Positions 1-64,000 of a stretch of DNA of 64,000 bases are shown here, one piece after another (position 1 is the first letter of the stretch; every line of letters begins with the position of its first letter). The position numbers and the translations under genes are program-made. The notes beneath the pieces are model-generated. The model saw nothing but the letters and a program-made list of their open reading frames with translations, made no database searches and was not told where the DNA came from. Origin of the DNA: an uncultured Bacteroidales bacterium (GTDB lineage: Bacteria; Bacteroidota; Bacteroidia; Bacteroidales; Bacteroidaceae); the NCBI GenBank assembly GCA_902787555.1, contig CADAGO010000003.1:46360-110359 (forward strand), written 5' to 3'.

Positions 1-470
1 GACTTGAAATTGTTGTTCAGGGTCGCATTCGTGAGGTCCTTCATAAAACCTCCGTTACTGCCTATGGAATAACCGTCGCTCGACTCGCCTTGAAACCCTT
101 TCTCTGTGTAGCACGTGAGGGGCTTGAAGTCTTTGCCGTAGGGAAAAATGATAGCACCACGATCGTACATTCTCACTTGGCAGTTCGTGCCGTTTACCGC
201 CTTCTCACCATTAATATAAAGGTGGCTCATCCACGACTTGATGACGGCACTGGGCTTGATGCGCTTGATAATCACTACTGCGTGTGTCGTATTCTCGATG
301 TTCACACTACCTGCTGTAGTGAAAGGTGTTTCATTCGTGATGATATAATCGACATCGTCAGTAATCGTCACAGCCGATGTTACTTGAGCGATGGTTTGCT
401 TCTTATTTGCAGCCGACAGATTGCCTGCCGTCATGAATAGGGCGATAAGGGTGGTAATCAGTAGTCTCAT
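1..470 (-). CDS. Secreted protein of unknown function, N-terminal part only
   Basis: The minus-strand frame is open from an ATG at 470 to the window edge, so only the first 156 or so residues are visible and the C-terminus lies outside. It starts MRLLITTLIALFMTAG, a classic signal peptide ending near NLSAANKK, so the product is exported. The mature part (motifs such as DYIITNETPF and KSWMSHLYING) is rich in beta-branched residues and could be a carbohydrate-active or surface protein, but I do not recognise the family. A TAACTTTG box (minus strand, 517-524) lies about 45 bases upstream and is a plausible -7 element. It diverges from lpxD. Confidence 0.75.
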   Translation of the reverse strand, partial: MRLLITTLIALFMTAGNLSAANKKQTIAQVTSAVTITDDVDYIITNETPFTTAGSVNIENTTHAVVIIKRIKPSAVIKSWMSHLYINGEKAVNGTNCQVRMYDRGAIIFPYGKDFKPLTCYTEKGFQGESSDGYSIGSNGGFMKDLTNATLNNNFK

Positions 471-592
471 CTTTTCCGAGATTTGATGGGGTTTGTAATC
501 CGTTTTCTTGTGAGTGCAAAGTTAGGAAAAATTTGTCAATTATGAATTATTTGTATAAAAAACTAACGCTCAACACTAAAAAAACACTCTTA

Positions 593-626
593 TTGCACTT
601 ACTTCCCCTTTTTTTTCGTATCTTTG
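593..626 (+). promoter_or_regulatory. Promoter of the lpxD-lpxC-lpxA operon
   Basis: TTG at 593-595 and TATCTTTG at 619-626 fit the Bacteroidota sigma-ABfr consensus (TTTG and TAnnTTTG), though the 23-base spacer is slightly long. The box ends 23 bases before the lpxD start. Confidence 0.7.
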
Positions 627-649
627 CAACCTAAAATGTAATTTTGATA

Positions 650-1702
650 ATGGAATTTACAGCAAGCCAAGTTGCGGCATATATCAATGGAACAGTAGAA
701 GGTGACGTGAATGCCGTAATCAACAACTTCGCAAAGATAGAAGAGGGAGTGCCGGGAGCTATCTCGTTTCTCGCCAATCCTCAATACGAACAATACATTT
801 ACGAAACCAAGTCGTCGGTTGTACTTGTCAACGAAGACTTCAAGCCCACACAGCCCGTTGCTGCTACACTTATTCGTGTGAAGAACGCATACGAGGCTGT
901 GAGCCGTCTGTTGCAGCTGTATGAGTCGATGAAGCCAAAGCGTACGGGTATCAGTTCGCTGGCATTTATTGCCGAAACAGCCAAAGTGGGTAAGGATGTG
1001 TATATCGCACCTTTCGTAGCAATAGGCGATAATGCAGAAGTGGGTGATGGCGCAGAACTGCATCCTCATGCCACGATAGGCCCTCGAGCCAAAGTGGGTA
1101 AGAACACCATTATGTACAGCAATAGCGTGGTTTATCACGATTGTGTGGTGGGCAACAACTGTATCCTTCATGCGGGATGTGTCATAGGAGCCGACGGATT
1201 TGGCTTTGCACCTACTGCCGAAGGGTACGAAAAGATACCTCAGATAGGAATCGTCACCATAGAAGATAATGTTGAGATAGGAGCCAACACCTGTATCGAC
1301 CGCTCTACGATGGGCAGCACGATTGTCCGCAAGGGCGTAAAACTCGACAATCTGGTGCAGATAGCCCATAATGTGGAGGTAGGAGCCAATACGGTGATGT
1401 CGGCCCAAGTGGGTGTGGCAGGAAGTGCGAAGGTAGGCGAATGGTGTATGCTTGGCGGACAAGTAGGCGTGGCTGGTCATATCACTCTTGGTGACAAGGT
1501 GTATGCCGGAGCGCAGTCGGGTCTGTCAGGAGGAAGAAAGCTGAAGGAAGGCAATTGCACCGTGATGGGCTATCCGGCTATCGAGCATCAGAACTTCGCA
1601 CGCAGCGCTGCTGCCTATAAGAACCTGCCCAGCCTTGTGAAGCAGGTGAACGAACTACAAAAAGAAATAGACGAATTAAAGAAGATATGCAAAAACAAGT
1701 AA
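650..1702 (+). CDS. lpxD: UDP-3-O-acylglucosamine N-acyltransferase LpxD
   Basis: LpxD adds the second acyl chain to UDP-3-O-acyl-glucosamine in lipid A synthesis, in the cytoplasm. The protein has 350 residues (E. coli about 341): an N-terminal uridine-binding domain to about residue 100, then left-handed beta-helix hexapeptide repeats (for example [16 protein letters not shown]) and a C-terminal helix. The catalytic His is H240 in the motif QIAHNVEVG, equivalent to E. coli H239. I chose ATG at 650; an in-frame TTG at 644 would add only two residues. The 3' end overlaps lpxC by 16 bases, implying translational coupling. Confidence 0.96.
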
Positions 1703-2586
1703 CCCTGAACGATAGTTTTACGGTAAAAAGTAAAGGACTGCATTCAGGCAAGGTGATTACGGCTACATTCTGTCCAGCCCCCGAGAACTACGGCTACAAG
1801 ATGCAGCGCATCGACCTTGAAGGACGTCCCGTCATAGATTGTCTCGCCGATAAGGTAGTAGAGACGACTCGTGGTACCGTTATCGCAGAAGGAGAAATCA
1901 AAATAAGTACCATAGAACACGCAATGGCAGCTCTCTATGCCTCAGGAATCGATAATTGCCGTATCGAACTCGATGGCCCGGAGATGCCTATCCTTGACGG
2001 CAGTTCATCGGTATTCATACAGAATATCCAACGAGTGGGGCTTAAAGAACAGGATGCCGAGAAGCAATTCAAGACGATTGATAAGGACATCGTGATTGAC
2101 GGTCCCAAAGGTGAACATATCGTGATTAGTCCGGCAGATAAACTCAGTCTGGACATCACCATCGCTTTCGAATCGAAGATGTTGGCAAGCCAGTCAGCTA
2201 CGCTCGATGATATAGCTGATTTCGCTACCGAGGTAGCGTCAGCACGTACATTCGTGTTTGTGAGAGACATCCAGCCCCTTTTCGAGTTGGGTTATATCAA
2301 AGGAGGCGACCTTGATAATGCCATCGTGATCTACGAGAATCAGCAGTCGCAGGAGCGATTGGATAAGTTGGCAGACGAAATAGGTGTTCCTCATATCGAT
2401 GCCACAAAGCTGGGTTATCTGAACCGCCGACCTCTGACTTGGCCCAACGAGATGGCTCGCCATAAGTTGCTCGACATTCTTGGCGACCTTGCGCTTGTAG
2501 GACGTCCGTTGTTGGCTAAAGTGGTGGCTTATAAGCCAGGACACACCATCAACAATAAGGTGGCAAGAGCAATCATTGAAGATTGA
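1687..2586 (+). CDS. lpxC: UDP-3-O-acyl-N-acetylglucosamine deacetylase LpxC, without the FabZ domain
   Basis: LpxC is the zinc deacetylase that commits UDP-acylglucosamine to lipid A synthesis. The expected residues are visible: zinc ligands H78 ([10 protein letters not shown]), H259 and D263 ([10 protein letters not shown]), and catalytic E77 and H286 (KPGHTINNK). In most Bacteroidota LpxC is fused to a C-terminal FabZ dehydratase, giving about 460 residues. Here the protein stops after 299 residues, just past the LpxC core, and only 24 bases separate it from lpxA, so no FabZ remnant exists. The length equals that of stand-alone LpxC (E. coli 305). FabZ must be supplied by another gene, or the fusion was lost. 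Overlaps lpxD by 16 bases. Confidence 0.95.
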
Positions 2587-2610
2587 ACGTTTTAGATTTA
2601 GATAAGATAT

Positions 2611-3384
2611 ATGTCAAAAATCAGTCCATTAGCATTTATAGATCCAGAGGCAAAGATTGGTGAAAACTGCACCATCGGTCCTTTCTGCTTCATCGATAAG
2701 GGAGTAGAAATAGGCGATAACAACGAACTGATGAACAGCGTGACCTTGTTGAGAGGTACTGTTATCGGCAACGGAAACATCTTCTTCCCAGGAGCCGTCA
2801 TCGGGGCTATTCCTCAGGATATGAAGTTCAAAGGAGAAGATTCCTTGGTTGTCATAGGCGACAATAACAAGATACGCGAGAATGTGACCATTCATCGCGG
2901 TACAGCCAGCAAGGGTGTCACGAAGGTGGGTAACAACAATCTCATTATGGAGAACGCCCATATCGCTCACGACTGCGAGTTTGGTAGCGGTATCATCATG
3001 GGTAACTCTACGAAGTTGGCAGGCGAAGTGATTGTTGATGATAATGCTATCATCAGCGCAACCGTTTTGGTACATCAGTTCTGCCGCATCGGAGGCTACA
3101 CGATGGTTCAGGGAGGAACTCGCACCAGTATGGATATTCCGCCGTTCGTTATCGCAGCTCGCGAGCCGGTTGCCTATTGCGGCATCAATCTCGTAGGTCT
3201 GCGTCGTCGCAATTTCTCAACCGAACTCATCAGCGACATCCACAATGCCTATCGCATCATCTACAACAGCAACCTCCGCATTACCGAGGCGCTGCAGCAG
3301 ATACGTGAAACCATCAATGTGGGACCAGAGGTGCAGTACGTGATTGATTTCGTAGGCAACTCCCGCCGAGGAATCATCCGTTGA
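2611..3384 (+). CDS. lpxA: UDP-N-acetylglucosamine O-acyltransferase LpxA
   Basis: LpxA transfers a 3-hydroxyacyl chain from ACP to UDP-GlcNAc, the first step of lipid A synthesis. The 257-residue protein matches the family length (E. coli 262). It has the left-handed beta-helix of hexapeptide repeats from residue 5 to about 180, the catalytic His H120 in ENAHIAHDC (E. coli H125), and the C-terminal helical part (GLRRRNFS onward). It is the third gene of lpxD-lpxC-lpxA, 24 bases after lpxC. The gene order is the usual one for the phylum apart from the missing fabZ. Confidence 0.96.
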   Translation: MSKISPLAFIDPEAKIGENCTIGPFCFIDKGVEIGDNNELMNSVTLLRGTVIGNGNIFFPGAVIGAIPQDMKFKGEDSLVVIGDNNKIRENVTIHRGTASKGVTKVGNNNLIMENAHIAHDCEFGSGIIMGNSTKLAGEVIVDDNAIISATVLVHQFCRIGGYTMVQGGTRTSMDIPPFVIAAREPVAYCGINLVGLRRRNFSTELISDIHNAYRIIYNSNLRITEALQQIRETINVGPEVQYVIDFVGNSRRGIIR

Positions 3385-3420
3385 CAATTCATAATGCATA
3401 ATTCATAATGCATAATTGAA
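3384..3420. repeat. Intergenic 7-bp microrepeat (ATTCATA/ATGCATA)
   Basis: About five consecutive 7-mers alternating ATTCATA and ATGCATA follow the lpxA stop. Similar blocks with other 7-mers occur at 6016-6045, 6845-6877, 22944-22984, 54935-54958 and 56095-56178. Confidence 0.7.
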
Positions 3421-3490
3421 ATGAACGAATAGAGAAATAAACAAATTATAATAATAGTCAATCGTAAATTGTAAAATAGTAAGTTAGACT

Positions 3491-4039
3491 ATGATTTACC
3501 GATTTATTATCATCTCCGACGAAGTCGATGACTTCATGCGCGAGATTCAAATAGATGCCGATGCAACATTCCTTGATTTCCACAAGGCAATTCAGCAGGC
3601 TTGCGACTACAAAGATGGTGAGATGACATCATTTACCATCTGTGAGAACGGCTGGGAAAAATGTCAGGAAATCACACTTGAGGAGATGGATACCGACAGC
3701 GATCAGGATTCATACGTGATGGCAGATACCCATATAGGAGATATGGTGGAGGAAGAGCGCCAGCATCTGCTCTATACCTTCGACCCTCTTGCCGACCGTT
3801 GTTTCTTCATCGAACTGGCAGAAATCATTACAGGTAAGTCGCTCAAAGCACCCAAGGTGACACGCAAGATGGGTGAGGCTCCTCAGCAGACACTCGACTT
3901 CGACGAACTCTTTGCCCGTAATCCTATCGAAAGCTCGTCCGACCTTGACGATGATGACGATATGTTCGGCGATGGTATCGACGATGAGGAGATAGGACTT
4001 GAAGGTTTGGAAATCAGTGACGGCAACCCCTATGACTAA
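3491..4039 (+). CDS. pRiA4b ORF-3-like (IS1096 TnpR-like fold) protein
   Basis: A 182-residue acidic protein. The N-terminal 110 residues ([19 protein letters not shown], then FTICENGW and [18 protein letters not shown]) resemble the plasmid pRiA4b ORF-3 / IS1096 passenger TnpR family, a small alpha-beta fold of unknown function. The C-terminal 50 residues are very acidic (runs of Asp, then [11 protein letters not shown]). In Bacteroidota this gene is a chromosomal housekeeping neighbour, and no transposase is present, so a mobile-element role is unlikely. Its end overlaps the miaA start by 8 bases, suggesting coupled translation. Confidence 0.8.
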
Positions 4040-4994
4040 TACACTTGTTGTTCTTCTGGGACCGACCGCAGTAGGAAAGACAGAGCTTAGCATACGACTT
4101 GCTAAGCTCTTGTCATGTGATATCATCTCAGCCGATTCGCGTCAGATCTATCAGCAGATAGATATCGGGACAGCCAAGCCTACGAAGGAAGAACAGCAAG
4201 AGGTGCGGCATCATTTCATCGACATCCTGCCTCTCGACCAGTATTATAGTGCTGCTCAGTATGAGGCAGATGCACTCCAGCTGATTACATCGGCATTCAA
4301 TTGTCAGAGTCGTCAGTTCTCTTCTCCAAAGGAGCAGGGAGCAGGGGTTTGTCAGCTGATGGTGGGTGGAAGCATGATGTATATAGATGCAGTTACCAAA
4401 GGTATCGACGACATTCCAACCATTGAGGACGATACACGTGCGATGATGCGCCATAAGTTCGAGACTGAAGGACTCGATGCCCTGTGTGCCGAGTTGCGTC
4501 TGCTCGACCCCGAGTACTACGACTTGGTCGATAAGAAGAACCATAAGCGTATTGTTCATGCACTTGAAATCTGTTACCAGACAGGGCGCACCTATACCTC
4601 TTTCCGTAAGAACCAAGCCAAATCACGTCCGTTCCGTATCGTCAAGATAGGTCTGAGACGAGAGCGTGCGAACCTGTTTCAGCGTATCAACCAGCGCGTC
4701 GACCTGATGATGCAGCAAGGCCTGATGGACGAAGCCCAGCGCCTGTATCCGCTTCGCCATCTCAATTCGCTCAATACGGTGGGCTATAAGGAACTGTTCA
4801 AGGTGATCGAGGGTGAGTGGAAACTTCCGATGGCAGTCGAGCGCATCAAGAAGAATACGCGCGTCTATGCCAAGAAGCAGATGACCTGGTTTGCCCACGA
4901 TGCTGAGATTCACTGGATAGATGTCGACAAATGGCCCGTAGAACAGCAAATCCAACAAATTTGTGACTTGCTGGAATCAAAAGCGGAAGAATAG
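4032..4994 (+). CDS. miaA: tRNA dimethylallyltransferase MiaA
   Basis: MiaA attaches a dimethylallyl group to A37 of tRNAs reading UNN codons. The 320-residue product carries the P-loop GPTAVGKT (residues 10-17), ISADSRQIY with the catalytic Asp, DIGTAKP, and the C-terminal [15 protein letters not shown]. The ATG at 4032 overlaps the previous gene by 8 bases and puts the P-loop at the usual distance from the start; an upstream in-frame TTG at 3999 would add an implausible tail. Residues about 90-105 (around [11 protein letters not shown]) look like an extra in-frame loop, possibly from a GC-rich intergenic repeat (the bases read CTCC AAA GGAG). No terminator for this gene is obvious. Confidence 0.95.
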
Positions 4995-5046
4995 ACGGAA
5001 AAACTTGTGCAAGATGATACGATTATCTATGATATGTTTTACGCTA

Positions 5047-5083
5047 TAAATTAAAATGACTATCTTTGCACAAAGATAGTCAT
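5047..5083 (-). terminator. Terminator of tRNA-Thr
   Basis: The bases 5056-5083 form a perfect inverted repeat (13-base arms ATGACTATCTTTG around a CA centre). Read on the minus strand it follows the tRNA by 7 bases and is followed by TTTTAATTT, a good intrinsic terminator. The arms also contain TATCTTTG on both strands, so a promoter role cannot be excluded by sequence alone. Confidence 0.75.
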
Positions 5084-5090
5084 CCTTAGA

Positions 5091-5162
<72 letters not shown>

Positions 5163-5183
5163 AATGTTTTCATTTTCGGGATG

Positions 5184-5191
5184 CAAAGTTA
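5184..5191 (-). promoter_or_regulatory. -7 box for tRNA-Thr
   Basis: TAACTTTG on the minus strand, about 20 bases before the tRNA 5' end. No clear TTTG at the -33 distance. Confidence 0.6.
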
Positions 5192-5260
5192 CAAAAAAAA
5201 ATGAATAGGGATAAGTGAAAAGTAAAAAAACTTGATTATACAACCCAAATTTGTTTAGAA

Positions 5261-6013
5261 ATGAGGATTTCTTTCATACTCTGTCTGCTTCTTGCGACAT
5301 CAATAATCACCCAGGCGCAGAAATACGAACTGCCCAAACCCCTGAATCGGACCGACGAGAAGACGCTGGTTCACGAAGGCTATACCTGCTCTTTCAACAC
5401 CTCGCGCCTCACGCCTACGTATGTTGCCTGGTGCCTGACTCGCGAGCGTGTGAACGGTAAGGTCAAACGTACCAATTTCTTTGATGTCGACCCTTCTGTC
5501 GAAAGCCGCTATCAGGTGAGGCATAGCGACTATTCGGGTACACGCTTCGATCGTGGACACATGTGCCCTGCTGCCGACAACCAGCATAGCCAGAAAGCGA
5601 TGGTGGAGTGTTTCTACATGACCAATATGTGTCCTCAGCGTCATGCCCTCAATTCGGGTGCGTGGAACGACCTCGAGATTCAATGCCGCTCATGGGCACG
5701 CAACTATGGAAGGGTGTATATCTGTTCTGGGCCCATCTACGACAAGAAACCTTATCAGACCATAGGCAACCGCAGAAGTTGCCGTATTGCTGTGCCCGAC
5801 CGCTTCTTTAAGGTCGTACTGATGGTAGGCAGGCAGACCAAGGCCATCGGATTTATCTATCCGAACGGTTCTGCCAATAAAGAGATGCGCAGTTATGCCG
5901 TAAGTGTGGATAAGGTGGAGCAGGTCACAGGACTGAATTTCTTCTACCTGTTGGACGATAAGATAGAGAATCAGATTGAGAAAGAATGTAAACCAAGTGC
6001 ATGGGGAATATAA
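5261..6013 (+). CDS. Secreted DNA/RNA non-specific endonuclease
   Basis: A 250-residue member of the NUC1 / DNA-RNA non-specific endonuclease family (beta-beta-alpha metal fold). An N-terminal signal peptide (MRISFILCLLLATSIITQAQ) sends it to the periplasm or outside. The catalytic motif DRGH occupies residues 97-100 (H100 the general base), and the metal-binding Asn is N122 in YMTNMCPQ. Such enzymes probably salvage nucleotides from extracellular DNA. It lies 38 bases upstream of pyrK and may share its transcript, although a 7-bp microrepeat separates them. Confidence 0.92.
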   Translation: MRISFILCLLLATSIITQAQKYELPKPLNRTDEKTLVHEGYTCSFNTSRLTPTYVAWCLTRERVNGKVKRTNFFDVDPSVESRYQVRHSDYSGTRFDRGHMCPAADNQHSQKAMVECFYMTNMCPQRHALNSGAWNDLEIQCRSWARNYGRVYICSGPIYDKKPYQTIGNRRSCRIAVPDRFFKVVLMVGRQTKAIGFIYPNGSANKEMRSYAVSVDKVEQVTGLNFFYLLDDKIENQIEKECKPSAWGI

Positions 6014-6015
6014 TA

Positions 6016-6045
6016 ATTGACAATTGACAATTGATAATTGACATT
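6016..6045. repeat. Intergenic 7-bp microrepeat (ATTGACA)
   Basis: Four tandem 7-mers of ATTGACA (one reads ATTGATA) fill the gap between the nuclease stop and pyrK. Confidence 0.7.
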
Positions 6046-6051
6046 CGATAG

Positions 6052-6843
6052 ATGAAACAATGTAAAGACTTAAAGATAGTAGCCGTAGAGCATCCCAACC
6101 AAGGGTATGTGCTGCTGAAGCTGACGGATGCCGAGCCGCTCCCAGAAATCCGGGCGGGTCAGTTCGTTGAGATAAAGGTGGACAACAGCCCTTCGACCTT
6201 CCTGCGTCGGCCCATCTCCGTGAATTTCGTCGATGAGGCTCGCAACGAACTGTGGCTGTTGATTCAGATAGTAGGGGAGGGCACTCGTCATTTGGCACGC
6301 CTTCAGGCAGGCGACTCGCTCAATGTGCTGTTTCCCTTAGGAAATGGTTTCACGCCAGGTGCGGCAGGCGAGCGTGTGTTGCTGGTCGGTGGAGGCGTAG
6401 GCATCGCTCCATTGTTGCAGTATGCCAAGCAGCTTCGCCAGGCAGGAGCTACACCTTATTTATTATTAGGGGGACGCTCAGCCGGCAATCTCCTGCAGTT
6501 AGACCTCTTCCGTCAGTATGGTGAGGTGTATGTGACCACCGAAGACGGCTCGATGGGCGAGCAAGGATTCGTCACCAACTCTTCACTCCTAAACCTCTCC
6601 CCCTCGGGGGAGTCGGAGAGGGGCTCTTTCCAACGCATCTCCTGTTGCGGTCCAAAACCCATGATGCAGGCAGTAGCCCGTTGGGCAAAACAGCATCAGG
6701 TGCGCTGCGAAGTATCGTTGGAAAACCTCATGGCATGTGGTCTCGGAGCCTGCCTCTGTTGTGTGGAAAAGACCGTACGAGGCAATGTGTGTGTATGTAA
6801 AGAAGGACCAGTGTTTGATATCGAAGCGTTAACGTGGTCCTAA
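6052..6843 (+). CDS. pyrK: Dihydroorotate dehydrogenase B electron-transfer subunit PyrK
   Basis: PyrK carries FAD and a [2Fe-2S] cluster and passes electrons from PyrD to NAD+ in pyrimidine synthesis. The 263-residue protein has the FAD-binding barrel (LRRPISVNF), the NAD-binding motif (LVGGGVGIAPLL), CGPKPMM, and the cluster cysteines near the C-terminus (ACGLGACLCC then CVC). Between TTEDGSMGEQGFVT and CCGPKPMM it contains an extra segment (NLSPSGESERG) encoded by a GC-rich palindrome typical of intergenic repeats in this window. The reading frame is kept, so the protein may still work. pyrD follows after 36 bases. Confidence 0.94.
   Translation: MKQCKDLKIVAVEHPNQGYVLLKLTDAEPLPEIRAGQFVEIKVDNSPSTFLRRPISVNFVDEARNELWLLIQIVGEGTRHLARLQAGDSLNVLFPLGNGFTPGAAGERVLLVGGGVGIAPLLQYAKQLRQAGATPYLLLGGRSAGNLLQLDLFRQYGEVYVTTEDGSMGEQGFVTNSSLLNLSPSGESERGSFQRISCCGPKPMMQAVARWAKQHQVRCEVSLENLMACGLGACLCCVEKTVRGNVCVCKEGPVFDIEALTWS
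6594..6622. repeat. GC-rich palindromic repeat inside pyrK
   Basis: Nested inverted repeat: outer arms CCTCTCC and GGAGAGG around CCCTCGGGGG. Its reverse complement nearly matches the intergenic block at 56703-56730 (shared core CTCCGACTCCCCCT); related palindromes lie at 24437-24451, 54966-54993 and 56948-56970. Confidence 0.7.
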
Positions 6844-6844
6844 T

Positions 6845-6877
6845 TGTGAATTATGCATTATGCATTATGAATTAAAA
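6845..6877. repeat. Intergenic 7-bp microrepeat (ATTATGC/ATTATGA)
   Basis: Tandem 7-mers ATTATGC, ATTATGC, ATTATGA between pyrK and pyrD; they are the complement of the set at 3384-3420. Confidence 0.65.
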
Positions 6878-6879
6878 TT

Positions 6880-7788
6880 ATGGCAGATATAAGAACAACG
6901 ATAGCAGGATTGCAGATGGTCAATCCTGTGATGACGGCTTCCGGTACGTTTGGATACGGCATTGAGTTTGCCGATTTAGTCGACCTGTCTCAGATAGGTG
7001 GAATCATCATGAAGGGCACCACCCTCCAGCCGCGCGAAGGCAACGACTATCCGCGTATGGCAGAGACCGCCAGCGGAATGCTCAACTGTGTAGGTTTGCA
7101 AAACAAGGGGGTGGACTATTTCTGTCAGCACATCTATCCACAAGTGAAGGACATCCCGTCCAATATGATTGTCAACGTGTCGGGCAGCAGTCCCGACGAT
7201 TATGCCGAATGTGCAGCCCGCATCAATCAGCTGGACAATATACCAGCCATCGAGCTCAACATCTCCTGCCCCAACGTCAAGCAAGGCGGAATGGCGTTCG
7301 GAGTCACTACAGAAGGAGCCAGTCAGGTGGTCCGTGCGGTACGCCGTGCCTACGACAAGACCCTCATCGTGAAGCTCTCGCCCAATGTCACCAACATCGC
7401 CGATATCGCCCGTAGTGTGGAAGATGCAGGAGCCGATGCCGTCAGCCTCATCAACACCCTGATGGGTATGGCAGTCGATATCGAGCGACGCAAGCCCCGT
7501 CTGTCCATCAACACCGGTGGACTGAGTGGCCCAGCTGTCAAACCAGTCGCAGTACGTTGTGTGTGGCAGGTTGCCAAGGCAGTCCAGATACCGGTAATCG
7601 GTCTCGGAGGCATCATGACAGCCGAAGACGCCATCGAGTTCTTCATGGTAGGCGCATCAGCCATCGAGATAGGAACAGGCAACTTCATCGACCCAGCCAT
7701 CAGCGTGAAGGTGGCACAAGGCATCAGCGACTGGCTCGACCGTCATGGCTGCAAATCATTACAGGAAATTGTGGGTATCATCAGTTAA
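6880..7788 (+). CDS. pyrD: Dihydroorotate dehydrogenase, class 1B catalytic subunit PyrD
   Basis: PyrD oxidises dihydroorotate to orotate and works as a complex with PyrK. The 302-residue TIM barrel shows the class 1 signature: substrate loop around NVSGSS, active-site C130 in ELNISCPNV, the FMN phosphate site (VIGLGGIMT), and [13 protein letters not shown] near the end. A catalytic Cys rather than Ser, together with the adjacent pyrK, identifies class 1B. carB, another pyrimidine gene, lies far away at 51.7 kb. Confidence 0.96.
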
Positions 7789-7874
7789 CCAGCACCCCAG
7801 AAACTTGGCCCTAGAGACCATCTATCAAATAATTATAAAAGTTTATTATACCATTCTTAATTAGTTAATTTCGT

Positions 7875-8342
7875 ATGAAAGAAAAAATGTTATCTGTATT
7901 GCTCTTTGCTTTGTTGGGTGTTCTGCCCACATTTGCCAGTTCTTCACTTCTGATACATCTGAAAGATAGCACCGTTATTGTATGCAGTCTGGCTAAGGAA
8001 CCGCAGATGTCGTTTGGTAAGAAGACCATCACGTTGTCTTCGCTTGCAGGCACAGTGGGTCAATGGAACTTTACCGATGTGGAGTCGTGGAGTTTTGGCG
8101 ATATTGAAGATTCAATCGATGAGCTGAAAGGCGAGAATGCCCAGATTCGAATCGAGGGTGGCAACCTCACGATTGCCGGGAACAAAGCCAAGAACGTGGC
8201 AATCTATGACTTGAGTGGACGATTGAGAACTCCTTCACTCGATACAGCCGGCAACAAAACCACAATCAGTCTAAGCGGATTGACCAAGGGCACCTATGTG
8301 CTGAAAGTAGGCAAATCATCCGTTAAATTTATGGTGAAGTAA
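7875..8342 (+). CDS. Small secreted protein with a T9SS-like C-terminal tail
   Basis: A 155-residue protein with a signal peptide (MLSVLLFALLGVLPTFA, either from the first Met or from M5). The C-terminal 50 residues (NVAIYDLSGRL, then ISLSGLTKGTYVLKVG and SVKFMVK) look like the beta-sandwich tail that directs proteins to type IX secretion and surface attachment. The middle shares the SFxDVESWSF style of Bacteroidales surface-protein leader regions. Function unknown. It precedes two large secreted beta-helix proteins by 12 bases and is probably in one operon with them. Confidence 0.75.
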   Translation: MKEKMLSVLLFALLGVLPTFASSSLLIHLKDSTVIVCSLAKEPQMSFGKKTITLSSLAGTVGQWNFTDVESWSFGDIEDSIDELKGENAQIRIEGGNLTIAGNKAKNVAIYDLSGRLRTPSLDTAGNKTTISLSGLTKGTYVLKVGKSSVKFMVK

Positions 8343-8354
8343 ACGAGCAGACAA

Positions 8355-10283
8355 GTGAAAAGATTGTTTTATGATTCCTTGATGTTGTGCCTGTTGCTTA
8401 TTCCATATAGCGTTTGGGCACAAAGTAATGTATATGTAAATACGAACAACAGGGTACGCATTGTCAGTCTTGTTGACAAAATTGCGTTCTCCCCTGAGCG
8501 TGTGACGTTGATGAGCGATACCAGTCACTACACTTTCGATGTGCCGTCGGTTCGTGTGATGAGCCTCCGAGAGCGCGATTCCTGGCGCTCTAAGGTGATG
8601 CCCGAGAGGTATCTTGCCGACTTTGACTTCGACATCGCTTTCGAGGATGCTGATAAGGAACTCGTAAAGGCTGAGCCCGAAGTGACAGACAGCAAAAGCA
8701 AATACTATGATGATTTCTTGGCGCATAGCACTTGGAGCAAGACGGTCAATATCGTCTTCAGCGGACGTAATGTGCAAGTGACGGGCGATACTGATTCGCT
8801 TACTCTGACTCAAGAAGGAGCCCACCTCACGATTACGACTGCTGCGGCAGGACTGAAATTCATCCTCTCGGGACAGAGTGACGATGCGTGTATCAAGCTA
8901 TACAGCGAGCGTAAGGCTTGTATCGTGCTCAACGGTGTTGACCTCACCAATCCTCAAGGACCAGTCATCAATAGCCAGCTGAAGAAGCGTCTGTTTCTTG
9001 AGCTTGCATCGGGTAGTGTCAACACCCTCACCGATGGTGCTACATACGTCAAAGTGAAGGGTGAGGACCAGCGCGGCTGTATCTTTGCCGAGGGCAAGCT
9101 ATGTATATCGGGTCTTGGCCAGCTTTACGTGAATGCCAACAAGAAGTGCGGCATTGCATCCGATAACTATGTGCACCAGTTGGGTGGTTTCGTTCACGTC
9201 AACGCTCATGCCGAGAAGGGTAAAGCGGTCTATGGTAAGGAGCATATTATCATCGGCGGAGGTGTGCTGCGAACTTATAGCGACGGACAGGCAAGCAAGG
9301 GTATTGCGTCCGATTCTCTCCTATGGATGACAGGCGGAGTGGTAAAAGCCATCACGACGGGCAACGCTCTTTGGGCAGAGGACGAGCAGGACTACAGTTC
9401 GTGCTGTGCTGTGAAGAGTGAGTGGGATATGAATATCTCCGGAGGCGAGCTTTACTGCCTTTCGACGGGAACGGGCGGCAAGGGTATCAGCGCAGGCCAC
9501 ATGGAGGCTGTCAGCGAGAAAAAGACAAACTACAACGGTACGCTCACCATTGCAAATGCGGATGTATATGTGCGCACAGGCGGTACACGCATTCCTGAAG
9601 TGAAGACTGAGGACGCCCACGGACAGAAGGTTGAGGCTGCTGCATCGCCCAAGGGCATTAAGTCTGTCGGCAAGATGGTCTTCAACTCGGGTAACGTGTA
9701 TGTGAGATGTTCCGGAGGTGTTGCGGCCGAGGGTATCGAATCGAAGAAGACCATCGACATCAACGGCGGCAAGATCCGTACCTACTGTGTGGACGATGGT
9801 ATGAATGCCGAAGGCTGTTACATCAACGGGGGCGACGTGCTGATTTGCAGTACTGAGAACGACGGCTTCGATGTCAGCTTCCTGTTTATGAATGACGGCT
9901 TGCTTTACAGCATCGGTGCCGACGATGCCCAGATGGGGCTTGATACCGACGGAAAGACCTTCAAGGTGACGGGTGGCGAGATTGTTGCGCTTGGTGCACG
10001 CAATTGTTCCCCCTACGCCTCGAGTGAGCAGGCGAGTGTGTTGTGCTATGTGAATAAGCATATCAGCGGCATCGCGTTGGCCGATGCTGACGGCCGTATC
10101 ATCAAGGCAATCCCTGCCCCCGACTCTTACGACATCGTGTGTACGCTATTCTCGAACGACCGCCTCGTGGTGGGGAACAGGTACAAGATACTCAGTTACG
10201 AACGCTCATTCAGCGACACCCCTGTAACCGAATACGACTTCATCTTAGATAGCAAGTCGGTAACATTGGGAAGCTTCAAGTAA
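8355..10283 (+). CDS. Secreted carbohydrate-binding domain protein (Cthe_2159-like)
   Basis: A 642-residue exported protein beginning at GTG (MKRLFYDSLMLCLLLIPYSVWAQ is a clear signal peptide; the nearest ATG is out of frame). From about residue 120 on it shows repeating short beta-strands with many glycines (GQLYVNANKKCGIASDN, GGVLRTYSDG, GGVVKAITTG, GGKIRTYCVDDG), the right-handed beta-helix of the Cthe_2159 family, whose founding member binds polygalacturonate and other acidic glycans. The same fold forms the C-terminal half of the next gene. A surface role in binding or adhesion is an inference. Confidence 0.75.
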   Translation: MKRLFYDSLMLCLLLIPYSVWAQSNVYVNTNNRVRIVSLVDKIAFSPERVTLMSDTSHYTFDVPSVRVMSLRERDSWRSKVMPERYLADFDFDIAFEDADKELVKAEPEVTDSKSKYYDDFLAHSTWSKTVNIVFSGRNVQVTGDTDSLTLTQEGAHLTITTAAAGLKFILSGQSDDACIKLYSERKACIVLNGVDLTNPQGPVINSQLKKRLFLELASGSVNTLTDGATYVKVKGEDQRGCIFAEGKLCISGLGQLYVNANKKCGIASDNYVHQLGGFVHVNAHAEKGKAVYGKEHIIIGGGVLRTYSDGQASKGIASDSLLWMTGGVVKAITTGNALWAEDEQDYSSCCAVKSEWDMNISGGELYCLSTGTGGKGISAGHMEAVSEKKTNYNGTLTIANADVYVRTGGTRIPEVKTEDAHGQKVEAAASPKGIKSVGKMVFNSGNVYVRCSGGVAAEGIESKKTIDINGGKIRTYCVDDGMNAEGCYINGGDVLICSTENDGFDVSFLFMNDGLLYSIGADDAQMGLDTDGKTFKVTGGEIVALGARNCSPYASSEQASVLCYVNKHISGIALADADGRIIKAIPAPDSYDIVCTLFSNDRLVVGNRYKILSYERSFSDTPVTEYDFILDSKSVTLGSFK

Positions 10284-10380
10284 TCAACAATTCAATGAGA
10301 AATTGAAGAATTGAAAAATTGAAAACTTGCAAAACTTAACTTACAATATTATGTGGTCATTTTATAATCAACGATATAGC

Positions 10381-13300
10381 ATGATTCTTCGATACACGAT
10401 TGTGTCCGTCGCATTGCTTTCAAGCCTTGCTGCGGTAGCACAACGCAATTGTGGCCTGTGGCTCAACGAAGTGCCCCTTGTGGCCGATACGGCAGCCAAC
10501 AGCCTTTATGCCACCATAGAGCCTCGTGCCGGAGGTGCCCTGAAGGGTACGTTACGCTGGGACGAGAGCCGCTATCAGAGCGTTACATTGAACGATGCCG
10601 CCCTCGAGAATGGCAAGAAGGGCAATCTCGAAGTAGCCGATTGGACGCTCAATGCATCGCATACGCTGACCGTTACCGATGCTGAGAGCCGCTCGTGGCA
10701 TCTCGTGTTCAGCACCTTGCCGTTCCTGCTCATCGACTGCCCGCTCGACGAGATGTCGGCCAACTATTCCATCACGAAGGGCGATGAGAACCATACAAAG
10801 AAGTATGCAGGCTACCTGAGTGTCATCGATGCCCGATGCAGAACGAAGGAGAAAAACTCAAATGTTGAGGGGTTGGCTTGCTTCAGCTCCGACATCAAAA
10901 TCCGCCTGCGTGGAGCGACATCAGGCAGCAAGGCAAAGAAGAGCTTCAACATCTCATTGGTCAAGGATGGCGAGAGCCAGAATGTCCACCTCTTGGGCTA
11001 CAGAAAAGACGACGACTGGATTCTCGCGTCCGAATATATCGACTACAGCCGTATGCGCAACCGCGTGATGATGGACCTGTGGAACAGTGTGGAAGACCTT
11101 CCCTATGCGAAGGACAACGACTATCAGGGTAACGGTACGCAGGGCGAGTTTGTCGAAGTGTTTGTCAACGGGGGCTATTACGGACTGATGTGCTTCACCG
11201 ACAAGATCGACCGTAAGAAGCTGAACCTTAAGAAGACAAAGGAAGCCGACGAAACCTCTTCCGAGGTGACGCGAGGATTGCTGTGGAAGGCTAACTGGGA
11301 AAGCAACGAGACCTACCTCTCGGGCTACACTTCCCGACCAGCCAACGACTCGTTCCTGTGGCCGTATATCGAGTCAAAGGGGGCATACGGGTGGGAGCAG
11401 AAATACCCCGAGGATACTGTCAGTCAGGCATTCTTCGACCCCATCTGCGATGTTATCGACTTGCTGCGTGCCGACCAGACGGAGTTCGAAGCCAAGTATC
11501 TGGATATGTTCTACGAGCAGAATGTCATTGATTTCATCCTTTTCATACAGGCGTTCCAACTCTTGGACAATCAGAAGAAAAACTACTATCTTAGTGTGCG
11601 AAACATCAGCAAAGAGGAGAAATTCCTCTTCACCCTCTGGGACCTCGACGGCTCTATCGGCCGCTATGCAGGAGGTGACGCAACCGGTAGCGACCCCAAG
11701 CAGATGGCATGGGGCGAAAAACTCGGTTACCACTACCTGATACATCGCTTCAAGACGAAGAACCTGCGTCCCGACGACTTCGCTACCAAGATGAACAATC
11801 GCTGGCAATATCTTTCCACCCATCAGCTCTCGCTTGCGAACATCAGAGCCTTGATGGAGCACTACGCTGATTTGTTTGCTACTTCCGGAGCTTGGGAGCG
11901 CGAGAAGGCACGTTGGCTGTCGACGTATGCTAAAAGCAAGAAAATAGCTAATACACCACACGAAGAGGTCGAGTTCATGATGTCGTTCCTGCAGGAAAAC
12001 TATGCCGTATTCGACCGCGAAATGGCTTCATCGAGGTGGGAGCACGATGCATACGACGAGGACGAGTATGTCAACGAAATGACGCCTCCTGCCCTCTATG
12101 TGATAGGAAATGACGTCGCTTCGCAGCACGAGGATAACACAGTCACCCTGCAAGGTTCCGTGAAGCAGGAGCTGATTGACGGCATTACCGCTATTCACTA
12201 CAATGACGGTCGGATGACAGTAGTGCGTGAAGACGGAGAGCAAGCATACGCTATCGACAGCATCAAGGAGGTTCGCACGCAGCATGTAGGCATCTATCCC
12301 ACACCTGCTTTCCTCCCCGACAGCCTCAAGCACTTCTTCGACTTCGATACACACTATTTCCCCCTTCATCTGTCAACCCTCAATGCTCACCCCTCAACTG
12401 CCAACTCAGGAGGCTCACGTACCATCCAGATAGCATTCGATGGGCAGAATGCAACCGTCAGCGGTAATCTCGAAGGCATCACGGTAGCTGTTGAGGGCGC
12501 TGAAGTCTCGTTCCAGACCGAAATGGAGGGGCTGGTGTTCCTGCTCAGCGGACGTTCCGATGTGGGGCATATCAGCATCGACAGCAAATACCCCTGCACG
12601 CTGACTGCTGCCGATGGAGGCACCATGCTTTCCTGCATCACAGCCAACTGCGACTTGACGGTCAACACCCCCTATGCCCTGAATTTCTATAATGATGCGT
12701 TCGACGGGAAGTGCATCAGCACTTCGGGCGATGTGACCTTCGACACCGGCTCCCTCTACTTCCTCATGACAGGTAGCGGCACCCTCACCGATGCCAGCTT
12801 CCCACAGGAACCCGACAAGGGTGCGCGGGCTGTGTTGGCCGACAACATCACCATCAACGGCGGGCAGCTCTCTGTCAAGACGCTCGGACACAACGGAGCC
12901 GTAGGATTGGCTGCGGTGAAGAAACTGACCATCAACGGCGGCAACCACTACATCGCTACCTACGACGACCCCATCAAGGTCGGTTCGTCAGTAACCGTGA
13001 ACGGAGGATTCACCCTCATGTCGAGTCTTACCAACGATGGTCTGGATTCGAAAGGCGACCTCTTCGTCAATGGAGGAACCATCAGTTCGTATAGCCCCGA
13101 GGGAGCTGAGGCAGCCTTCGACGTGAACCACTTCTACTGCGACGGCGGTACAGTGGTCGGCGTAGGTTATAAAGGCGAGCGCCCGGCAGCAGACAAGTCC
13201 AAACAGGCAGCCATACGTCTGTATAAGAGCAAGGGCGTGCTGCGATATGTCAGGATTGCAGATGCCGAAGGGCGTGAGATAGCCTTGATTGAGACCCCTG

Positions 13301-13422
13301 CCTACGACACAATGACCATCGTCTATGCATCACCGGCACTCGAAAAAGGTAGCTCGTACACACTCCTCACAGGCAATACACCCGAAGACATGCACGAGCT
13401 GACCACGATTGCAGCAGAGTAA
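10381..13422 (+). CDS. CotH-domain protein joined to a Cthe_2159-like beta-helix
   Basis: An exported protein of 1013 residues. I prefer ATG at 10381 (MILRYTIVSVALLSSLAAVAQ, a compact signal peptide); in-frame starts exist at 10351 and 10327. Residues about 130-500 match the CotH family, atypical protein kinases first known from spore coats (RLRGATSG with the conserved K just after, and FTLWDLDGSIG corresponding to the DWD metal motif). A linker rich in Asp/Glu follows; from about residue 680 there is a Cthe_2159-like beta-helix (ITINGGQLSVKT, LTINGGNHYIAT, LFVNGGTISSYS). Secreted CotH proteins occur in gut Bacteroidota and ruminal cellulolytic bacteria; the substrate is unknown. Confidence 0.8.
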   Translation: MILRYTIVSVALLSSLAAVAQRNCGLWLNEVPLVADTAANSLYATIEPRAGGALKGTLRWDESRYQSVTLNDAALENGKKGNLEVADWTLNASHTLTVTDAESRSWHLVFSTLPFLLIDCPLDEMSANYSITKGDENHTKKYAGYLSVIDARCRTKEKNSNVEGLACFSSDIKIRLRGATSGSKAKKSFNISLVKDGESQNVHLLGYRKDDDWILASEYIDYSRMRNRVMMDLWNSVEDLPYAKDNDYQGNGTQGEFVEVFVNGGYYGLMCFTDKIDRKKLNLKKTKEADETSSEVTRGLLWKANWESNETYLSGYTSRPANDSFLWPYIESKGAYGWEQKYPEDTVSQAFFDPICDVIDLLRADQTEFEAKYLDMFYEQNVIDFILFIQAFQLLDNQKKNYYLSVRNISKEEKFLFTLWDLDGSIGRYAGGDATGSDPKQMAWGEKLGYHYLIHRFKTKNLRPDDFATKMNNRWQYLSTHQLSLANIRALMEHYADLFATSGAWEREKARWLSTYAKSKKIANTPHEEVEFMMSFLQENYAVFDREMASSRWEHDAYDEDEYVNEMTPPALYVIGNDVASQHEDNTVTLQGSVKQELIDGITAIHYNDGRMTVVREDGEQAYAIDSIKEVRTQHVGIYPTPAFLPDSLKHFFDFDTHYFPLHLSTLNAHPSTANSGGSRTIQIAFDGQNATVSGNLEGITVAVEGAEVSFQTEMEGLVFLLSGRSDVGHISIDSKYPCTLTAADGGTMLSCITANCDLTVNTPYALNFYNDAFDGKCISTSGDVTFDTGSLYFLMTGSGTLTDASFPQEPDKGARAVLADNITINGGQLSVKTLGHNGAVGLAAVKKLTINGGNHYIATYDDPIKVGSSVTVNGGFTLMSSLTNDGLDSKGDLFVNGGTISSYSPEGAEAAFDVNHFYCDGGTVVGVGYKGERPAADKSKQAAIRLYKSKGVLRYVRIADAEGREIALIETPAYDTMTIVYASPALEKGSSYTLLTGNTPEDMHELTTIAAE

Positions 13423-13424
13423 AC

Positions 13425-13469
13425 GGAAGTTAGTAGGGGAGGGTACATTGTCCCTCCCTCCATACTTCC
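13425..13469 (+). terminator. Hairpin after the CotH gene
   Basis: Two stacked inverted repeats, GGAAGT/ACTTCC and GGGGAGGG/CCCTCCC, starting 2 bases after the stop. There is no strong U-tract, so termination is only plausible. Confidence 0.45.
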
Positions 13470-13516
13470 CAAGAGTTACCGCATAGACCTGCTACAATGT
13501 CAGCCCAGGGCTGCCT

Positions 13517-13659
13517 CTTCGGTGTCTCTTCGGTGCCTCTTCGGTACCTCTTCGGTGTCTCTTCGGTGTCTCTTCGGTGTCTTTTCGGTGTCTCTTCGGT
13601 GTCTCTTCGGTGTCTTTTCGGTGTCTCTTCGGTGCCTCTTCGGTGCCTTTGCGGTACTC
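13517..13659. repeat. 11-bp minisatellite, 13 copies (TCTTCGGTGTC)
   Basis: Thirteen head-to-tail 11-mers, consensus TCTTCGGTGTC with variants at positions 2, 9 and 10; the last copy is degenerate. Because 11 is not a multiple of 3, all frames stay open and read as the same 11-residue pattern, which creates apparent proteins on both strands. The remaining sequence between 13423 and 13909 contains a CTATCTTACTA-type short repeat at 13753-13798 and no convincing gene. Confidence 0.95.
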
Positions 13660-13674
13660 AGTGGGTGTGGGGTT

Positions 13675-13700
13675 GTGACAATTGTGACAAAGGACAATTG
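13675..13700 (+). repeat. Dispersed repeat TGTGACAATTGTGACA, copy 1
   Basis: Directly repeated TGTGACA with a 2-base spacer, followed by AAGGACAATTG. Further copies at 13852-13879 (minus) and 16165-16191 (inside a gene). Confidence 0.8.
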
Positions 13701-13851
13701 TTTTTTTTGCGGTAGTAAGCGGGGAGTGGATGGTAGGTAATGGATAGGATATCTATCTTACTACTTCTATCTTACTATTCTACTTCTATCTTTCTATTAC
13801 TGAAAAAATGTATTTTTCATAGTAGTGTTTTGGGTTGGTGGAGAAAATTGC

Positions 13852-13879
13852 ATTGTCTTTTGTCACAATTGTCACAGAT
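13852..13879 (-). repeat. Dispersed repeat TGTGACAATTGTGACA, copy 2
   Basis: Inverted relative to the other two copies and extended by AAAAGACAATG, identical to the copy in the DUF3987 gene. It overlaps the -33 region of the next gene's promoter. Confidence 0.8.
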
Positions 13880-13893
13880 TGAAAAATAATTTG

Positions 13894-13901
13894 TATATTT
13901 G
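13894..13901 (+). promoter_or_regulatory. -7 box of the HIRAN-like gene
   Basis: TATATTTG, 8 bases before the ATG, so the mRNA would be almost leaderless. A TTG at 13869-13871 lies 22 bases upstream, inside the TGTCACA repeat. Confidence 0.55.
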
Positions 13902-13909
13902 CAGTCGGT

Positions 13910-15235
13910 ATGGAGAAAATCAGATTTGACATAGTGGGGCTGGCGCACAACGACGTGCGTGACAGTTGGAAGGAATATGCCGCAGGGGCTGTGGGCAAGC
14001 TGCTGACGATGCAGCCTCAGTCGGAGAACGTGAAAGACCCTTATGCCATTCGTGCGCGTGAGGGCAGCCTGCACGTGGGCTATGTGGCTGTGACCGACCT
14101 TGATGTGGTGTATCAGGCATTGAAGGGAAGTGGCTTGCAGCGACTACGCGGGCGCGTTGTGGAGAGTAATCCGGAGCCGCCTGTGCTGACTGTGGAGTGT
14201 GAGGTGGACTGCGTCGATTGGGACTACGAGCCGTTCGACGACAGTGTGTATGCAGGTTGGCGGTACGATGGGCTGTCGCTGGTGCCGAAGGAATTGGAAA
14301 GCCTTAGCGACCTGACGATCGACATTAAAGATGCCTTAAAATCGAACGGAGATACTGAATCCATTTGTCGCATGACGAAGCAGTTGCTGGATGTGCATCT
14401 TTATGATGTGAGCCGCGAGATGACACGCGACCGTTATCGCATAGAGCGTCTGCTTGCCCAGCATAGCGACCCTGAGCTGCAGGAAGCTGCCAGCCAGATG
14501 CGCCTTCAGAAGGGTATGCTCATGAAGCACGATAGTCGTGACGAAGTGGCGAGCCATCTGTTTCTTGATTATCCTGAAAGGCTGTGGCAGAAGGAGTTGG
14601 AAAACTATCACTATACCTACGACAACCGCCTCGATGAGCTGGAGCAGCAGCTGCGTGCCTTCCCGTATCACCTGTACGACAAGTTCCTGAACGACCCTGT
14701 GGACTTCCTGCGCGAGGTGTACTACAAGCACGTACCTCGCCAGCATCTGCTGAAGTTTCTCTCGGGCATCATCCTCATGATACTCAAGGGACGTGTCGAA
14801 ATCAAGCGCTGGGGGCGTGATGGCGATACGGAGCCTATTGAGCGCATCAGGAAATTCAGCAACCCCGCCGATGTGCCCGACCGTGAGAATACGGCAGAGG
14901 AGGCAGAGGCGCTACATGAACTCCTGCAAATGAAAGACAGGGAAGGACACCTTATTATAAAACAGAAGAACCAATGGGCAGGCATCATGAGCGTGCTGGT
15001 GTATGAATATCAAGTGATTGACGAGCCCGACATGCGTGCCTTCTGCCACAAGATGGATGAATGGGGGTTCGGCAAAGACAGCGGCTATGAAAACTACTGC
15101 GATTACGACAACCTGAGCAAAGCCTCAAAATATGCACTGCACCCCTTCAAACTATGGACGAAAGAGAGGGGAGCCGCCTATCAGCGCCAAGTGCGTGCCG
15201 CTACTGAATTGCGTGGCATATTGAAGAGGAAATAG
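13910..15235 (+). CDS. HIRAN-like domain protein of unknown function
   Basis: A 441-residue soluble protein. Residues about 1-80 (FDIVGLAHNDVRD, then ENVKDPYAIRAREGSLHVGYVAVTDLD) resemble a HIRAN domain, a module that binds DNA ends or stalled forks in eukaryotic and phage proteins. The remainder (residues 120-441) is helical and charged, with no recognised catalytic motif. The gene precedes a BT4734/DUF3987 protein on the same strand across a 320-base gap, a pairing that suggests a mobile or accessory replication context. The HIRAN call is moderate; the rest is unknown. Confidence 0.65.
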   Translation: MEKIRFDIVGLAHNDVRDSWKEYAAGAVGKLLTMQPQSENVKDPYAIRAREGSLHVGYVAVTDLDVVYQALKGSGLQRLRGRVVESNPEPPVLTVECEVDCVDWDYEPFDDSVYAGWRYDGLSLVPKELESLSDLTIDIKDALKSNGDTESICRMTKQLLDVHLYDVSREMTRDRYRIERLLAQHSDPELQEAASQMRLQKGMLMKHDSRDEVASHLFLDYPERLWQKELENYHYTYDNRLDELEQQLRAFPYHLYDKFLNDPVDFLREVYYKHVPRQHLLKFLSGIILMILKGRVEIKRWGRDGDTEPIERIRKFSNPADVPDRENTAEEAEALHELLQMKDREGHLIIKQKNQWAGIMSVLVYEYQVIDEPDMRAFCHKMDEWGFGKDSGYENYCDYDNLSKASKYALHPFKLWTKERGAAYQRQVRAATELRGILKRK

Positions 15236-15257
15236 GAGGATTTTTTTGAGTTTTTGT

Positions 15258-15320
15258 TCCCCCTAATGGGAATTTTTGCAACCCTTAAGGGTAACAATTT
15301 TTCCCCTTAAGGGGGGATTC
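15258..15320 (+). repeat. Palindromic dispersed repeat (CCCTTAAGGG family), copy 1
   Basis: Contains CCCTAATGGG, AACCCTTAAGGGTAAC and CCCCTTAAGGGG separated by T-rich spacers. The reverse complement of 35708-35768 has the same order and spacing. The rest of 15236-15555 is the leader of the next gene, with a degenerate AACGTTCC inverted-repeat zone at 15421-15452. Confidence 0.8.
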
Positions 15321-15464
15321 CTTTCGTAGCTTCTGCCGTTTCTGGGGGATATATATAGCGCTTTCATTCGGGTATTTATATGACTTGAGAAGACTTCTTC
15401 CAACGAAAACATTCTAATGTCGTTCGAACGTTCCGACAGACGTTCCAACGGCATTTTTTCTGCA

Positions 15465-15494
15465 TTGTAGCGTCATACATTATTACTAACTTTG
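15465..15494 (+). promoter_or_regulatory. Promoter of the BT4734/DUF3987 gene
   Basis: TTG at 15465-15467, 19-base spacer, TAACTTTG at 15487-15494. A leader of about 55 bases follows. Confidence 0.8.
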
Positions 15495-15555
15495 CAGTGT
15501 CAATCCGGCCGATGACACAAAAAACGTATTGTTAAACCAGCAAAAAGAATAAAGT

Positions 15556-17832
15556 ATGAAAGTAACAAATTTCGCTATTTCAGAGTCAATCAAGACTCCG
15601 GCTCAGATGCAGCCTTGCACGCCTGAGCTTCTCAACGCTGCGCTCGACAGCCAGCAAGTAATTAACGCATGCCACGAGATTGCAGAGCGTCTCGCGGAAG
15701 TAAAGAAAGGTACGCTCACGCGCGAAGCCTTCGAGGCAGCGAAGTCGCAGATTAAAGCCGACAACCTGCCTGTGGTGTGCTTCCACGCCAGCTTCTCCGA
15801 CGGTTATCGCCACAATCAGTCGGCAGTACCCAGCGGATTGTCGATCTACGATGTTGACCATCTGACGTACGACCCTCGCGCGTACTATATGAATAAGGTG
15901 GCAGGTCGTGAATCGGAACTGGGCATCTCGTTCGCTCACGTATCGCCCAGCGGCGAAGGCATCCGACTGGTGTTTGAAATGCCGAAGGGTATGTCGCTTG
16001 CAGAGGCTCAGGGGTGGATGGCAAAGCAATTGGACGACGACACCTACGACGGAAGTGTGAAGGATATGGCTCGCTGCTCGTTTGTGGTATGTCGCGACTA
16101 TGTGCTCTACTACGACGAAGAGGAGCTGTTCAAGGAACGTGAGGTGGATGTGCCTGAAAACCCTGTGACAATTGTGACAAAAGACAATGCATTTTCCGCT
16201 CCCATACTCCCTGCTGCAACCACCTATGAGGACAACTTCGAAGGCATCCGCTATCCTCAGATTGTCAGCGTGATGGAGGATTTGCTTGGTGGAGTTCCTG
16301 CACAGGGTGCGCGCAACAACTTCATCTTCTCGATGGCCTGCCACATGCGCTATGTCTGCAACGACGACCCCCAATGGGTTGCCCAGGTGCTGCCCCGCTA
16401 TGGTGAGGATGAGCAGAAGTTCATGTCAACGGTTCGCTCGGCCTGCAACCGTCCTCAAACCAAGACGATGCCCTCGTTGGTAACCCGCACATTGAATACT
16501 GCCCGTAAGCTGCAACAGGCAGCCGAATCGGCAAAGGCCAACGGGATACATGCCTCACAGCCCCCAAAGATGCCTCGCAGGCTCACTAAGTTCATGCAGC
16601 TCATCACTAAGAATGTGCCCGAGCATCTGAAGCCTGCCGTAGCGATGGGCGTGTTCCCATCGTTGGGAGTACATTGCACAGGGGTGAAGTTCCGATACAA
16701 CGACAATGCCCTCGTTGAGCCTACCTTTATGAACGTATTGGTAGCCGAGATGTCGAGCGGTAAATCATGTGTCAACGACCCCATCAACGCCATTATGGCC
16801 GACATCAAGGAGCGCGATGCCCAGAGCCGCAAACTCCTCAAGGAATATAAGGAGCAATACGACGCCTGCCCTTCCACAGAGCAAAAACCGGAACGCCCTC
16901 AAGGAATGGTCATTCAATGGGTGAAGACCGACATGACCTCTGCTGCGTTCGTACAGCGTATGGCCGACGCGGGAGGCAAATTCCTCTATTCACGAATGGA
17001 TGAGATAGGGTTGCTCAATCAGCTCAAGACCAACGGGAAAGGCAACAACGTCACCGAAATCATCCGTGTGGCTTACGATTGCGGCGAATACGGTCAGGAG
17101 CGCGTGGGAGTCCAGTCTGTGTGTGAAGATATAGAGGTGCGCTGGAATTGGAACGCATCGACCACTCCAGGCAAATGCCGCAGTTTCTTCCGCGACTCTA
17201 TGCTCGACGGCACACTTTCACGTATCACTTTCTCCACCATCTGGACGGACGACGACCGTATGCCCGTCTATGGCAATTACGACGAGAAATATAAGCAACA
17301 GGTGCAATCATTCGTAAAGCAGCTCTACGATGCCAAAGGACTCATCGTATGCAAGAAAGCCAACGCATTGGCTGCTGCGATGATAGAAGAAAGCAGGCAG
17401 TACTCGACCCTTGCCGACGATGATGCCTATCACGAACTCTTCAAACGAGCATGCCACTCTGCATTCAAGCGAGGAATGGTGCTCTACATCCTCAACGGAC
17501 GGAAGTGGACACGCGAGATAGAGGAATTCGTACGCTGGTCATATTACTATGACATGTGGTGCAAGATGTGGATATTCGGTGAGAAGATGCGAAGTGCAAT
17601 GGAACGCGACAGAGCTGCTGTGTTGCCCGGACGCCGCAACCTGATGGAACTCCTGCCAGAGACGTTCAGTCTCGATGACCTCAATACCATACGTCGTGCC
17701 CAGGGAATGAAAGGCGACGGATCGGCACTCCTTCGCAAGTGGGTCTCGCGTGGCTATTGCACCTACGATGCTCAAAGCCAGCTGTGTACGAAAAGCGCAC
17801 AGTTTCGCATCAAGCATTCAGAAAGGAAGTGA
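15556..17832 (+). CDS. BT4734/BF3469 (VirE N-terminal) and DUF3987 protein, primase-helicase-like
   Basis: A 758-residue protein. Residues about 60-200 form the BT4734/BF3469-type N-terminal domain, related to archaeo-eukaryotic primase folds (PSGLSIYDVDHL with acidic residues, then SPSGEGIRLVF). Residues about 330-740 match DUF3987, an ATPase-like module with a Walker-A-like EMSSGKS (398-404) and an acidic YSRMDEIG. Residues about 204-215 (VTIVTKDNAFS) are encoded by a dispersed repeat also found twice in nearby intergenic DNA, so the linker has been invaded. Such proteins are common, often strain-variable genes of Bacteroidota and are usually linked to mobile elements, but no integrase or transposase is visible here. 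Confidence 0.85.
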   Translation: MKVTNFAISESIKTPAQMQPCTPELLNAALDSQQVINACHEIAERLAEVKKGTLTREAFEAAKSQIKADNLPVVCFHASFSDGYRHNQSAVPSGLSIYDVDHLTYDPRAYYMNKVAGRESELGISFAHVSPSGEGIRLVFEMPKGMSLAEAQGWMAKQLDDDTYDGSVKDMARCSFVVCRDYVLYYDEEELFKEREVDVPENPVTIVTKDNAFSAPILPAATTYEDNFEGIRYPQIVSVMEDLLGGVPAQGARNNFIFSMACHMRYVCNDDPQWVAQVLPRYGEDEQKFMSTVRSACNRPQTKTMPSLVTRTLNTARKLQQAAESAKANGIHASQPPKMPRRLTKFMQLITKNVPEHLKPAVAMGVFPSLGVHCTGVKFRYNDNALVEPTFMNVLVAEMSSGKSCVNDPINAIMADIKERDAQSRKLLKEYKEQYDACPSTEQKPERPQGMVIQWVKTDMTSAAFVQRMADAGGKFLYSRMDEIGLLNQLKTNGKGNNVTEIIRVAYDCGEYGQERVGVQSVCEDIEVRWNWNASTTPGKCRSFFRDSMLDGTLSRITFSTIWTDDDRMPVYGNYDEKYKQQVQSFVKQLYDAKGLIVCKKANALAAAMIEESRQYSTLADDDAYHELFKRACHSAFKRGMVLYILNGRKWTREIEEFVRWSYYYDMWCKMWIFGEKMRSAMERDRAAVLPGRRNLMELLPETFSLDDLNTIRRAQGMKGDGSALLRKWVSRGYCTYDAQSQLCTKSAQFRIKHSERK
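16165..16191 (+). repeat. Dispersed repeat TGTGACAATTGTGACA, copy 3, inside a coding region
   Basis: Identical through TGTGACAATTGTGACA and the following AAAAGACAATG to copy 2. It encodes the linker residues VTIVTKDNA of the DUF3987 protein. Confidence 0.8.
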
Positions 17833-17893
17833 GCGGGCAATCCAAAGGAACAAAGCGGATTGTCAGCTTCCCAAGCATTTTTTTCGCTATTTA

Positions 17894-17925
17894 TTTGGTA
17901 GATTGAAATAAATGCCGTATCTTTG
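17894..17925 (+). promoter_or_regulatory. Promoter of the BspA-like gene
   Basis: TTTG 17894-17897, 20-base spacer, TATCTTTG 17918-17925: a near-perfect Bacteroidota promoter. The leader is about 205 bases. Between 17833 and 17893 there is a weak GCTT/AAGC hairpin with a T7 run, a possible terminator of the preceding gene. Confidence 0.85.
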
Positions 17926-17966
17926 CGGCGTGTTCTTCGGAGCACAGACATTTTATTTGCTCATTT

Positions 17967-18079
17967 GCACCTCGAACTGCGACCTCGATAGTGAAAGAGC
18001 AAGATCAATCTCTAAGAGACTTACGCATTAAGCGTGGGTTTCCCATAAGAGATTGAGGGTTGTCGCAGACCTGAGGTGC
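17967..18079 (+). ncRNA. Structured 5' leader RNA (uncharacterised)
   Basis: About 113 bases of leader fold by nested pairing: P1 GCACCTC (17967-17973) with GAGGTGC (18073-18079); P2 CTGCGAC (17977-17983) with GTCGCAG (18062-18068); P3 TCAATCTCT (18005-18013) with AGAGATTGA (18048-18056), capped by ACGC/GCGT (18023-18035). Four perfect helices in the expected nesting order are unlikely by chance. I cannot assign it to a known riboswitch. It ends 60 bases before the start codon of the lipoprotein gene. Confidence 0.7.
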
Positions 18080-18139
18080 GTATGGTGATAGCCTGCGCTT
18101 TTGTTTTGAAATTATATTAATCATTAAACAATAGAAGAT

Positions 18140-19150
18140 ATGAAACCAACTAAATTATTACTCATGCTTACAGCAGTTATCTGCTTGTTTGTTTGCTCTT
18201 GTTCAGAAGATGATGATTTGAGTGTAGCCAATGTGGTATATATCAATGATAACGGAGAAGCATCGAATGGCGCTGATTTTGTGGCCATTGATAGTGCAAC
18301 CATCTATCTTGACCACATCCAATATAAGCTATCCCCAAGTGAAATTAATACTGTTCCAAGGAATTATATGTTTGTTACTGGTTATGATAAAGATAAATTC
18401 ACTGGTAATGAAAGTATCGTTTCTCTCATGTCATACAAAGGGAAGACATATACAACCTTTGGTATTGATTATGGTGCTTTTAATGATTGTAAGAAACTAA
18501 CAAAAATCGTCATTCCTGATAGCTTAAGGTTTGTACATGGGGATAGCTTCCAAAAATGTACGGAGTTGGTTTCGATTATTGTGTCTCCCGCAAATCCTTA
18601 TTTAGATTCACGAAACAACTGTAATGGAGTAATCGATACCAAGAAAAACGAACTGATATGCGGATGTAAGACGACTGTCATCCCTAACAGTGTAGTTTCG
18701 ATTGGACAAGGAGCATTCTTTGGCTGTAATGCGTTAACTTCGCTCGAAATCCCTAATAGTGTAACTTCTATAGGGGTCTTTGCTTATGGACTTTGTGAGG
18801 GCTTGACTGAAATAGAGATTCCAAATAGCGTCAGAAAAATCGGTGCAAGTGCTTTTTCTAGTTGTCGAAACGTAACCACAATTACGATTGGGGAGAATGT
18901 GGAAGAAATTGGAGTCCATGCATTTGATACCCATTCTTTTATTAAATCGATTCATTGCAAGGCTATGACACCTCCATTGTGTATGTCGGGTAATAACCCT
19001 CCTGTATGGGATAGGGTGTTTGATTTAAATGCTTATTATTCAGCAACCTTGTATATCCCTAAGGGAACAAAGGATGCTTACAAGAAATCGCTGAATTATT
19101 ATAAAACTTATTCCGATTGGGGGCTATTTGATAATATTGTAGAAGAATAG
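18140..19150 (+). CDS. BspA-like leucine-rich-repeat lipoprotein
   Basis: A 336-residue lipoprotein: signal peptide with cysteine at about residue 21 (CLFVCSCSEDDD), followed by Asp residues that favour surface export in Bacteroidota. From about residue 100 it contains BspA/TpLRR leucine-rich repeats of about 23 residues (LTKIVIPDSLRFV, TTVIPNSVVSIGQGAF, LTSLEIPNSVTSIG, LTEIEIPNSVRKIG, VTTITIGENVEEIG). Such proteins mediate adhesion to host or bacterial partners. The C-terminal part (ATLYIPKGTKDAYKKS) is the usual end of this family. The gene is clearly more AT-rich than its neighbours, suggesting transfer. Confidence 0.88.
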   Translation: MKPTKLLLMLTAVICLFVCSCSEDDDLSVANVVYINDNGEASNGADFVAIDSATIYLDHIQYKLSPSEINTVPRNYMFVTGYDKDKFTGNESIVSLMSYKGKTYTTFGIDYGAFNDCKKLTKIVIPDSLRFVHGDSFQKCTELVSIIVSPANPYLDSRNNCNGVIDTKKNELICGCKTTVIPNSVVSIGQGAFFGCNALTSLEIPNSVTSIGVFAYGLCEGLTEIEIPNSVRKIGASAFSSCRNVTTITIGENVEEIGVHAFDTHSFIKSIHCKAMTPPLCMSGNNPPVWDRVFDLNAYYSATLYIPKGTKDAYKKSLNYYKTYSDWGLFDNIVEE

Positions 19151-19170
19151 AAGACAGTATCATAGAAAGA

Positions 19171-19204
19171 AACACAAGCGGCGCCGATGGCGTCGCTTGG
19201 TGTG
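19171..19204. terminator. Hairpin between convergent genes
   Basis: CAAGCGGCGCC and GGCGTCGCTTG pair around GAT, with one G-T pair and extension ACA/TGT. It sits between the plus-strand lipoprotein and the minus-strand toxin and could serve both, though U-tracts are weak. Confidence 0.5.
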
Positions 19205-19226
19205 TGTGGGAATAAAATATAGGGGA

Positions 19227-19637
19227 TTAAAGCGTTCTGACAATGTCAAGGAATTGAGCAAGTGTTCTGACATCGACCTTGGGGAAGTCGTAGCGTTCCA
19301 ACTCGTCGAAGTGGCGGTCATTGCTTACGATATAGGTAGCACCCGCGGTGACGGCGCAATCAACGAACTTATTATCGTCGGGGTCTGCAGTAATAAGGTT
19401 GAAACGATAGGCTGGATTTATACGTTCGACGTTGGGCGTTTCCATCAACTCCTTGAGCACGGTATTGGCGATGAGGTTATTGTATCGTTTAGCCAGAATC
19501 TCATGATATTCAAAGAGTATTTCATTTGAAACGCACAGCACGTATTTGCTGGCACGGAAAGCCTGCCAGACATCGTTGTTGAATGAGCCGGGCATGATGA
19601 CGTTGACGAGGCAGTTAGTGTCCAGAACAATTTTCAT
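19227..19637 (-). CDS. PIN-domain toxin (PIN family toxin-antitoxin component)
   Basis: A 136-residue PIN-domain protein starting MKIVLDTNCLVN (acidic D6), with later acidic residues in NEILFEY and DPDDNKFVDCA and SNDRHF near the end, the four-acid pattern of PIN ribonucleases. Starts upstream of this ATG would overlap the partner more and break the family N-terminus. Its ATG overlaps the stop of the upstream gene by one base (TGATG), the usual coupling of a toxin to its antitoxin. Expected activity: RNA cleavage when not held by the antitoxin. Confidence 0.85.
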   Translation of the reverse strand: MKIVLDTNCLVNVIMPGSFNNDVWQAFRASKYVLCVSNEILFEYHEILAKRYNNLIANTVLKELMETPNVERINPAYRFNLITADPDDNKFVDCAVTAGATYIVSNDRHFDELERYDFPKVDVRTLAQFLDIVRTL

Positions 19638-19852
19638 CAGTATGGTGTCCTTTCGTGTTGGGTTGACCATTCGTCAAGCGTTTCCTGCGTAATGTTGTTG
19701 TCCTTCTGGAACTGAAGTAAGAGGCGGTCTGTCTTCTTACGATAGAATTGGAGCAGGATTTCCTGCAATTCCTGCTGCTCCTGCTCTGTGTCGATGTACG
19801 ACATGAGAGTCAGCACGTTCAACTGTGCGGGATTCAATTGCTTTGTTACCAT
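19637..19852 (-). CDS. Probable antitoxin partner of the PIN toxin
   Basis: A 71-residue charged, glutamine-rich helical protein (LMSYIDTEQEQQELQEILLQFYRKK). It has no clear DNA-binding motif, but size, position directly upstream, one-base overlap and shared promoter fit an antitoxin. Its middle helix and acidic-polar C-terminus could wrap the toxin. The functional call rests mainly on context. Confidence 0.65.
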   Translation of the reverse strand: MVTKQLNPAQLNVLTLMSYIDTEQEQQELQEILLQFYRKKTDRLLLQFQKDNNITQETLDEWSTQHERTPY

Positions 19853-19899
19853 ATATTTTTAAATTTTCGTTTCACGCAAAATGCTACTTTTCTCGCCTG

Positions 19900-19930
19900 C
19901 AAAGATAATGCATTTCCCTGAAACGACAAA
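19900..19930 (-). promoter_or_regulatory. Promoter of the toxin-antitoxin pair
   Basis: On the minus strand: TTTG (19927-19930), 19-base spacer, TATCTTTG (19900-19907), about 48 bases before the antitoxin start. Confidence 0.8.
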
Positions 19931-20001
19931 ATAATATGCAAATAAATTTATATAATAAGGAAAAGTTGTTCAATCCACCTCCTAAAAACAACACACCATT
20001 T

Positions 20002-21390
20002 TTACTTCATCATCCTCTTCAGCAATGGGCAGAGGCAGAAGAGCAGGATGGAGGCTACTGCCGACATGACGACGAAGATGAGGAAGAAGTCGTGTAGGTC
20101 GGTGATGGGAAATCCTAACAGGTATTTGGTCTGTCCGGCCTCAGGATAGAGTGTGGCAAGCTTGCCTGCGGCGAAATTGCTGACTGAGGTGGACAGGTAC
20201 CAGATGCCCATCATGAGCGAGGCAAAGCGTTTGGGTGACAGGCGGCTGACGAGACTCAACCCGATGGGGGAGAGCGACAGCTCGCCGAGCACCTGAATGA
20301 AATAGAGGCTGATGATCCATAGGATGCTGACCTTGATGCCTGGGGTTACGTCTTTCACGCCAAAGGCGATGACGAGATAGGCTAACGAGAGGAGGGCGAG
20401 TCCGATGGCGAGCTTCTGGATGGAATGGGGCTCGAAGCGTCCCATCTTCTGCCACATCCAGTTCATTACAGGGGCCAGGACCACACAGAAGAAGGCTGGG
20501 AAGGTCTGGAACCATGAGGTGGGCATCTCCCATCCGAAGAAGGTCTTATCGGTCTGCTGGTCAGCAAAGTATGTGAGCGAACTGCCTGCCTGCTCGTAGG
20601 CTGCCCAGAAGAAGATGACGAAGACTGCGAGAATCACGATGACCAGCATGTGGACGTAGTCTGTGCGTGTGAGCGGGGCTGCGGCCTGCTGTTTGATGTC
20701 GGCTCGCCGACTGGGTGCAAGTCCGATTTGTCGCCCGTCGGGGGTGACGAGGAACTGGCTTTTGAACAGCGAGAAGATGACCATCGACAGGGAGATGACG
20801 ATGCAGGCAATGAGGAATCCCCAGCGGAACCGTCCCGGGTCTTGGAAACTGCCTTCGAAAATGCCGCATACGAGTGGTGCGAGCAGTGCCCCGATATTCA
20901 CACCCATATAGAAGATGGTGAATGCCGCATCCTTGCGGCGGTCGTCCTGTGGATATAGGTCGCCTACCATCGTGGCGATATTGGGCTTGAACAGTCCGTT
21001 TCCGATGACCAGCATGCCTAATCCGCAGACCATGAGCCATAGGGCAAGTGTGTTGTCGACTGTGGGGTCGATGGCTCCGCCTTCTGCATGAATGCTTGGC
21101 TGGATGAAGCAGGCGCTGAGAAACATGAGGAACTGGCCGACTGCCATGCAGGTGCCTCCTGCCAGGATGCTGCGACGATTGCCCCAGAAGCGGTCTGCTA
21201 TATAGCCTCCGATAAGGGGGGTGAGGTACACCAGGCTGGTGAATGTGCCGTAGACTTCTGCGGCGCGGGTCATGGTGAACAGGGCTGCCACCATATAAAG
21301 CGTCAAGAGCGCTCTCATACCATAGTATGAGAAACGCTCTGACATCTCTGTTACAAACAGAAGGTATAAACCTTTGGGATGTGAATTCAT
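20002..21390 (-). CDS. POT-family proton-dependent peptide transporter
   Basis: A 462-residue inner-membrane protein of the proton-dependent oligopeptide transporter family (12 or more membrane segments). The proton-coupling motif ExxERFxYY is intact near the N-terminus (TEMSERFSYYG), and the second family signature GLFKPNIATMVGDLYP follows. It imports di- and tripeptides. Its ATG overlaps the stop of the upstream gene by one base (TAATG). Last gene of the peptide-uptake cluster. Confidence 0.92.
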   Translation of the reverse strand: MNSHPKGLYLLFVTEMSERFSYYGMRALLTLYMVAALFTMTRAAEVYGTFTSLVYLTPLIGGYIADRFWGNRRSILAGGTCMAVGQFLMFLSACFIQPSIHAEGGAIDPTVDNTLALWLMVCGLGMLVIGNGLFKPNIATMVGDLYPQDDRRKDAAFTIFYMGVNIGALLAPLVCGIFEGSFQDPGRFRWGFLIACIVISLSMVIFSLFKSQFLVTPDGRQIGLAPSRRADIKQQAAAPLTRTDYVHMLVIVILAVFVIFFWAAYEQAGSSLTYFADQQTDKTFFGWEMPTSWFQTFPAFFCVVLAPVMNWMWQKMGRFEPHSIQKLAIGLALLSLAYLVIAFGVKDVTPGIKVSILWIISLYFIQVLGELSLSPIGLSLVSRLSPKRFASLMMGIWYLSTSVSNFAAGKLATLYPEAGQTKYLLGFPITDLHDFFLIFVVMSAVASILLFCLCPLLKRMMK

Positions 21391-22940
21391 TATGCTGTCA
21401 TTTTCTTAAGCTGTTTCAGCAGTGCAAACATCACAATGGCACTGATGACGCAAAGGCCGATGAGGATACCCCAGTTGGCCATCAAAGGAATCTTGTTCCA
21501 CAGCATCGATGGAATAGAGCTGAGGTAGTTACCGATGGCTGTTGCTACGAACCATCCTCCCATCATCATTCCCTTGTATTTCGGAGGTGCTACCTTCGAT
21601 ACGAAGGAGATTCCCATTGGTGAAAGGAGCAACTCGGCAAGGGTGAGGGTGAAGTAGGTGGAGATGAGCCAACCTGGTGAAAGGATGCTCTGAGTGCTGT
21701 CGCCCAAATCCATCGGTGAGATGAGGTCGGTGGATGCCAAGGTGATGACTCCGAATCCGAGGGCTGCAACCAACATACCCCAGGCAATACGTGCAGGAGC
21801 GCTGACTTCCTTACCCTTGTTGGCCAAGGCTCCGAAGAATGCCATGCTGAATGGGGTGAGTGCTACAACAAAGAATGGGTTGAACTGCTGGAAGTCGGAT
21901 GGCTGTGCGTTATATGGGTCGCTCATTCCGAGGAACAGGGCAATCGCTCCACCGATACATGCAAGGGTGGCTATACCGCAGATGACGCGGTTCTTCATCG
22001 TCTTTGACTGGAAGGTGCCGAAGCCTGTATATACTGCTACAGCAAGGAGTGCCAGACTGAAGATGCTGAATCCGATACGCATGCCTCCGCTAACGCTGAG
22101 GTTGGTGTATTTCTTTGCAAAGAAGGTGAGTGCCGAACCGTTCTGGTGGAAGGCCATCCAGAAGAAGATGACAACTGCGAAGACGAGCAGGAGGGCGATA
22201 ATGCGGTCCTTGGTCTGCTTTGGTGTCAGTTCCTCAACAGGGGCAGCAGTAGCCTTGGCTTGCTTGGCGGTGATATCTGCATGCTTGAACCATCCACGGA
22301 AGGCAAAATAGATGACTGCCGAAAGGATGAGTGATGCACATGCTACGCCAAAGCAGAGTCCGTAAGCGCCATAGAGCACTTTCAGATATTCTGGGTCTTG
22401 GTTGGCAGCATCGTAAACCATATTGTATTGTGCCAGATATTGGTTGGTGATGTAGCTTGCCATAGCCGGAGCAAACATCGCACCGATATTGATGGCCATG
22501 TAGAAGAGGCTGAATGCGGCATCGCGCTTGGATGAATACTTTGGATCATCGAAGAGGTTGCCCACCAGCACTTGCAGGTTGCCCTTGAACAGACCTGTAC
22601 CGACTGATACGAGTGCAAGACCTCCGAACATGGTGTACATACCGAAGTCGTCGGCTGCTGTTGGTATAGCCAGTCCCAGATAGCCGAGGAACATGACACA
22701 CATACCGATTGATACACACTTTCCGTAACCAATCTTGTCGGCAATCATACCGCCGAACAATGGAGAGAAATAAACGACTGCAAGGAAGATGGCATAGACG
22801 TTACCTGCTACAGATTCGTCCCATCCGAATTTTGCTTGCATGAAGAGGGTGAAGATGGCCAACATCGTGTAGTAGCCGAATCGTTCACCTGTGTTTGCCA
22901 ATGCTAAGGCAAACAGACCTTTGGGTTGTCCTTGAAACAT
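21390..22940 (-). CDS. POT-family peptide transporter, variant N-terminal motif
   Basis: A 516-residue member of the proton-dependent oligopeptide transporter family, with the signatures GLFKGNLQVLVGNLF and many membrane helices. In the first motif the leading Glu of ExxERF is replaced (ANTGERFGYY), which may alter proton coupling. It pairs with the downstream paralogue by a one-base TAATG overlap, so the two are probably made in step and may have different peptide preferences. Confidence 0.92.
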   Translation of the reverse strand: MFQGQPKGLFALALANTGERFGYYTMLAIFTLFMQAKFGWDESVAGNVYAIFLAVVYFSPLFGGMIADKIGYGKCVSIGMCVMFLGYLGLAIPTAADDFGMYTMFGGLALVSVGTGLFKGNLQVLVGNLFDDPKYSSKRDAAFSLFYMAINIGAMFAPAMASYITNQYLAQYNMVYDAANQDPEYLKVLYGAYGLCFGVACASLILSAVIYFAFRGWFKHADITAKQAKATAAPVEELTPKQTKDRIIALLLVFAVVIFFWMAFHQNGSALTFFAKKYTNLSVSGGMRIGFSIFSLALLAVAVYTGFGTFQSKTMKNRVICGIATLACIGGAIALFLGMSDPYNAQPSDFQQFNPFFVVALTPFSMAFFGALANKGKEVSAPARIAWGMLVAALGFGVITLASTDLISPMDLGDSTQSILSPGWLISTYFTLTLAELLLSPMGISFVSKVAPPKYKGMMMGGWFVATAIGNYLSSIPSMLWNKIPLMANWGILIGLCVISAIVMFALLKQLKKMTA

Positions 22941-22943
22941 AGT

Positions 22944-22984
22944 CTAATTTACTATTTAACGATTTACTATTTACTATTTATTAA
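22944..22984. repeat. Intergenic 7-bp microrepeat (TTTACTA)
   Basis: TTTACTA, TTTAACGA, TTTACTA, TTTACTA, TTTATTA between the MFS and POT genes; a second block of the same 7-mer lies at 24382-24414. Confidence 0.7.
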
Positions 22985-22996
22985 TTATTGCATTCT

Positions 22997-24373
22997 TCAA
23001 TTCTTCTTAATATTTGCCTGCTCCAGACCGTAGCCTTTCTTCTTGTCTTCAAACTTGAGCATGAGAGCAATGACGATGGAGATGACACCACAGATGGCAA
23101 AGATGGTCATTGAGGTGGTGTAGTCAGTCACATCGTTGGCATCGGTATTGGCCTGGTTTACCTTACCAATCATGACGGGCACTAATGCCAGACCGATATT
23201 CTGGATGTAGAAGATGACTGCATAGGCGGTACCCAGCAATTGCATCGGGATAATCTTCGGTACGGAAGGCCACATGGCTGAAGGAACGAGTCCGAAAGCG
23301 ATTCCCAGCAGAATCATGGCTGCAATGGCAATCACGACTGATGTAAGCGCAGGAATAGCGAAAATGCCATGTACGATGGTCAACAGGATAGAACCAATCA
23401 CCATGAGAGTTGCACCCTTACCATATTTATCATAGATAGAACCGAAGAGCGGTGTGAGGAAGATGGTTCCGAATGGCAACATGGCTGGGATGAGACCTGC
23501 CAGCTCGGGATCGATACCATACTTGGTGACCATCAGTTTTGTGGCGAACTTCAGGAATGGGAATACGCCTGCATAGAACATCAGACAAAGGAGGGTGATG
23601 AGCCAGAAACCTTTGTTGGCGAAGATGAGCTTCAGGTCGGCAAACTTGAAACCTTCTTCTGGTTCGGCTTCAGCAGCACTTGCTTTCTCCTTATCGAACT
23701 TCTTATCCATCACGCAGTAAACAAGGTAGCTGATGAGACCTGCACACAACATGGCTGCTCCTAAACCGACAGAGGCAGGAACACCTCCGAACTTCTGTGC
23801 AAATGGCAAAGCGAGCGCAAGGGCACCTGCGGTACCGATACGTGCCAAGGCTACCTGAAGACCCATTGCAAGGGCAAGCTCGTGACCTGTGAACCACTTC
23901 ACAATGACTTTCGACACTGTGATACCTGCAATCTCACAACCTACGCCATAGATGGCAAAACCAAGGCAAGCAATGATGACCTGCATGGGGTATTCTGTGC
24001 CGAAAACTGACATGCTGCCTTCGAATTCGTTACCTACAGCATACCATTTGATGAGTGCTCCGCCAAACATCAGAGCGGTTGACATGATACCTGTGAAGCG
24101 GATGCCGAACTTGTCGAGGATGATTCCGCCGAAGAAAAGCATCAGAAGGAATACGTTGAAGTAACCATAGGAACCTGAGAAGAATCCGTAGTCATCGGCA
24201 TTCCAACCAAGACCAACACCGTCTGCACCCTTTGCTGCTGTAAGCATTGGCTCCAATGGTGACATCACGTCTGTGAAAAAGTATGCGAACATCATGGTGA
24301 ACGACACGATGATGAGTGCGCTCCAACGAGCTGCCTTTGATTCGCTTAGTTTCTTTTGAATAGCTTGTGTCAT
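22997..24373 (-). CDS. Major facilitator superfamily transporter, possibly for peptides
   Basis: A 458-residue MFS protein with 12 predicted membrane segments and a central hydrophilic loop (KKFDKEKASAAEAEPEEGF). Motif A-like GGIILDKFGIR and GSIYDKYGKG are in the 2-3 and 8-9 loops. The sequence style (DVMSPLEPML, SGSYGYFNVF) resembles the MFSD1 group, whose animal member exports dipeptides; this is suggestive only. It lies between an S9 peptidase and two POT transporters, which supports a peptide or amino-acid substrate. Confidence 0.85.
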   Translation of the reverse strand: MTQAIQKKLSESKAARWSALIIVSFTMMFAYFFTDVMSPLEPMLTAAKGADGVGLGWNADDYGFFSGSYGYFNVFLLMLFFGGIILDKFGIRFTGIMSTALMFGGALIKWYAVGNEFEGSMSVFGTEYPMQVIIACLGFAIYGVGCEIAGITVSKVIVKWFTGHELALAMGLQVALARIGTAGALALALPFAQKFGGVPASVGLGAAMLCAGLISYLVYCVMDKKFDKEKASAAEAEPEEGFKFADLKLIFANKGFWLITLLCLMFYAGVFPFLKFATKLMVTKYGIDPELAGLIPAMLPFGTIFLTPLFGSIYDKYGKGATLMVIGSILLTIVHGIFAIPALTSVVIAIAAMILLGIAFGLVPSAMWPSVPKIIPMQLLGTAYAVIFYIQNIGLALVPVMIGKVNQANTDANDVTDYTTSMTIFAICGVISIVIALMLKFEDKKKGYGLEQANIKKN

Positions 24374-24462
24374 AATCTTATTTACTATTTGACGATTTAA
24401 CTATTTACTATTGTTCTTATTTGTTTATTTGTTCACTCTCCCCCTCGGGGGGGCTTCTTTTT

Positions 24463-26664
24463 TTATTTCAACCAACGGTCGAGCCAATTGAAGTAAGTGC
24501 GCTGCCAGAGAACACCATTCTGAGGTTTGAGTACCCAGTGGTTCTCGTCGGGGAAGAGCAACAGTTGGGCTTCGAGACCCATATATTTTGCTGCATTGAA
24601 GGCTGCAATGGCCTGTGACGATACGATTCGGTAGTCCTTATCGCCATGTATACATAAAATAGGAGTGTCCCACTTATCGACAAACTTATGTGGTGAGTTG
24701 GCAAATGAGCGTGCTACAGCTGGGTTGTCCTTATGCCAGAAGGCTCCTCCGAGGTCCCAGTTGGTGAACCATGCTTCTTCGGTCTCCAAGTACTGCTGTT
24801 CGAGGTTGAAGATACCGTCGTGAGCAATGAAGCACTTGAATCGTTTGTTGTGATTGCCTGCCAACCAATAGACGCTGAAGCCTCCGAAGCTGGCACCTAC
24901 ACAACCCATACGGTCTTTGTCGATATAAGGAAGGGTAGCAGCTGCATCGTCGATAGCCGACAGGAGGTCTTGCATACATTGGCCTCCGTAGTTGGTGCTG
25001 ATGTCCTCGTTCCACTTCGAACCGAATCCGGGAAGACCACGACGGTTAGGTGCTACGACTACATAGCCGTTTGCTGCCATAATCATCATATTCCAACGGA
25101 AACTCCAGAACTGGCTTACAGGACTCTGAGGCCCACCTTCGCAGAACAAGAGGGTAGGGTACTTCTTGTTTTTGTCGAAGTTCGGTGGAAGGATGATCCA
25201 TGAGAGCAGGTCGGCTCCGTCGGTTGCTTTTGACCAGTGAGGGATAACCTCGCCCCATGCTACGTTCTCTCTGAAGTATTTGTTTTCGTCAGTCACCTGA
25301 GTAGCCTTTCCTGTCTGCTTGTCAACCAGATAGAGTTCTGTTGCCTCTTTCATCGACTGGCGTGAGCAAAGCAACTGTTCGCCACAGAGTGCTACACCTG
25401 TATAATCGTACTGACCTTCAGTCAACTGCTTCACCTCACCCTCGAGATTGGTGCGATACACATGAGTCTCTCCTTGCCAAACACCTACGAAGTAAAGAGT
25501 CTTGCTATCGTTGTCCCAGCAGAAAACATCGACGTTGCTGTCGAACTCTTCTGTGACATAGGTCTTGTTGCCTGTAGCCAACTCGCAAACACACAGACGG
25601 TTGCGGTCGCTCTCATATCCATCGCGTTCCATACTCTGCCAAGCAACATACTTGCCGTCGGGCGAGAACTGAGGATTGATGTCGTAACCGACGTTACTAT
25701 CCTTGACATCCTCGTGTGTGTTGATATATTGGTCTTGGAGCGATTTTGATGGGTCGCAGATGTTATCAGGTGCGAAAGGTGTGCCACCATCAGGAACAAC
25801 GCCAAACTCGCAGCCGCCCTTGCAAAGGTTCTTTGCCTTATCCAGCGAGCCGCTCTCTACGTCATATAGGAAGATATCTGAGTCTGTACTAATAGCATAA
25901 GCCAATCCCATCTTGCAACGGCAAGTGAATGCGATGAATTTGTTGTCAGGACTCCAAGCCAGCTGCTCGATACCTCCAAATGGTTCCATCGGACACTCGA
26001 AGTTTTCTCCTTCGAGCATGTCGAACTCTTCACCGCTTTCGATGTTGAGCACGAATGGATGTGGAATGCTTTCCACATAATGATCCCAATGACGGAACAT
26101 AGAACCATCGATGACTAGTCCTGTACTCTTGGGCAGATCGTCAGGACGTTCGTGAATGATGTTGTGGAAAGGAACCTGATGAATGACAATCGCTTTCTTT
26201 CCGTCGGGCGAGAAGAGGTAGTCGTCCACATCTTTCTCGCACTTCGACAGTTGCTTGCGACCGCTTCCGTCAGCATTCATCACCCAAATCTGGCTCACTC
26301 CGTCCTTATCGGGAGCAAGATAAGTGATTTGTTTGCCTTCGTTGAAATATTTTGGTGCTGACTCGCTACTGGTAGCAGTTGTCAGCTGTTGCTCACCAGT
26401 TCCATCTGTATTGATGGTATAGATGACGGTGTGGCTCTTGTTTTCCTCCACACTATAGTAGCTAACATTGTAAGCAACGGTCTTTCCGTCTGCACTTGCA
26501 TCGTAGCTGCCTACACGTCCCATTGCCCACAGCAGTTCGGGTGTGAACTGGCCGTCTTTCACTTCTGGCGTCTGCCTACCTATCATGGTTGCGGCAGGTT
26601 CGTTATTACATGCTTCCATCATAGCGATTGCTATCAGACTTGTTGCGATTAGTAATTTCTTCAT
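24463..26664 (-). CDS. S9-family prolyl-oligopeptidase-type peptidase, exported
   Basis: A 733-residue serine peptidase. The N-terminus (MKKLLIATSLIAIAMMEAC) is a signal peptide with cysteine 19 as a possible lipid anchor, so it is exported or in the outer membrane. Residues about 50-480 form the beta-propeller (TolB-like strands such as APKYFNEGKQITYLAPD and QFSPDGKYVAWQ). The catalytic triad is S592 in GASFGGF, D677 in HGDKDYRI and H709 in ENHW. It releases di- and tripeptides, which fits the three downstream transporters. A 12-base gap to yidC upstream suggests readthrough. Confidence 0.92.
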   Translation of the reverse strand: MKKLLIATSLIAIAMMEACNNEPAATMIGRQTPEVKDGQFTPELLWAMGRVGSYDASADGKTVAYNVSYYSVEENKSHTVIYTINTDGTGEQQLTTATSSESAPKYFNEGKQITYLAPDKDGVSQIWVMNADGSGRKQLSKCEKDVDDYLFSPDGKKAIVIHQVPFHNIIHERPDDLPKSTGLVIDGSMFRHWDHYVESIPHPFVLNIESGEEFDMLEGENFECPMEPFGGIEQLAWSPDNKFIAFTCRCKMGLAYAISTDSDIFLYDVESGSLDKAKNLCKGGCEFGVVPDGGTPFAPDNICDPSKSLQDQYINTHEDVKDSNVGYDINPQFSPDGKYVAWQSMERDGYESDRNRLCVCELATGNKTYVTEEFDSNVDVFCWDNDSKTLYFVGVWQGETHVYRTNLEGEVKQLTEGQYDYTGVALCGEQLLCSRQSMKEATELYLVDKQTGKATQVTDENKYFRENVAWGEVIPHWSKATDGADLLSWIILPPNFDKNKKYPTLLFCEGGPQSPVSQFWSFRWNMMIMAANGYVVVAPNRRGLPGFGSKWNEDISTNYGGQCMQDLLSAIDDAAATLPYIDKDRMGCVGASFGGFSVYWLAGNHNKRFKCFIAHDGIFNLEQQYLETEEAWFTNWDLGGAFWHKDNPAVARSFANSPHKFVDKWDTPILCIHGDKDYRIVSSQAIAAFNAAKYMGLEAQLLLFPDENHWVLKPQNGVLWQRTYFNWLDRWLK

Positions 26665-26676
26665 TTTAGGTATGTT

Positions 26677-28602
26677 TTAGGGTTTGCGTCTTTTGTTTAG
26701 TTCTTCTTGCTGCTTGCGCGCCATCTCCTGCTGCTTTTCAGCCATCGCCTGGAGTCGTCCCATCATCGATGATGTCTTCTGCACACCGCTGTTGTTGGCT
26801 TTGCGTTCCTTGTAGCGGCGTTCGAGTTGCTCCAACAACTTCTGGTCGTCGGTCGTCTTGCGCAGGAACCACATCATAAGAATGGAGATGAGACCTGATA
26901 CGAAGTAGTAGTAGTTGAGGCCGGATGAATAGTCGTTGAACGAGAAGAAGAATACCACAGGCATCAGGTATTGCATCCATTGCATCATCTTCATCTGCTG
27001 TGCCTGATCAGGACTCATCGTGTCACGTTGCTGACGCATCATAATCCAAGTGTTGGCAACAGTTGACAAGCACCAGAGTACGCAGAAGAGACTCAGGTGG
27101 TCACCGATTCCCCAGATGTGGGTGCCCCAGTTAATCACGTCGTCATACGTACTGAGGTCGTCAGCCCAGAGGAATGACTGTCCACGCAACTCGATAGCAT
27201 TAGGGATGAAGTTGAAAAGGGCAATCCAGATAGGCATCTGAATCAACATCGGCAGACATCCACCCATCGGACTTACGCCATACTCGGAATAGAGCTTCAT
27301 GGTTTCCTGTTGGCGCTGCATGGCATCTTCCTTATTCGGATACTTCTTCGAAATCTCCTCAATCTTTGGTTTCAGCACACGCATACGGGCTGATGAAAGA
27401 TAACTCTTGCGATTGAGAGGGAAGATGGCAAACTTGATGACCAAGGTGAGTATCAACAGCACGATACCCATGTTGATGCCCCATCCGGTCATGAAGTCGA
27501 AGAGGTAGAGCATGAAGAAGCGGTTGATATATTTGATGAGCGGCCAACCCAAGTAGACGATACTTTGGAGGTCGAGGTCGCTGTTTGAGTTACACAACTT
27601 CTCATTCTCACGCAAAGTGGCGAACTTATTAGGACCGATGTACATCTTCAACTGTGTAGGCTGCTTGCCTGACGGGTCGAATTCTGTTGTTACCTGCGAC
27701 TTGTAGGTCTTCAGGTAGCCGTTCGATTGTTCCTTCTTGTATTGTGTCTGACTGAACAACTCTGGCTTGAAGTCTTTGTCTGCAATGAGAATCTGACTAA
27801 AGAACTGGGTTTTGAAGGCTACCCATTCCAGACGTTCTCCATCAAAGTCGGTCTCTTCTTCGTTGGCTCCTACTGAGCTTAGTTCTTCTGTATCGTTCTC
27901 TGTCGTACGATAGGTAATGGTGCTGTAGCGGTTCTCAAACTCAAAACCCTTCTCTTGCTGGCGCATGTTCTCGTTCCATACCACATCGAAAGTCTTGGTC
28001 TTGGTTGAGAAAAATCCATCCAAACCACTTGCCTTGACATTCATGTTAAGGATATAAGAATTGGGTAGGAGTTCATAGCTGATGTCGATGCTGCCGTCTG
28101 CTACAGGCATGCTCATTGTCACAGCGTTCTTTTTTGCATCTTTAGGCGCAAAGTATAGTTCGCCTGTTTCGATATTGGTGTCTTTGCCATCGAAGTTGAA
28201 TTGCATCTCCGAATCGCCGGCATCGAACAACACCACGGGTCCTCCTTGCTGATTTTTGTACGTAGGGTCTTTCAACTCTGCGCGAGCCAACTGACCACCA
28301 CGATTCTGGATGGTAAGTATCAGTAATTCGTTCTCAATGACAGTTGTGCCTTCGTTCGCTTGATGGGCAGCAAAGAGACTGTTGGCGGAGTCTGTCTTCT
28401 GCTCCATTTCCTTGACTGCCTTCTTCTCTTCTTCAATGTTTTTGATGCTATCGGATTTCTGCTGGGCAATTGCTTCAATGGCTTGCTCTTTTTGCATCTG
28501 TGCGGCTCTTTCCTTCTGTACCTTACCTTCGTAGAACATGAATCCGAAGAATACGGCGGCCATCAGGATAAAGCCGATAAGGGTATTTTTATCTATTTTC
28601 AC
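26677..28602 (-). CDS. yidC: Membrane protein insertase YidC
   Basis: YidC inserts and folds inner-membrane proteins with or without SecYEG. The 641-residue protein has a first membrane segment (TLIGFILMAAVFFGFMFY), a large periplasmic domain (about residues 60-350), then five core helices from WPLIKYINRFF onward, ending in a basic tail (KQQEELNKRRKP) that contacts ribosomes. The start is GTG at 28602; no ATG is available at the right place. It lies 22 bases after aspS. Confidence 0.96.
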   Translation of the reverse strand: MKIDKNTLIGFILMAAVFFGFMFYEGKVQKERAAQMQKEQAIEAIAQQKSDSIKNIEEEKKAVKEMEQKTDSANSLFAAHQANEGTTVIENELLILTIQNRGGQLARAELKDPTYKNQQGGPVVLFDAGDSEMQFNFDGKDTNIETGELYFAPKDAKKNAVTMSMPVADGSIDISYELLPNSYILNMNVKASGLDGFFSTKTKTFDVVWNENMRQQEKGFEFENRYSTITYRTTENDTEELSSVGANEEETDFDGERLEWVAFKTQFFSQILIADKDFKPELFSQTQYKKEQSNGYLKTYKSQVTTEFDPSGKQPTQLKMYIGPNKFATLRENEKLCNSNSDLDLQSIVYLGWPLIKYINRFFMLYLFDFMTGWGINMGIVLLILTLVIKFAIFPLNRKSYLSSARMRVLKPKIEEISKKYPNKEDAMQRQQETMKLYSEYGVSPMGGCLPMLIQMPIWIALFNFIPNAIELRGQSFLWADDLSTYDDVINWGTHIWGIGDHLSLFCVLWCLSTVANTWIMMRQQRDTMSPDQAQQMKMMQWMQYLMPVVFFFSFNDYSSGLNYYYFVSGLISILMMWFLRKTTDDQKLLEQLERRYKERKANNSGVQKTSSMMGRLQAMAEKQQEMARKQQEELNKRRKP

Positions 28603-28624
28603 TTCTTAATTAATTGCAATTTGT

Positions 28625-30382
28625 TTACTCTGCTTCTTTCACTTCAATACTCAATTCATCTAACTGCTTCTGATCCAGAGCGGCAGGAGCATCCAGCATC
28701 ACATCGCGTCCGCTATTGTTCTTTGGGAAAGCGATACAGTCGCGGATAGAGTCAAGACCAGCAAAGATGCTTACCCAACGGTCCAAACCATAGGCTAGTC
28801 CACCATGAGGTGGCGCACCATACTTGAAGGCGTTCATTAAGAAACCAAACTGCTCCTGTGCTTTCTCTGGGGTAAACCCGAGTATCTCGAACATCTTGGC
28901 TTGTAATTTTGGATCGTGGATACGGATGGAACCTCCACCTACTTCGATACCATTGCATACCATATCATAGGCATCTGCACGTACGTCTTCTGGTTTCGTG
29001 TCGAGCAGGGCTATATCTTCATCCATAGGGTGAGTGAATGGGTGGTGCATAGCCATGAGACGGCCTTCTTCCTCGCTCCATTCAAACATCGGGAATTCGG
29101 TTACCCACAAAAGGGCAAACTTGTTCTTGTCTCTCAATCCCAGTCGGTTACCCATCTCCAAACGTAACTCACAGAGTTGTTTGCGGGTCTTCATTGCATC
29201 GTCACCACAGAGGATAAGGATGAGGTCGCCAGGCTTGGCTTCCATCTTTTCCTTCAGAACATTGAGTTGCTCAGGAGTATAGAACTTGTCAACACTTGAC
29301 TTTACGCTGCCATCTTCTTGAACTCGAGCATAAACCAATCCTTTTGCCCCAATCTGAGGACGCTTCACAAAGTCAGTCAGCTGGTCAAGTTGCTTACGGG
29401 TATAGACTGCACATCCTGGGGCACAGATACCACCAATATATGCTGCACCGTCAAATACAGGGAATGTCCCAAGTTTTAGAGTGTCCATCAGTTCTACAAA
29501 CTCCATGCCGAAACGCATGTCTGGCTTATCGCTACCAAAGCGCTTCATAGCTTCTGCCCAAGGCATACGAAGGAACGGCTCATTAAGTTCCACACCGCGT
29601 AATACCTTGAAGAGGTGTTTGGCCATTCCTTCGAAGGTCTGAATGATATCTTCCTGTGTGACAAACGACATCTCACAGTCAATCTGGGTGAATTCTGGCT
29701 GACGGTCGGCACGCAAGTCCTCGTCACGGAAACACTTTGCAATCTGGAAATAGCGGTCGAAACCACTGACCATCAGCAACTGCTTCAGGGTTTGTGGACT
29801 CTGTGGAAGAGCGTAGAACTGACCTTTGTTCATACGTGAAGGCACAACGAAGTCGCGAGCACCTTCAGGTGTGCTACCGATGAGTACAGGGGTTTCTACC
29901 TCAATGAATCCAAGGTTGGACAGGTAGTTTCTCACCTCGATACACATCTTATGACGCAACTCCAGATTCTTACGTACGTTAGGACGACGAAGATCCAGAT
30001 AGCGGTACTTCATACGGAGGTCGTCGCCTCCATCAGTATTTTCTTCTATTGTGAAAGGAGGTGTGTCGCTCGCGTTGAGTACTGTCAGCTCATCAACGAT
30101 AATCTCGATGTCTCCAGTCGGAATATTACTGTTTTTGCTGTAACGTTCGTTTACCTTACCAGTGACCTGAATGACGTATTCACGCCCTAACTTGTTGGCT
30201 TCCTCACAGAGGGGAGCGTTCACTTCTTCATTAAAAACAAGCTGCGTGATGCCATAACGGTCACGAAGGTCAACAAAAGTCATGCCGCCCATCTTGCGAG
30301 TGCGCTGCACCCATCCTGCAAGTGTGACGGTCTGTCCTGCATTGGAGAGACGAAGCTCTCCACAAGTGTGTGTCCTGTACAT
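28625..30382 (-). CDS. aspS: Aspartyl-tRNA synthetase AspS
   Basis: A class II synthetase of 585 residues, the usual bacterial length: N-terminal OB-fold anticodon domain (residues 1-105), catalytic core with motif 2 ([16 protein letters not shown]), the bacterial GAD insertion domain (about 290-410) and motif 3 ([12 protein letters not shown]). The first residues [10 protein letters not shown] are the normal start. It stands between the M6 protease gene (17-base gap) and yidC (22-base gap). Confidence 0.97.
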
Positions 30383-30399
30383 TTTCTTTTATTCTTAAC

Positions 30400-32061
30400 T
30401 TATTTCTTGAATATTATTTTTCCTTCTTTGATATATAATCCCCGAGTAGGGTTTGCTATCTTGCGGCCCTGTAGGTCGTACCAATTGTCGTCATTCACTT
30501 TTCCAACTTCTTTGATGTCAGTAGTTCCTCCCATGAAATCGAAGGAGATTGTTCCGTCGTCTGCCATTTGGATGTTGGTGATTGCCTTATTGAGGGTGGT
30601 CTGACCATCTTTATTGGCGTTGTACACAATGGCAGCCGGAGTTGATGTGTCTGTCAGTTCATGATTCTCTGTGTCACCTTTTATAAACGGATAGGCAGCA
30701 TCAGATAAAAAAAGGCAGTTCATGCGGTGTGCCCCTTTGTATCGCTGATCCGTTGGATAGGCAGACAATTCAGACTTCCATGAATCATAATCGCGCTGAT
30801 CAGCATATACCAACGTGAAATGTGGATGGTCTGTTGATGAATAAAGGTTATTCACGGTGTTGTTTGACCATCGTTTGGCATCGTAGTCGACATAATAGAT
30901 TACTAACCCTCGTCCAGGCAATCCAGCATCCCATCCTGTCCACTGGCGGTTTTCCAAAAGGAAATACTCAGTGTCAGTATGTTTGATTTGGAAGATTTCG
31001 CCTGGTTGCATATTGGTAATGCTTATAGGCTCGTCCAATTCTGTTGGGGTGGCCCAACCTAATAGTATTTTCTCCAATGCAGTGAGGTTAGGTGGACACC
31101 ATCCGAAATTTGTAATAGTACCTCCGTCCATCAAGTCCCATGCATCGAGTAGGGAGAATGGAGAATAATTTCCTCCAGTCGGATAGATGTCGGGCAAGCC
31201 TAAACTATGCATGTATTCGTGGCAGATGGTACCTAAACCAGTAGATGGAATTGCACCTGTGATCCACAGCTCACCGCCGCATGAGAAGTTTGAGATGGTG
31301 GGGCCATTGTTGGGTGTCTTTACTGTGGATATCGTGGATGTGTTAGGCCATATATGCCCCCAACTATTTACCAAAGTGTCTCTGATAACGACTCCATTTT
31401 CATCTGTAATGAATTCGCCCGTTTCTGGATCTGTCTTTCGTTGCGTCAGGACTCCCTGATTGCCAGATATTCCTGCATGCATAAAAATGACTTGATTCAC
31501 TTTCCCGTCGTTATCCCAGTCGTATTGGCTGTAATCCCATTCAGGATGCTCGGCAATAAGCTTTTCTGTCGCTTCCCTAAATGCTGTCTGCCCATAATTG
31601 CGGGTTCTTGAATCTGCGTTCGGATTGGGTTTGGCCTTGCTTGATATGCGGTATGGACCTGCTATATCAAAAGTCACATGAAACTTTCCGTTCGATTGTG
31701 CCATCAAATAATCGGACATACTTCCTAATGTCACTTCTTGGCTTTCTGTAAAGCCGGATTCATTGAACATTCGGTAGTAGTAGTCCTGGGGATTAGCACA
31801 TGTGAACTGACAATCGGCAAATTCTACTAAAATAACTAACTGCTTGTATTCTGTTTTTCCAGATAAGTCCTTAATGGGGGGGATGCGATGGCTGCGTTTT
31901 TGGGGTTGAGTACGTTTCATAGATGTTGCCTCTGTCAAATCAGGCAAACAATCACCATACTCCATACCGCTCCAGTCTTGAGCGGTACTCCATATTGGCG
32001 ACACCATCACAATAAACATCACCAATAATTTCCTTAGGAAATATGTGTTAAAATGTTTCAT
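30400..32061 (-). CDS. Secreted M6-family metalloprotease
   Basis: A 553-residue exported protein with signal peptide (FLRKLLVMFIVMVSPIWSTAQ). The zinc motif is HEYMHSLGLPD (H281, E282, H285 and D291), the M6 (immune-inhibitor-A-like) signature HExxHxxGxxD. Before it stands the conserved FMHAGISGNQG and NSWGHIWP. The C-terminal 40 residues (WYDLQGRKIANPTRGLYIKEGKIIF) are a T9SS-like tail, so the protein probably reaches the surface. First gene of a closely spaced minus-strand run through aspS, yidC, the S9 peptidase and transporters. Confidence 0.9.
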   Translation of the reverse strand: MKHFNTYFLRKLLVMFIVMVSPIWSTAQDWSGMEYGDCLPDLTEATSMKRTQPQKRSHRIPPIKDLSGKTEYKQLVILVEFADCQFTCANPQDYYYRMFNESGFTESQEVTLGSMSDYLMAQSNGKFHVTFDIAGPYRISSKAKPNPNADSRTRNYGQTAFREATEKLIAEHPEWDYSQYDWDNDGKVNQVIFMHAGISGNQGVLTQRKTDPETGEFITDENGVVIRDTLVNSWGHIWPNTSTISTVKTPNNGPTISNFSCGGELWITGAIPSTGLGTICHEYMHSLGLPDIYPTGGNYSPFSLLDAWDLMDGGTITNFGWCPPNLTALEKILLGWATPTELDEPISITNMQPGEIFQIKHTDTEYFLLENRQWTGWDAGLPGRGLVIYYVDYDAKRWSNNTVNNLYSSTDHPHFTLVYADQRDYDSWKSELSAYPTDQRYKGAHRMNCLFLSDAAYPFIKGDTENHELTDTSTPAAIVYNANKDGQTTLNKAITNIQMADDGTISFDFMGGTTDIKEVGKVNDDNWYDLQGRKIANPTRGLYIKEGKIIFKK

Positions 32062-32086
32062 GCCCCAAAATGCATATTTTAGGGCG

Positions 32087-32094
32087 CAAAGTTA
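32087..32094 (-). promoter_or_regulatory. -7 box of the M6 protease gene
   Basis: TAACTTTG on the minus strand, 26 bases before the start. It is probably the main promoter of the long minus-strand run. Confidence 0.6.
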
Positions 32095-32182
32095 TGAAAT
32101 TTAATTGAGATAAACAAATCATTTGTGTGTTTTTCTTATAATCACTAATAAAATAGGTGTAAATGTAGGCGTTTGGCAATGA

Positions 32183-32824
32183 TTATGTTTCCTCTTTGTG
32201 TGACTGACACCATTGACGGATTCCACAATCTTCACATCGAGGATGAATGGCTTTGCATACATAACGCCCATGAAGAATAAGCCAATGATGAAAGTCGTGA
32301 CGTAGTTGCGGGGGGATGTTCTTTGTTAATTCGCGCTCTACGCTCAATGGAGTGGTGCAACGTGAAGAAACTAATCCGATTCTGTGGCTTACTCTAAACA
32401 CATGTGTATCAACGGCAATAGTAGTTTTGCCGAATGCAACACTCATAACTACATTTGCTGTTTTACGCCCTACACCCGGCAAACTGGTGAGTTGCTCGAG
32501 CGTGCTTGGTACTTTGCCTCCAAAGTCCGATTCGAGCATTTGTGCCATGCTGATGAGATGCTTTGCCTTACTATTTGGATAGCTGATACTGCGGATAAGG
32601 TCATAGACCTGCTCGAATGTGGCTGAAGCTAAGGATGCGGAAGTGGGGTAGGCGTCGAATAAGGCAGGGGTTGTCATATTGACACGTCGGTCTGTGCATT
32701 GTGCGCTGAGCATCACGGCTACTAACAATTGGTATGGGGAGTCGTAATGTAGCTCAGTCTGAACATTTGGCATTGCCTGCTGAAAATAAGCGGTAATGTA
32801 TTTGTAACGTTCTTTTTTTTGCAT
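32183..32824 (-). CDS. nth: Endonuclease III
   Basis: Nth is a DNA glycosylase and AP lyase that removes oxidised pyrimidines. The 213-residue product has the helix-hairpin-helix LPGVGRKTANVV with catalytic K121, the aspartate D139 in VDTHVFRV, and the [4Fe-4S] ligands C190, C197, C200 and C206 in the exact spacing Cx6Cx2Cx5C. Start chosen at 32824 (MQKKERYKYI), which gives the family length (E. coli 211); an upstream in-frame ATG at 32872 would add 16 residues over the promoter zone. Divergent from rpoD. Confidence 0.96.
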   Translation of the reverse strand: MQKKERYKYITAYFQQAMPNVQTELHYDSPYQLLVAVMLSAQCTDRRVNMTTPALFDAYPTSASLASATFEQVYDLIRSISYPNSKAKHLISMAQMLESDFGGKVPSTLEQLTSLPGVGRKTANVVMSVAFGKTTIAVDTHVFRVSHRIGLVSSRCTTPLSVERELTKNIPPQLRHDFHHWLILHGRYVCKAIHPRCEDCGIRQWCQSHKEET

Positions 32825-32895
32825 GTTTGGTAAAATTTTGCACAAAGTAAGCACTTTTTTTTGAAATAGCAATGTGTTATTTCATTTTTTTTTGC

Positions 32896-32903
32896 TATTT
32901 TTG
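32896..32903 (+). promoter_or_regulatory. -7 box of rpoD
   Basis: TATTTTTG, 68 bases before the rpoD start, with a poly-T stretch just upstream instead of a clear TTTG. Confidence 0.55.
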
Positions 32904-32910
32904 CAAGCTA

Positions 32911-32927
32911 TTTGCCCCTATGGGGCG
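32911..32927 (+). promoter_or_regulatory. GC hairpin in the rpoD leader
   Basis: GCCCC TAT GGGGC forms a tight 5-base stem at the expected transcript start. It could stabilise the mRNA 5' end; no U-run follows, so it is not a terminator. Confidence 0.4.
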
Positions 32928-32971
32928 AATAGAGGGGTTGAAAGTAAGATTGAAAATATGAATCAACAGAT

Positions 32972-33832
32972 ATGAGACAGTTAAAGATTACGAAGAGTAT
33001 TACCAATCGTGAGAGTGCTTCGCTCGACAAGTACCTTCAGGAGATTGGACGTGAGGAACTGATTACAGTAGAACAGGAAGTGGAGTTGGCAGCGCGCATC
33101 CGCCAGGGTGACCGTCGTGCATTAGAGACGCTGACAAAGGCTAACTTGCGATTCGTCGTGTCAGTAGCAAAGCAGTATCAGAATCAGGGCCTAAGTCTTC
33201 CTGACTTAATAAACGAAGGTAATCTCGGATTGATTAAAGCTGCAGAGAAATTCGATGAAACCCGTGGTTTCAAATTTATCTCGTATGCTGTATGGTGGAT
33301 TCGCCAAAGTATTCTGCAAGCTCTTGCAGAGCAGGCTCGTATTGTGCGATTGCCGCTTAACCAGGTTGGCTCGCTCAACAAAATCACCAAAGCATTGGCT
33401 AAGTTTGAACAGGAAAACGAACGTCGTCCTTCCTCTGAAGAATTGGCGAGCATCATAGGCCTGCCAGTAGATAAGATTGGTGACACCCTGAAAGTGCAAG
33501 GTCGCCATATCAGTGTGGATGCTCCGTTCGTTGAGGGTGAGGACAACAGCTTGCTGGATGTGTTGGTAAATGATGACAGCCCTATGGCCGACCGTACACT
33601 TGTGAATGAGTCCCTTTCAAAAGAGATTGATCGCGCCCTAGATACGCTGACCCCTCGTGAAAAGGATATCATTCGTATGTTCTTCGGCATTGGTACGCAT
33701 GAGATGACTTTAGAAGAAATTGGTCAGACATTCGGACTTACTCGTGAACGTGTCCGTCAGATTAAGGAAAAAGCCATCCGCCGTCTGCGTCAGAACTCAA
33801 GAAGTCGATTGTTGAAATCTTATTTAGGTTGA
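32972..33832 (+). CDS. rpoD: Primary sigma factor RpoD (sigma-ABfr type)
   Basis: The 286-residue protein is the short Bacteroidota primary sigma factor, lacking region 1.1. Region 1.2 is [17 protein letters not shown], region 2 includes the core-binding [17 protein letters not shown] and the -7-element helix [17 protein letters not shown], region 3 follows, and region 4.2 is the helix-turn-helix [19 protein letters not shown]. It recognises the TAnnTTTG promoters seen throughout this window. Followed by a small secreted-protein gene after only one base. Confidence 0.97.
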
Positions 33833-33833
33833 T

Positions 33834-34385
33834 ATGAATAGGGGAGTGAAATTCGGACTGTTATTAGGTGCCTTCTTGTTGATGACGACCTTGGGCTATG
33901 CTCAAGATATAGAGGCGGCTCTCAATGATGCAGCTTTACGAAAACAGCAGGAGTTGATGGACCGTCGGCAGGCAAGGAGAGAAAAGCAAATAGAAAAGGA
34001 GAAAAAGAAACTGGAGAAAAAGGAGAAGATCGACACCCAGCGTGCTGAGACTTATACTGTGCCTGTATATATGTTTGCTATCTCTGCTCAGTTTGGCGAT
34101 TCTGTGGTGTATGTAACCAATTTGCAGAAGGTGGATGATGCGCAGCTTACCCGTAAATATGATTATCTCGCATTCCGCTCGGAGTATAGCCATCAGTTCA
34201 ACAAATATGTAACCAGTTCGTACTTTAAAGAAAATCAGGTGACAAGCGTGGTGTTTGATAAGAACAGAAAGAAAGCGCTGAAGCGTTTCAATAAGATTCT
34301 GAAACTCTATGAACACGATAGGGGTATGCATTTGATGCTGGTGACAGATGATAGGTTCCATTTTACTGCTATCCAGGTGGACTAA
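33834..34385 (+). CDS. Small exported coiled-coil protein, unknown function
   Basis: A 183-residue protein with a signal peptide (FGLLLGAFLLMTTLGYAQ). Residues about 36-70 are a highly charged coiled coil (RRQARREKQIEKEKKKLEKKEK); the rest is a compact domain with FAISAQFGDSVVYVTNLQ and RGMHLMLVTDDRFHF. I do not recognise the family; similar short proteins occur in Bacteroidales. It begins one base after rpoD and 12 bases before a clostripain-like lipoprotein gene, so it is likely cotranscribed with both. Confidence 0.75.
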   Translation: MNRGVKFGLLLGAFLLMTTLGYAQDIEAALNDAALRKQQELMDRRQARREKQIEKEKKKLEKKEKIDTQRAETYTVPVYMFAISAQFGDSVVYVTNLQKVDDAQLTRKYDYLAFRSEYSHQFNKYVTSSYFKENQVTSVVFDKNRKKALKRFNKILKLYEHDRGMHLMLVTDDRFHFTAIQVD

Positions 34386-34397
34386 TGCCAAGAACCT

Positions 34398-35633
34398 ATG
34401 AATACGTGTATCAGTCAATTACTTCGCTGTGGTAAAACGGTTGGTGTTATCGTTGTGGTAGCTTTGATTGCTGCATGCTCGAAAAATGAGGAACCAGATG
34501 CGCCACAATTCTCTCGTAGTGTGCTGGTGTATTTATCTGCTCAAAATTCTTTGGCTGGCAATGTAAGCAGAGACATCGAAGAGATGTTATCTGCAGCATC
34601 TAATATGGGTGAGAATGACCGTTTGGTGTTGTTTTTGGACGATAACAACTATTCGCGATTCTATGAAATCAAAAAGAATACAAAAGGACGTTCGCTCTAC
34701 AATCTGACTCCTGTCTATCAATATGATAACAATCTGAATTCTGCCTCTCCTGAGGATTTCGATGCAGTTCTGAACTATTTCTTCCAAAAGTATAAGGCCG
34801 AGGACTACGGACTGGTGATGTGGTCGCATGGTTCAGGATGGATTAGTACTCAAAGCAGTAATAACAAAATACAACGACGTTCGTTTGCTGTCGATACCGA
34901 TCAAGGGACAACGACCCGCATGGATATCACCGATATGGGAGTTGTGTTGCGAAAGTATCCTCAGTTTGAATATATTTTGTTCGATGCTTGTTTTATGCAA
35001 ACTGTCGAGGTGGCTTATGAACTGAGGGCAGCAGCTAAGTACATTATCGGTTCGCCGGCTGAAATACCAGGAAACGGTGCTCCTTACGACCTTTTGCTGC
35101 CAGTTCTATTCCGTAAAGCATCTGCGGATTTTATAGCACAGGGTATTGTGAACACCTATGGTAACTATTACAATAGTGGGTACTATGCAAGTGGCGTAGT
35201 GTTGTCGGCCATCAAAACTGACGAATTGGATGGATTTGTGGATGTGATGGCTATGATGTTTGACAAATATAGTTTCCTGGATTCCGATAATACTAAATAT
35301 GTAGATTGTCAGAACTACTATGATTATGCTTGGAATCATATAGCAGCAGTTTCCTTTATCGCACCTGATGAGTATGACGTTAAGGGAATCATGCAATGCT
35401 GTGTAGCCGACTCTTTGGATTATTCGAATTGGGAGGAGGCTTTTAATAAGTTGGTACCTTATATTAATTTCGGTCAGTGGTGGTGGAGTGCTTATGTTCA
35501 CGCCTTTATTCCGGTCGATGCTGCCCAGTGTGGCGGAGTTAGTATGTTTATACCTCTTGATAAATACAAGAACGATTACTATTTCGGCTTCTATAAGGAA
35601 ACCCAGTGGGGGAAGCTATATGACATCAAATAG
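34398..35633 (+). CDS. Clostripain-family (C11) cysteine peptidase, lipoprotein
   Basis: A 411-residue lipoprotein (lipobox ending LIAAC27). The C11 catalytic dyad is clear: H144 in WSHGSGW and C198 in FDACFMQ. Peptidases of this family cut after Arg or Lys, usually after self-processing, and are surface or periplasmic in gut Bacteroidota. The middle region GSPAEIPGNGAPYDLLLP is the usual family motif after the Cys. Third gene behind rpoD. Confidence 0.92.
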   Translation: MNTCISQLLRCGKTVGVIVVVALIAACSKNEEPDAPQFSRSVLVYLSAQNSLAGNVSRDIEEMLSAASNMGENDRLVLFLDDNNYSRFYEIKKNTKGRSLYNLTPVYQYDNNLNSASPEDFDAVLNYFFQKYKAEDYGLVMWSHGSGWISTQSSNNKIQRRSFAVDTDQGTTTRMDITDMGVVLRKYPQFEYILFDACFMQTVEVAYELRAAAKYIIGSPAEIPGNGAPYDLLLPVLFRKASADFIAQGIVNTYGNYYNSGYYASGVVLSAIKTDELDGFVDVMAMMFDKYSFLDSDNTKYVDCQNYYDYAWNHIAAVSFIAPDEYDVKGIMQCCVADSLDYSNWEEAFNKLVPYINFGQWWWSAYVHAFIPVDAAQCGGVSMFIPLDKYKNDYYFGFYKETQWGKLYDIK

Positions 35634-35707
35634 AAGTGTCTTGACCTGAAAAACGTAGTTTTTTTCAACTTTTTCTAGGAAAGCACAAAGGCATTATCTT
35701 TACGTAA

Positions 35708-35768
35708 TAAAATTACCCTTAAGGGAAAAAATTGTTACCCCTAAGGGTAGCAAAAAATCCCATTAATA
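35708..35768 (-). repeat. Palindromic dispersed repeat (CCCTTAAGGG family), copy 2
   Basis: Inverted relative to the copy at 15258-15320: on the minus strand it reads TAATGGG, ACCCTTAGGGGTAAC and CCCTTAAGGG with the same T-rich spacers. Confidence 0.8.
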
Positions 35769-35845
35769 GGAACAGTATTTATGAAACAGTGAAGCCGCAA
35801 GCCGTTCGATCCATTCGGTCCGTTCGGCAGGCTTATGAGAATCTG

Positions 35846-35950
35846 GCTCAGGAGAGACGGGATCAGGGGAGGCAAGCTCAGGAGAGACATGGTCAGGAGA
35901 ATCGGGCTCAAGAGAGACAAGGTCAGGGGAGACCGGCTCATGGTAAGTAA
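35846..35950. repeat. 15-bp minisatellite, about 7 copies (GCTCAGGAGAGACRR)
   Basis: Seven 15-base units beginning GCTCA or G(A/G)TCA; the last is degenerate. 15 is a multiple of 3, so one frame reads as a five-residue repeat (QERxQ), but it has no credible start, so no gene is called. Nothing else is seen between 35634 and 36008. Confidence 0.85.
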
Positions 35951-36008
35951 GCTCGCGCAAGATTGATGAAGATGATGCTTTTGTTCAAACTTCTATATTC
36001 ATAGCCAA

Positions 36009-36036
36009 CAAAAAAGGAAGCTCGTGTGAGCTTCCT
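36009..36036 (-). terminator. Terminator of the beta-barrel gene
   Basis: On the minus strand AGGAAGCTC, ACAC, GAGCTTCCT and then T6: a strong intrinsic terminator about 30 bases after the stop. Confidence 0.88.
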
Positions 36037-36066
36037 CTTTTCTTTATCTTCTATTTCAGCTATCAA

Positions 36067-36600
36067 TTAGAAGTTGAAGTAGATACCGAAGTTGATAGTA
36101 GTAGCATCAACATTGAAACCGAACTTGTCATAAGTGTCCTTAACGGTCTCATAACCGAGGTTACCGAATGTTGAAACGAGGCTGATGTCGTCAGAAAGAG
36201 CAACCTTAACACCTGGGCGAACGCCTACAGAGAAAGAAGTAGTTGCATCAACACCTTTTGGCTTGTAGCTACCGAAACCTACATAACCATCTACGAAGAA
36301 CTTAGCAATACCTGCCTCAGCAAAAGTGTAACGAGCGTATGGCTCAATTTCGAAAGTAGTAACGTTAGCATCCTTAATACCGTTGCGGTTGTTAAGCAAA
36401 CCGAAACGCAATGCAACAGCAGCATCCCACTTCTCGTTAATTGAGTAACCAACTTCAGGAGCGATGTTGAGAGTCATCTGTGACTCAGGAGCACCCTTGA
36501 AATCTGTTACGTCGAAACCTACTGAACCACCACCCCAGAACTGAGCGTTTGCAGAAAGTGCACATACAGCTACGATAGCTGAAAGAATAATTTTCTTCAT
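36067..36600 (-). CDS. Small outer-membrane beta-barrel protein
   Basis: A 177-residue protein with signal peptide (MKKIILSAIVAVCALSANAQF). The mature part alternates polar and hydrophobic residues in eight likely strands (GGGSVGFDVTDF, LNIAPEVGYSINEKWDAAVALRFG, FEIEPYARYTF, FFVDGYVGFGS, SFSVGVRPGVKVAL) and ends in FGIYFNF, with the terminal aromatic needed for barrel assembly. An OmpA/OmpW-like barrel without periplasmic domain. A perfect promoter and strong terminator suggest a single highly expressed gene. Confidence 0.88.
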   Translation of the reverse strand: MKKIILSAIVAVCALSANAQFWGGGSVGFDVTDFKGAPESQMTLNIAPEVGYSINEKWDAAVALRFGLLNNRNGIKDANVTTFEIEPYARYTFAEAGIAKFFVDGYVGFGSYKPKGVDATTSFSVGVRPGVKVALSDDISLVSTFGNLGYETVKDTYDKFGFNVDATTINFGIYFNF

Positions 36601-36724
36601 AATTCTTACTTTTAATTAAATAATGTTTACGCGTGCGTGCGACTAGCGCACTACTTCACTTTACATTGTTTTAATTTGGCCTACTCTTTTAAAGGTTTTC
36701 GGCTTATCCTTTATTAACTCGCTG

Positions 36725-36756
36725 CAAAGTTAAGGTGTTTATTTGAATTGACCAAA
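36725..36756 (-). promoter_or_regulatory. Promoter of the beta-barrel gene
   Basis: On the minus strand TTTG (36753-36756), 20-base spacer, TAACTTTG (36725-36732). Leader about 118 bases. Confidence 0.88.
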
Positions 36757-37098
36757 TATTTTTGTATTTTTTTTACTATTTTACACACTTAACTGATAAT
36801 TATGCAACTTTTTTGCGGTTTTTTATACAAATTGTAATCTTTGTTTTTATTTCCTAACGGCTGTGCTCGCACACAGGAATTTAGTAGTAATAGATGTTCT
36901 ACATATTGTAAATATACAGAAATACTAATCTGTCTGTTTGGATAGGATTCTTAAAGATGAGAGCCATTTATGAAACCCTAAGTTGTCTTAGAAAAGAAAA
37001 TGATAAATCAGAGATAGAAAAATGAGGGTTAAGGATTGATATATTGCAAAATAGACCAAAAAAAACGGATGGTAAATGGTTAAGTGATAAATATTTAT

Positions 37099-37106
37099 TA
37101 CCTTTG
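37099..37106 (+). promoter_or_regulatory. -7 box of asnA
   Basis: TACCTTTG, 24 bases before the asnA start; the -33 region carries the microrepeat GGTAAATGGTTAA rather than TTTG. Confidence 0.6.
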
Positions 37107-37129
37107 CAGCCACAAAACAAAATAGCACA

Positions 37130-38167
37130 ATGAGTAAGCTCGTTAAACCAGCAGGCTATAAGCCGTTAATCAACCCGCTCGAAACAGAGCAGGGAATAAA
37201 GTTAATCAAGGATTTCTTTCAGTCAAACCTTTCTACCGCCTTACGTCTTCGCAGGGTTACAGCTCCGTTGTTTGTGTTACGCGGATTGGGACTCAACGAT
37301 GACCTCAATGGAGTGGAACGTCCTGTCTCCTTCCCCATCAAGGATATGGGTGAACAGGTGGCAGAAGTTGTTCATTCGCTTGCGAAGTGGAAACGTGTAA
37401 TGCTGGCTGAATATAAGATTCCTGCTGGCTATGGACTCTATACCGATATGAATGCAGTTCGTGGAGATGAAGAACTCGACAACCTCCATTCGCTTTATGT
37501 TGATCAATGGGACTGGGAGCGTACCATCAACCGTGAGGACCGCAACATCGATTTCCTCAAGGAAACAGTCACTCAGATATACGGGGCTATTTGTCGCACT
37601 GAGTATCTTGTTTGCGAGCATTTCTCACAGTTGAAACCTTTCCTTCCTGAGAAAATTCATTTCATCCACTCAGAAGAATTGCTGAAGCTCTATCCCAACC
37701 TCTCTCCAAAGGAACGTGAGGATGAGATCTGCCGTACATACGGAGCAGTGTTCATTATGGGTATTGGAGGTAAACTCAGTAATGGTGAACCACATGACTT
37801 GCGTGCTCCCGACTATGATGACTGGACAACCGTTAACAAGGATGGCTATCAAGGTCTCAATGGCGATATTATGATTTGGTATCCTGTGCTCGGACATGCA
37901 GTCGAGCTCAGTTCGATGGGTATTCGTGTAGACATCGATGCTCTAAACTATCAGCTCGAACTTACTGGTAAGCAGGAACGCAAGAACCTTTACTTCCACA
38001 AGAAACTCCTTGCAGGGGAACTTCCGCTATCTATCGGAGGCGGTATCGGGCAGAGCCGTCTTTGCATGATTATGCTTCAGAAAGCACACATTGGCGAGAT
38101 TCAGGCAAGTATCTGGCCCGACTCTATGCGCAAGGAATGTGCTGATTTCGGAATGCCATTGATTTGA
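37130..38167 (+). CDS. asnA: Aspartate-ammonia ligase AsnA
   Basis: AsnA makes asparagine from aspartate, ammonia and ATP. The 345-residue protein (E. coli 330) resembles class II aminoacyl-tRNA synthetase cores: RRVTAPLFV near the start, the conserved FPIKDMG, LYTDMNAVR, VDQWDWE, and the motif-3-like GGGIGQSRLCM. All family blocks are intact. 27 bases before nnr on the same strand. Confidence 0.96.
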   Translation: MSKLVKPAGYKPLINPLETEQGIKLIKDFFQSNLSTALRLRRVTAPLFVLRGLGLNDDLNGVERPVSFPIKDMGEQVAEVVHSLAKWKRVMLAEYKIPAGYGLYTDMNAVRGDEELDNLHSLYVDQWDWERTINREDRNIDFLKETVTQIYGAICRTEYLVCEHFSQLKPFLPEKIHFIHSEELLKLYPNLSPKEREDEICRTYGAVFIMGIGGKLSNGEPHDLRAPDYDDWTTVNKDGYQGLNGDIMIWYPVLGHAVELSSMGIRVDIDALNYQLELTGKQERKNLYFHKKLLAGELPLSIGGGIGQSRLCMIMLQKAHIGEIQASIWPDSMRKECADFGMPLI

Positions 38168-38194
38168 TTATCAATGTCCAATGGTGAATAGTCA

Positions 38195-39742
38195 ATGAAA
38201 AAAATCCTCTCATCTCAGAAGATCCGACTAGTTGATGCTCACACGATTCAGACCGAACCCATTGCATCGATTGACTTGATGGAGCGTGCCTCTCGTCAAG
38301 TTGCAGAACATGTCGTTAGCCTGTTTGATGCTTCCCGACGCATGATTGTCTTTGCCGGTCCGGGAAACAATGGAGGTGATGCGTTGGCAGTAGCACGTAT
38401 CTTAGTACAGCAGGGGTATCGTGTGTCGGCTTATCTTTTCAATATCGGAAATAACATTTCGTCAGACTGTCTCACCAACAAGAATCGGCTGAAACTCTGT
38501 CCTACCATCGACTTCCATGAAATCACAACCGACTTTGTGCCGCCGGTCATTTCCGAGGACGATGTTATCATTGACGGACTTTTTGGCACAGGACTTTCAC
38601 GTCCCCTTATGGGTGGGTTTGCTGCTGTGGTGAAATATATCAATTCATCAGCTGCTACTATTGTATCCATCGATGTTCCTTCCGGATTAATGACAGAAGA
38701 TAACACCGCTAACGTTATGACCCACGTGGTGCATGCCGATTACACCTTCACTTTCCAGTACAATAAACTGGCCTTCCTTTTTGCGGAAACAGAACCTTAT
38801 ATCGGTCGTCTTACTGTGCTTGACATTGGTCTGCACGACCCGCTCAACGATTCTACCATTACACCTTATTATATATTTGATGCTTTCGATGCACTTACAA
38901 TGCTTAAGACCCGCCCTCGGTTCTCCCACAAAGGTACCTTTGGACATGCTTGCCTCATCGCAGGTAAGGAGGGAATGTGCGGAGCTGCCATTATGGCTTC
39001 TCGTGCGTGTATGCGGAGTGGAGCAGGAAAGTTGACCGTCCACACACCGCAGGCTAATGTAGTGCCTCTTCAGATCAGTGTGCCTGAGGCAATCCTTCAT
39101 ATCGAACGTCAGTCTGATAAATTCTCTACGCCATTCGATACCACTTCCTACAACGCTCTTGCTATCGGTCCAGGCATCGGAACTGACGAAGCAACCGTTC
39201 GGGCCTTTACCCAGCAGCTACACTATCATCAGGGACCGCTTGTGCTCGATGCAGATGCACTCAACATCCTTGGTACCCATCCCGAATTGATGAATCGTGT
39301 GCCGCAGGATGCTATTCTCACTCCCCATAAAAAAGAGCTGCGAGGACTTATTGGAGCCACTACCAACAGCTATGAAGAACTGCAGCAAACCCGTCAGTTT
39401 GCCCAGCGCTATCATGTCTATGTCATTATTAAAGGGGCCAACTCAGCCATCGTTACTCCTGAGGGTGAAGTCATCTACAATATTACAGGCAACCCTGGTA
39501 TGGCTACAGCAGGTAGCGGAGATGTCCTTTCAGGCATCATCCTTGCTTTCCTTGCGCAAGACTATTCGTCTCTACAGGCATCCCTTCTTGCTACCTATCT
39601 TCACGGTCTTGCAGGAGATCTAGCAGCAACAGACCTTACTCAGGAAAGTCTCATTGCTACCGATCTCATCGACTACCTTCCCCGTGCTTTCCGTCATCTT
39701 CATGAATCGTCCGTTAAGCCGAAGGAAGTTGCCTCACACTAG
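38195..39742 (+). CDS. nnr: Bifunctional NAD(P)H-hydrate repair enzyme (epimerase and dehydratase)
   Basis: Repairs damaged NAD(P)H hydrates. Residues 1-215 form the YjeF-N epimerase (GPGNNGGDAL, residues 55-64; DGLFGTGLSRP). Residues 220-505 form the ADP/ATP-dependent dehydratase of the ribokinase-like fold (HKGTFGHACLIAG, AIGPGIGT, LDADALN, LTPHKKEL, and the catalytic AGSGDVLSG with D443). Length 515 is normal for the fusion. Its last codons overlap the convergent FprA gene by 4 bases. Confidence 0.95.
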   Translation: MKKILSSQKIRLVDAHTIQTEPIASIDLMERASRQVAEHVVSLFDASRRMIVFAGPGNNGGDALAVARILVQQGYRVSAYLFNIGNNISSDCLTNKNRLKLCPTIDFHEITTDFVPPVISEDDVIIDGLFGTGLSRPLMGGFAAVVKYINSSAATIVSIDVPSGLMTEDNTANVMTHVVHADYTFTFQYNKLAFLFAETEPYIGRLTVLDIGLHDPLNDSTITPYYIFDAFDALTMLKTRPRFSHKGTFGHACLIAGKEGMCGAAIMASRACMRSGAGKLTVHTPQANVVPLQISVPEAILHIERQSDKFSTPFDTTSYNALAIGPGIGTDEATVRAFTQQLHYHQGPLVLDADALNILGTHPELMNRVPQDAILTPHKKELRGLIGATTNSYEELQQTRQFAQRYHVYVIIKGANSAIVTPEGEVIYNITGNPGMATAGSGDVLSGIILAFLAQDYSSLQASLLATYLHGLAGDLAATDLTQESLIATDLIDYLPRAFRHLHESSVKPKEVASH

Positions 39743-40947
39743 ATAAGTTCTTTTGCCAAAGTTTTAAGGTCTTCTATTGTTTTTGCCTTGAGGGTTGACT
39801 CTATGGTGACCATTGGTTCGATAATCTTGATACCCTTCATGGCTTCAAATGCCTCATGCATTTTCTTACCTGCCATAGGTGCCCACGAACCATTTTCGAT
39901 GATTGCAACGGTACGGTTTTGGTAGGCTTTGATGGCGAGGTGATGGATGAAGTCGTTCATCACAGGCATAAGTCCTCCGTCGTAAGTGGGAGCGGCTACG
40001 ACGAGCCTGTCATAGCGGAATGCATCCTCAATTGCTTCGGCCATGTCGTCGTGACGGAGATCAGATACTGAAACCTTGAGTTCTGGTGCTTGTTCACGAA
40101 TGATGTCAGCTAGCAGGAGTGCAGCCTTCTCTGTGTTGCCGTGAAGCGAAGAATAGGCAATAAAGATTCCGTTGTTTTCGGGTTTGTAGCTTGACCATGT
40201 GTTATAGAGGTTCAGGAAGTAGGGCAGGTCGTCGTGGAGTATTGGTCCGTGAAGCGGACAGATGTACTGTATGTCGAGGTTGCTGAGTTTCTTCAGTGCG
40301 TTCTGTACCATTGCCCCATATTTTCCTACGATGTTGAAGTAGTAGCGGCGAGCTTCGCATGCCCATTCCACTTTGTCCCCCCACATCGATCCGATTCCTT
40401 TGCTTCCGTCTGCAGTCTTGGAGTATGCCCCGAATTTGCCGAAAGCGTCAGCTGAGAAGAGTATTTTCTCACTCTGTTCATACGACATCATGACTTCGGG
40501 CCAGTGAATCATTGGGGTCATGAAGAACTGTAGGGTGTGGGTGCCGAGCGATAGGGTTTCGCCTTCCTTCACCACTTTGATGCGACTGGTGAAATCCGTT
40601 TCGAAGAATCGTTGCATCAATGCTACTGCTTTCTGCGAGCATACGGCAATGAGGGTGGGATACTTTTCCATTAGCAAGCAGATATTGGCAGCGTGGTCGG
40701 GTTCCATGTGATGTACGATGAGGTAGTCAGGGGTTCGTCCGCCCAGCTCGTTTTCCAGGTTGGCCAACCACTCTTCTGTTCTGCGCTGGTCGATAGTGTC
40801 GAGGACAGCTATCTTCTCATCATCGATAAAGTATGAGTTGTAGGTGATTCCTTCTGGCACTATGTATTGCCCTTCGAACAAGTCGAGGTCGGTGTCGTCT
40901 GCGCCGATATACTTAATGCCTTGTGCAATGATGTTTGATTCTTTCAT
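39739..40947 (-). CDS. FprA-family A-type flavodiiron protein
   Basis: A 402-residue cytoplasmic enzyme that reduces O2 to water, or NO to N2O, protecting anaerobes. The metallo-beta-lactamase-like half has the diiron ligands in HHMEPDH and PMIHWPEVM and LHGPILHDD; the C-terminal half is a flavodoxin domain (IAYSSLHGNTEKAA, APTYDGGLMP, ENGSWAPMAGK). It follows the TonB receptor gene by 12 bases on the same strand and would be cotranscribed. Confidence 0.94.
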   Translation of the reverse strand: MKESNIIAQGIKYIGADDTDLDLFEGQYIVPEGITYNSYFIDDEKIAVLDTIDQRRTEEWLANLENELGGRTPDYLIVHHMEPDHAANICLLMEKYPTLIAVCSQKAVALMQRFFETDFTSRIKVVKEGETLSLGTHTLQFFMTPMIHWPEVMMSYEQSEKILFSADAFGKFGAYSKTADGSKGIGSMWGDKVEWACEARRYYFNIVGKYGAMVQNALKKLSNLDIQYICPLHGPILHDDLPYFLNLYNTWSSYKPENNGIFIAYSSLHGNTEKAALLLADIIREQAPELKVSVSDLRHDDMAEAIEDAFRYDRLVVAAPTYDGGLMPVMNDFIHHLAIKAYQNRTVAIIENGSWAPMAGKKMHEAFEAMKGIKIIEPMVTIESTLKAKTIEDLKTLAKELI

Positions 40948-40959
40948 AATGTTTTTTAT

Positions 40960-43326
40960 TTATAGTTCTATTAATATTCTTGCGTTGATTTGTCGGCCTG
41001 TGAGGTAGTTGGGGACGGCATACTGGTTGTTGGTAATATCTGTTACCCAGTAGTATGAATTGACGTTCTTCACATCGAGGATGTTGAAGGCGTCGAGGCC
41101 GACCCATATATTTCGAAGGCTCCAGCGGCTGGTGCGACGTTCGTTTTCCTTGAGCAGTCGGTATGAGATGCCGAGGTCTACACGTCTGTAGCTGCGCATG
41201 CGGAACACTTGCTTCTCACGTCCTGTATGGGGCGGTCCGAATGGTAGTCCGTCTGCGTAGTGACCCTTGACGGTGATTTTCCACTTATCGGTGTTTGGAA
41301 AGTAATCAGAGAAGAGCATGTTGATGTTCAGTAGCTGATCGGTTGGTCGAGGCACGGACTTTCCGTGGATTTTCTCTCTGGTTGACATGATGCCGACACT
41401 GACCCATGAGTCGGTTTTGGGTACAAATTCGCCGTAGATCTTGAGGTCGAGACCAAGAGCATAGCCTGTTGCGATGTTTTCACCATAGTACGAGAGACGT
41501 ACGTTGTCTACATTGTATGGGTTGAGGTCCGACAGGATCTTGTAATATGCTTCACCAGTAGCTTTGAACGGACGGTTGTTGATGCGAAACTTATACTCGG
41601 TACCAAAGAGGAAATGGATAGATTTCTGAGACTTGATGTTTTGGTTGAGCGTGACATTGCCGATACCGCTTACGTTCGTAGTATCCTTCAGTTCTTTATA
41701 GAAGGGCGCCTGATAGTAGATTCCCGTCGAGAATCTAAAGGTCCATTCCGGATGTTCTGCTGGGATGAACGCTACAGTAGCGCGTGGCGAGATGATGGTT
41801 TCTTTGTTGTACGACCAGTTGGCAAGGCGTACGCCGTAATGGATGACGAGTTCACCTTCCTTATATTCCTTACGCCACGTGTCTTGTATGTAGGCTTCGA
41901 GGCGGTTCGACTTGATACTATGTTTCGATCGTAGGCTATAGATGAGGTCGAGTCGTTGTTCGTTGTGAGGGAGGGAATAGCCCGCCGAGTCGCGCAACTC
42001 CCACTCGCGTACCGACTCATCGATATGTTCGTTTTTCAACAGGAAGCCGTAGCGGATGTCGTGTGCCGTCAGTCGGCTCCGTCCGGAGATTCCGATTGAT
42101 TTCACCGTCGCCGTCAATCGGTTACGGGCGTGTTCCTTGTAAGTTCCTATTTGATAATCAGAGCCGTCGAGCCAATACTCGCCCTGAATGTCGTACGTCT
42201 CTGCCTCCTTTGTCTGGAAAGCCGAATATGTCAAGGTAATCTGATGCTGGTCGTTGAACTTATGCGTCAGCGATGCCGCACCGAAATACGTGTGGAACTT
42301 ATCTTGCTCCTTACCGTCGAAGTACACCTTGAACTCGTGCGCCTGCTCCGCCGTACCGAATTTCGTAGTACGGTCAGCCGGCGTAAAGTTATAATCGTTG
42401 CGGGCGATGTTGCCTATCAGGTCGAGTGTCCAGCGCTTCGACGGGCTCCAGCTAATATACGTCTGGTAGTCAAAGTCTTTCGGATCATACTCGCCGTGCG
42501 TATCCGTCGTACCCAGCAAGTTCTTCGTCGTCTTGTAGCGAACGGCATGACTCATCGAAAACCCATTACGGCCGTAGCCGATGTATGCCGCTGCACCGAG
42601 CAGCGAAGCCGAAGCAGAAGCCTCGAGTTGTGATGGACGCTTGTAAGTGATGTCCAACACGCTCGACATCTTGTCCCCGTAGTTTGCGTCGAAACCACCT
42701 GCAGAGAACTGAACCTTCTCCACCATGTCGGGATTGATGACCGAAAGCCCCTCCTGCTGTCCAGAGCGCACAAGCAGCGGACGGTACACCTCGATGCCGT
42801 TGATATAGACAGAATTCTCGTCGAACGAACCGCCGCGCACGTTATACTGGTTCGACAGCTCATTGTGCGTACTCACTCCCGCCTGCGTTGCAATAATCTG
42901 CTCGATGCCTTGCCCCGAAGCGTTACCCATGTGTTTGATGTCATTCAGATTTACGTCAGTCATCGCATTCGTCTGCGTCCGTACCTCCTTGATCTCCACC
43001 ACATCGATATCGAAGTTAAGATTCGGTAGCATCACGTTCAGCTCCACCGTATCCTTCGGTTCCTTCAGTGTACGCTTACGAGTCTGGTAGCCCATCATCG
43101 AGAACACCACCGTAAGCGAATCCGCCGCATTGCAAGAAAGCACGTACCGGCCCTTCAGGTCAGTGCGCGTTCCCACCAAACTCATTCCCTCGATGCCCAC
43201 AGTAGCCAGCTCAATCGGCTGCCGGTTATCGTCGACCACCGTGCCACGGATCGTCACCTTCCGCTGTCCATACAGAGCAAGGCCCATCAGCATCACCGCC
43301 GTCGTAAGTATATATCGTAATTGCAT
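40960..43326 (-). CDS. TonB-dependent outer-membrane receptor with carboxypeptidase-like domain
   Basis: A 788-residue receptor. After the signal peptide (YILTTAVMLMGLALYGQ) comes a carboxypeptidase regulatory-like domain (TIRGTVVDDNRQPIELATVGI, residues 23-100), then the plug (about 120-240, YNVRGGSFDENSVYINGIEVYRP) and the 22-strand barrel ending in NARILIEL. No SusD partner is adjacent, so the ligand is unknown; the neighbouring flavodiiron gene gives no clear hint. An AGGAG stretch stands 8 bases before the ATG, an unusually good ribosome site for this phylum. Confidence 0.93.
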   Translation of the reverse strand: MQLRYILTTAVMLMGLALYGQRKVTIRGTVVDDNRQPIELATVGIEGMSLVGTRTDLKGRYVLSCNAADSLTVVFSMMGYQTRKRTLKEPKDTVELNVMLPNLNFDIDVVEIKEVRTQTNAMTDVNLNDIKHMGNASGQGIEQIIATQAGVSTHNELSNQYNVRGGSFDENSVYINGIEVYRPLLVRSGQQEGLSVINPDMVEKVQFSAGGFDANYGDKMSSVLDITYKRPSQLEASASASLLGAAAYIGYGRNGFSMSHAVRYKTTKNLLGTTDTHGEYDPKDFDYQTYISWSPSKRWTLDLIGNIARNDYNFTPADRTTKFGTAEQAHEFKVYFDGKEQDKFHTYFGAASLTHKFNDQHQITLTYSAFQTKEAETYDIQGEYWLDGSDYQIGTYKEHARNRLTATVKSIGISGRSRLTAHDIRYGFLLKNEHIDESVREWELRDSAGYSLPHNEQRLDLIYSLRSKHSIKSNRLEAYIQDTWRKEYKEGELVIHYGVRLANWSYNKETIISPRATVAFIPAEHPEWTFRFSTGIYYQAPFYKELKDTTNVSGIGNVTLNQNIKSQKSIHFLFGTEYKFRINNRPFKATGEAYYKILSDLNPYNVDNVRLSYYGENIATGYALGLDLKIYGEFVPKTDSWVSVGIMSTREKIHGKSVPRPTDQLLNINMLFSDYFPNTDKWKITVKGHYADGLPFGPPHTGREKQVFRMRSYRRVDLGISYRLLKENERRTSRWSLRNIWVGLDAFNILDVKNVNSYYWVTDITNNQYAVPNYLTGRQINARILIEL

Positions 43327-43447
43327 TCTTCTCCTTATATTTAATTATATAACGCAAACTTCCCCGTTTTATTGTGTACTTCGCATAATTTAGCTGTAAA
43401 TTGCAAAAAAATAGTAAATGGTAAATGGTTAAATGGTAATTATTTCT

Positions 43448-43455
43448 TACCTTTG
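43448..43455 (+). promoter_or_regulatory. -7 box of uxaB
   Basis: TACCTTTG, 25 bases before uxaB, preceded by tandem GGTAAAT-type 7-mers (43408-43438). Confidence 0.6.
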
Positions 43456-43480
43456 CACGTCAATTAAAAACATTTTATTT

Positions 43481-44950
43481 ATGAAAGCATTGAACAAACG
43501 TACGGCGCCGAAGAGCGTAGCGCCCGAGCGAATCATCCAGTTTGGTGAAGGAAACTTCCTTCGCTGTTTCGTCGACTGGATTATCTACAAGATGAACCGC
43601 AAGACAGATTTTAATTCCAGCGTAGTAGTAGTTCAACCCATCGAGCGCGGTATGGTAGACTGGCTGAACGGACAGGACTGCCTGTATCACGTTAACCTGC
43701 AAGGACGTCTCGGCGGTGAGGTAGTAAATAAGTTGACGCGTATCGACTGCATTAGCCGTGCACTCAATCCCTATACCCAGAATCCTGCATTCTTGGCATT
43801 GGCCGACCAACCCGAGATACGTTTCGTCATCTCCAATACCACTGAGGCAGGTATTGCCTTCGACCCAAGTTGTAAGCTTACCGATGCTCCGGCATCCTCC
43901 TATCCCGGCAAACTAACCCAGTTACTCTATCGTCGCTATAAGACTTTCAATGGTGCAAAGGACAAGGGGCTCATCATCATGCCCTGCGAACTTATTTTCC
44001 TCAATGGCCACCACTTGAAAGAGTGTATCTATCAGTACATCGAACTTTGGAAACAGGATTTCGGAACTGATTACGAAGGTTTCAAAGCATGGTTCACCGA
44101 CGATTGCTATGTATGTGCCACCCTCGTCGACCGTATTGTACCAGGTTTCCCGAAGAAGGACATCAAGGAAATTCAGAAGAAGATATCCTACGAGGACAAC
44201 CTTGTCGTACAGGGCGAAGCATTCCACCTCTGGGTCATCGAGAAACCGGAGAATATGAGCATCGAAGCATTGAAAGCAGAATTCCCTGCCGAAAAAGCTG
44301 GTCTGCACGTACTCATTGCCGAGAGCGAGAAACCGTACCACGAGCGCAAAGTAACCTTGCTCAACGGTCCGCATACCGTGCTCAGTCCGGTGGCATTCCT
44401 TAGCGGCATCAATATCGTTCGCGATGCCTGCAACGACCCAGTAGTAGGAAAGTATATCCACAAAGTACAGTTCGAAGAGTTGATGCAGACCCTCAACCTG
44501 CCGATGGACGAATTGCAGCAATTCGCTGCCGACGTACTCGAGCGCTTCAACAATCCGTATGTCGACCATCAGGTGACAAGCATCATGCTCAATTCGTTCC
44601 CTAAGTACGAAACGCGCGACCTGCCCGGTCTCAAGACCTATCTCGAACGCAAGGGAGAACTGCCGCAAGGACTGGTATTCGGACTTGCCGCCATTATCAC
44701 ATATTACAAAGGTGGTAAACGAGCTGATGGTGCCGAAATCATTCCGAATGATGCCCCCGAGATTATGCAACTATTGAAAGACCTTTGGGCTACAGACGAT
44801 ACACAGAAAGTGGCAGAAGGAGTGCTCGCAGCCGAGAACATCTGGCACGAGAACCTCAATGCTATCCCTGGCCTTACCGCCCTTGTTAAGGCCGACCTCG
44901 ATAAGATTCAGCAACTCGGAATGCTGGAAGCAGTCAAGACCATCCTTTAG
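43481..44950 (+). CDS. uxaB: Tagaturonate reductase (altronate oxidoreductase)
   Basis: Catalyses tagaturonate to altronate in galacturonate catabolism, using NADH. The 489-residue product (start MKALNKRTAP; an upstream in-frame ATG at 43433 overlaps the promoter and is unlikely) belongs to the mannitol dehydrogenase long-chain family: Rossmann segment RIIQFGEGNFLRCFVDW, NTTEAGIAFD, and the catalytic Lys and His in KVTLLNGPHTVLSP. A pectate lyase gene follows after 31 bases, in line with pectin use. Other uxa genes are not in the window. Confidence 0.9.
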   Translation: MKALNKRTAPKSVAPERIIQFGEGNFLRCFVDWIIYKMNRKTDFNSSVVVVQPIERGMVDWLNGQDCLYHVNLQGRLGGEVVNKLTRIDCISRALNPYTQNPAFLALADQPEIRFVISNTTEAGIAFDPSCKLTDAPASSYPGKLTQLLYRRYKTFNGAKDKGLIIMPCELIFLNGHHLKECIYQYIELWKQDFGTDYEGFKAWFTDDCYVCATLVDRIVPGFPKKDIKEIQKKISYEDNLVVQGEAFHLWVIEKPENMSIEALKAEFPAEKAGLHVLIAESEKPYHERKVTLLNGPHTVLSPVAFLSGINIVRDACNDPVVGKYIHKVQFEELMQTLNLPMDELQQFAADVLERFNNPYVDHQVTSIMLNSFPKYETRDLPGLKTYLERKGELPQGLVFGLAAIITYYKGGKRADGAEIIPNDAPEIMQLLKDLWATDDTQKVAEGVLAAENIWHENLNAIPGLTALVKADLDKIQQLGMLEAVKTIL

Positions 44951-44981
44951 GCGAAATCCCGTAATAACGACATAACGAAAG

Positions 44982-46103
44982 ATGAGAAAGTCAATAGTTC
45001 TTCTCCTTTTCGTGATATGCACGACCTTGTCGGCTCAGATACCAGTCGACACGGTCGCTTTCGTTCCTATGTCGTGGAACCAAGCCCGTCGACAAACCAA
45101 ATACGAGTGGTTCATCACGAAGCAGGCGAAAGCTGTGGCCGATAGTATCGTGAAGTATCAGTTGCCCACCGGTGGCTGGGTGAAGAACCAAGACTGGGGA
45201 CTCAATCCCGACAGCGTCTACATCAGCCAGTGTATGGAGACCGGCATCGGCGGCACCATCGATAACGGTGCCACGTATCATGAGATGGAGTTCCTTGCCA
45301 AGATGTACTACTACACCAACCTCATTGCCTACCGCATTGCCTTCCTCAACGGCCTCGAGTACCTGCTCACGATGCAGTACGAAAATGGTGGCTGGCCGCA
45401 ATTCTATCCCGCACGAGGTCCCGACCACTACTCCAGCCATATCACCTTCAACGATAACGCCATGATCAACGTCATGAAGTTCTTGCTCGACATCTCGCGA
45501 AATGTCGAACCTTACGACATGCTATGGCTGAAACCCGAGCAGCGCGAGATATGCAAGAAAGCGTATGATAGGGGAGTGGAGTGTATCCTGAACTGCCAGA
45601 TTATCGTTGACGGGCAACCCACCGTGTGGTGTCAGCAACACGACGAGCACACGTTGAAGCCAGCACAGGCACGTGCCTACGAGTTGCCTTCGTTCTGTGC
45701 TGCAGGCGAGACCGTTACGATTGTCGACCTGCTGCTTTCCCTGCCCAATCCCACCGAGCGAATCAACCTTGCCATTGACGGTGCCATTCGCTGGCTCGAA
45801 AACCACAAGATTGAAGGGAAGGCCATCGAGCGTTTCATCAACGAAGACGGACAGCCCGACATCCGCCTTGTCGACCGTAAGGGAGCACCTGCACTATGGG
45901 CGCGGTTCTACGATCTCGTCAACGGTGAACCTCTTTTTTGTGGACGAGACGGCATCCCACGCAAGCATATCGAGGACATCGAGTATGAGCGCCGCACAGG
46001 CTATAGTTGGTTCGGCACTCAGCCCCAACATCTCATCGACCTTTACAAAGAATGGTCTGCCCGTGTTCTCAATCAGTATATTTTAATCGACGATGAAAAA
46101 TAA
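44982..46103 (+). CDS. Secreted pectate lyase (PL10-like)
   Basis: A 373-residue exported enzyme (signal peptide MRKSIVLLLFVICTTLSAQ) resembling PelA-type pectate lyases of family PL10, alpha-barrel enzymes that cut polygalacturonate by beta-elimination. Family stretches: PTGGWVKNQDW, IDNGATYHEMEFLAK, ENGGWPQFYP, ITFNDNAMINVM, PALWARFYDL and ERRTGYSWFG. It follows uxaB by 31 bases; together they make and use galacturonate. No TonB-SusD pair is adjacent. Confidence 0.9.
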   Translation: MRKSIVLLLFVICTTLSAQIPVDTVAFVPMSWNQARRQTKYEWFITKQAKAVADSIVKYQLPTGGWVKNQDWGLNPDSVYISQCMETGIGGTIDNGATYHEMEFLAKMYYYTNLIAYRIAFLNGLEYLLTMQYENGGWPQFYPARGPDHYSSHITFNDNAMINVMKFLLDISRNVEPYDMLWLKPEQREICKKAYDRGVECILNCQIIVDGQPTVWCQQHDEHTLKPAQARAYELPSFCAAGETVTIVDLLLSLPNPTERINLAIDGAIRWLENHKIEGKAIERFINEDGQPDIRLVDRKGAPALWARFYDLVNGEPLFCGRDGIPRKHIEDIEYERRTGYSWFGTQPQHLIDLYKEWSARVLNQYILIDDEK

Positions 46104-46114
46104 TTCACTTTTTA

Positions 46115-46146
46115 TTTGGTGAATGAAATTATTTGTTGTATCTTTG
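46115..46146 (+). promoter_or_regulatory. Promoter of rubrerythrin
   Basis: TTTG 46115-46118, 20-base spacer, TATCTTTG 46139-46146; start codon about 50 bases downstream. Confidence 0.88.
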
Positions 46147-46195
46147 CAGCGACTTTAAGAAGAATCTATTATTAACAATCAAGTACAAAAAAACT

Positions 46196-46762
46196 ATGGC
46201 TAAAAAATGGATTTGCCCAGTATGTGGCTATGTACATGAGGGCGACACCCCACCTGAGAGATGTCCACAATGTAAAGTTCCCGGAAGTAAGTTTAAGGAA
46301 ATGGTAGAGACTGAAGGCATTCAGTTTGCATGTCAGCACGAGTTAGGCGTAGCAAAAGCTATTCCTGATACCGATGAAGGTAAGTTTGTGCTCCAAGGAC
46401 TGAAGGACCACTTCGCAGGCGAATGTTCAGAAGTAGGTATGTATCTCGCAATGAGCCGTCAGGCCGACCGCGAAGGCTATCCCGATGTAGCAGAGGCATT
46501 CAGACGCTATGCGTTCGAGGAAGCAGAGCATGCAGCAAAGTTCTGTGAATTGCTCGGCGAACTCTGTTGGGACACGAAGACCAACCTTGAGAAGCGTATG
46601 CAGGCTGAAGGAGGTGCTTGCGAAGCAAAACTTGAAATTGCCAAAGTGGCAAAGAAACTCAATCTCGATGCCATTCACGACACCGTTCATGAGATGGCGA
46701 AAGACGAAGCACGTCATGGAGCAGGATTCCAGGGACTCTTCAACAAGTATTTCAAGAAGTAA
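46196..46762 (+). CDS. rbr: Rubrerythrin (reverse domain order)
   Basis: A 188-residue peroxide-reducing protein of anaerobes. Rubredoxin comes first (C7, C10 in CPVCGY and C23, C26 in CPQC), followed by the ferritin-like diiron domain with Glu and His ligands ([30 protein letters not shown]), the reverse-rubrerythrin layout. ATG 46196 was chosen because it lies 50 bases after a perfect promoter and starts the rubredoxin directly; the open frame upstream covers the promoter. It stands alone between a promoter and a terminator. Confidence 0.95.
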
Positions 46763-46777
46763 ATAAATCTAAATTAC

Positions 46778-46808
46778 AGAGCTGGGGAAAGCATCTCCAG
46801 CTCTTTTT
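46778..46808 (+). terminator. Terminator of rubrerythrin
   Basis: AGAGCTGGGGA / TCTCCAGCTCT around AAGCA, then T5: a strong intrinsic terminator 16 bases after the stop. Confidence 0.92.
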
Positions 46809-46837
46809 GCTTTTTATATACTTTATTATTGTTTGTT

Positions 46838-48727
46838 ATGAACAGAAATGTAACTCTGGTTGCAGGTCTTTTGGCTGCGACCATGTGGGTGGCGGATCTC
46901 CATGCCGGGCCCACGGACTCAATTTATGGAGGCAATTTGAACGAAATCGTAGTCACTGGGGCGCGAAGCCTGACAGATGTCAGGCATCTCCCAATGACGG
47001 TAACTACTTTGGGTCGTGACTTGCTCACGAAAGAGAATCGGATGTCTTTATTGCCTACACTCACAGAGCAGGTTCCAGGCCTTTTTATCACTTCTCGTTC
47101 GATGATGGGCTATGGTGTCAGCGGTGGTGCTGCCGGTGGTATTAACATGCGTGGTATCTCTGGCGGAGCAGGTCAGTTGCTGGTACTCATCGACGGACAT
47201 CCTCAGTATCAAGGCGTTTATGGCCATCCGATTTCCGACAGCTATCAGACCCTGATGGCAGAGCGTGTGGAAGTGTTGCGTGGTCCTGCTTCTGTGCTGT
47301 ATGGCTCGAATGCGATGGGCGGCGTGATTAATATCGTAACTCGTAAGGCTCAGGATGGTGTGAATACCGATGTTGTACTCGGCGCAGGAAGTTGGGGCAC
47401 AGTTCAGGCAGAAGCAACCAATCAGGTGCGTAGCGGTAAGTTCAGTAGTACCGTTTCGGTGCAGTACGGACGTACCGACAATCATCGTCCACGAATGGGC
47501 TTCGAGCAATACGGCGGATACGTGAAGCTCGGCTATGATATCAATGAACATTGGAATGCCTATGTGGATGCTAACATTACTCATTTCAATGCCAGCTATC
47601 CAGGAGCTGTGAACAGTCCGCTCTATGATGCCGATCAATGGATTACGCGTGGTGTCGTGTCTGCAGCAGTCGAGAATCACTTCGACAATACAAGTGGTGC
47701 ATTGAGTGTGTATTCGAATTTCGGACGTCACAAGATTGACGACGGAACGGCCAACCCGACACAACCCACTCAGCGCTATTTCCGTTCGAAGGATGCGCTC
47801 ACAGGTGTATCATGGTATCAAAGCATCCAGTTGTTTGAAGGCAATCGCCTGACAGCAGGTGTCGACTACATGCACATCTACGGAAACGCTTACTATACAT
47901 CAAAGGCAACAGGTGATATCTTGGTTACGCCCAACAAGCAGAGCGGCAAGTCATATCGTAACGAGATTGCAGGTTATGTAGATTTCCGTCAAGACCTTTT
48001 GGATTGGCTGACCATTGATGCAGGTATCCGTCTCGACCATCATAGCATCACAGGAACAGAATGGATTCCACAGGCTGGTATCGTAGTACGTCCTATAGAG
48101 TCAGGCGAAGCAAAGGCGATGGTTAGCAAAGGCTTCCGCAACCCTACGATGCGTGAAATGTATCTCTACCCGCCATCAAACACCGATTTGAAACCTGAAC
48201 GTCTTTGGAACTACGAATTATCGTGGCGTCATCGTTTGGAAGATGGTACCACCTATGGTGTCAACCTCTTCTATCTTAAAGGCGATAATATGATTCAGAC
48301 TCAACAGGTTGATGGAAAGCCACGCAATGTGAATACTGGTGAAATTGAGAACTATGGTGCCGAAGCAGAAGTAACATATCCTCTCGGCGCTTATTTCAAT
48401 TTCAGGGCTAACTCGTCATATCTGCACATGAAGCATGAAATCATTGCTGCACCCGTATCGACAAGTTTTATCGGTATAGACTACCATCAGGGTAAATGGT
48501 TCGCATCACTCGGTGCACAGCATATTGAGGACCTCTACACGGCAGTAGGCGCTAACGAGACCAAGGAGGACTTCTGGCTCCTCAATGCATCGGTCAACTA
48601 TCAGTTGAATAAGTACCTTAATCTGTGGGCACGAGGCGAGAACCTTCTGGCACAGAAGTACGAAATCAATCTCGGCTACCCGATGCCTCGTGCAACCTTT
48701 ATGGGAGGCGTGAAGTTGGCTTTCTAA
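46838..48727 (+). CDS. BtuB-like TonB-dependent receptor
   Basis: A 629-residue outer-membrane receptor. Signal peptide MNRNVTLVAGLLAATMWVADLHAG, then a TonB box-like NLNEIVVTGARS, plug domain (residues about 45-165, including RVEVLRGPASVLYGSNAMGGVINI) and a barrel ending in MGGVKLAF. The length and plug are of the BtuB/siderophore type and it lacks the carboxypeptidase-like domain of most Bacteroidota nutrient receptors. Substrate (cobalamin, haem or siderophore) cannot be told; no cobalamin riboswitch is visible upstream. ATG 46838 is preferred to a TTG at 46829. Confidence 0.92.
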   Translation: MNRNVTLVAGLLAATMWVADLHAGPTDSIYGGNLNEIVVTGARSLTDVRHLPMTVTTLGRDLLTKENRMSLLPTLTEQVPGLFITSRSMMGYGVSGGAAGGINMRGISGGAGQLLVLIDGHPQYQGVYGHPISDSYQTLMAERVEVLRGPASVLYGSNAMGGVINIVTRKAQDGVNTDVVLGAGSWGTVQAEATNQVRSGKFSSTVSVQYGRTDNHRPRMGFEQYGGYVKLGYDINEHWNAYVDANITHFNASYPGAVNSPLYDADQWITRGVVSAAVENHFDNTSGALSVYSNFGRHKIDDGTANPTQPTQRYFRSKDALTGVSWYQSIQLFEGNRLTAGVDYMHIYGNAYYTSKATGDILVTPNKQSGKSYRNEIAGYVDFRQDLLDWLTIDAGIRLDHHSITGTEWIPQAGIVVRPIESGEAKAMVSKGFRNPTMREMYLYPPSNTDLKPERLWNYELSWRHRLEDGTTYGVNLFYLKGDNMIQTQQVDGKPRNVNTGEIENYGAEAEVTYPLGAYFNFRANSSYLHMKHEIIAAPVSTSFIGIDYHQGKWFASLGAQHIEDLYTAVGANETKEDFWLLNASVNYQLNKYLNLWARGENLLAQKYEINLGYPMPRATFMGGVKLAF

Positions 48728-48753
48728 GATTTGAATAAGTATATACGCATATC

Positions 48754-48793
48754 GCAAGAGTCGGGCAATGAAGTCTCGGCTCTTGCTTTGTTT
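48754..48793 (+). terminator. Terminator of the BtuB-like receptor gene
   Basis: GCAAGAG pairs with CTCTTGC across a 19-base loop, followed by TTTGTTT. Confidence 0.7.
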
Positions 48794-48856
48794 AGTACCG
48801 ATATCAGTGCATTGATGAGATTTCTGTATGAAAAATCTTAAAAAAGTGGAGTTGAG

Positions 48857-48888
48857 TTTGGTGGAGTCGTAGAAACATTGTAAATTTG
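48857..48888 (+). promoter_or_regulatory. Promoter of the SGNH hydrolase gene
   Basis: TTTG 48857-48860, 20-base spacer, TAAATTTG 48881-48888. Confidence 0.85.
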
Positions 48889-48950
48889 CAGGGAAAAGTG
48901 TGATGCATTCCGTGAAAACGATGATACGATAACTAATTAATACAGACATT

Positions 48951-49610
48951 ATGAAGAAATTCTTTTTACTTATGCTGATGGCAACTATGGTGATAGTCGC
49001 ATCGGCGCAGACAAAGAAAGTATCGGTCCTTGGCGACTCTTACTCAACTTTTATTGGTATTATCCCTTCTAATTATTCAACATTCTATCCTAACGACCGC
49101 AACGATGTCAAGGAGGTGGAACAGACTTGGTGGAGCCTTTATATCAAAGCGAAGGGCTACAAGTTGGAGAAGAACGACTCGTGGGGCGGTACAACCATCT
49201 GTGGTACAGGCTATGGCCGTATGGACTCATCGCGCAATAACTTCATTGCCCGTGTGGACAGTCTCGGCAATCCCGATATTATCTTCATTTTCGGCGGCAC
49301 CAACGATGCATGGGCTGGCGCTCCTGTTGGCGAGTATCAGTATTCCGACTGGACGAAAGACGACTGCAAGAATTTCCGTCCTGCACTCGCCTGCCTGTTC
49401 GACATGCTTCAGAAGCGTTATCCTAAGGCAAAACTCTGCTCTATCCTCAACTCTGAACTGCGTGAACCTATCAACGAATCGATGCGTGAGGTATGCAAGC
49501 ACTACAAGGTGCAACTCGTTGAACTTCACGATATTGAGAAGCAGAACGGTCATCCTTCAATCAGCGGTATGAAGAGCATCTGCGACCAACTGATAGAAGC
49601 AGGGATGTAG
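48951..49610 (+). CDS. Secreted SGNH/GDSL hydrolase
   Basis: A 219-residue exported esterase-like protein (MKKFFLLMLMATMVIVASAQ). Blocks of the SGNH fold are present: GDSYSTF (catalytic Ser, block I), the Gly of WGGTTICG (block II), GGTND (block III Asn) and the catalytic Asp/His pair near NGHPSISG. Such proteins often remove acetyl groups from plant polysaccharides; the nearby pectate lyase and GH97 genes are compatible with this, but the substrate is not shown by sequence. Confidence 0.85.
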   Translation: MKKFFLLMLMATMVIVASAQTKKVSVLGDSYSTFIGIIPSNYSTFYPNDRNDVKEVEQTWWSLYIKAKGYKLEKNDSWGGTTICGTGYGRMDSSRNNFIARVDSLGNPDIIFIFGGTNDAWAGAPVGEYQYSDWTKDDCKNFRPALACLFDMLQKRYPKAKLCSILNSELREPINESMREVCKHYKVQLVELHDIEKQNGHPSISGMKSICDQLIEAGM

Positions 49611-49632
49611 GAATTAAGACAGCGGCCATATT

Positions 49633-49678
49633 TCGTAATAACGCCATAACGTAATTACGTAATCACGTCATAACGAAT
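49633..49678. repeat. Intergenic microrepeat (CGTAATAACG/CATAACG)
   Basis: Runs of TAACG-type 7- and 8-mers between the SGNH and GH97 genes; a shorter relative (CGTAATAACGACATAACG) follows uxaB at 44958-44975. Confidence 0.65.
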
Positions 49679-49721
49679 CAGAAGGGCCGCCAGTTAAGAA
49701 TCAGAATTTAAAATACGAAAC

Positions 49722-51497
49722 ATGAGAAAAACGATTATCACACTGGTTTGTGTGACACTGTGTATGGGCTTGTCGGCTCAGGTGTCGCCCAACGGACGTG
49801 TCAAGGCAGAAAAGTTCAGCGACCACATCACCGTCAGTTATAAGCAGAACGGGAAGTGGCAGGAAATCTATACGGCTGAGTTTCCAGGTATCAACGGAGG
49901 TGACACACGCAGCATCAAGGACGACTACATCATGCTGTCGGGCAAGCGTCGGCATTGCACCAATAAAGGTAAGGAATCTGCATATTCGCTCCAAAGCGGC
50001 GGTGTGCTCTTTGTGAGAGTGTACAACGACGGAGTGGCTTTCCGCAAGGTGGGCCGCGAGAGTATGGGCGACAAGTCGGAGACCGACGTGCCTATCACCA
50101 TACCTTATTATATAAATAATTGGATGATGAACTGGACCGACGGTGCCGAGAGTTTCTATCCGAAGAACCGTTCGTTCAAGCAGGGCGACCATCTTTCTTA
50201 TCCAGCCTTGTTTGAGTTCCCCGACCATGTGTTCGGACTTCTCACCGAGGCCGACATCCGTCACGATCAGGCAGCATCGTCGTTCTATAGCCTCGACGGG
50301 AAGAACAAGTTCAACATTGTTCACGACAAGAACGAGCAGAACGCCAAGCAGAGTTCGTGGAAACTGATGATCATAGGCCAGTTGAGCGATGTGGTAGAAT
50401 CGACATTGGTGACCGACCTCAGTGAGCCTTGCAAGTTGACCGATACCAGTTGGATTGAGCCAGGTGTGGTTTCTTGGGTTTACTGGGCATACAATCACGG
50501 CTCGAACGACCTGAACATCATCAAGAAGTATGTCGACCTGGCTGCAACGCTCGGTCTGCCTTACGTGCTGATCGATGCCGAGTGGGACATGATGAAGGAC
50601 GGAAAGAGCATCGAGGACGCAGTGAACTATGCGAAGGAGAAGGGTGTGAAGCCGATGATATGGTACAACTCATCAGTAGGGTGGGTGAATGGTGCCCCGA
50701 CTCCGAAGTATCGTCTGAACAAGCCCGAAGACCGTGAGAAGGAATTCGCTTGGTGCGAGAGTCTCGGCATTGCCGGTGTGAAGGTTGACTTCTTCAGTGG
50801 CGACAACAATATGAACATGGCCTACAGCATCGACCTCATGGAGTGTGCTGCAAAGCATCACATGCTCATCAACTTCCACGGAGCCACCTTCCCTCGCGGA
50901 TGGATGCGTACCTATCCTAACCTGCTGACCACCGAGGCTGTCTATGGTGCCGAGTGGTACAACAACGTGCCGACCTTCACCAATCGTGCAGCCGCTCATA
51001 ATGCCACATTGCCCTTCACGCGCAATGTCATCGGTTCGATGGACTACACGCCTTGTGCCTTCAGCGACTCACAGCATCCGCATATCACCTCTCACGCACA
51101 CGAGTTGGCGCTCACAGCCCTCTTCGAAAGTGGCTTGCAGCACTTGGCCGACCGTCCCGAGAGTTTCCTGGCACAGCCACAGGAGGTGAAGAACTACCTG
51201 GGCGAACTGCCTGCAGCATGGGACGAGACCGTATTCCTCGGAGGCTATCCTGCCGAAAGTGCCATCATCGCACGCAAGAGCGGCACCACATGGTATATTG
51301 CCGGAATCAACGGAACCGACCAGGAGCAGACCCTTACGTTCAGCACCAAGCGCCTGAAAGGATTGGGCAAGTATGTCACCCAGTTCCAGGACAGCGGCGA
51401 CAAGAACAACCCTTGGGACATCACTCGTGGCAATACGGTCGAAACCGTACAGAAGTGTCAGCCTCGCGGCGGATTTGTCATCGTCGTGAAAAAATAG
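49722..51497 (+). CDS. Glycoside hydrolase family 97 enzyme
   Basis: A 591-residue exported enzyme (MRKTIITLVCVTLCMGLSAQ). N-terminal beta-sandwich (residues 20-235), catalytic TIM barrel (about 240-500, including YVLIDAEWDMM and GVKVDFFSGD) and C-terminal beta-sheet domain. In GH97 two mechanistic groups exist; an Asp in the GxKxDFF motif, as here, is typical of the retaining (alpha-galactosidase-like) group, while inverting SusB-type alpha-glucosidases use Glu residues instead. So an alpha-galactosidase-type activity is favoured, not proven. It follows the SGNH gene by 111 bases on the same strand. Confidence 0.88.
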   Translation: MRKTIITLVCVTLCMGLSAQVSPNGRVKAEKFSDHITVSYKQNGKWQEIYTAEFPGINGGDTRSIKDDYIMLSGKRRHCTNKGKESAYSLQSGGVLFVRVYNDGVAFRKVGRESMGDKSETDVPITIPYYINNWMMNWTDGAESFYPKNRSFKQGDHLSYPALFEFPDHVFGLLTEADIRHDQAASSFYSLDGKNKFNIVHDKNEQNAKQSSWKLMIIGQLSDVVESTLVTDLSEPCKLTDTSWIEPGVVSWVYWAYNHGSNDLNIIKKYVDLAATLGLPYVLIDAEWDMMKDGKSIEDAVNYAKEKGVKPMIWYNSSVGWVNGAPTPKYRLNKPEDREKEFAWCESLGIAGVKVDFFSGDNNMNMAYSIDLMECAAKHHMLINFHGATFPRGWMRTYPNLLTTEAVYGAEWYNNVPTFTNRAAAHNATLPFTRNVIGSMDYTPCAFSDSQHPHITSHAHELALTALFESGLQHLADRPESFLAQPQEVKNYLGELPAAWDETVFLGGYPAESAIIARKSGTTWYIAGINGTDQEQTLTFSTKRLKGLGKYVTQFQDSGDKNNPWDITRGNTVETVQKCQPRGGFVIVVKK

Positions 51498-51577
51498 CAT
51501 CCAAGGAATTTGAGAAAAGTCAAAATGCTTTGTTTTTCTGAATATTTTCTGCATATTTCAAATTTATGCGTATAAAA

Positions 51578-51609
51578 TTTGTGAGACTGCAGGAAAATGC
51601 TTAACTTTG
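51578..51609 (+). promoter_or_regulatory. Promoter of carB
   Basis: TTTG 51578-51581, 20-base spacer, TAACTTTG 51602-51609: a perfect match to the consensus. Confidence 0.88.
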
Positions 51610-51612
51610 CAA

Positions 51613-51654
51613 CCCGAAAACTAAAAGATGGTGATTTGGTTTTCGGGTTTTTTT
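51613..51654 (+). terminator. Terminator-like hairpin in the carB leader
   Basis: CCCGAAAAC (51613-51621) pairs perfectly with GTTTTCGGG (51639-51647), followed by T7. It begins about at the predicted transcript start and lies before the carB ATG, so it may attenuate carB; it could also stop readthrough from GH97. Confidence 0.8.
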
Positions 51655-51711
51655 ATGCCCGTTTGCCACTCATCACGAAGGAATATAACACAGATAAATT
51701 ACATTATTCTT

Positions 51712-54700
51712 ATGGACAAGCAACTCAAGAAAGTTCTGGTTCTCGGCTCTGGCGCGTTGAAGATTGGTCAGGCGGGAGAATTCGATTACTCAGGCTCTCA
51801 AGCGCTCAAGGCTTTACGGGAAGAGGGCATCAGTTCAGTTTTGGTTAATCCAAACATCGCTACTATCCAGACAAGTGAAGGTATTGCTGATAAGGTTTAT
51901 TTCCTCCCAGTGACACCTTTTTTTGTAACTGAAATTATCAAGAAGGAACGCCCCGACGGCATCTTGTTGGCATTCGGTGGACAGACAGCATTGAATTGTG
52001 GAACTGAACTCTATACCAACGGAACGCTGGAAGAGTATGGCGTGCAGGTGCTTGGCACTTCGGTCGAGGCCATTATGAATACGGAAGACCGTGACCGCTT
52101 CGTGAAGGAGCTCGACAAGATTGCCATCAAGACTCCCGTGAGCCATGCTGTTGAGAATATGGAAGACGCCTTGAAGGCTGCCCACGAGATAGGTTTCCCA
52201 ATCATGATTCGTTCGGCCTACGCGCTGGGCGGTCTCGGTAGCGGTATCTGTCCCGACGAAGCGACATTCAAGCAGATTGCCGAAAGTGCCTTTACGTTTG
52301 CTCCGCAGATTCTGGTTGAGGAATCGCTGAAGGGCTGGAAGGAAATCGAGTTTGAGACCATCCGCGACAAGAACGACCATTGCTTCACCGTTGCTTCGAT
52401 GGAGAACTTCGACCCGCTGGGCATCCACACCGGCGAGTCAATCGTTGTCGCTCCTACTTGCTCGTTGACCGACGAGCAGGTGAAGCTCTTGCAAGACCTG
52501 ACCATCAAGACCGTACGTCACCTCAACATCGTGGGTGAATGTAACATACAGTTTGCCTTCAATGCCGAGACCAACGACTATCGTGTCATCGAAATCAATG
52601 CACGTCTCAGCCGTTCGTCTGCACTTGCCTCAAAGGCTACAGGCTATCCGCTCGCATTCGTGGCAGCAAAGATTGCACTGGGCTACACACTCGACCAGAT
52701 TGGCGAGATGGGTACACCCAACTCCGCATACGTGGCTCCGTCGCTCGACTATATGATTTGTAAGATACCTCGCTGGGACCTCACCAAGTTCACTGGCGTG
52801 AGCCGTCAGATCGGTTCTTCGATGAAGTCGGTAGGCGAAATCATGTCGATCGGCCGTACGTTCGAAGAGATGATACAGAAGGGTCTGCGTATGATAGGGC
52901 AGGGCATGCACGGCTTCGTGGGCAACGACCACGTGAAGTTCGCCAACCTCGACGAGGAACTTGCCAACCCTACCGACCTCCGTATCTTTGCCATCGCACA
53001 GGCGCTCGAAGAGGGCTACAGCGTGGAGAAGATTGAAGACCTGACGAAGATCGACGCATGGTTCATCTCTCGTCTGAAACATATCGTCGACTTGAAGCAT
53101 CAGTTGCAGCAACTCAATTCGCTCGACGAAATCAGCGAAGAGATGATGCGCGAGGTGAAGTCGTGCGGCTTCAGCGATTTCCAGATTGCACGCTTCGTGC
53201 TCAAGCCACAGGGCAACATGGAGCAGGCCAACCTCGAAGTCCGCAAGTTCCGCAAGGCAATGGGCGTGGTGCCCGCTGTGAAGCGCATCGAGACCGTTGG
53301 CGGCGAACATCCCGAACTGACCAACTACCTCTATATGACCTACTGCACCCAGGGCTACGACGTGAACTACTACCACAACGAGAAGTCGGTTGTCGTACTC
53401 GGTTCGGGTGCCTACCGCATCGGTTCGTCAGTCGAGTTCGACTGGTGTTCGGTCAATGCCATCAACACCGCTCGCAAGCTGGGGTATAAGAGCATCATGA
53501 TCAACTACAACCCCGAGACCGTATCGACCGACTACGATATGTGCGACCGCCTCTATTTCGACGAACTCTCCTTTGAGCGTGTGCTCGATGTCATCGACCT
53601 CGAACAGCCTCGTGGCGTCATCGTCAGCGTGGGTGGTCAGATTCCAAACAACCTCGCCATGAAACTCTACCGTCAGGATGTGCCCATCCTCGGTACTTCG
53701 CCTGTCAATATCGACCGTGCAGAAAACCGCGACAAGTTCTCCGCTATGCTCGACAAACTCGGCATCGACCAGCCTGCATGGCGCGCACTCACCAGCCATG
53801 AGGACATCAAGGAGTTCATCAAGCAGGTAGGCTATCCTGTCCTCGTACGTCCGTCGTACGTGCTCTCAGGCGCAGCCATGAACGTGTGCTACAGCGACGA
53901 GGAACTCGACCGCTTCCTCAATATGGCAACCGAAGTCAGCAAGGACTATCCGGTTGTCGTTTCGCAGTTCATGCAAGACACTAAGGAGATAGAGTTCGAT
54001 GCTGTGGCTCAGCAGGGCGAAATTGTAGAGTATGCCATCTCTGAGCACATCGAGTTTGCAGGCGTACACTCAGGCGACGCAACCCTTGTGTTCCCTGCTC
54101 AGCAGATCTACTACTCTACCATCCGTCAGTTGAAGAAGATAAGCCGTCAGATTGCAAAGGAACTCAACATCTCCGGACCGTTCAACATCCAGTATCTGGC
54201 TAAGGGACAGACCGTCAAGGTTATCGAGTGTAACTTGAGAGCTTCGCGTTCATTCCCATTTGTCAGCAAGATACTCAAGCACAACCTCATCGAAACCGCT
54301 ACACGCATCATGCTCGATGCTCCTTATACACGTCCCGATAAGTCCGAATTCGATATCGACCGCATCGGCGTCAAGGCATCTCAGTTCTCCTTCGCCCGTC
54401 TGCAGAATGCCGACCCTGTTCTTGGTGTCGACATGAGTTCAACAGGTGAAGTAGGTTGCTTGGGCGACGACATGAACGAGGCCCTGCTCAATGCACTCAT
54501 CGCTACCGGCTACCGTCTGCCCAAGAAGTCCATCCTCATCTCGTCAGGTGGCGCACGTGGCAAGATGGACCTCCTCGATGCCTGCAAGATGCTCCATGCA
54601 AAGCATTACGACATCTACGCCACACACGGCACCGCTACCTATCTCAACGAGAACGGAGTGCCCGCCACCGCCGTTGCATGGCCCGACGAAGAAGGCGAGA

Positions 54701-54924
54701 ACGTACTCGACCTCATTGCACAGCACCGCTTCGAACTCATCGTCAACGTGCCGAAGAATCAGACCAAGCGCGAACTGACCAACGGCTACAAGATACGTCG
54801 TGCAGCCATCGACCACAACATCCCGTTGATGACCAACGCACGTCTTGCCAAGGCCTTCATCGAAGCCTTCACAGAGAAGAAACTTGAAGACCTCCAGATC
54901 AAGAGTTGGCAGGAATACGTATAA
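51712..54924 (+). CDS. carB: Carbamoyl-phosphate synthase large subunit CarB
   Basis: CarB makes carbamoyl phosphate from bicarbonate, ammonia and two ATP, feeding pyrimidines and arginine. The 1070-residue protein has two homologous ATP-grasp halves (VLGSGALKIGQAGEFDYSGSQ and VVLGSGAYRIGSSVEFDWCSV), an oligomerisation region between them and a C-terminal MGS-like allosteric domain (ILISSGGARGKMDLLDACKML, with YATHGTATYL). ATG 51712 gives the family N-terminus; an in-frame ATG at 51628 lies in the leader hairpin loop and would add 28 residues. The small subunit carA is not adjacent, which is unusual. It marks the last housekeeping gene before the island. Confidence 0.95.
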   Translation: MDKQLKKVLVLGSGALKIGQAGEFDYSGSQALKALREEGISSVLVNPNIATIQTSEGIADKVYFLPVTPFFVTEIIKKERPDGILLAFGGQTALNCGTELYTNGTLEEYGVQVLGTSVEAIMNTEDRDRFVKELDKIAIKTPVSHAVENMEDALKAAHEIGFPIMIRSAYALGGLGSGICPDEATFKQIAESAFTFAPQILVEESLKGWKEIEFETIRDKNDHCFTVASMENFDPLGIHTGESIVVAPTCSLTDEQVKLLQDLTIKTVRHLNIVGECNIQFAFNAETNDYRVIEINARLSRSSALASKATGYPLAFVAAKIALGYTLDQIGEMGTPNSAYVAPSLDYMICKIPRWDLTKFTGVSRQIGSSMKSVGEIMSIGRTFEEMIQKGLRMIGQGMHGFVGNDHVKFANLDEELANPTDLRIFAIAQALEEGYSVEKIEDLTKIDAWFISRLKHIVDLKHQLQQLNSLDEISEEMMREVKSCGFSDFQIARFVLKPQGNMEQANLEVRKFRKAMGVVPAVKRIETVGGEHPELTNYLYMTYCTQGYDVNYYHNEKSVVVLGSGAYRIGSSVEFDWCSVNAINTARKLGYKSIMINYNPETVSTDYDMCDRLYFDELSFERVLDVIDLEQPRGVIVSVGGQIPNNLAMKLYRQDVPILGTSPVNIDRAENRDKFSAMLDKLGIDQPAWRALTSHEDIKEFIKQVGYPVLVRPSYVLSGAAMNVCYSDEELDRFLNMATEVSKDYPVVVSQFMQDTKEIEFDAVAQQGEIVEYAISEHIEFAGVHSGDATLVFPAQQIYYSTIRQLKKISRQIAKELNISGPFNIQYLAKGQTVKVIECNLRASRSFPFVSKILKHNLIETATRIMLDAPYTRPDKSEFDIDRIGVKASQFSFARLQNADPVLGVDMSSTGEVGCLGDDMNEALLNALIATGYRLPKKSILISSGGARGKMDLLDACKMLHAKHYDIYATHGTATYLNENGVPATAVAWPDEEGENVLDLIAQHRFELIVNVPKNQTKRELTNGYKIRRAAIDHNIPLMTNARLAKAFIEAFTEKKLEDLQIKSWQEYV

Positions 54925-54965
54925 ACAATCTCTCATTTGACCATTTACCATTTACCATTTTATTT

Positions 54966-54993
54966 CCCTCCCCTCTCTTAGGAGAGGGGAGGG
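54966..54993. repeat. GC-rich palindrome after carB
   Basis: A perfect 12-base stem, CCCTCCCCTCTC/GAGAGGGGAGGG with loop TTAG; same style as the palindrome in pyrK. It could act as a terminator or mRNA stabiliser. TTTACCA 7-mers precede it (54935-54958). Confidence 0.75.
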
Positions 54994-55100
54994 GAGAGGC
55001 TGTCCATTATACATTCTCCATCCTATTAAGCTAAACCGCAGGGATTTGCGGGTGAGCCTTTTTTCTTCGAGTGGTTCAAAAGCTGAAAGCTGTGGGTAGG

Positions 55101-55231
55101 CATCAGGGGATGTGAGTCAAGCTTGCTTGTAATCACAGACAAGGATGCTTAGACAAGAAGATGCGAAGAGCATCGGAACCACGAAGAAGTATATTTGATG
55201 TTTTTGCCTTTTTTTGTCCGCAGGCTTTTTT
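55101..55231 (+). ncRNA. Possible structured RNA within the inverted repeat
   Basis: Consecutive hairpins are possible: CATC/GATG (55101-55112), TGTGA/TCACA with inner CAAG/CTTG (55111-55137), GATGC/GCATC (55160-55174) and GCCT/AGGC with T6 (55206-55231), the last terminator-like. The last stem still pairs in the right copy, where it reads GTCT (G-U allowed). No promoter is clear. A weaker CCGCA/TGCGG hairpin stands at 55036-55051. Confidence 0.4.
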
Positions 55232-55246
55232 ATCTATTTTCGTTCA

Positions 55247-55272
55247 TTCCGACCTTTTCGATGTTTTCGGAA
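55247..55272. repeat. TTCCG...CGGAA element, copy 1
   Basis: TTCCG, 16 bases, CGGAA followed by TAAA; the interior TTTTCGATGTTTT is conserved in copies at 56988-57013 and 63821-63846. Confidence 0.75.
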
Positions 55273-55374
55273 TAAATGATACTGTCAGTAGTGAAAAATA
55301 CGGAGTTCCGTTCGTTTAGATAACTAAAAAACTAAATACTAACGACTAAGGTCTAACGTCTAACTTTTTTTTAT

Positions 55375-55382
55375 TATCTTTG
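55375..55382 (+). promoter_or_regulatory. -7 box of the ORF6N gene, at the inner end of the left repeat
   Basis: TATCTTTG preceded by GTCTAACGTCTAAC and a T-run; the same block recurs before the Fic remnant (56160-56192) and, inverted, at 63710-63735. Confidence 0.7.
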
Positions 55383-55406
55383 CAATCGAATACAATCAGT
55401 ACCAAT

Positions 55407-56072
55407 ATGAATGATATCCAGGTTATACAAAATAAGATATATGTGATACGAGGTCAGCGTGTGATGCTGGACTTCGATTTGGCAAAGATGTATGGAGTTG
55501 AGACGAAACGTTTGAACGAGGCTGTGCGACGTAACGCTCAACGGTTCGAGGGCGATGACTTTATGTTCCGTTTGACGAAGGATGAAGTTGCCTCCGTACG
55601 TTCAAGGTCGCAAATTGCTGCCATAGAAATCCCTATTGGAGATAGCCCTGAGGACGATTCCTTACGTTTGAGGTCGCAAATTGCGACCACAAACACTCAA
55701 CGTGGTGGTTCGCGATACCTCCCCTATGCATTCACGGAACTTGGTGTAGCGATGTTAAGTAGCGTATTGAGATCGGAAACAGCCATTAAAGTGAATAGAA
55801 ATATCATGAAAGCCTTCGTCACATACCGCCATTTGGCCGAACTTCCTTTGGCGGCTACTTACATCGAGTTAAAGAAGGATATAGAATCCGTCCGCAAAGA
55901 AGTCAACGATATCCTTGCCGACCAGAATGAAATCAATGAGGACACTCGTATGCAATTAGAGAACATCACTTTGGCCCTTGCCGAGTTGCAATCAAAGGAG
56001 CCAAGAGAGAAACCTCATCGCAAGATAGGTTTTGTGCAGGAGGAAGACGAAAGTCTAAAGCCTAGTGTCTAG
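55407..56072 (+). CDS. ORF6N-domain DNA-binding protein
   Basis: A 221-residue protein of the ORF6N/KilA-N-associated type, common in phages and mobile islands. The domain covers residues about 5-125 (NKIYVIRGQRVMLDFDLAKMYGVETKRLNEAVRRN, then DDFMFRLTKDE and PYAFTELGVAMLSSVL). The C-terminus is a coiled coil (SVRKEVNDILADQNEINEDTR) that may dimerise. Between the halves of the domain lies a duplicated stretch: SRSQIAA and LRSQIAT, encoded by two copies of AGGTCGCAAATTGC at 55604 and 55673. I start at ATG 55407 because the frame upstream overlaps the promoter. Probably a regulator of the island, not tested. Confidence 0.85.
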   Translation: MNDIQVIQNKIYVIRGQRVMLDFDLAKMYGVETKRLNEAVRRNAQRFEGDDFMFRLTKDEVASVRSRSQIAAIEIPIGDSPEDDSLRLRSQIATTNTQRGGSRYLPYAFTELGVAMLSSVLRSETAIKVNRNIMKAFVTYRHLAELPLAATYIELKKDIESVRKEVNDILADQNEINEDTRMQLENITLALAELQSKEPREKPHRKIGFVQEEDESLKPSV

Positions 56073-56094
56073 AGTCATTTCGACAGGCTCAAGA

Positions 56095-56178
56095 TGTATC
56101 TAAAGTCTAGAGTCTAAAGCCTAAAGTCTAAAGTCTAGAGTCTAACGTCTAGAGTCTAGAGTCTAACGTCTAACTTTT
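56095..56178. repeat. 7-bp microrepeat array (AGTCTAA/AGTCTAG)
   Basis: About eleven tandem 7-mers AGTCTAA, AGTCTAG, AGCCTAA or CGTCTAA between the ORF6N gene and the next promoter. Confidence 0.85.
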
Positions 56179-56184
56179 TTTTAT

Positions 56185-56192
56185 TATCTTTG
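56185..56192 (+). promoter_or_regulatory. -7 box before the Fic remnant
   Basis: TATCTTTG within a block almost identical to 55351-55385; it appears to be a duplicated promoter cassette. Confidence 0.6.
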
Positions 56193-56199
56193 CAAAGTA

Positions 56200-56670
56200 A
56201 AAGTAATCAAGTCACTCATACTTGGCAAACTGCATCCGTTGTTTGAGCACCTGCCAGTAGAGAACATGGTCTATGCCAACCAGCAAGCCTATTATGATGC
56301 CATCACGGCCAGCACCAACGCCGGGCAGTCAGGCCCATTCATCGACTTTATGCTGAACGAGATCTATAAGACACTGAAAGGACATCAAGGAGAGGAATTG
56401 CCAACAAATGATGCAGCTTCTATCGACCGACAATTCGGTATAATGTTCGGTGAAGAGTTCGGTATAAAGTATGGTATAAAGTTCGGTATAAATGACAAAC
56501 AACTTCTTCTCCTCATTGCCGGCAATCCTACAATTACGGCCTCTGATGCAGCAGAGCGAATGGGAATCAGCCTTCGTGGAGCAGAAAAAAAATTTAAAAA
56601 GCTAAGAGATGTTGGAGTTATAAGCAGGCAAGGCAGTAGAAAGAGTGGTTCTTGGTTAATCAACAAATAA
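56200..56670 (+). pseudogene. Fic-family protein remnant, N-terminal two thirds missing
   Basis: The frame reads LGKLHPLFEHLPVENMVYANQ, then FIDFMLNEIYKTLKGHQ, which I recognise as the region after the catalytic core of Bacteroidota Fic-family (AMPylating) proteins. The Fic motif HPFxxGNGR and everything before it are absent, so no activity is expected. A repeated FGI stretch follows (FGIMFGEEFGIKYGIKFGI), then a winged-helix-like tail (LLIAGNPTITASDAAERMGISLRGAEKKFKKL), which may still bind DNA. The break coincides with the duplicated promoter cassette, as if a repeat-mediated deletion removed the 5' end. If translated, TTG 56239 is the likely start (143 residues). Confidence 0.7.
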
Positions 56671-56702
56671 CATTCTCATTTACCATTTAACCAATAACCA
56701 GC

Positions 56703-56730
56703 CCCCCTCCGACTCCCCCTCTATGGGGAG
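56703..56730. repeat. GC-rich palindromic repeat
   Basis: Core CTCCGACTCCCCCT then ATGGGGAG; the reverse complement of the block inside pyrK. A further relative (CCTCTCTTTGAGGAGAGG) lies at 56949-56966. Confidence 0.65.
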
Positions 56731-56760
56731 ATATTTGGGAGATGGTTGCAGATGCCTCCC

Positions 56761-56936
56761 TATTATCTCCCTATTATCTCCCTATTATCTCCCTATTATC
56801 TCCCTATTATCTCCCTATTATCTCCCTATTATCTCCATATTACCTCCTTATTACCTCCTTATTACCTCCTTATTACCTCCTTATTACCTCCCTATTATCT
56901 CCATATTACCTCCTTATTACCTCCCTATTATCTCCC
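56761..56936. repeat. 11-bp minisatellite, 16 copies (TATTATCTCCC)
   Basis: Sixteen uninterrupted 11-mers, either TATTATCTCC(C/A) or TATTACCTCC(T/C). All three forward frames stay open and give the same peptide pattern (PYYLPIISLLS), so apparent proteins here are artefacts. It fills the gap before the helicase gene; the remaining bases to 57116 contain the TTCCG element (56988-57013) and ACCATT-type microrepeats. Confidence 0.95.
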
Positions 56937-57116
56937 TCCGTCCCCTTCCCTCTCTTTGAGGAGAGGGGTCGGGGGAGAGGCTGCTCATTCCGTGTTTTTC
57001 GATGTTTTCGGAATAAAAGTCAAATTTCAAATGTCAAAGGTGCCTTGAAACAGCAAAAAAACAATGTTTTTTTCATTTCAATAACCAATAACCATTCACC
57101 TTTAACCATTATTTAT

Positions 57117-57124
57117 TATCTTTG
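57117..57124 (+). promoter_or_regulatory. -7 box of the helicase-NUDIX operon
   Basis: TATCTTTG, 53 bases before the helicase ATG. A nine-codon upstream frame (ATG 57141, MNNRTVLDP, stop) lies between the box and the gene. Confidence 0.65.
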
Positions 57125-57176
57125 CAGTGAAATAACTAATATGAATAATAGAACCGTACTTGATCCTTGAATAGAT

Positions 57177-60100
57177 ATGATTGAACTTGGTTTATATGAA
57201 CAGATAATTAACAAGTTGTTTGAGGTAAAACTTGATGGGTTAGATCATCAAGAATATTTCATTGGGAAGCGTTCTATAACCAAAGAGAATGTATCAAGAT
57301 ACCTTTCTCGTTATCTCTATGAACTTTTTGAGCAAGTCTTTTCACAATTTAATCAAGATGATGAAAGTGTTCGAAATGCGATACAACTGGCAAATGATAT
57401 TATCAAGCATTTAGCTCAAAAGTTTTATATAGAGGATACCAATCTTTTATCTGTAAGAGCAGAAATCTTAACTGCTGTAGTAGATAAAACGAAGAATGAA
57501 TATCCTGACATAGCAGAACATATACAAGAGATAACTCCTTTAACGTCACTTGTTAGGAGTGCACTATTTACAGGCTCAAGCAAACAGGTTTCTTTAGAGA
57601 GCGAACTAAAACGTGAGATACAATCAGCAGACGAAATTTGTCTATTGGTTTCTTTTATCAGAAGCACAGGTATAAATCTTATTTTCAATCAGTTGCGCGA
57701 TTATACCAATAGTGGGAAATCGTTGAAAATAATAACAACGACATATATTGGTGCAACCGATTTTAATGCAATAAAAAAGCTATCAACCTTACCTAATACA
57801 GAAATAAAGATTTCTTATAATTCTTCAGTTGACAGACTGCATGCAAAATCCTATCTTTTCTTGCGAAAAACAGGATTTCATACTGCTTATGTTGGTTCTT
57901 CTAATCTGTCAGAAGCAGCATTAACAGAAGGATTAGAATGGAATGTAAAGGTAACCCAACAGGAATTGCCTCACATCATAAAAGAGATTCGACACACCTT
58001 TGAGTCATATTGGGAGAATCCTTTGTTCGAGACATTTGTATCAGGCAGGGATGATGAAAGACTAAAAGCAGCCCTTTCAGGCGTTGAGCATGAAACTATA
58101 GATTATGATGTTCTCGACCTCATAAAAGCCCATGATTATCAAGATGAAGTATTAGAGAAGCTAAAATTAGAGCGTGAGGTTTTCGGACATTATCGAAACT
58201 TAGTTGTTGCAGCAACAGGTACAGGTAAGACTGTTATTGCTGCATTCGATTACAAGAACTTCAACGAACATAATAAGCGTGCAAATTTCCTCTTTATTGC
58301 ACACAGGGAAGAGATTCTGAAACAATCGTGCAGAACATTCAGAGCTGTCTTGCAAGATGAGAATTTTGGCGATTTGTGGTACGGAGCTGTAGAACCCAAA
58401 GAATACACCCATCTTTTTGCATCGAAAGATATTCTGAATAATCGCATTGACGACTTGGATATAGCGGAAGACTTTTTTGATTATATAATATTCGACGAGG
58501 TCCATCATATTGCAGCAGACTCATATAGGAAGATATTGGACCGTTTCAAACCCAAAATACTTCTGGGTTTGACAGCTACTCCAGAACGTATGGATGGAGA
58601 AGATATTACCAAAGATTTTGATGGTAAGATATCTGCTGAAATCCGACTTGATGATGCATTAAATAATCGTCTGTTGGCACCATTCCATTATTATGGCATT
58701 ACTGATAGTGTAGATTTAAATACAGTTACTTGGAGGAGTGGAAGATATGTCATTTCAGAGCTGTCCAAAATCTATAGCGAGAACGATTTGCGAACAGGTT
58801 TAATTCTTAGAAAGGTTGAGGAGTATCTTCCAAATTATTATGATGTTCGAGCACTTTGTTTCTGCGTTGATGTAGAGCATGCCAAGAATATGGCAGCCAA
58901 ATTCCAATTGGCAGGTTTGAAGTCTGCATACCTTGTTAGCGATAATGGAGCAGAACGTGTGAAGTGGAGTAGGAGGTTAAAAGAAAAGAAGATCAACTAC
59001 CTATTTGTTGTTGACATGTTCAATGAAGGTATTGATATTCCGGAGGTAGATACAATTCTATTTTTGCGCCCTACAGAAAGTCTTACTGTTTTTTTGCAGC
59101 AGTTTGGTCGTGGACTTCGTAAAGCAGAAGGCAAAGAGTTTGTAACTATTCTTGACTTTGTAGGCCATTGTAACAAAGAATTTAATTATGCAGACCGCTT
59201 TAGAAGGCTTATAGGACGCACATCAATGGGTGTTGCAGAAGAGTTAGAGAAGGATTTTCCACATCTGCCTTTAGGTTGTCATATTACTCTCGAAAAGAAG
59301 GCAAAAGAGTATATCCTTGAAAACATAAAGGCTTCAATTGCTTCTTTCCGAAAGAATAGAGTCATAACGTGGCTCCAATCTTATAGTAGTGAAACAACAA
59401 AGCCTCTTACATTGTCTAACTTCCTTAGTTGGCGTCATATTCCAATCGAAATATTCTACAAAAATTTTACGTGGAACTCTCTGTTATTCCATGCAGGAAA
59501 AACTTATGAGCAATCAAGGTTCGAAAAAGAGCTACAACGAGCCGTTTATAAGAAGTGGCTTTCTGCAGACTCATACACATATTATTCATTTATAGAGACT
59601 CTATCCCAAAAGAGATTTAAGGTAAATGTAGAGAGTATGAATTATAAGGAGCAGCAGATGTCGTTGATGCTATACTATGATTTATTCCAAAATGCAGGAC
59701 AATATACAAGCTTGCAGGGTATGTTTAATGATCTCTCAACTGATGGCTTGTTCTGTAATGAAATGAGTGAACTTATAGTAATGTTGAAAAATAGATGTGA
59801 GGCTTATGAAAAAGAAGATAATTCTTCAATTATGAACTTCCCACTAAAACTGCATGGTGTATATACGAAAGATCAAATATTTGTAGCTATTGGAACTTCG
59901 ACGCTAAAGAAGAAATCTTCTTGTCGGGAGGGGGTAGAGAGAAATAAATCTCTCAATGTTGAAGCGATGTTTGTTGACATCATAAAAGATAGAAAAGAGG
60001 GTTCGAATACCAATTATAATGATTTTGCTATCAACGAAACCTTGTTTAATTGGGAAACTCAAAATACAGTAAGTCCAACATCTCAAGCAGGTAAAAATTA

Positions 60101-60308
60101 CATAAACCAGACTCAAACGATGCTCCTTTTTGTTCGTCAGCAAGATAGTTATCCAGAGGATAAGGGAAGGACTATGGGGTTTACATATCTTGGAGAAGTA
60201 AATCTCGTAAGATGGCAAGGTGCTAGGCCAATGGAAATTGTGTGGAGGCTAAAAACACCAATGCCAGCATCAGTATTGAATTATGCAAAACATAGAGCAG
60301 TAGGATAA
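57177..60308 (+). CDS. PLD-nuclease, SF2 helicase and DUF3427 fusion
   Basis: A 1043-residue multidomain protein. Residues about 120-285: phospholipase-D-like nuclease with H222 and K224 (RLHAKSY) and the downstream GSSNLSEAAL, a single HKD-type half-site. Residues about 330-680: superfamily 2 helicase with ATGTGKT (346-352), DEVH (440-443), TATPER, and QQFGRGLR (motif VI). Residues about 780-1040: DUF3427, an uncharacterised C-terminal domain. Such nuclease-helicase fusions are frequent in anti-phage loci. Stop and next start overlap (TAATG), coupling it to a NUDIX hydrolase. The gene is strongly AT-rich against carB, a sign of transfer. The substrate is unknown; a restriction-like role is inference. 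Confidence 0.88.
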   Translation: MIELGLYEQIINKLFEVKLDGLDHQEYFIGKRSITKENVSRYLSRYLYELFEQVFSQFNQDDESVRNAIQLANDIIKHLAQKFYIEDTNLLSVRAEILTAVVDKTKNEYPDIAEHIQEITPLTSLVRSALFTGSSKQVSLESELKREIQSADEICLLVSFIRSTGINLIFNQLRDYTNSGKSLKIITTTYIGATDFNAIKKLSTLPNTEIKISYNSSVDRLHAKSYLFLRKTGFHTAYVGSSNLSEAALTEGLEWNVKVTQQELPHIIKEIRHTFESYWENPLFETFVSGRDDERLKAALSGVEHETIDYDVLDLIKAHDYQDEVLEKLKLEREVFGHYRNLVVAATGTGKTVIAAFDYKNFNEHNKRANFLFIAHREEILKQSCRTFRAVLQDENFGDLWYGAVEPKEYTHLFASKDILNNRIDDLDIAEDFFDYIIFDEVHHIAADSYRKILDRFKPKILLGLTATPERMDGEDITKDFDGKISAEIRLDDALNNRLLAPFHYYGITDSVDLNTVTWRSGRYVISELSKIYSENDLRTGLILRKVEEYLPNYYDVRALCFCVDVEHAKNMAAKFQLAGLKSAYLVSDNGAERVKWSRRLKEKKINYLFVVDMFNEGIDIPEVDTILFLRPTESLTVFLQQFGRGLRKAEGKEFVTILDFVGHCNKEFNYADRFRRLIGRTSMGVAEELEKDFPHLPLGCHITLEKKAKEYILENIKASIASFRKNRVITWLQSYSSETTKPLTLSNFLSWRHIPIEIFYKNFTWNSLLFHAGKTYEQSRFEKELQRAVYKKWLSADSYTYYSFIETLSQKRFKVNVESMNYKEQQMSLMLYYDLFQNAGQYTSLQGMFNDLSTDGLFCNEMSELIVMLKNRCEAYEKEDNSSIMNFPLKLHGVYTKDQIFVAIGTSTLKKKSSCREGVERNKSLNVEAMFVDIIKDRKEGSNTNYNDFAINETLFNWETQNTVSPTSQAGKNYINQTQTMLLFVRQQDSYPEDKGRTMGFTYLGEVNLVRWQGARPMEIVWRLKTPMPASVLNYAKHRAVG

Positions 60309-60700
60309 TGAAACACATAGAAGTAGTAGCAGCAATAATCCGCAAGGATGATAAGATTTTCGCTACACAGCGTGGATATGGCGATTTTAAGGATTGGTGG
60401 GAATTTCCTGGCGGAAAGCTGGAAGTGGGGGAGACTCCTGAAGAAGCGTTGAAACGCGAGATACAAGAAGAACTGTCAACAGAAATTAGTGTGGATAAGT
60501 TCCTTTGTACAGTAGATTATGACTATCCTCAGTTCCATCTTACGATGCATTGTTATTTCTGTTCTTTGCTGACAGAAGCTTTGCATCTAAATGAGCATGA
60601 AGCAGCCAAATGGCTCTCAAAAGACGAACTGAAAAGCGTTAAGTGGCTGCCTGCAGATTTGGAAGTTGTGAACCAAATCCTATACCTAAGAACTAAATAA
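60308..60700 (+). CDS. NUDIX hydrolase (MutT/8-oxo-dGTPase-like)
   Basis: A 130-residue protein with the full Nudix box: G36, E42, R50, E51, E54 and E55 in GGKLEVGETPEEALKREIQEE. The remainder (HIEVVAAIIRKDDKIFATQRGYGDFKDWWEFPGG) is typical of MutT-like (deoxy)nucleoside triphosphate pyrophosphohydrolases. Its start overlaps the helicase stop by one base, so the two proteins are made together; NUDIX partners of DUF3427 helicases may clean nucleotides or process a signal. A general house-cleaning role is equally possible. Confidence 0.92.
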   Translation: MKHIEVVAAIIRKDDKIFATQRGYGDFKDWWEFPGGKLEVGETPEEALKREIQEELSTEISVDKFLCTVDYDYPQFHLTMHCYFCSLLTEALHLNEHEAAKWLSKDELKSVKWLPADLEVVNQILYLRTK

Positions 60701-60720
60701 TCCTTCTAGCATACATTAAC

Positions 60721-60741
60721 TAACAGTTGTGCCCGACACGA
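60721..60741 (+). repeat. 21-bp direct repeat, left copy
   Basis: Core AACAGTTGTGCCCGACACGA preceded by T; perfect match with 63466-63486. It flanks the four-gene cassette. The rest of 60742-60866 carries a GGTACT-rich palindrome (GGGGTACTAAGTACACCC region at 60796-60813) and no gene. Confidence 0.85.
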
Positions 60742-60866
60742 ATTAGGGTAGAAGAATATGATTGCCTGATAGCTTTGGGGATGGTACTAGTAGGGGTACT
60801 AAGTACACCCTAGACTATGCCAAAGAAAAGAATAAGCCAATTAAAATAGTAGAAATCTAAAATTTA

Positions 60867-61262
60867 ATGTTTATGGCTACTTGGTTAGCATTTGCACAAA
60901 GAAAACATTGTCATCACAGAGAAGCATTGCTAAATCTGGGTTACATCAATTGGACTATGTATCGTACCAACTTTAAGGTTGGTGATATTGTTTATCTCTT
61001 TATGTCTGATGAGAGAAGGTTATGTTTTATGACAAAAGTGGTTGCAAAAGATTGTGATAGGACTGATATATCTTACTGGCAAATCCAACCAAATATGCAC
61101 TTTATGTATAAGTTAGATTTGGTGAAAGAATATAATGGTGACAAACTAACTGAGGAAGAACTGACAAAACACGGTTTCAAAGGTGGAAAAAGTCTTCAGC
61201 ATCCAATAAAGAACAATGAAGAACTGTTGAAGTACATTGATGAAGTGTTTGATGAAGAATAA
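60867..61262 (+). CDS. Small PUA/EVE-like protein, probable nucleic-acid reader
   Basis: A 131-residue protein. The pattern TWLAFAQRKHC, then NFKVGDIVYLFMSDERRLCFMTKVVAKDC and the acidic end resembles the barrel of EVE/PUA-like domains, which read modified bases in many restriction systems. No catalytic residues are visible. First gene of the nuclease cassette; the PD-(D/E)XK gene begins 19 bases downstream. Assignment is by fold impression only. Confidence 0.55.
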   Translation: MFMATWLAFAQRKHCHHREALLNLGYINWTMYRTNFKVGDIVYLFMSDERRLCFMTKVVAKDCDRTDISYWQIQPNMHFMYKLDLVKEYNGDKLTEEELTKHGFKGGKSLQHPIKNNEELLKYIDEVFDEE

Positions 61263-61281
61263 ATCAATAATACCTAACCAT

Positions 61282-62283
61282 ATGGAGAAAATAGCAAGAT
61301 TGTGTTGGAACACAAAAGAATGGAGAAGGCCTTCAGGACGGAGGGGGAAATCGGTAATGAAAGAATCCTATGAAAATGAAAATGGTTTTGGTCATGAAGA
61401 ATGGTTGCTAGACGATTCGAAGATCATGCCAGATGGATATCATTATGGGTTTCTGGAGCAGCTGAGAGTCAAAAGTAAAATACATCATGGGAAAGCTTAT
61501 GATATTCATCTCTACACATTTAGTCCTACTAGACAATGGGTTTACATTGGTTGCCTAAAGAAGGCAATAGGGGTGTCGACCGCAGAGAGCGAAAAGGTCT
61601 ATGACTATTATGAGAAGATGGGGTGGATTGAGGATATGAGAAAAGATGTTCTATATGCAAAAGGAACTGTCAAGGATTTCACTGCCGCATTTATGTTTAA
61701 CGTGAAATTTAAGTTTGAGAACGCAGTAATTAACTATTCCAACCAACCTATTCTTTCAAAAGGGAGCATTCCTTCGCCCAGATATAATTTAATGGATAAA
61801 AAACGGAGTTTTGAGTTTGAAAAGGACGAGGATGGAAATGTCAAGGTGTTAGATACCAGCATATTTGAACGTATGGTTGAAGGCGGTATGATTCAGATAG
61901 ATCCTTTGCATAAAAAGATTCAGAATGCGGTTTCTGAGATACTGAAAGGACAATACACAAAAATACAGTTAGAAACAAATCCTGAAGATGCCGAAGATCA
62001 AAGAATCGATATAAAGGGCTTTTCAAAGAAAGAGCAGGAGTGGCATTTTTTTGAAGTAAAGACCGTATCTGCGAAAAGATGCATTCGTGAGGCCCTAGGG
62101 CAAATACTTGAATATGCACATTATCCCAATGTGAATCGTGCTAAAAAGTTCTTTATTATAGGTCCGGAGCCGCCAGACGAAAATGATAAGGCATATATGC
62201 AGCTGTTACGTAATACATACAAAATGCCTATATGGTTCAGATGGTATTCTTTTAAAGAGAATAAGTTGCATGAGGGAGTGTGA
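61282..62283 (+). CDS. Putative PD-(D/E)XK restriction endonuclease
   Basis: A 333-residue protein with ATG at 61282 (MEKIARLCWNTKEW); the frame upstream overlaps the previous gene and is less likely. The N-terminal region (CWNTKEWRRPSGR, NGFGHEEWLLD) is a conserved block of restriction-type proteins, followed by DIHLYTFSPTRQWVYIG, perhaps a reader domain. The C-terminal region (residues 225-290) carries a PD-(D/E)XK site: D243 (IDIKG) and E258-V-K260 (FFEVKT), then a helix with REALGQILEYAHY. Together with the EVE-like and NERD genes it looks like a modification-dependent restriction module. No methyltransferase is nearby. Confidence 0.75.
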   Translation: MEKIARLCWNTKEWRRPSGRRGKSVMKESYENENGFGHEEWLLDDSKIMPDGYHYGFLEQLRVKSKIHHGKAYDIHLYTFSPTRQWVYIGCLKKAIGVSTAESEKVYDYYEKMGWIEDMRKDVLYAKGTVKDFTAAFMFNVKFKFENAVINYSNQPILSKGSIPSPRYNLMDKKRSFEFEKDEDGNVKVLDTSIFERMVEGGMIQIDPLHKKIQNAVSEILKGQYTKIQLETNPEDAEDQRIDIKGFSKKEQEWHFFEVKTVSAKRCIREALGQILEYAHYPNVNRAKKFFIIGPEPPDENDKAYMQLLRNTYKMPIWFRWYSFKENKLHEGV

Positions 62284-62317
62284 TTACTAATAAGAAATTC
62301 TTAAAAACAGATGGAAC

Positions 62318-62677
62318 ATGAAACTTACAAAAGCAACAACAGAGTTAATATGTGAATTAGAGTATATCATAGGTAGCCAATGTTACAACCCAAATTCCCT
62401 TAATGGATACACATGGGAGGAGGGATTAGAGTTTAGATACCCTGTTTCTTATGTAAATAAAAACGGTGAAGATACAAGAACCCGATATATAATCGATGAT
62501 ATCAATAAATCTAAGATAGGTTCCATTAGATACAAATTTGGCTCTAACCATCTTTATATTGGAGAAGCCATTAAACAGGCATTAGAGTATATTGAGGATA
62601 AATATGACCTTGATTTCAACGAATTGACAAAGGGAAAAAAACAGTCAAGGGACAGGAACTATGATTCACTTTTATAG
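62318..62677 (+). CDS. Small protein of unknown function
   Basis: A 119-residue soluble protein (LTKATTELICELEYIIGSQCYNPNS, then RYPVSYVNKNG, IGSIRYKFGSNHLYIGEAIKQALEYIE). It is acidic-basic mixed, with an alpha-beta pattern and no motif I recognise. It sits 34 bases after the nuclease gene and 12 before the NERD gene, so it is likely part of the same unit. It could be a structural partner or immunity factor; the sequence does not decide. Confidence 0.7.
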   Translation: MKLTKATTELICELEYIIGSQCYNPNSLNGYTWEEGLEFRYPVSYVNKNGEDTRTRYIIDDINKSKIGSIRYKFGSNHLYIGEAIKQALEYIEDKYDLDFNELTKGKKQSRDRNYDSLL

Positions 62678-62689
62678 TTAATTGCTTGG

Positions 62690-63442
62690 ATGAAGACGGA
62701 ATTGGCTATTGTAATACTAGGAATTCTATTCTTGATTTTGCTGTTTCTTATTATAAGGTACGGCACATGGGTTACTCGAGGAGAACGGGGAGAAATATTA
62801 GTATCTAAGAAATTACATTCTTTAGGCATTCATTATATTGTGCTTGACGATTTACTGATAAGAGGTGTTCATGGAGATACTCAAATAGACCATGTAGTTG
62901 TATCACCATTCGGAGTTTTCGTCATAGAGACGAAATGCTGGAAAGGGTGGATTACAGGTGGAGAGAATGCCGGTCAATGGTGCCAGACACTCTATCGAGA
63001 GAAATACGATAAGCCTAATCCCATATTCCAGAATAAAGTTCATGAGGAAGCAGTAAAACGAGCACTAAAGGAGTATGGAGACATCTTTACTGTACCCATT
63101 GTGGTAATTGTTGATTGTGATAGACTGAAAGTTAAAACCAATCATATAGTAATCCTGTATCAAAACCTAAAAGACGAAATACGGAGTTTTACCAGAATCA
63201 TTTATTCCGATGATCAGTGTGAAAAGATGGCTTTAACTCTTCAAGGCTTATCATCTGATGATAAAGAAAGGAGAGAGCAACATATTCAGAAGGTAAAATC
63301 ATTCCAAGCATCTACACAAGCAAAAATAGAGAATGGTATTTGTCCAAGATGTGGCGGTCAGCTAGTGTTAAGGGAAGGTCGTTATGGCCGTTTTTATGGC
63401 TGCTCAAATTATCCTATTTGTAAATTTATATCAAACATATAG
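62690..63442 (+). CDS. Membrane-anchored NERD nuclease-like protein with zinc ribbon
   Basis: A 250-residue protein with an N-terminal membrane helix (LAIVILGILFLILLFLII). Residues about 30-140 form the NERD (nuclease-related) domain: ERGE, then D67 in QIDHVVV and E80-T-K82 in FVIETK, the residues expected of a nuclease site. The C-terminal 35 residues form a topoisomerase-type zinc ribbon (CPRCGG, GRFYGCSNYPICKF). The membrane tether plus nuclease layout fits a defence or DNA-uptake role. Last gene of the cassette; the right direct repeat follows 23 bases after the stop. Confidence 0.85.
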   Translation: MKTELAIVILGILFLILLFLIIRYGTWVTRGERGEILVSKKLHSLGIHYIVLDDLLIRGVHGDTQIDHVVVSPFGVFVIETKCWKGWITGGENAGQWCQTLYREKYDKPNPIFQNKVHEEAVKRALKEYGDIFTVPIVVIVDCDRLKVKTNHIVILYQNLKDEIRSFTRIIYSDDQCEKMALTLQGLSSDDKERREQHIQKVKSFQASTQAKIENGICPRCGGQLVLREGRYGRFYGCSNYPICKFISNI

Positions 63443-63465
63443 TGAACTTTGATTCATTTAACCAA

Positions 63466-63486
63466 TAACAGTTGTGCCCGACACGA
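63466..63486 (+). repeat. 21-bp direct repeat, right copy
   Basis: Identical to 60721-60741 and in the same orientation; sequences diverge immediately outside. Followed by a GTTTAC(C/T/G) 7-mer microrepeat at 63491-63519. Confidence 0.85.
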
Positions 63487-63631
63487 CAAGAGTTTACCGT
63501 TTACTGTTTACGGTTTAGAGGTTCAAAGGGTAAGAAACAACCTGCGTCTATCTTTGCAGCCACTTGTTAAAAATAATCAAGCAAAGGGTTTGAGACATTT
63601 GAGAATGATGAACTGAGCATCTTGGCAAAAC

Positions 63632-63703
63632 AAAATCCCCCCTGAGCTTCGCAGCGGAGGGGGGGATTACTAACTGAGTCATAACAAAATTATGACGATA
63701 AAT
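63632..63703 (-). ncRNA. Possible small RNA with its own promoter and terminator
   Basis: On the minus strand, TACCTTTG (63710-63717) is followed by about 72 bases with two hairpins: GTCATAA/TTATGAC (63678-63696) and a long GC-rich stem (AATCCCCCC with GGGGGGATT, 63634-63668), then TTTTGTTTTG. No credible long protein is encoded: a 34-codon frame starts at an ATG within the first hairpin. This terminator could also only shield the cassette from antisense transcription. Confidence 0.5.
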
Positions 63704-63706
63704 CCT

Positions 63707-64000
63707 TTGCAAAGGTAAGAAAAAAAAGTCAGACGTTAGACTTTAGTCGTTAATTTTTAGTTTTTGGGGTTATCTAAACGAACGGAACTCCGTATTTTTC
63801 ACTACTGACAGTGTCATTTATTCCGAAAACATCGAAAAGCACGGAAAGGACAAAAATAGATAAAAAAGCCTGCGGACAAAAAGAGACAAAAGCATCAAAT
63901 ATACTTCTTCGTGGTTCCGATGCTCTTCGCATCTTCTTGTCTAAGCATCCCTGTCTGTGATTACAAGCAAGCTTGACTCACATCCCCTGATGCCTACCCA
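63707..64000 (-). repeat. Right copy of the large inverted repeat (continues past the window)
   Basis: Inverted counterpart of 55093-55385, still matching at the window edge, so the true length is longer than 294 bases. Its promoter end faces inward, as in the left copy. It includes the third TTCCG...CGGAA element (63821-63846). Confidence 0.9.

Follow-up and report, generated by a model that had tools for sequence, protein, structure and literature searches.

In a 64,000-nucleotide stretch of an uncultured Bacteroidales genome (contig CADAGO010000003.1, positions 46,360 to 110,359; hereafter the window), carB is followed by a block of genes lying between two inverted copies of a repeat of about 293 bases, which raises the questions of what this repeat is and whether the block works as a large phase switch, as the first-pass annotation proposed. 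The inverted repeat itself is real. Its arms 55093-55331 and 63762-64000 are 95% identical and the second pair, 55327-55385 and 63707-63765, 90% identical. A global alignment of both copies in full, as far as base 64000 (55093-55385 against 63707-64000), has 275 of 294 identical columns, 19 columns that differ, a single gap column and a longest exact run of 58, which confirms the same order of markers and the lack of large gaps. The repeat had been said to run past the window edge; it is cut there, and not by the window edge alone, as base 64000 is also the end of the contig (C3, 110359 bases), inside the right copy. Because the contig itself stops at this point, the repeat is not extendable in this assembly (G000; 2.69 Mb, 55 contigs, 82% complete).

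The two copies are inward-facing units of a composite intergenic repeat, the outer 125 bases of which are a class I cassette. This outer half (55065-55189) is a member of an undescribed dispersed family of cassettes of about 125 nt that fold as a cloverleaf with a four-way junction. The following parts were recognized.

55065..55189, plus strand: left class I cloverleaf cassette (model R1, 143.4 bits, the cassette being part of the set on which R1 was trained; model R2, E 5e-4; fold)
55190..55206, plus strand: AT-rich link (TATATTTGATGTTTTTG) 3' of the cassette, resembling TATTTTTNATNTTTTTG in the sister genome G007
55210..55234, plus strand: module B, a short hairpin and T tract (GTCCGCAGGCTTTTTT), with a similar module at G007 loci
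55244..55276, plus strand: module C, imperfect palindrome ATTCCGA..TCGGAAT, occurring a second time at 56985-57017
55331..55385, plus strand: heptad-like repeats and a TAnnTTTG motif, ahead of the ORF6N gene
63707..64000, minus strand: inverted 293-base unit on the right, truncated where the contig stops
63902..64000, minus strand: class I cassette of the right copy, covering model positions 27-126, its 5' part lost at the contig end

In the left cassette, the P1 stem has the ends CTTCGAGTGGTTC and GAACCACGAAGAAG and is accompanied by a small hairpin P2, a long arm P3 with the tip CAAG-CTTG-CTTG, and a hairpin P4. The cloverleaf fold ([[][][]]) was obtained for 31 of 33 cassettes versus 146 of 1980 shuffles, and seven sequence classes share it, of which V-VII look related. 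Across 24 sense rows (each place represented by a single strand, after removal of 11 from 35 rows, namely 10 antisense duplicates and one repeated G007 copy), two-sided changes occur at 42 of 47 pairs against a shuffle maximum of 28, and 988 of 1085 cells are paired against only 0.31-0.40 with slid partners, in an alignment that was fitted to the model. Cross-class MAFFT alignments (A3-A5) misplace the 3' arm and were excluded from these counts. Within-class pairing is 100% by construction because the helices were taken from the folds, so that only the contrast with swapped strands is informative there. In classes I and IV the strand read here folds more stably in 17 of 17 cassettes; the overall figure of 32 of 33 is partly circular because the strands of classes II, V, and VII were chosen with fold energies in view. 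A regular-expression table was discarded as too loose, since palindromes match both strands. In Rfam no cassette match exceeded the gathering score, and the only matches above threshold were tRNAs beside cassettes. To our knowledge, dispersed intergenic repeats do not usually keep a junction fold by compensating changes across seven classes and several genera, as this one does.

The training set of model R2 consisted of nine G007 cassettes, all of class II. R2 recovers class I as well, the window cassette included; its matches fall in 16 of 301 genomes and five genera, with seven in G255 and eight in G266. In G007, a 366-base query gave 29 matches, and the AT-rich link gave 19 versus none for a backward control. 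Many dispersed copies genome-wide had been expected if the two copies were random members of a family, and this is half the case: the assembly of the window yielded only these two full copies, with fragment matches of 24-42 bases at five further places, while 10 near-full copies of the outer half, spanning most of a core of about 147 bases, are present in G007. At two loci (L018 and L022) the outer END motif, allowing at most 4 substitutions, lies inverted on both sides. A DNA search and exact patterns gave no match in phages, plasmids, or viral contigs. Two of 12 stretches (L040 and L041, from other phyla) were treated as chance pattern matches because neither matches R2 or R1. In G000 the spot after carB is occupied by a class I cassette; the orthologous position in G013 has two other cassettes, accompanied by HicA/HicB-like ORFs (named by eye). 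A class-blind scan of the stretches fetched downstream of carB in G004, G006, G007, and G012 found no cassette; in three of these four genomes the next gene begins within about 105 bases of carB, and one match of a looser scan, 2.5 kb into the G006 stretch, was taken as coding background.

The likeliest nature of the cassettes is that of MITE-like mobile elements, and structured RNA is the main rival. Many dispersed non-coding copies with inverted ends, as expected of a MITE, are observed, and the P1 ends pair. The elements probably behave as MITE-type mobile repeats, the folded ends being their conserved part. Among 22 hand-picked neighbor pairs, 16 are divergent; elsewhere in the family most elements stand in such pairs, as a rule one alpha cassette (of type I or II) with one beta cassette (of type III, IV, or V) and AT-rich links. 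The inward-facing cassettes of the window have no visible partner. The flanks that were read are both T-rich and similar, with no clean target-site duplication or empty site seen. As points against mobility, no transposase was noticed beside the cassettes at the loci viewed by eye, and six of the 22 pairs are not divergent. All in all, we consider it probable that the locus combines a composite repeat of this dispersed MITE-like cloverleaf family, an ordinary defence insertion after carB, and a near-silent inversion. The repeat, its fold, the covariation, the distribution, and the pairing are observed, and mobility and the silence of inversion are inferences.

It is possible, with a clearly lower probability, that the cassettes are instead genes for structured non-coding RNAs, often divergent from spacer promoters, that act as regulatory RNA or as the RNA partner of a protein. 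The strong covariation on one strand, the greater stability of that strand in classes I and IV, the T tracts 3' of cassettes, and the presence of TATCTTTG immediately ahead of the G013 class I cassettes are consistent with such genes. The same covariation is also expected from a folded single-stranded DNA end, however, and the copies are dispersed and patchy, have no fixed gene neighborhood among the loci read, and differ between G000, G007, and G013 at the one carB spot.

Between the repeats, the first-pass annotation had described an AT-rich accessory block of phage- or defence-like genes. An AT-rich accessory block of defence type is borne out: the GC content of 55386-63706 is 38% versus 52.9% for carB. 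Its contents are as follows.

55408..56072, plus strand: ORF6N-domain gene (PADLOC PDC-S05)
56239..56670, plus strand: winged-HTH ORF, seemingly what is left of the C-terminal part of a Fic-type (SoFic) protein
57177..60308, plus strand: SauUSI-like type IV restriction enzyme (PLD nuclease, ResIII helicase, DUF3427)
60308..60700, plus strand: NUDIX hydrolase (PADLOC PDC-S07)
60721..60741, plus strand: 21-base direct repeat TAACAGTTGTGCCCGACACGA, copy 1
60867..63442, plus strand: nested block of four ORFs
60867-61262 and 61237-62283, plus strand: ORFs of the nested block without family assignment
62318-62677, plus strand: 119-aa ORF of the nested block without family assignment
62690-63442, plus strand: NERD/Zn-ribbon gene of the nested block
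63466..63486, plus strand: 21-base direct repeat, copy 2

The restriction gene matches mREase_IV (5.8e-213), and its best PDB match is 7clg_A, an entry titled 'Putative helicase' that we take to be SauUSI. SauUSI has a PLD, helicase, and DUF3427 layout; the predicted island protein likewise carries a PLD nuclease, an SF2 helicase, and DUF3427 in one chain, as expected of a SauUSI-like type IV enzyme, and it differs in being a sequence relative only and in having an adjoining NUDIX gene. The genes after carB are probably best explained as an ordinary insertion of restriction and defence genes at a variable spot.

Another reading, to which we give little probability, takes the two inward cassettes as the termini of a mobile composite that brought the defence genes to the carB spot. 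The only full copies found in 2.69 Mb sit about 9 kb apart, inverted, with 196 bases in common beyond the cassette. A G007 NUDIX gene, whose match to the island NUDIX shows 86% identity over 124 aa, has a class I cassette after it, oriented relative to the gene as in the window, and the cassettes and HicA/HicB-like ORFs at the carB spot of G013 also fit such a unit. In most pairs elsewhere, however, the cassettes point away from the spacer between them, and the island is therefore on the other side; the expected right neighbor, pepD (named by eye), is absent from the G000 assembly.

Similarly doubtful is a new class of mobile element with distinct alpha and beta cloverleaf ends, whose autonomous form would encode a GxxExxY protein (PDDEXK nuclease fold, TIGR04256/PF13366) recognizing or cutting the folded, junction-like ends; on this view, the window repeats would represent alpha ends of such elements after decay. 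A GxxExxY gene lies in the spacer between cassettes at three loci only, and PF13366 is present in 13 of 16 R2-positive genomes versus 116 of 301 overall, uncorrected for kinship. The 30 top GxxExxY loci, all from genomes without R2 matches, gave no R2 match, and 20 further loci (10 from R2-positive genomes) gave one weak match (E 0.053, G266). A class-blind scan of these 50 loci found 10 matches in 181,418 bases (0.055 per kb) versus 0.030 per kb in controls (six matches in 198,438 bases, including the real G013 cassette). As a general cassette partner, GxxExxY is thus unsupported in the wider sample. The family is seldom named in the literature searched; should the link to the cassettes be true, these proteins, present in 116 of the 301 genomes, would gain a role open to testing.

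For the large invertible phase switch, the motifs concerned are these.

55375-55382, plus strand: inward TAnnTTTG motif TATCTTTG at the inner end of the left copy
57117..57124, plus strand: promoter-like TATCTTTG within the island, ahead of the restriction gene
63634..63668, minus strand: terminator-like GC-rich hairpin (AATCCCCCC..GGGGGGATTTTGTTTT) facing the right inward motif
63710-63717, minus strand: inward TAnnTTTG motif TACCTTTG at the inner end of the right copy

An inward motif at the inner end of each copy was correctly proposed, and a 58-base exact run in a long inverted repeat is in principle enough for homologous recombination, by which the two repeats may recombine with each other. 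The exchange of promoters on inversion does not follow from this: the same motif stands in both arms, so ORF6N would face one inward motif and the NERD end the other in either orientation, and ORF6N would keep an equivalent. We infer that inversion would be functionally near-silent because the promoter motifs are symmetric in both repeats. The restriction and NUDIX genes have an internal promoter-like motif, the right inward motif runs, some 45-80 nt further on, into a hairpin rich in GC and accompanied by a T tract (not listed by a simple terminator scan), and a search limited to the eight island ORFs found no recombinase family. As far as the motifs indicate, inversion would leave the linkage of promoters and genes equivalent, and a switch is very unlikely. 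Least probable of all is a contig end folded back on itself by the assembly, which would fit the coincidence of contig end and repeat but not the differences between the copies, which affect 19 of 294 columns and are scattered over most of the alignment.

Pursuing the switch claim would have sent effort the wrong way. Cloverleaf repeats of this kind may also lie behind some of the contig breaks and seemingly inverted islands met in assemblies of these bacteria.

Among known systems, palindromic Bacteroidetes structured-RNA candidates of 80-132 bases from a human-microbiome screen resemble the cassettes by description only (PMC8040213). REP/REPIN elements with RAYT transposases (PMC3733652, PMC6006769) are likewise palindromes scattered through extragenic DNA that may be processed as folded single strands, whereas the cassettes are much longer and four-armed. 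A retron-like or integron-attC-like nature, considered from motifs only, was set aside. A RAYT/REP origin was rejected, the RAYT genes of G007 and G004 being flanked by other palindromes; five Y1 loci that were read had no class I end motif and no GATGC hairpin, with one AT-rich link-like match in L099, other cassette classes were sought there by a class-blind scan of L095-L104 only, and Y1_Tnp had no match in G000. A further comparison is BrickBuilt, a MITE of Porphyromonas gingivalis described as intergenic and present 19 times in one strain; it has inverted ends, tandem repeats inside, a predicted secondary structure, and promoter activity, and is without a match in Rfam (PMC4596501). BrickBuilt and other P. 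gingivalis MITEs share with the cassettes a Bacteroidales host, intergenic position, inverted ends, and the absence of an Rfam match (PMC4596501). BrickBuilt differs in its 12-base ends matching IS5-family elements and its 23-base tandem repeats (PMC4596501). For the cassettes, no matching IS was noticed, unsystematically; a cloverleaf of 125 nt forms each end, and its pairs covary across genera.

The outer half of the inverted repeat in the window (55065-55189 on the left) is a cassette, a member of a dispersed family of elements of about 125 nt with a cloverleaf (four-way junction) fold. A 366-base query gave two matches in G013 and 29 in the sister genome G007; of these 29, ten extend over about 55059-55206 and one is a truncated copy. 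Copies also turned up in a set of 12 stretches, eight of which come from JAFZYE (RGIG8205, water buffalo rumen; this is G007) and two from CADBSN (RUG14251; this is G013). Further G007 classes have different sequences in the same layout, mostly 122-128 nt followed by the TATTTTTNATNTTTTTG link, which has 19 matches in G007 (backward control, 0). P1 closes a junction from which a long arm extends between two hairpins, the first of them small. This cloverleaf is the minimum-energy shape in 31 of 33 cassettes versus 146 of 1980 shuffles (7.4%). For 32 of the 33, folding is more stable on the strand taken as sense, but in classes II, V and VII the energies were in view when that strand was chosen. 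Because members within one class are related, the classes are the independent units.

The fold is also conserved across genomes. R2, a model trained on nine G007 cassettes of class II, recovers unseen class I cassettes, including that at 55065-55189 (E 5e-4). It matches 16 of the 301 genomes searched in this bacterial family, which fall in five genera, with 11 candidates per genome scored in the rows shown; the class I model (R1) matches four of 301, and G059 adds a sixth genus. In the R2 alignment, taken over its 24 sense rows, pairing holds in 988 of 1085 cells, and pair-keeping changes on both sides occur in 42 of 47 pairs. With the 3′ letters shuffled, such pairs averaged 22.5 (maximum 28), and sliding the partner lowered pairing to 0.31-0.40. 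Fitting the alignment to the model favours pairing and the shuffles ignore kinship, yet both controls remain far below the observed values.

Neighbouring cassettes were tabulated by hand as 22 pairs, of which 16 are divergent and six are not, judged by the lower-energy strand. The six tabulated G007 pairs other than L232 each combine an alpha cassette (I or II) with one of type III, IV or V, and the G285, G170 and most G266 pairs join a II-like to a V-like cassette; locus L156 of G266 pairs two alpha cassettes, and at a further G007 locus, L023, class I adjoins a class II remnant. Outside the cassettes, several G007 loci carry the link, a short hairpin with a T tract and the END motif CTAAACACAGGTTTTTACCAGTGAGCC. 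At loci L096 and L097, RAYT-type Y1 genes are bordered by palindromes similar to GCCCCAAAGGGGCGA, apparently a usual REP/RAYT layout.

The first-pass annotation had described a collinear inverted repeat of about 293 bases without large gaps. The alignment of 55093-55385 with 63707-64000 indeed spans 294 columns, of which 275 are identical and only 1 is a gap, and its longest stretch of exact identity is 58 bases. The window (G000:C3:46360-110359) ends with its contig of 110359 bases. The genome search that the annotation proposed found two full copies in the draft assembly (G000, 82% complete), the other five matches being fragments of 24-42 bases. Past the link, 179 bases are common to both window copies and absent from the G007 copies. 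The two class I cassettes point inward, and the inward TAnnTTTG motif reported for each inner end, of Bacteroidetes type, is present in both copies. TAnnTTTG is a promoter motif.

Genes between the repeat copies (55386-63706), downstream of carB
ORF6N gene, with phage anti-repressor relatives (PHROG matches)
winged-HTH ORF, resembling the C-terminus of SoFic
PLD-helicase-DUF3427 enzyme, PADLOC mREase_IV (E 5.8e-213), best solved relative 7clg
NUDIX hydrolase
three ORFs without assigned family
NERD/Zn-ribbon protein

The annotated contrast between AT-rich accessory genes and carB holds (38% versus 52.9% GC), with a restriction enzyme and the phage-related ORF6N gene inside; the remaining PHROG matches are mainly to helicase, NUDIX and unknown families. 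A NUDIX gene at G007 locus L023 (1047-1454), followed by a class I cassette (1508-1631), is 86% identical to the island NUDIX over 124 aa, and the restriction enzyme has no G007 match at E <= 1e-50. A 21-base direct repeat, TAACAGTTGTGCCCGACACGA (60721-60741 and 63466-63486), flanks a nested four-ORF block. With <=2 mismatches allowed, the 19-base core of this repeat has two copies in G000, one in G004 and one in G006, the last upstream of a homologue of window gene 61237-62283; the 14 other genomes of the genus that were searched gave no copy. A minisatellite of 16.5 copies of the 11-base unit CTCCCTATTAT (56756-56937), whose length could vary, lies upstream of the restriction gene's promoter-like motif, and the heptad TCTAAAG is repeated 10.7 times at 56099-56173, similar heptads occurring in spacers of G007 cassette pairs.

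The proposal that inversion makes the island a large phase switch fares poorly. The inward motif is the same in the two arms, so after inversion ORF6N would still have an equivalent motif beside it. The other inward motif points at the NERD end, with a GC-rich hairpin and T tract about 45-80 nt in from the right arm (a hairpin not listed by a simple terminator scan), and a separate TATCTTTG motif lies on the 5′ side of the restriction gene itself. No recombinase family was detected among the eight island ORFs. Judging from this anatomy, the island is probably not a switch.

Stretches downstream of carB were fetched from ten relatives. Five of them (G004, G006, G007, G012 and G013) have the following genes in common, among them one that is pepD-like as judged by eye. 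In G013, carB is separated from these genes by about 2 kb that holds cassettes and ORFs resembling HicA/HicB, also named by eye. This comparison identifies the 3′ side of carB as a variable spot. A search of the 82% complete G000 draft for the pepD-like gene found none.

GxxExxY genes (TIGR04256/PF13366) occupy the spacer between cassettes at two G255 loci, in one of which the gene is cut short beside a beta-like cassette (read by eye), and at one G266 locus. Among these loci, L155 and L156 have the GxxExxY (PDDEXK_3) gene between outward-facing cloverleaf cassettes. G266 has another such gene at a distance of about 130 bases from a cassette. R2 had no match at 30 other GxxExxY loci and one weak match at 20 more, and PF13366 has no match in G000, G004, G013 or G239, all of which have cassettes; these near-empty scans and four genomes count against GxxExxY as a general rule, and a GxxExxY-cassette link would be a bold reading only.

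None of the papers listed in our literature searches names the cassette family. BrickBuilt, a MITE of P. gingivalis (PMC4596501), is its closest analogue. Judged from descriptions rather than candidate sequences, the family may sit unnamed among the palindromic candidates, 80-132 bases long, that a screen of the human microbiome reports from Bacteroidetes (PMC8040213).
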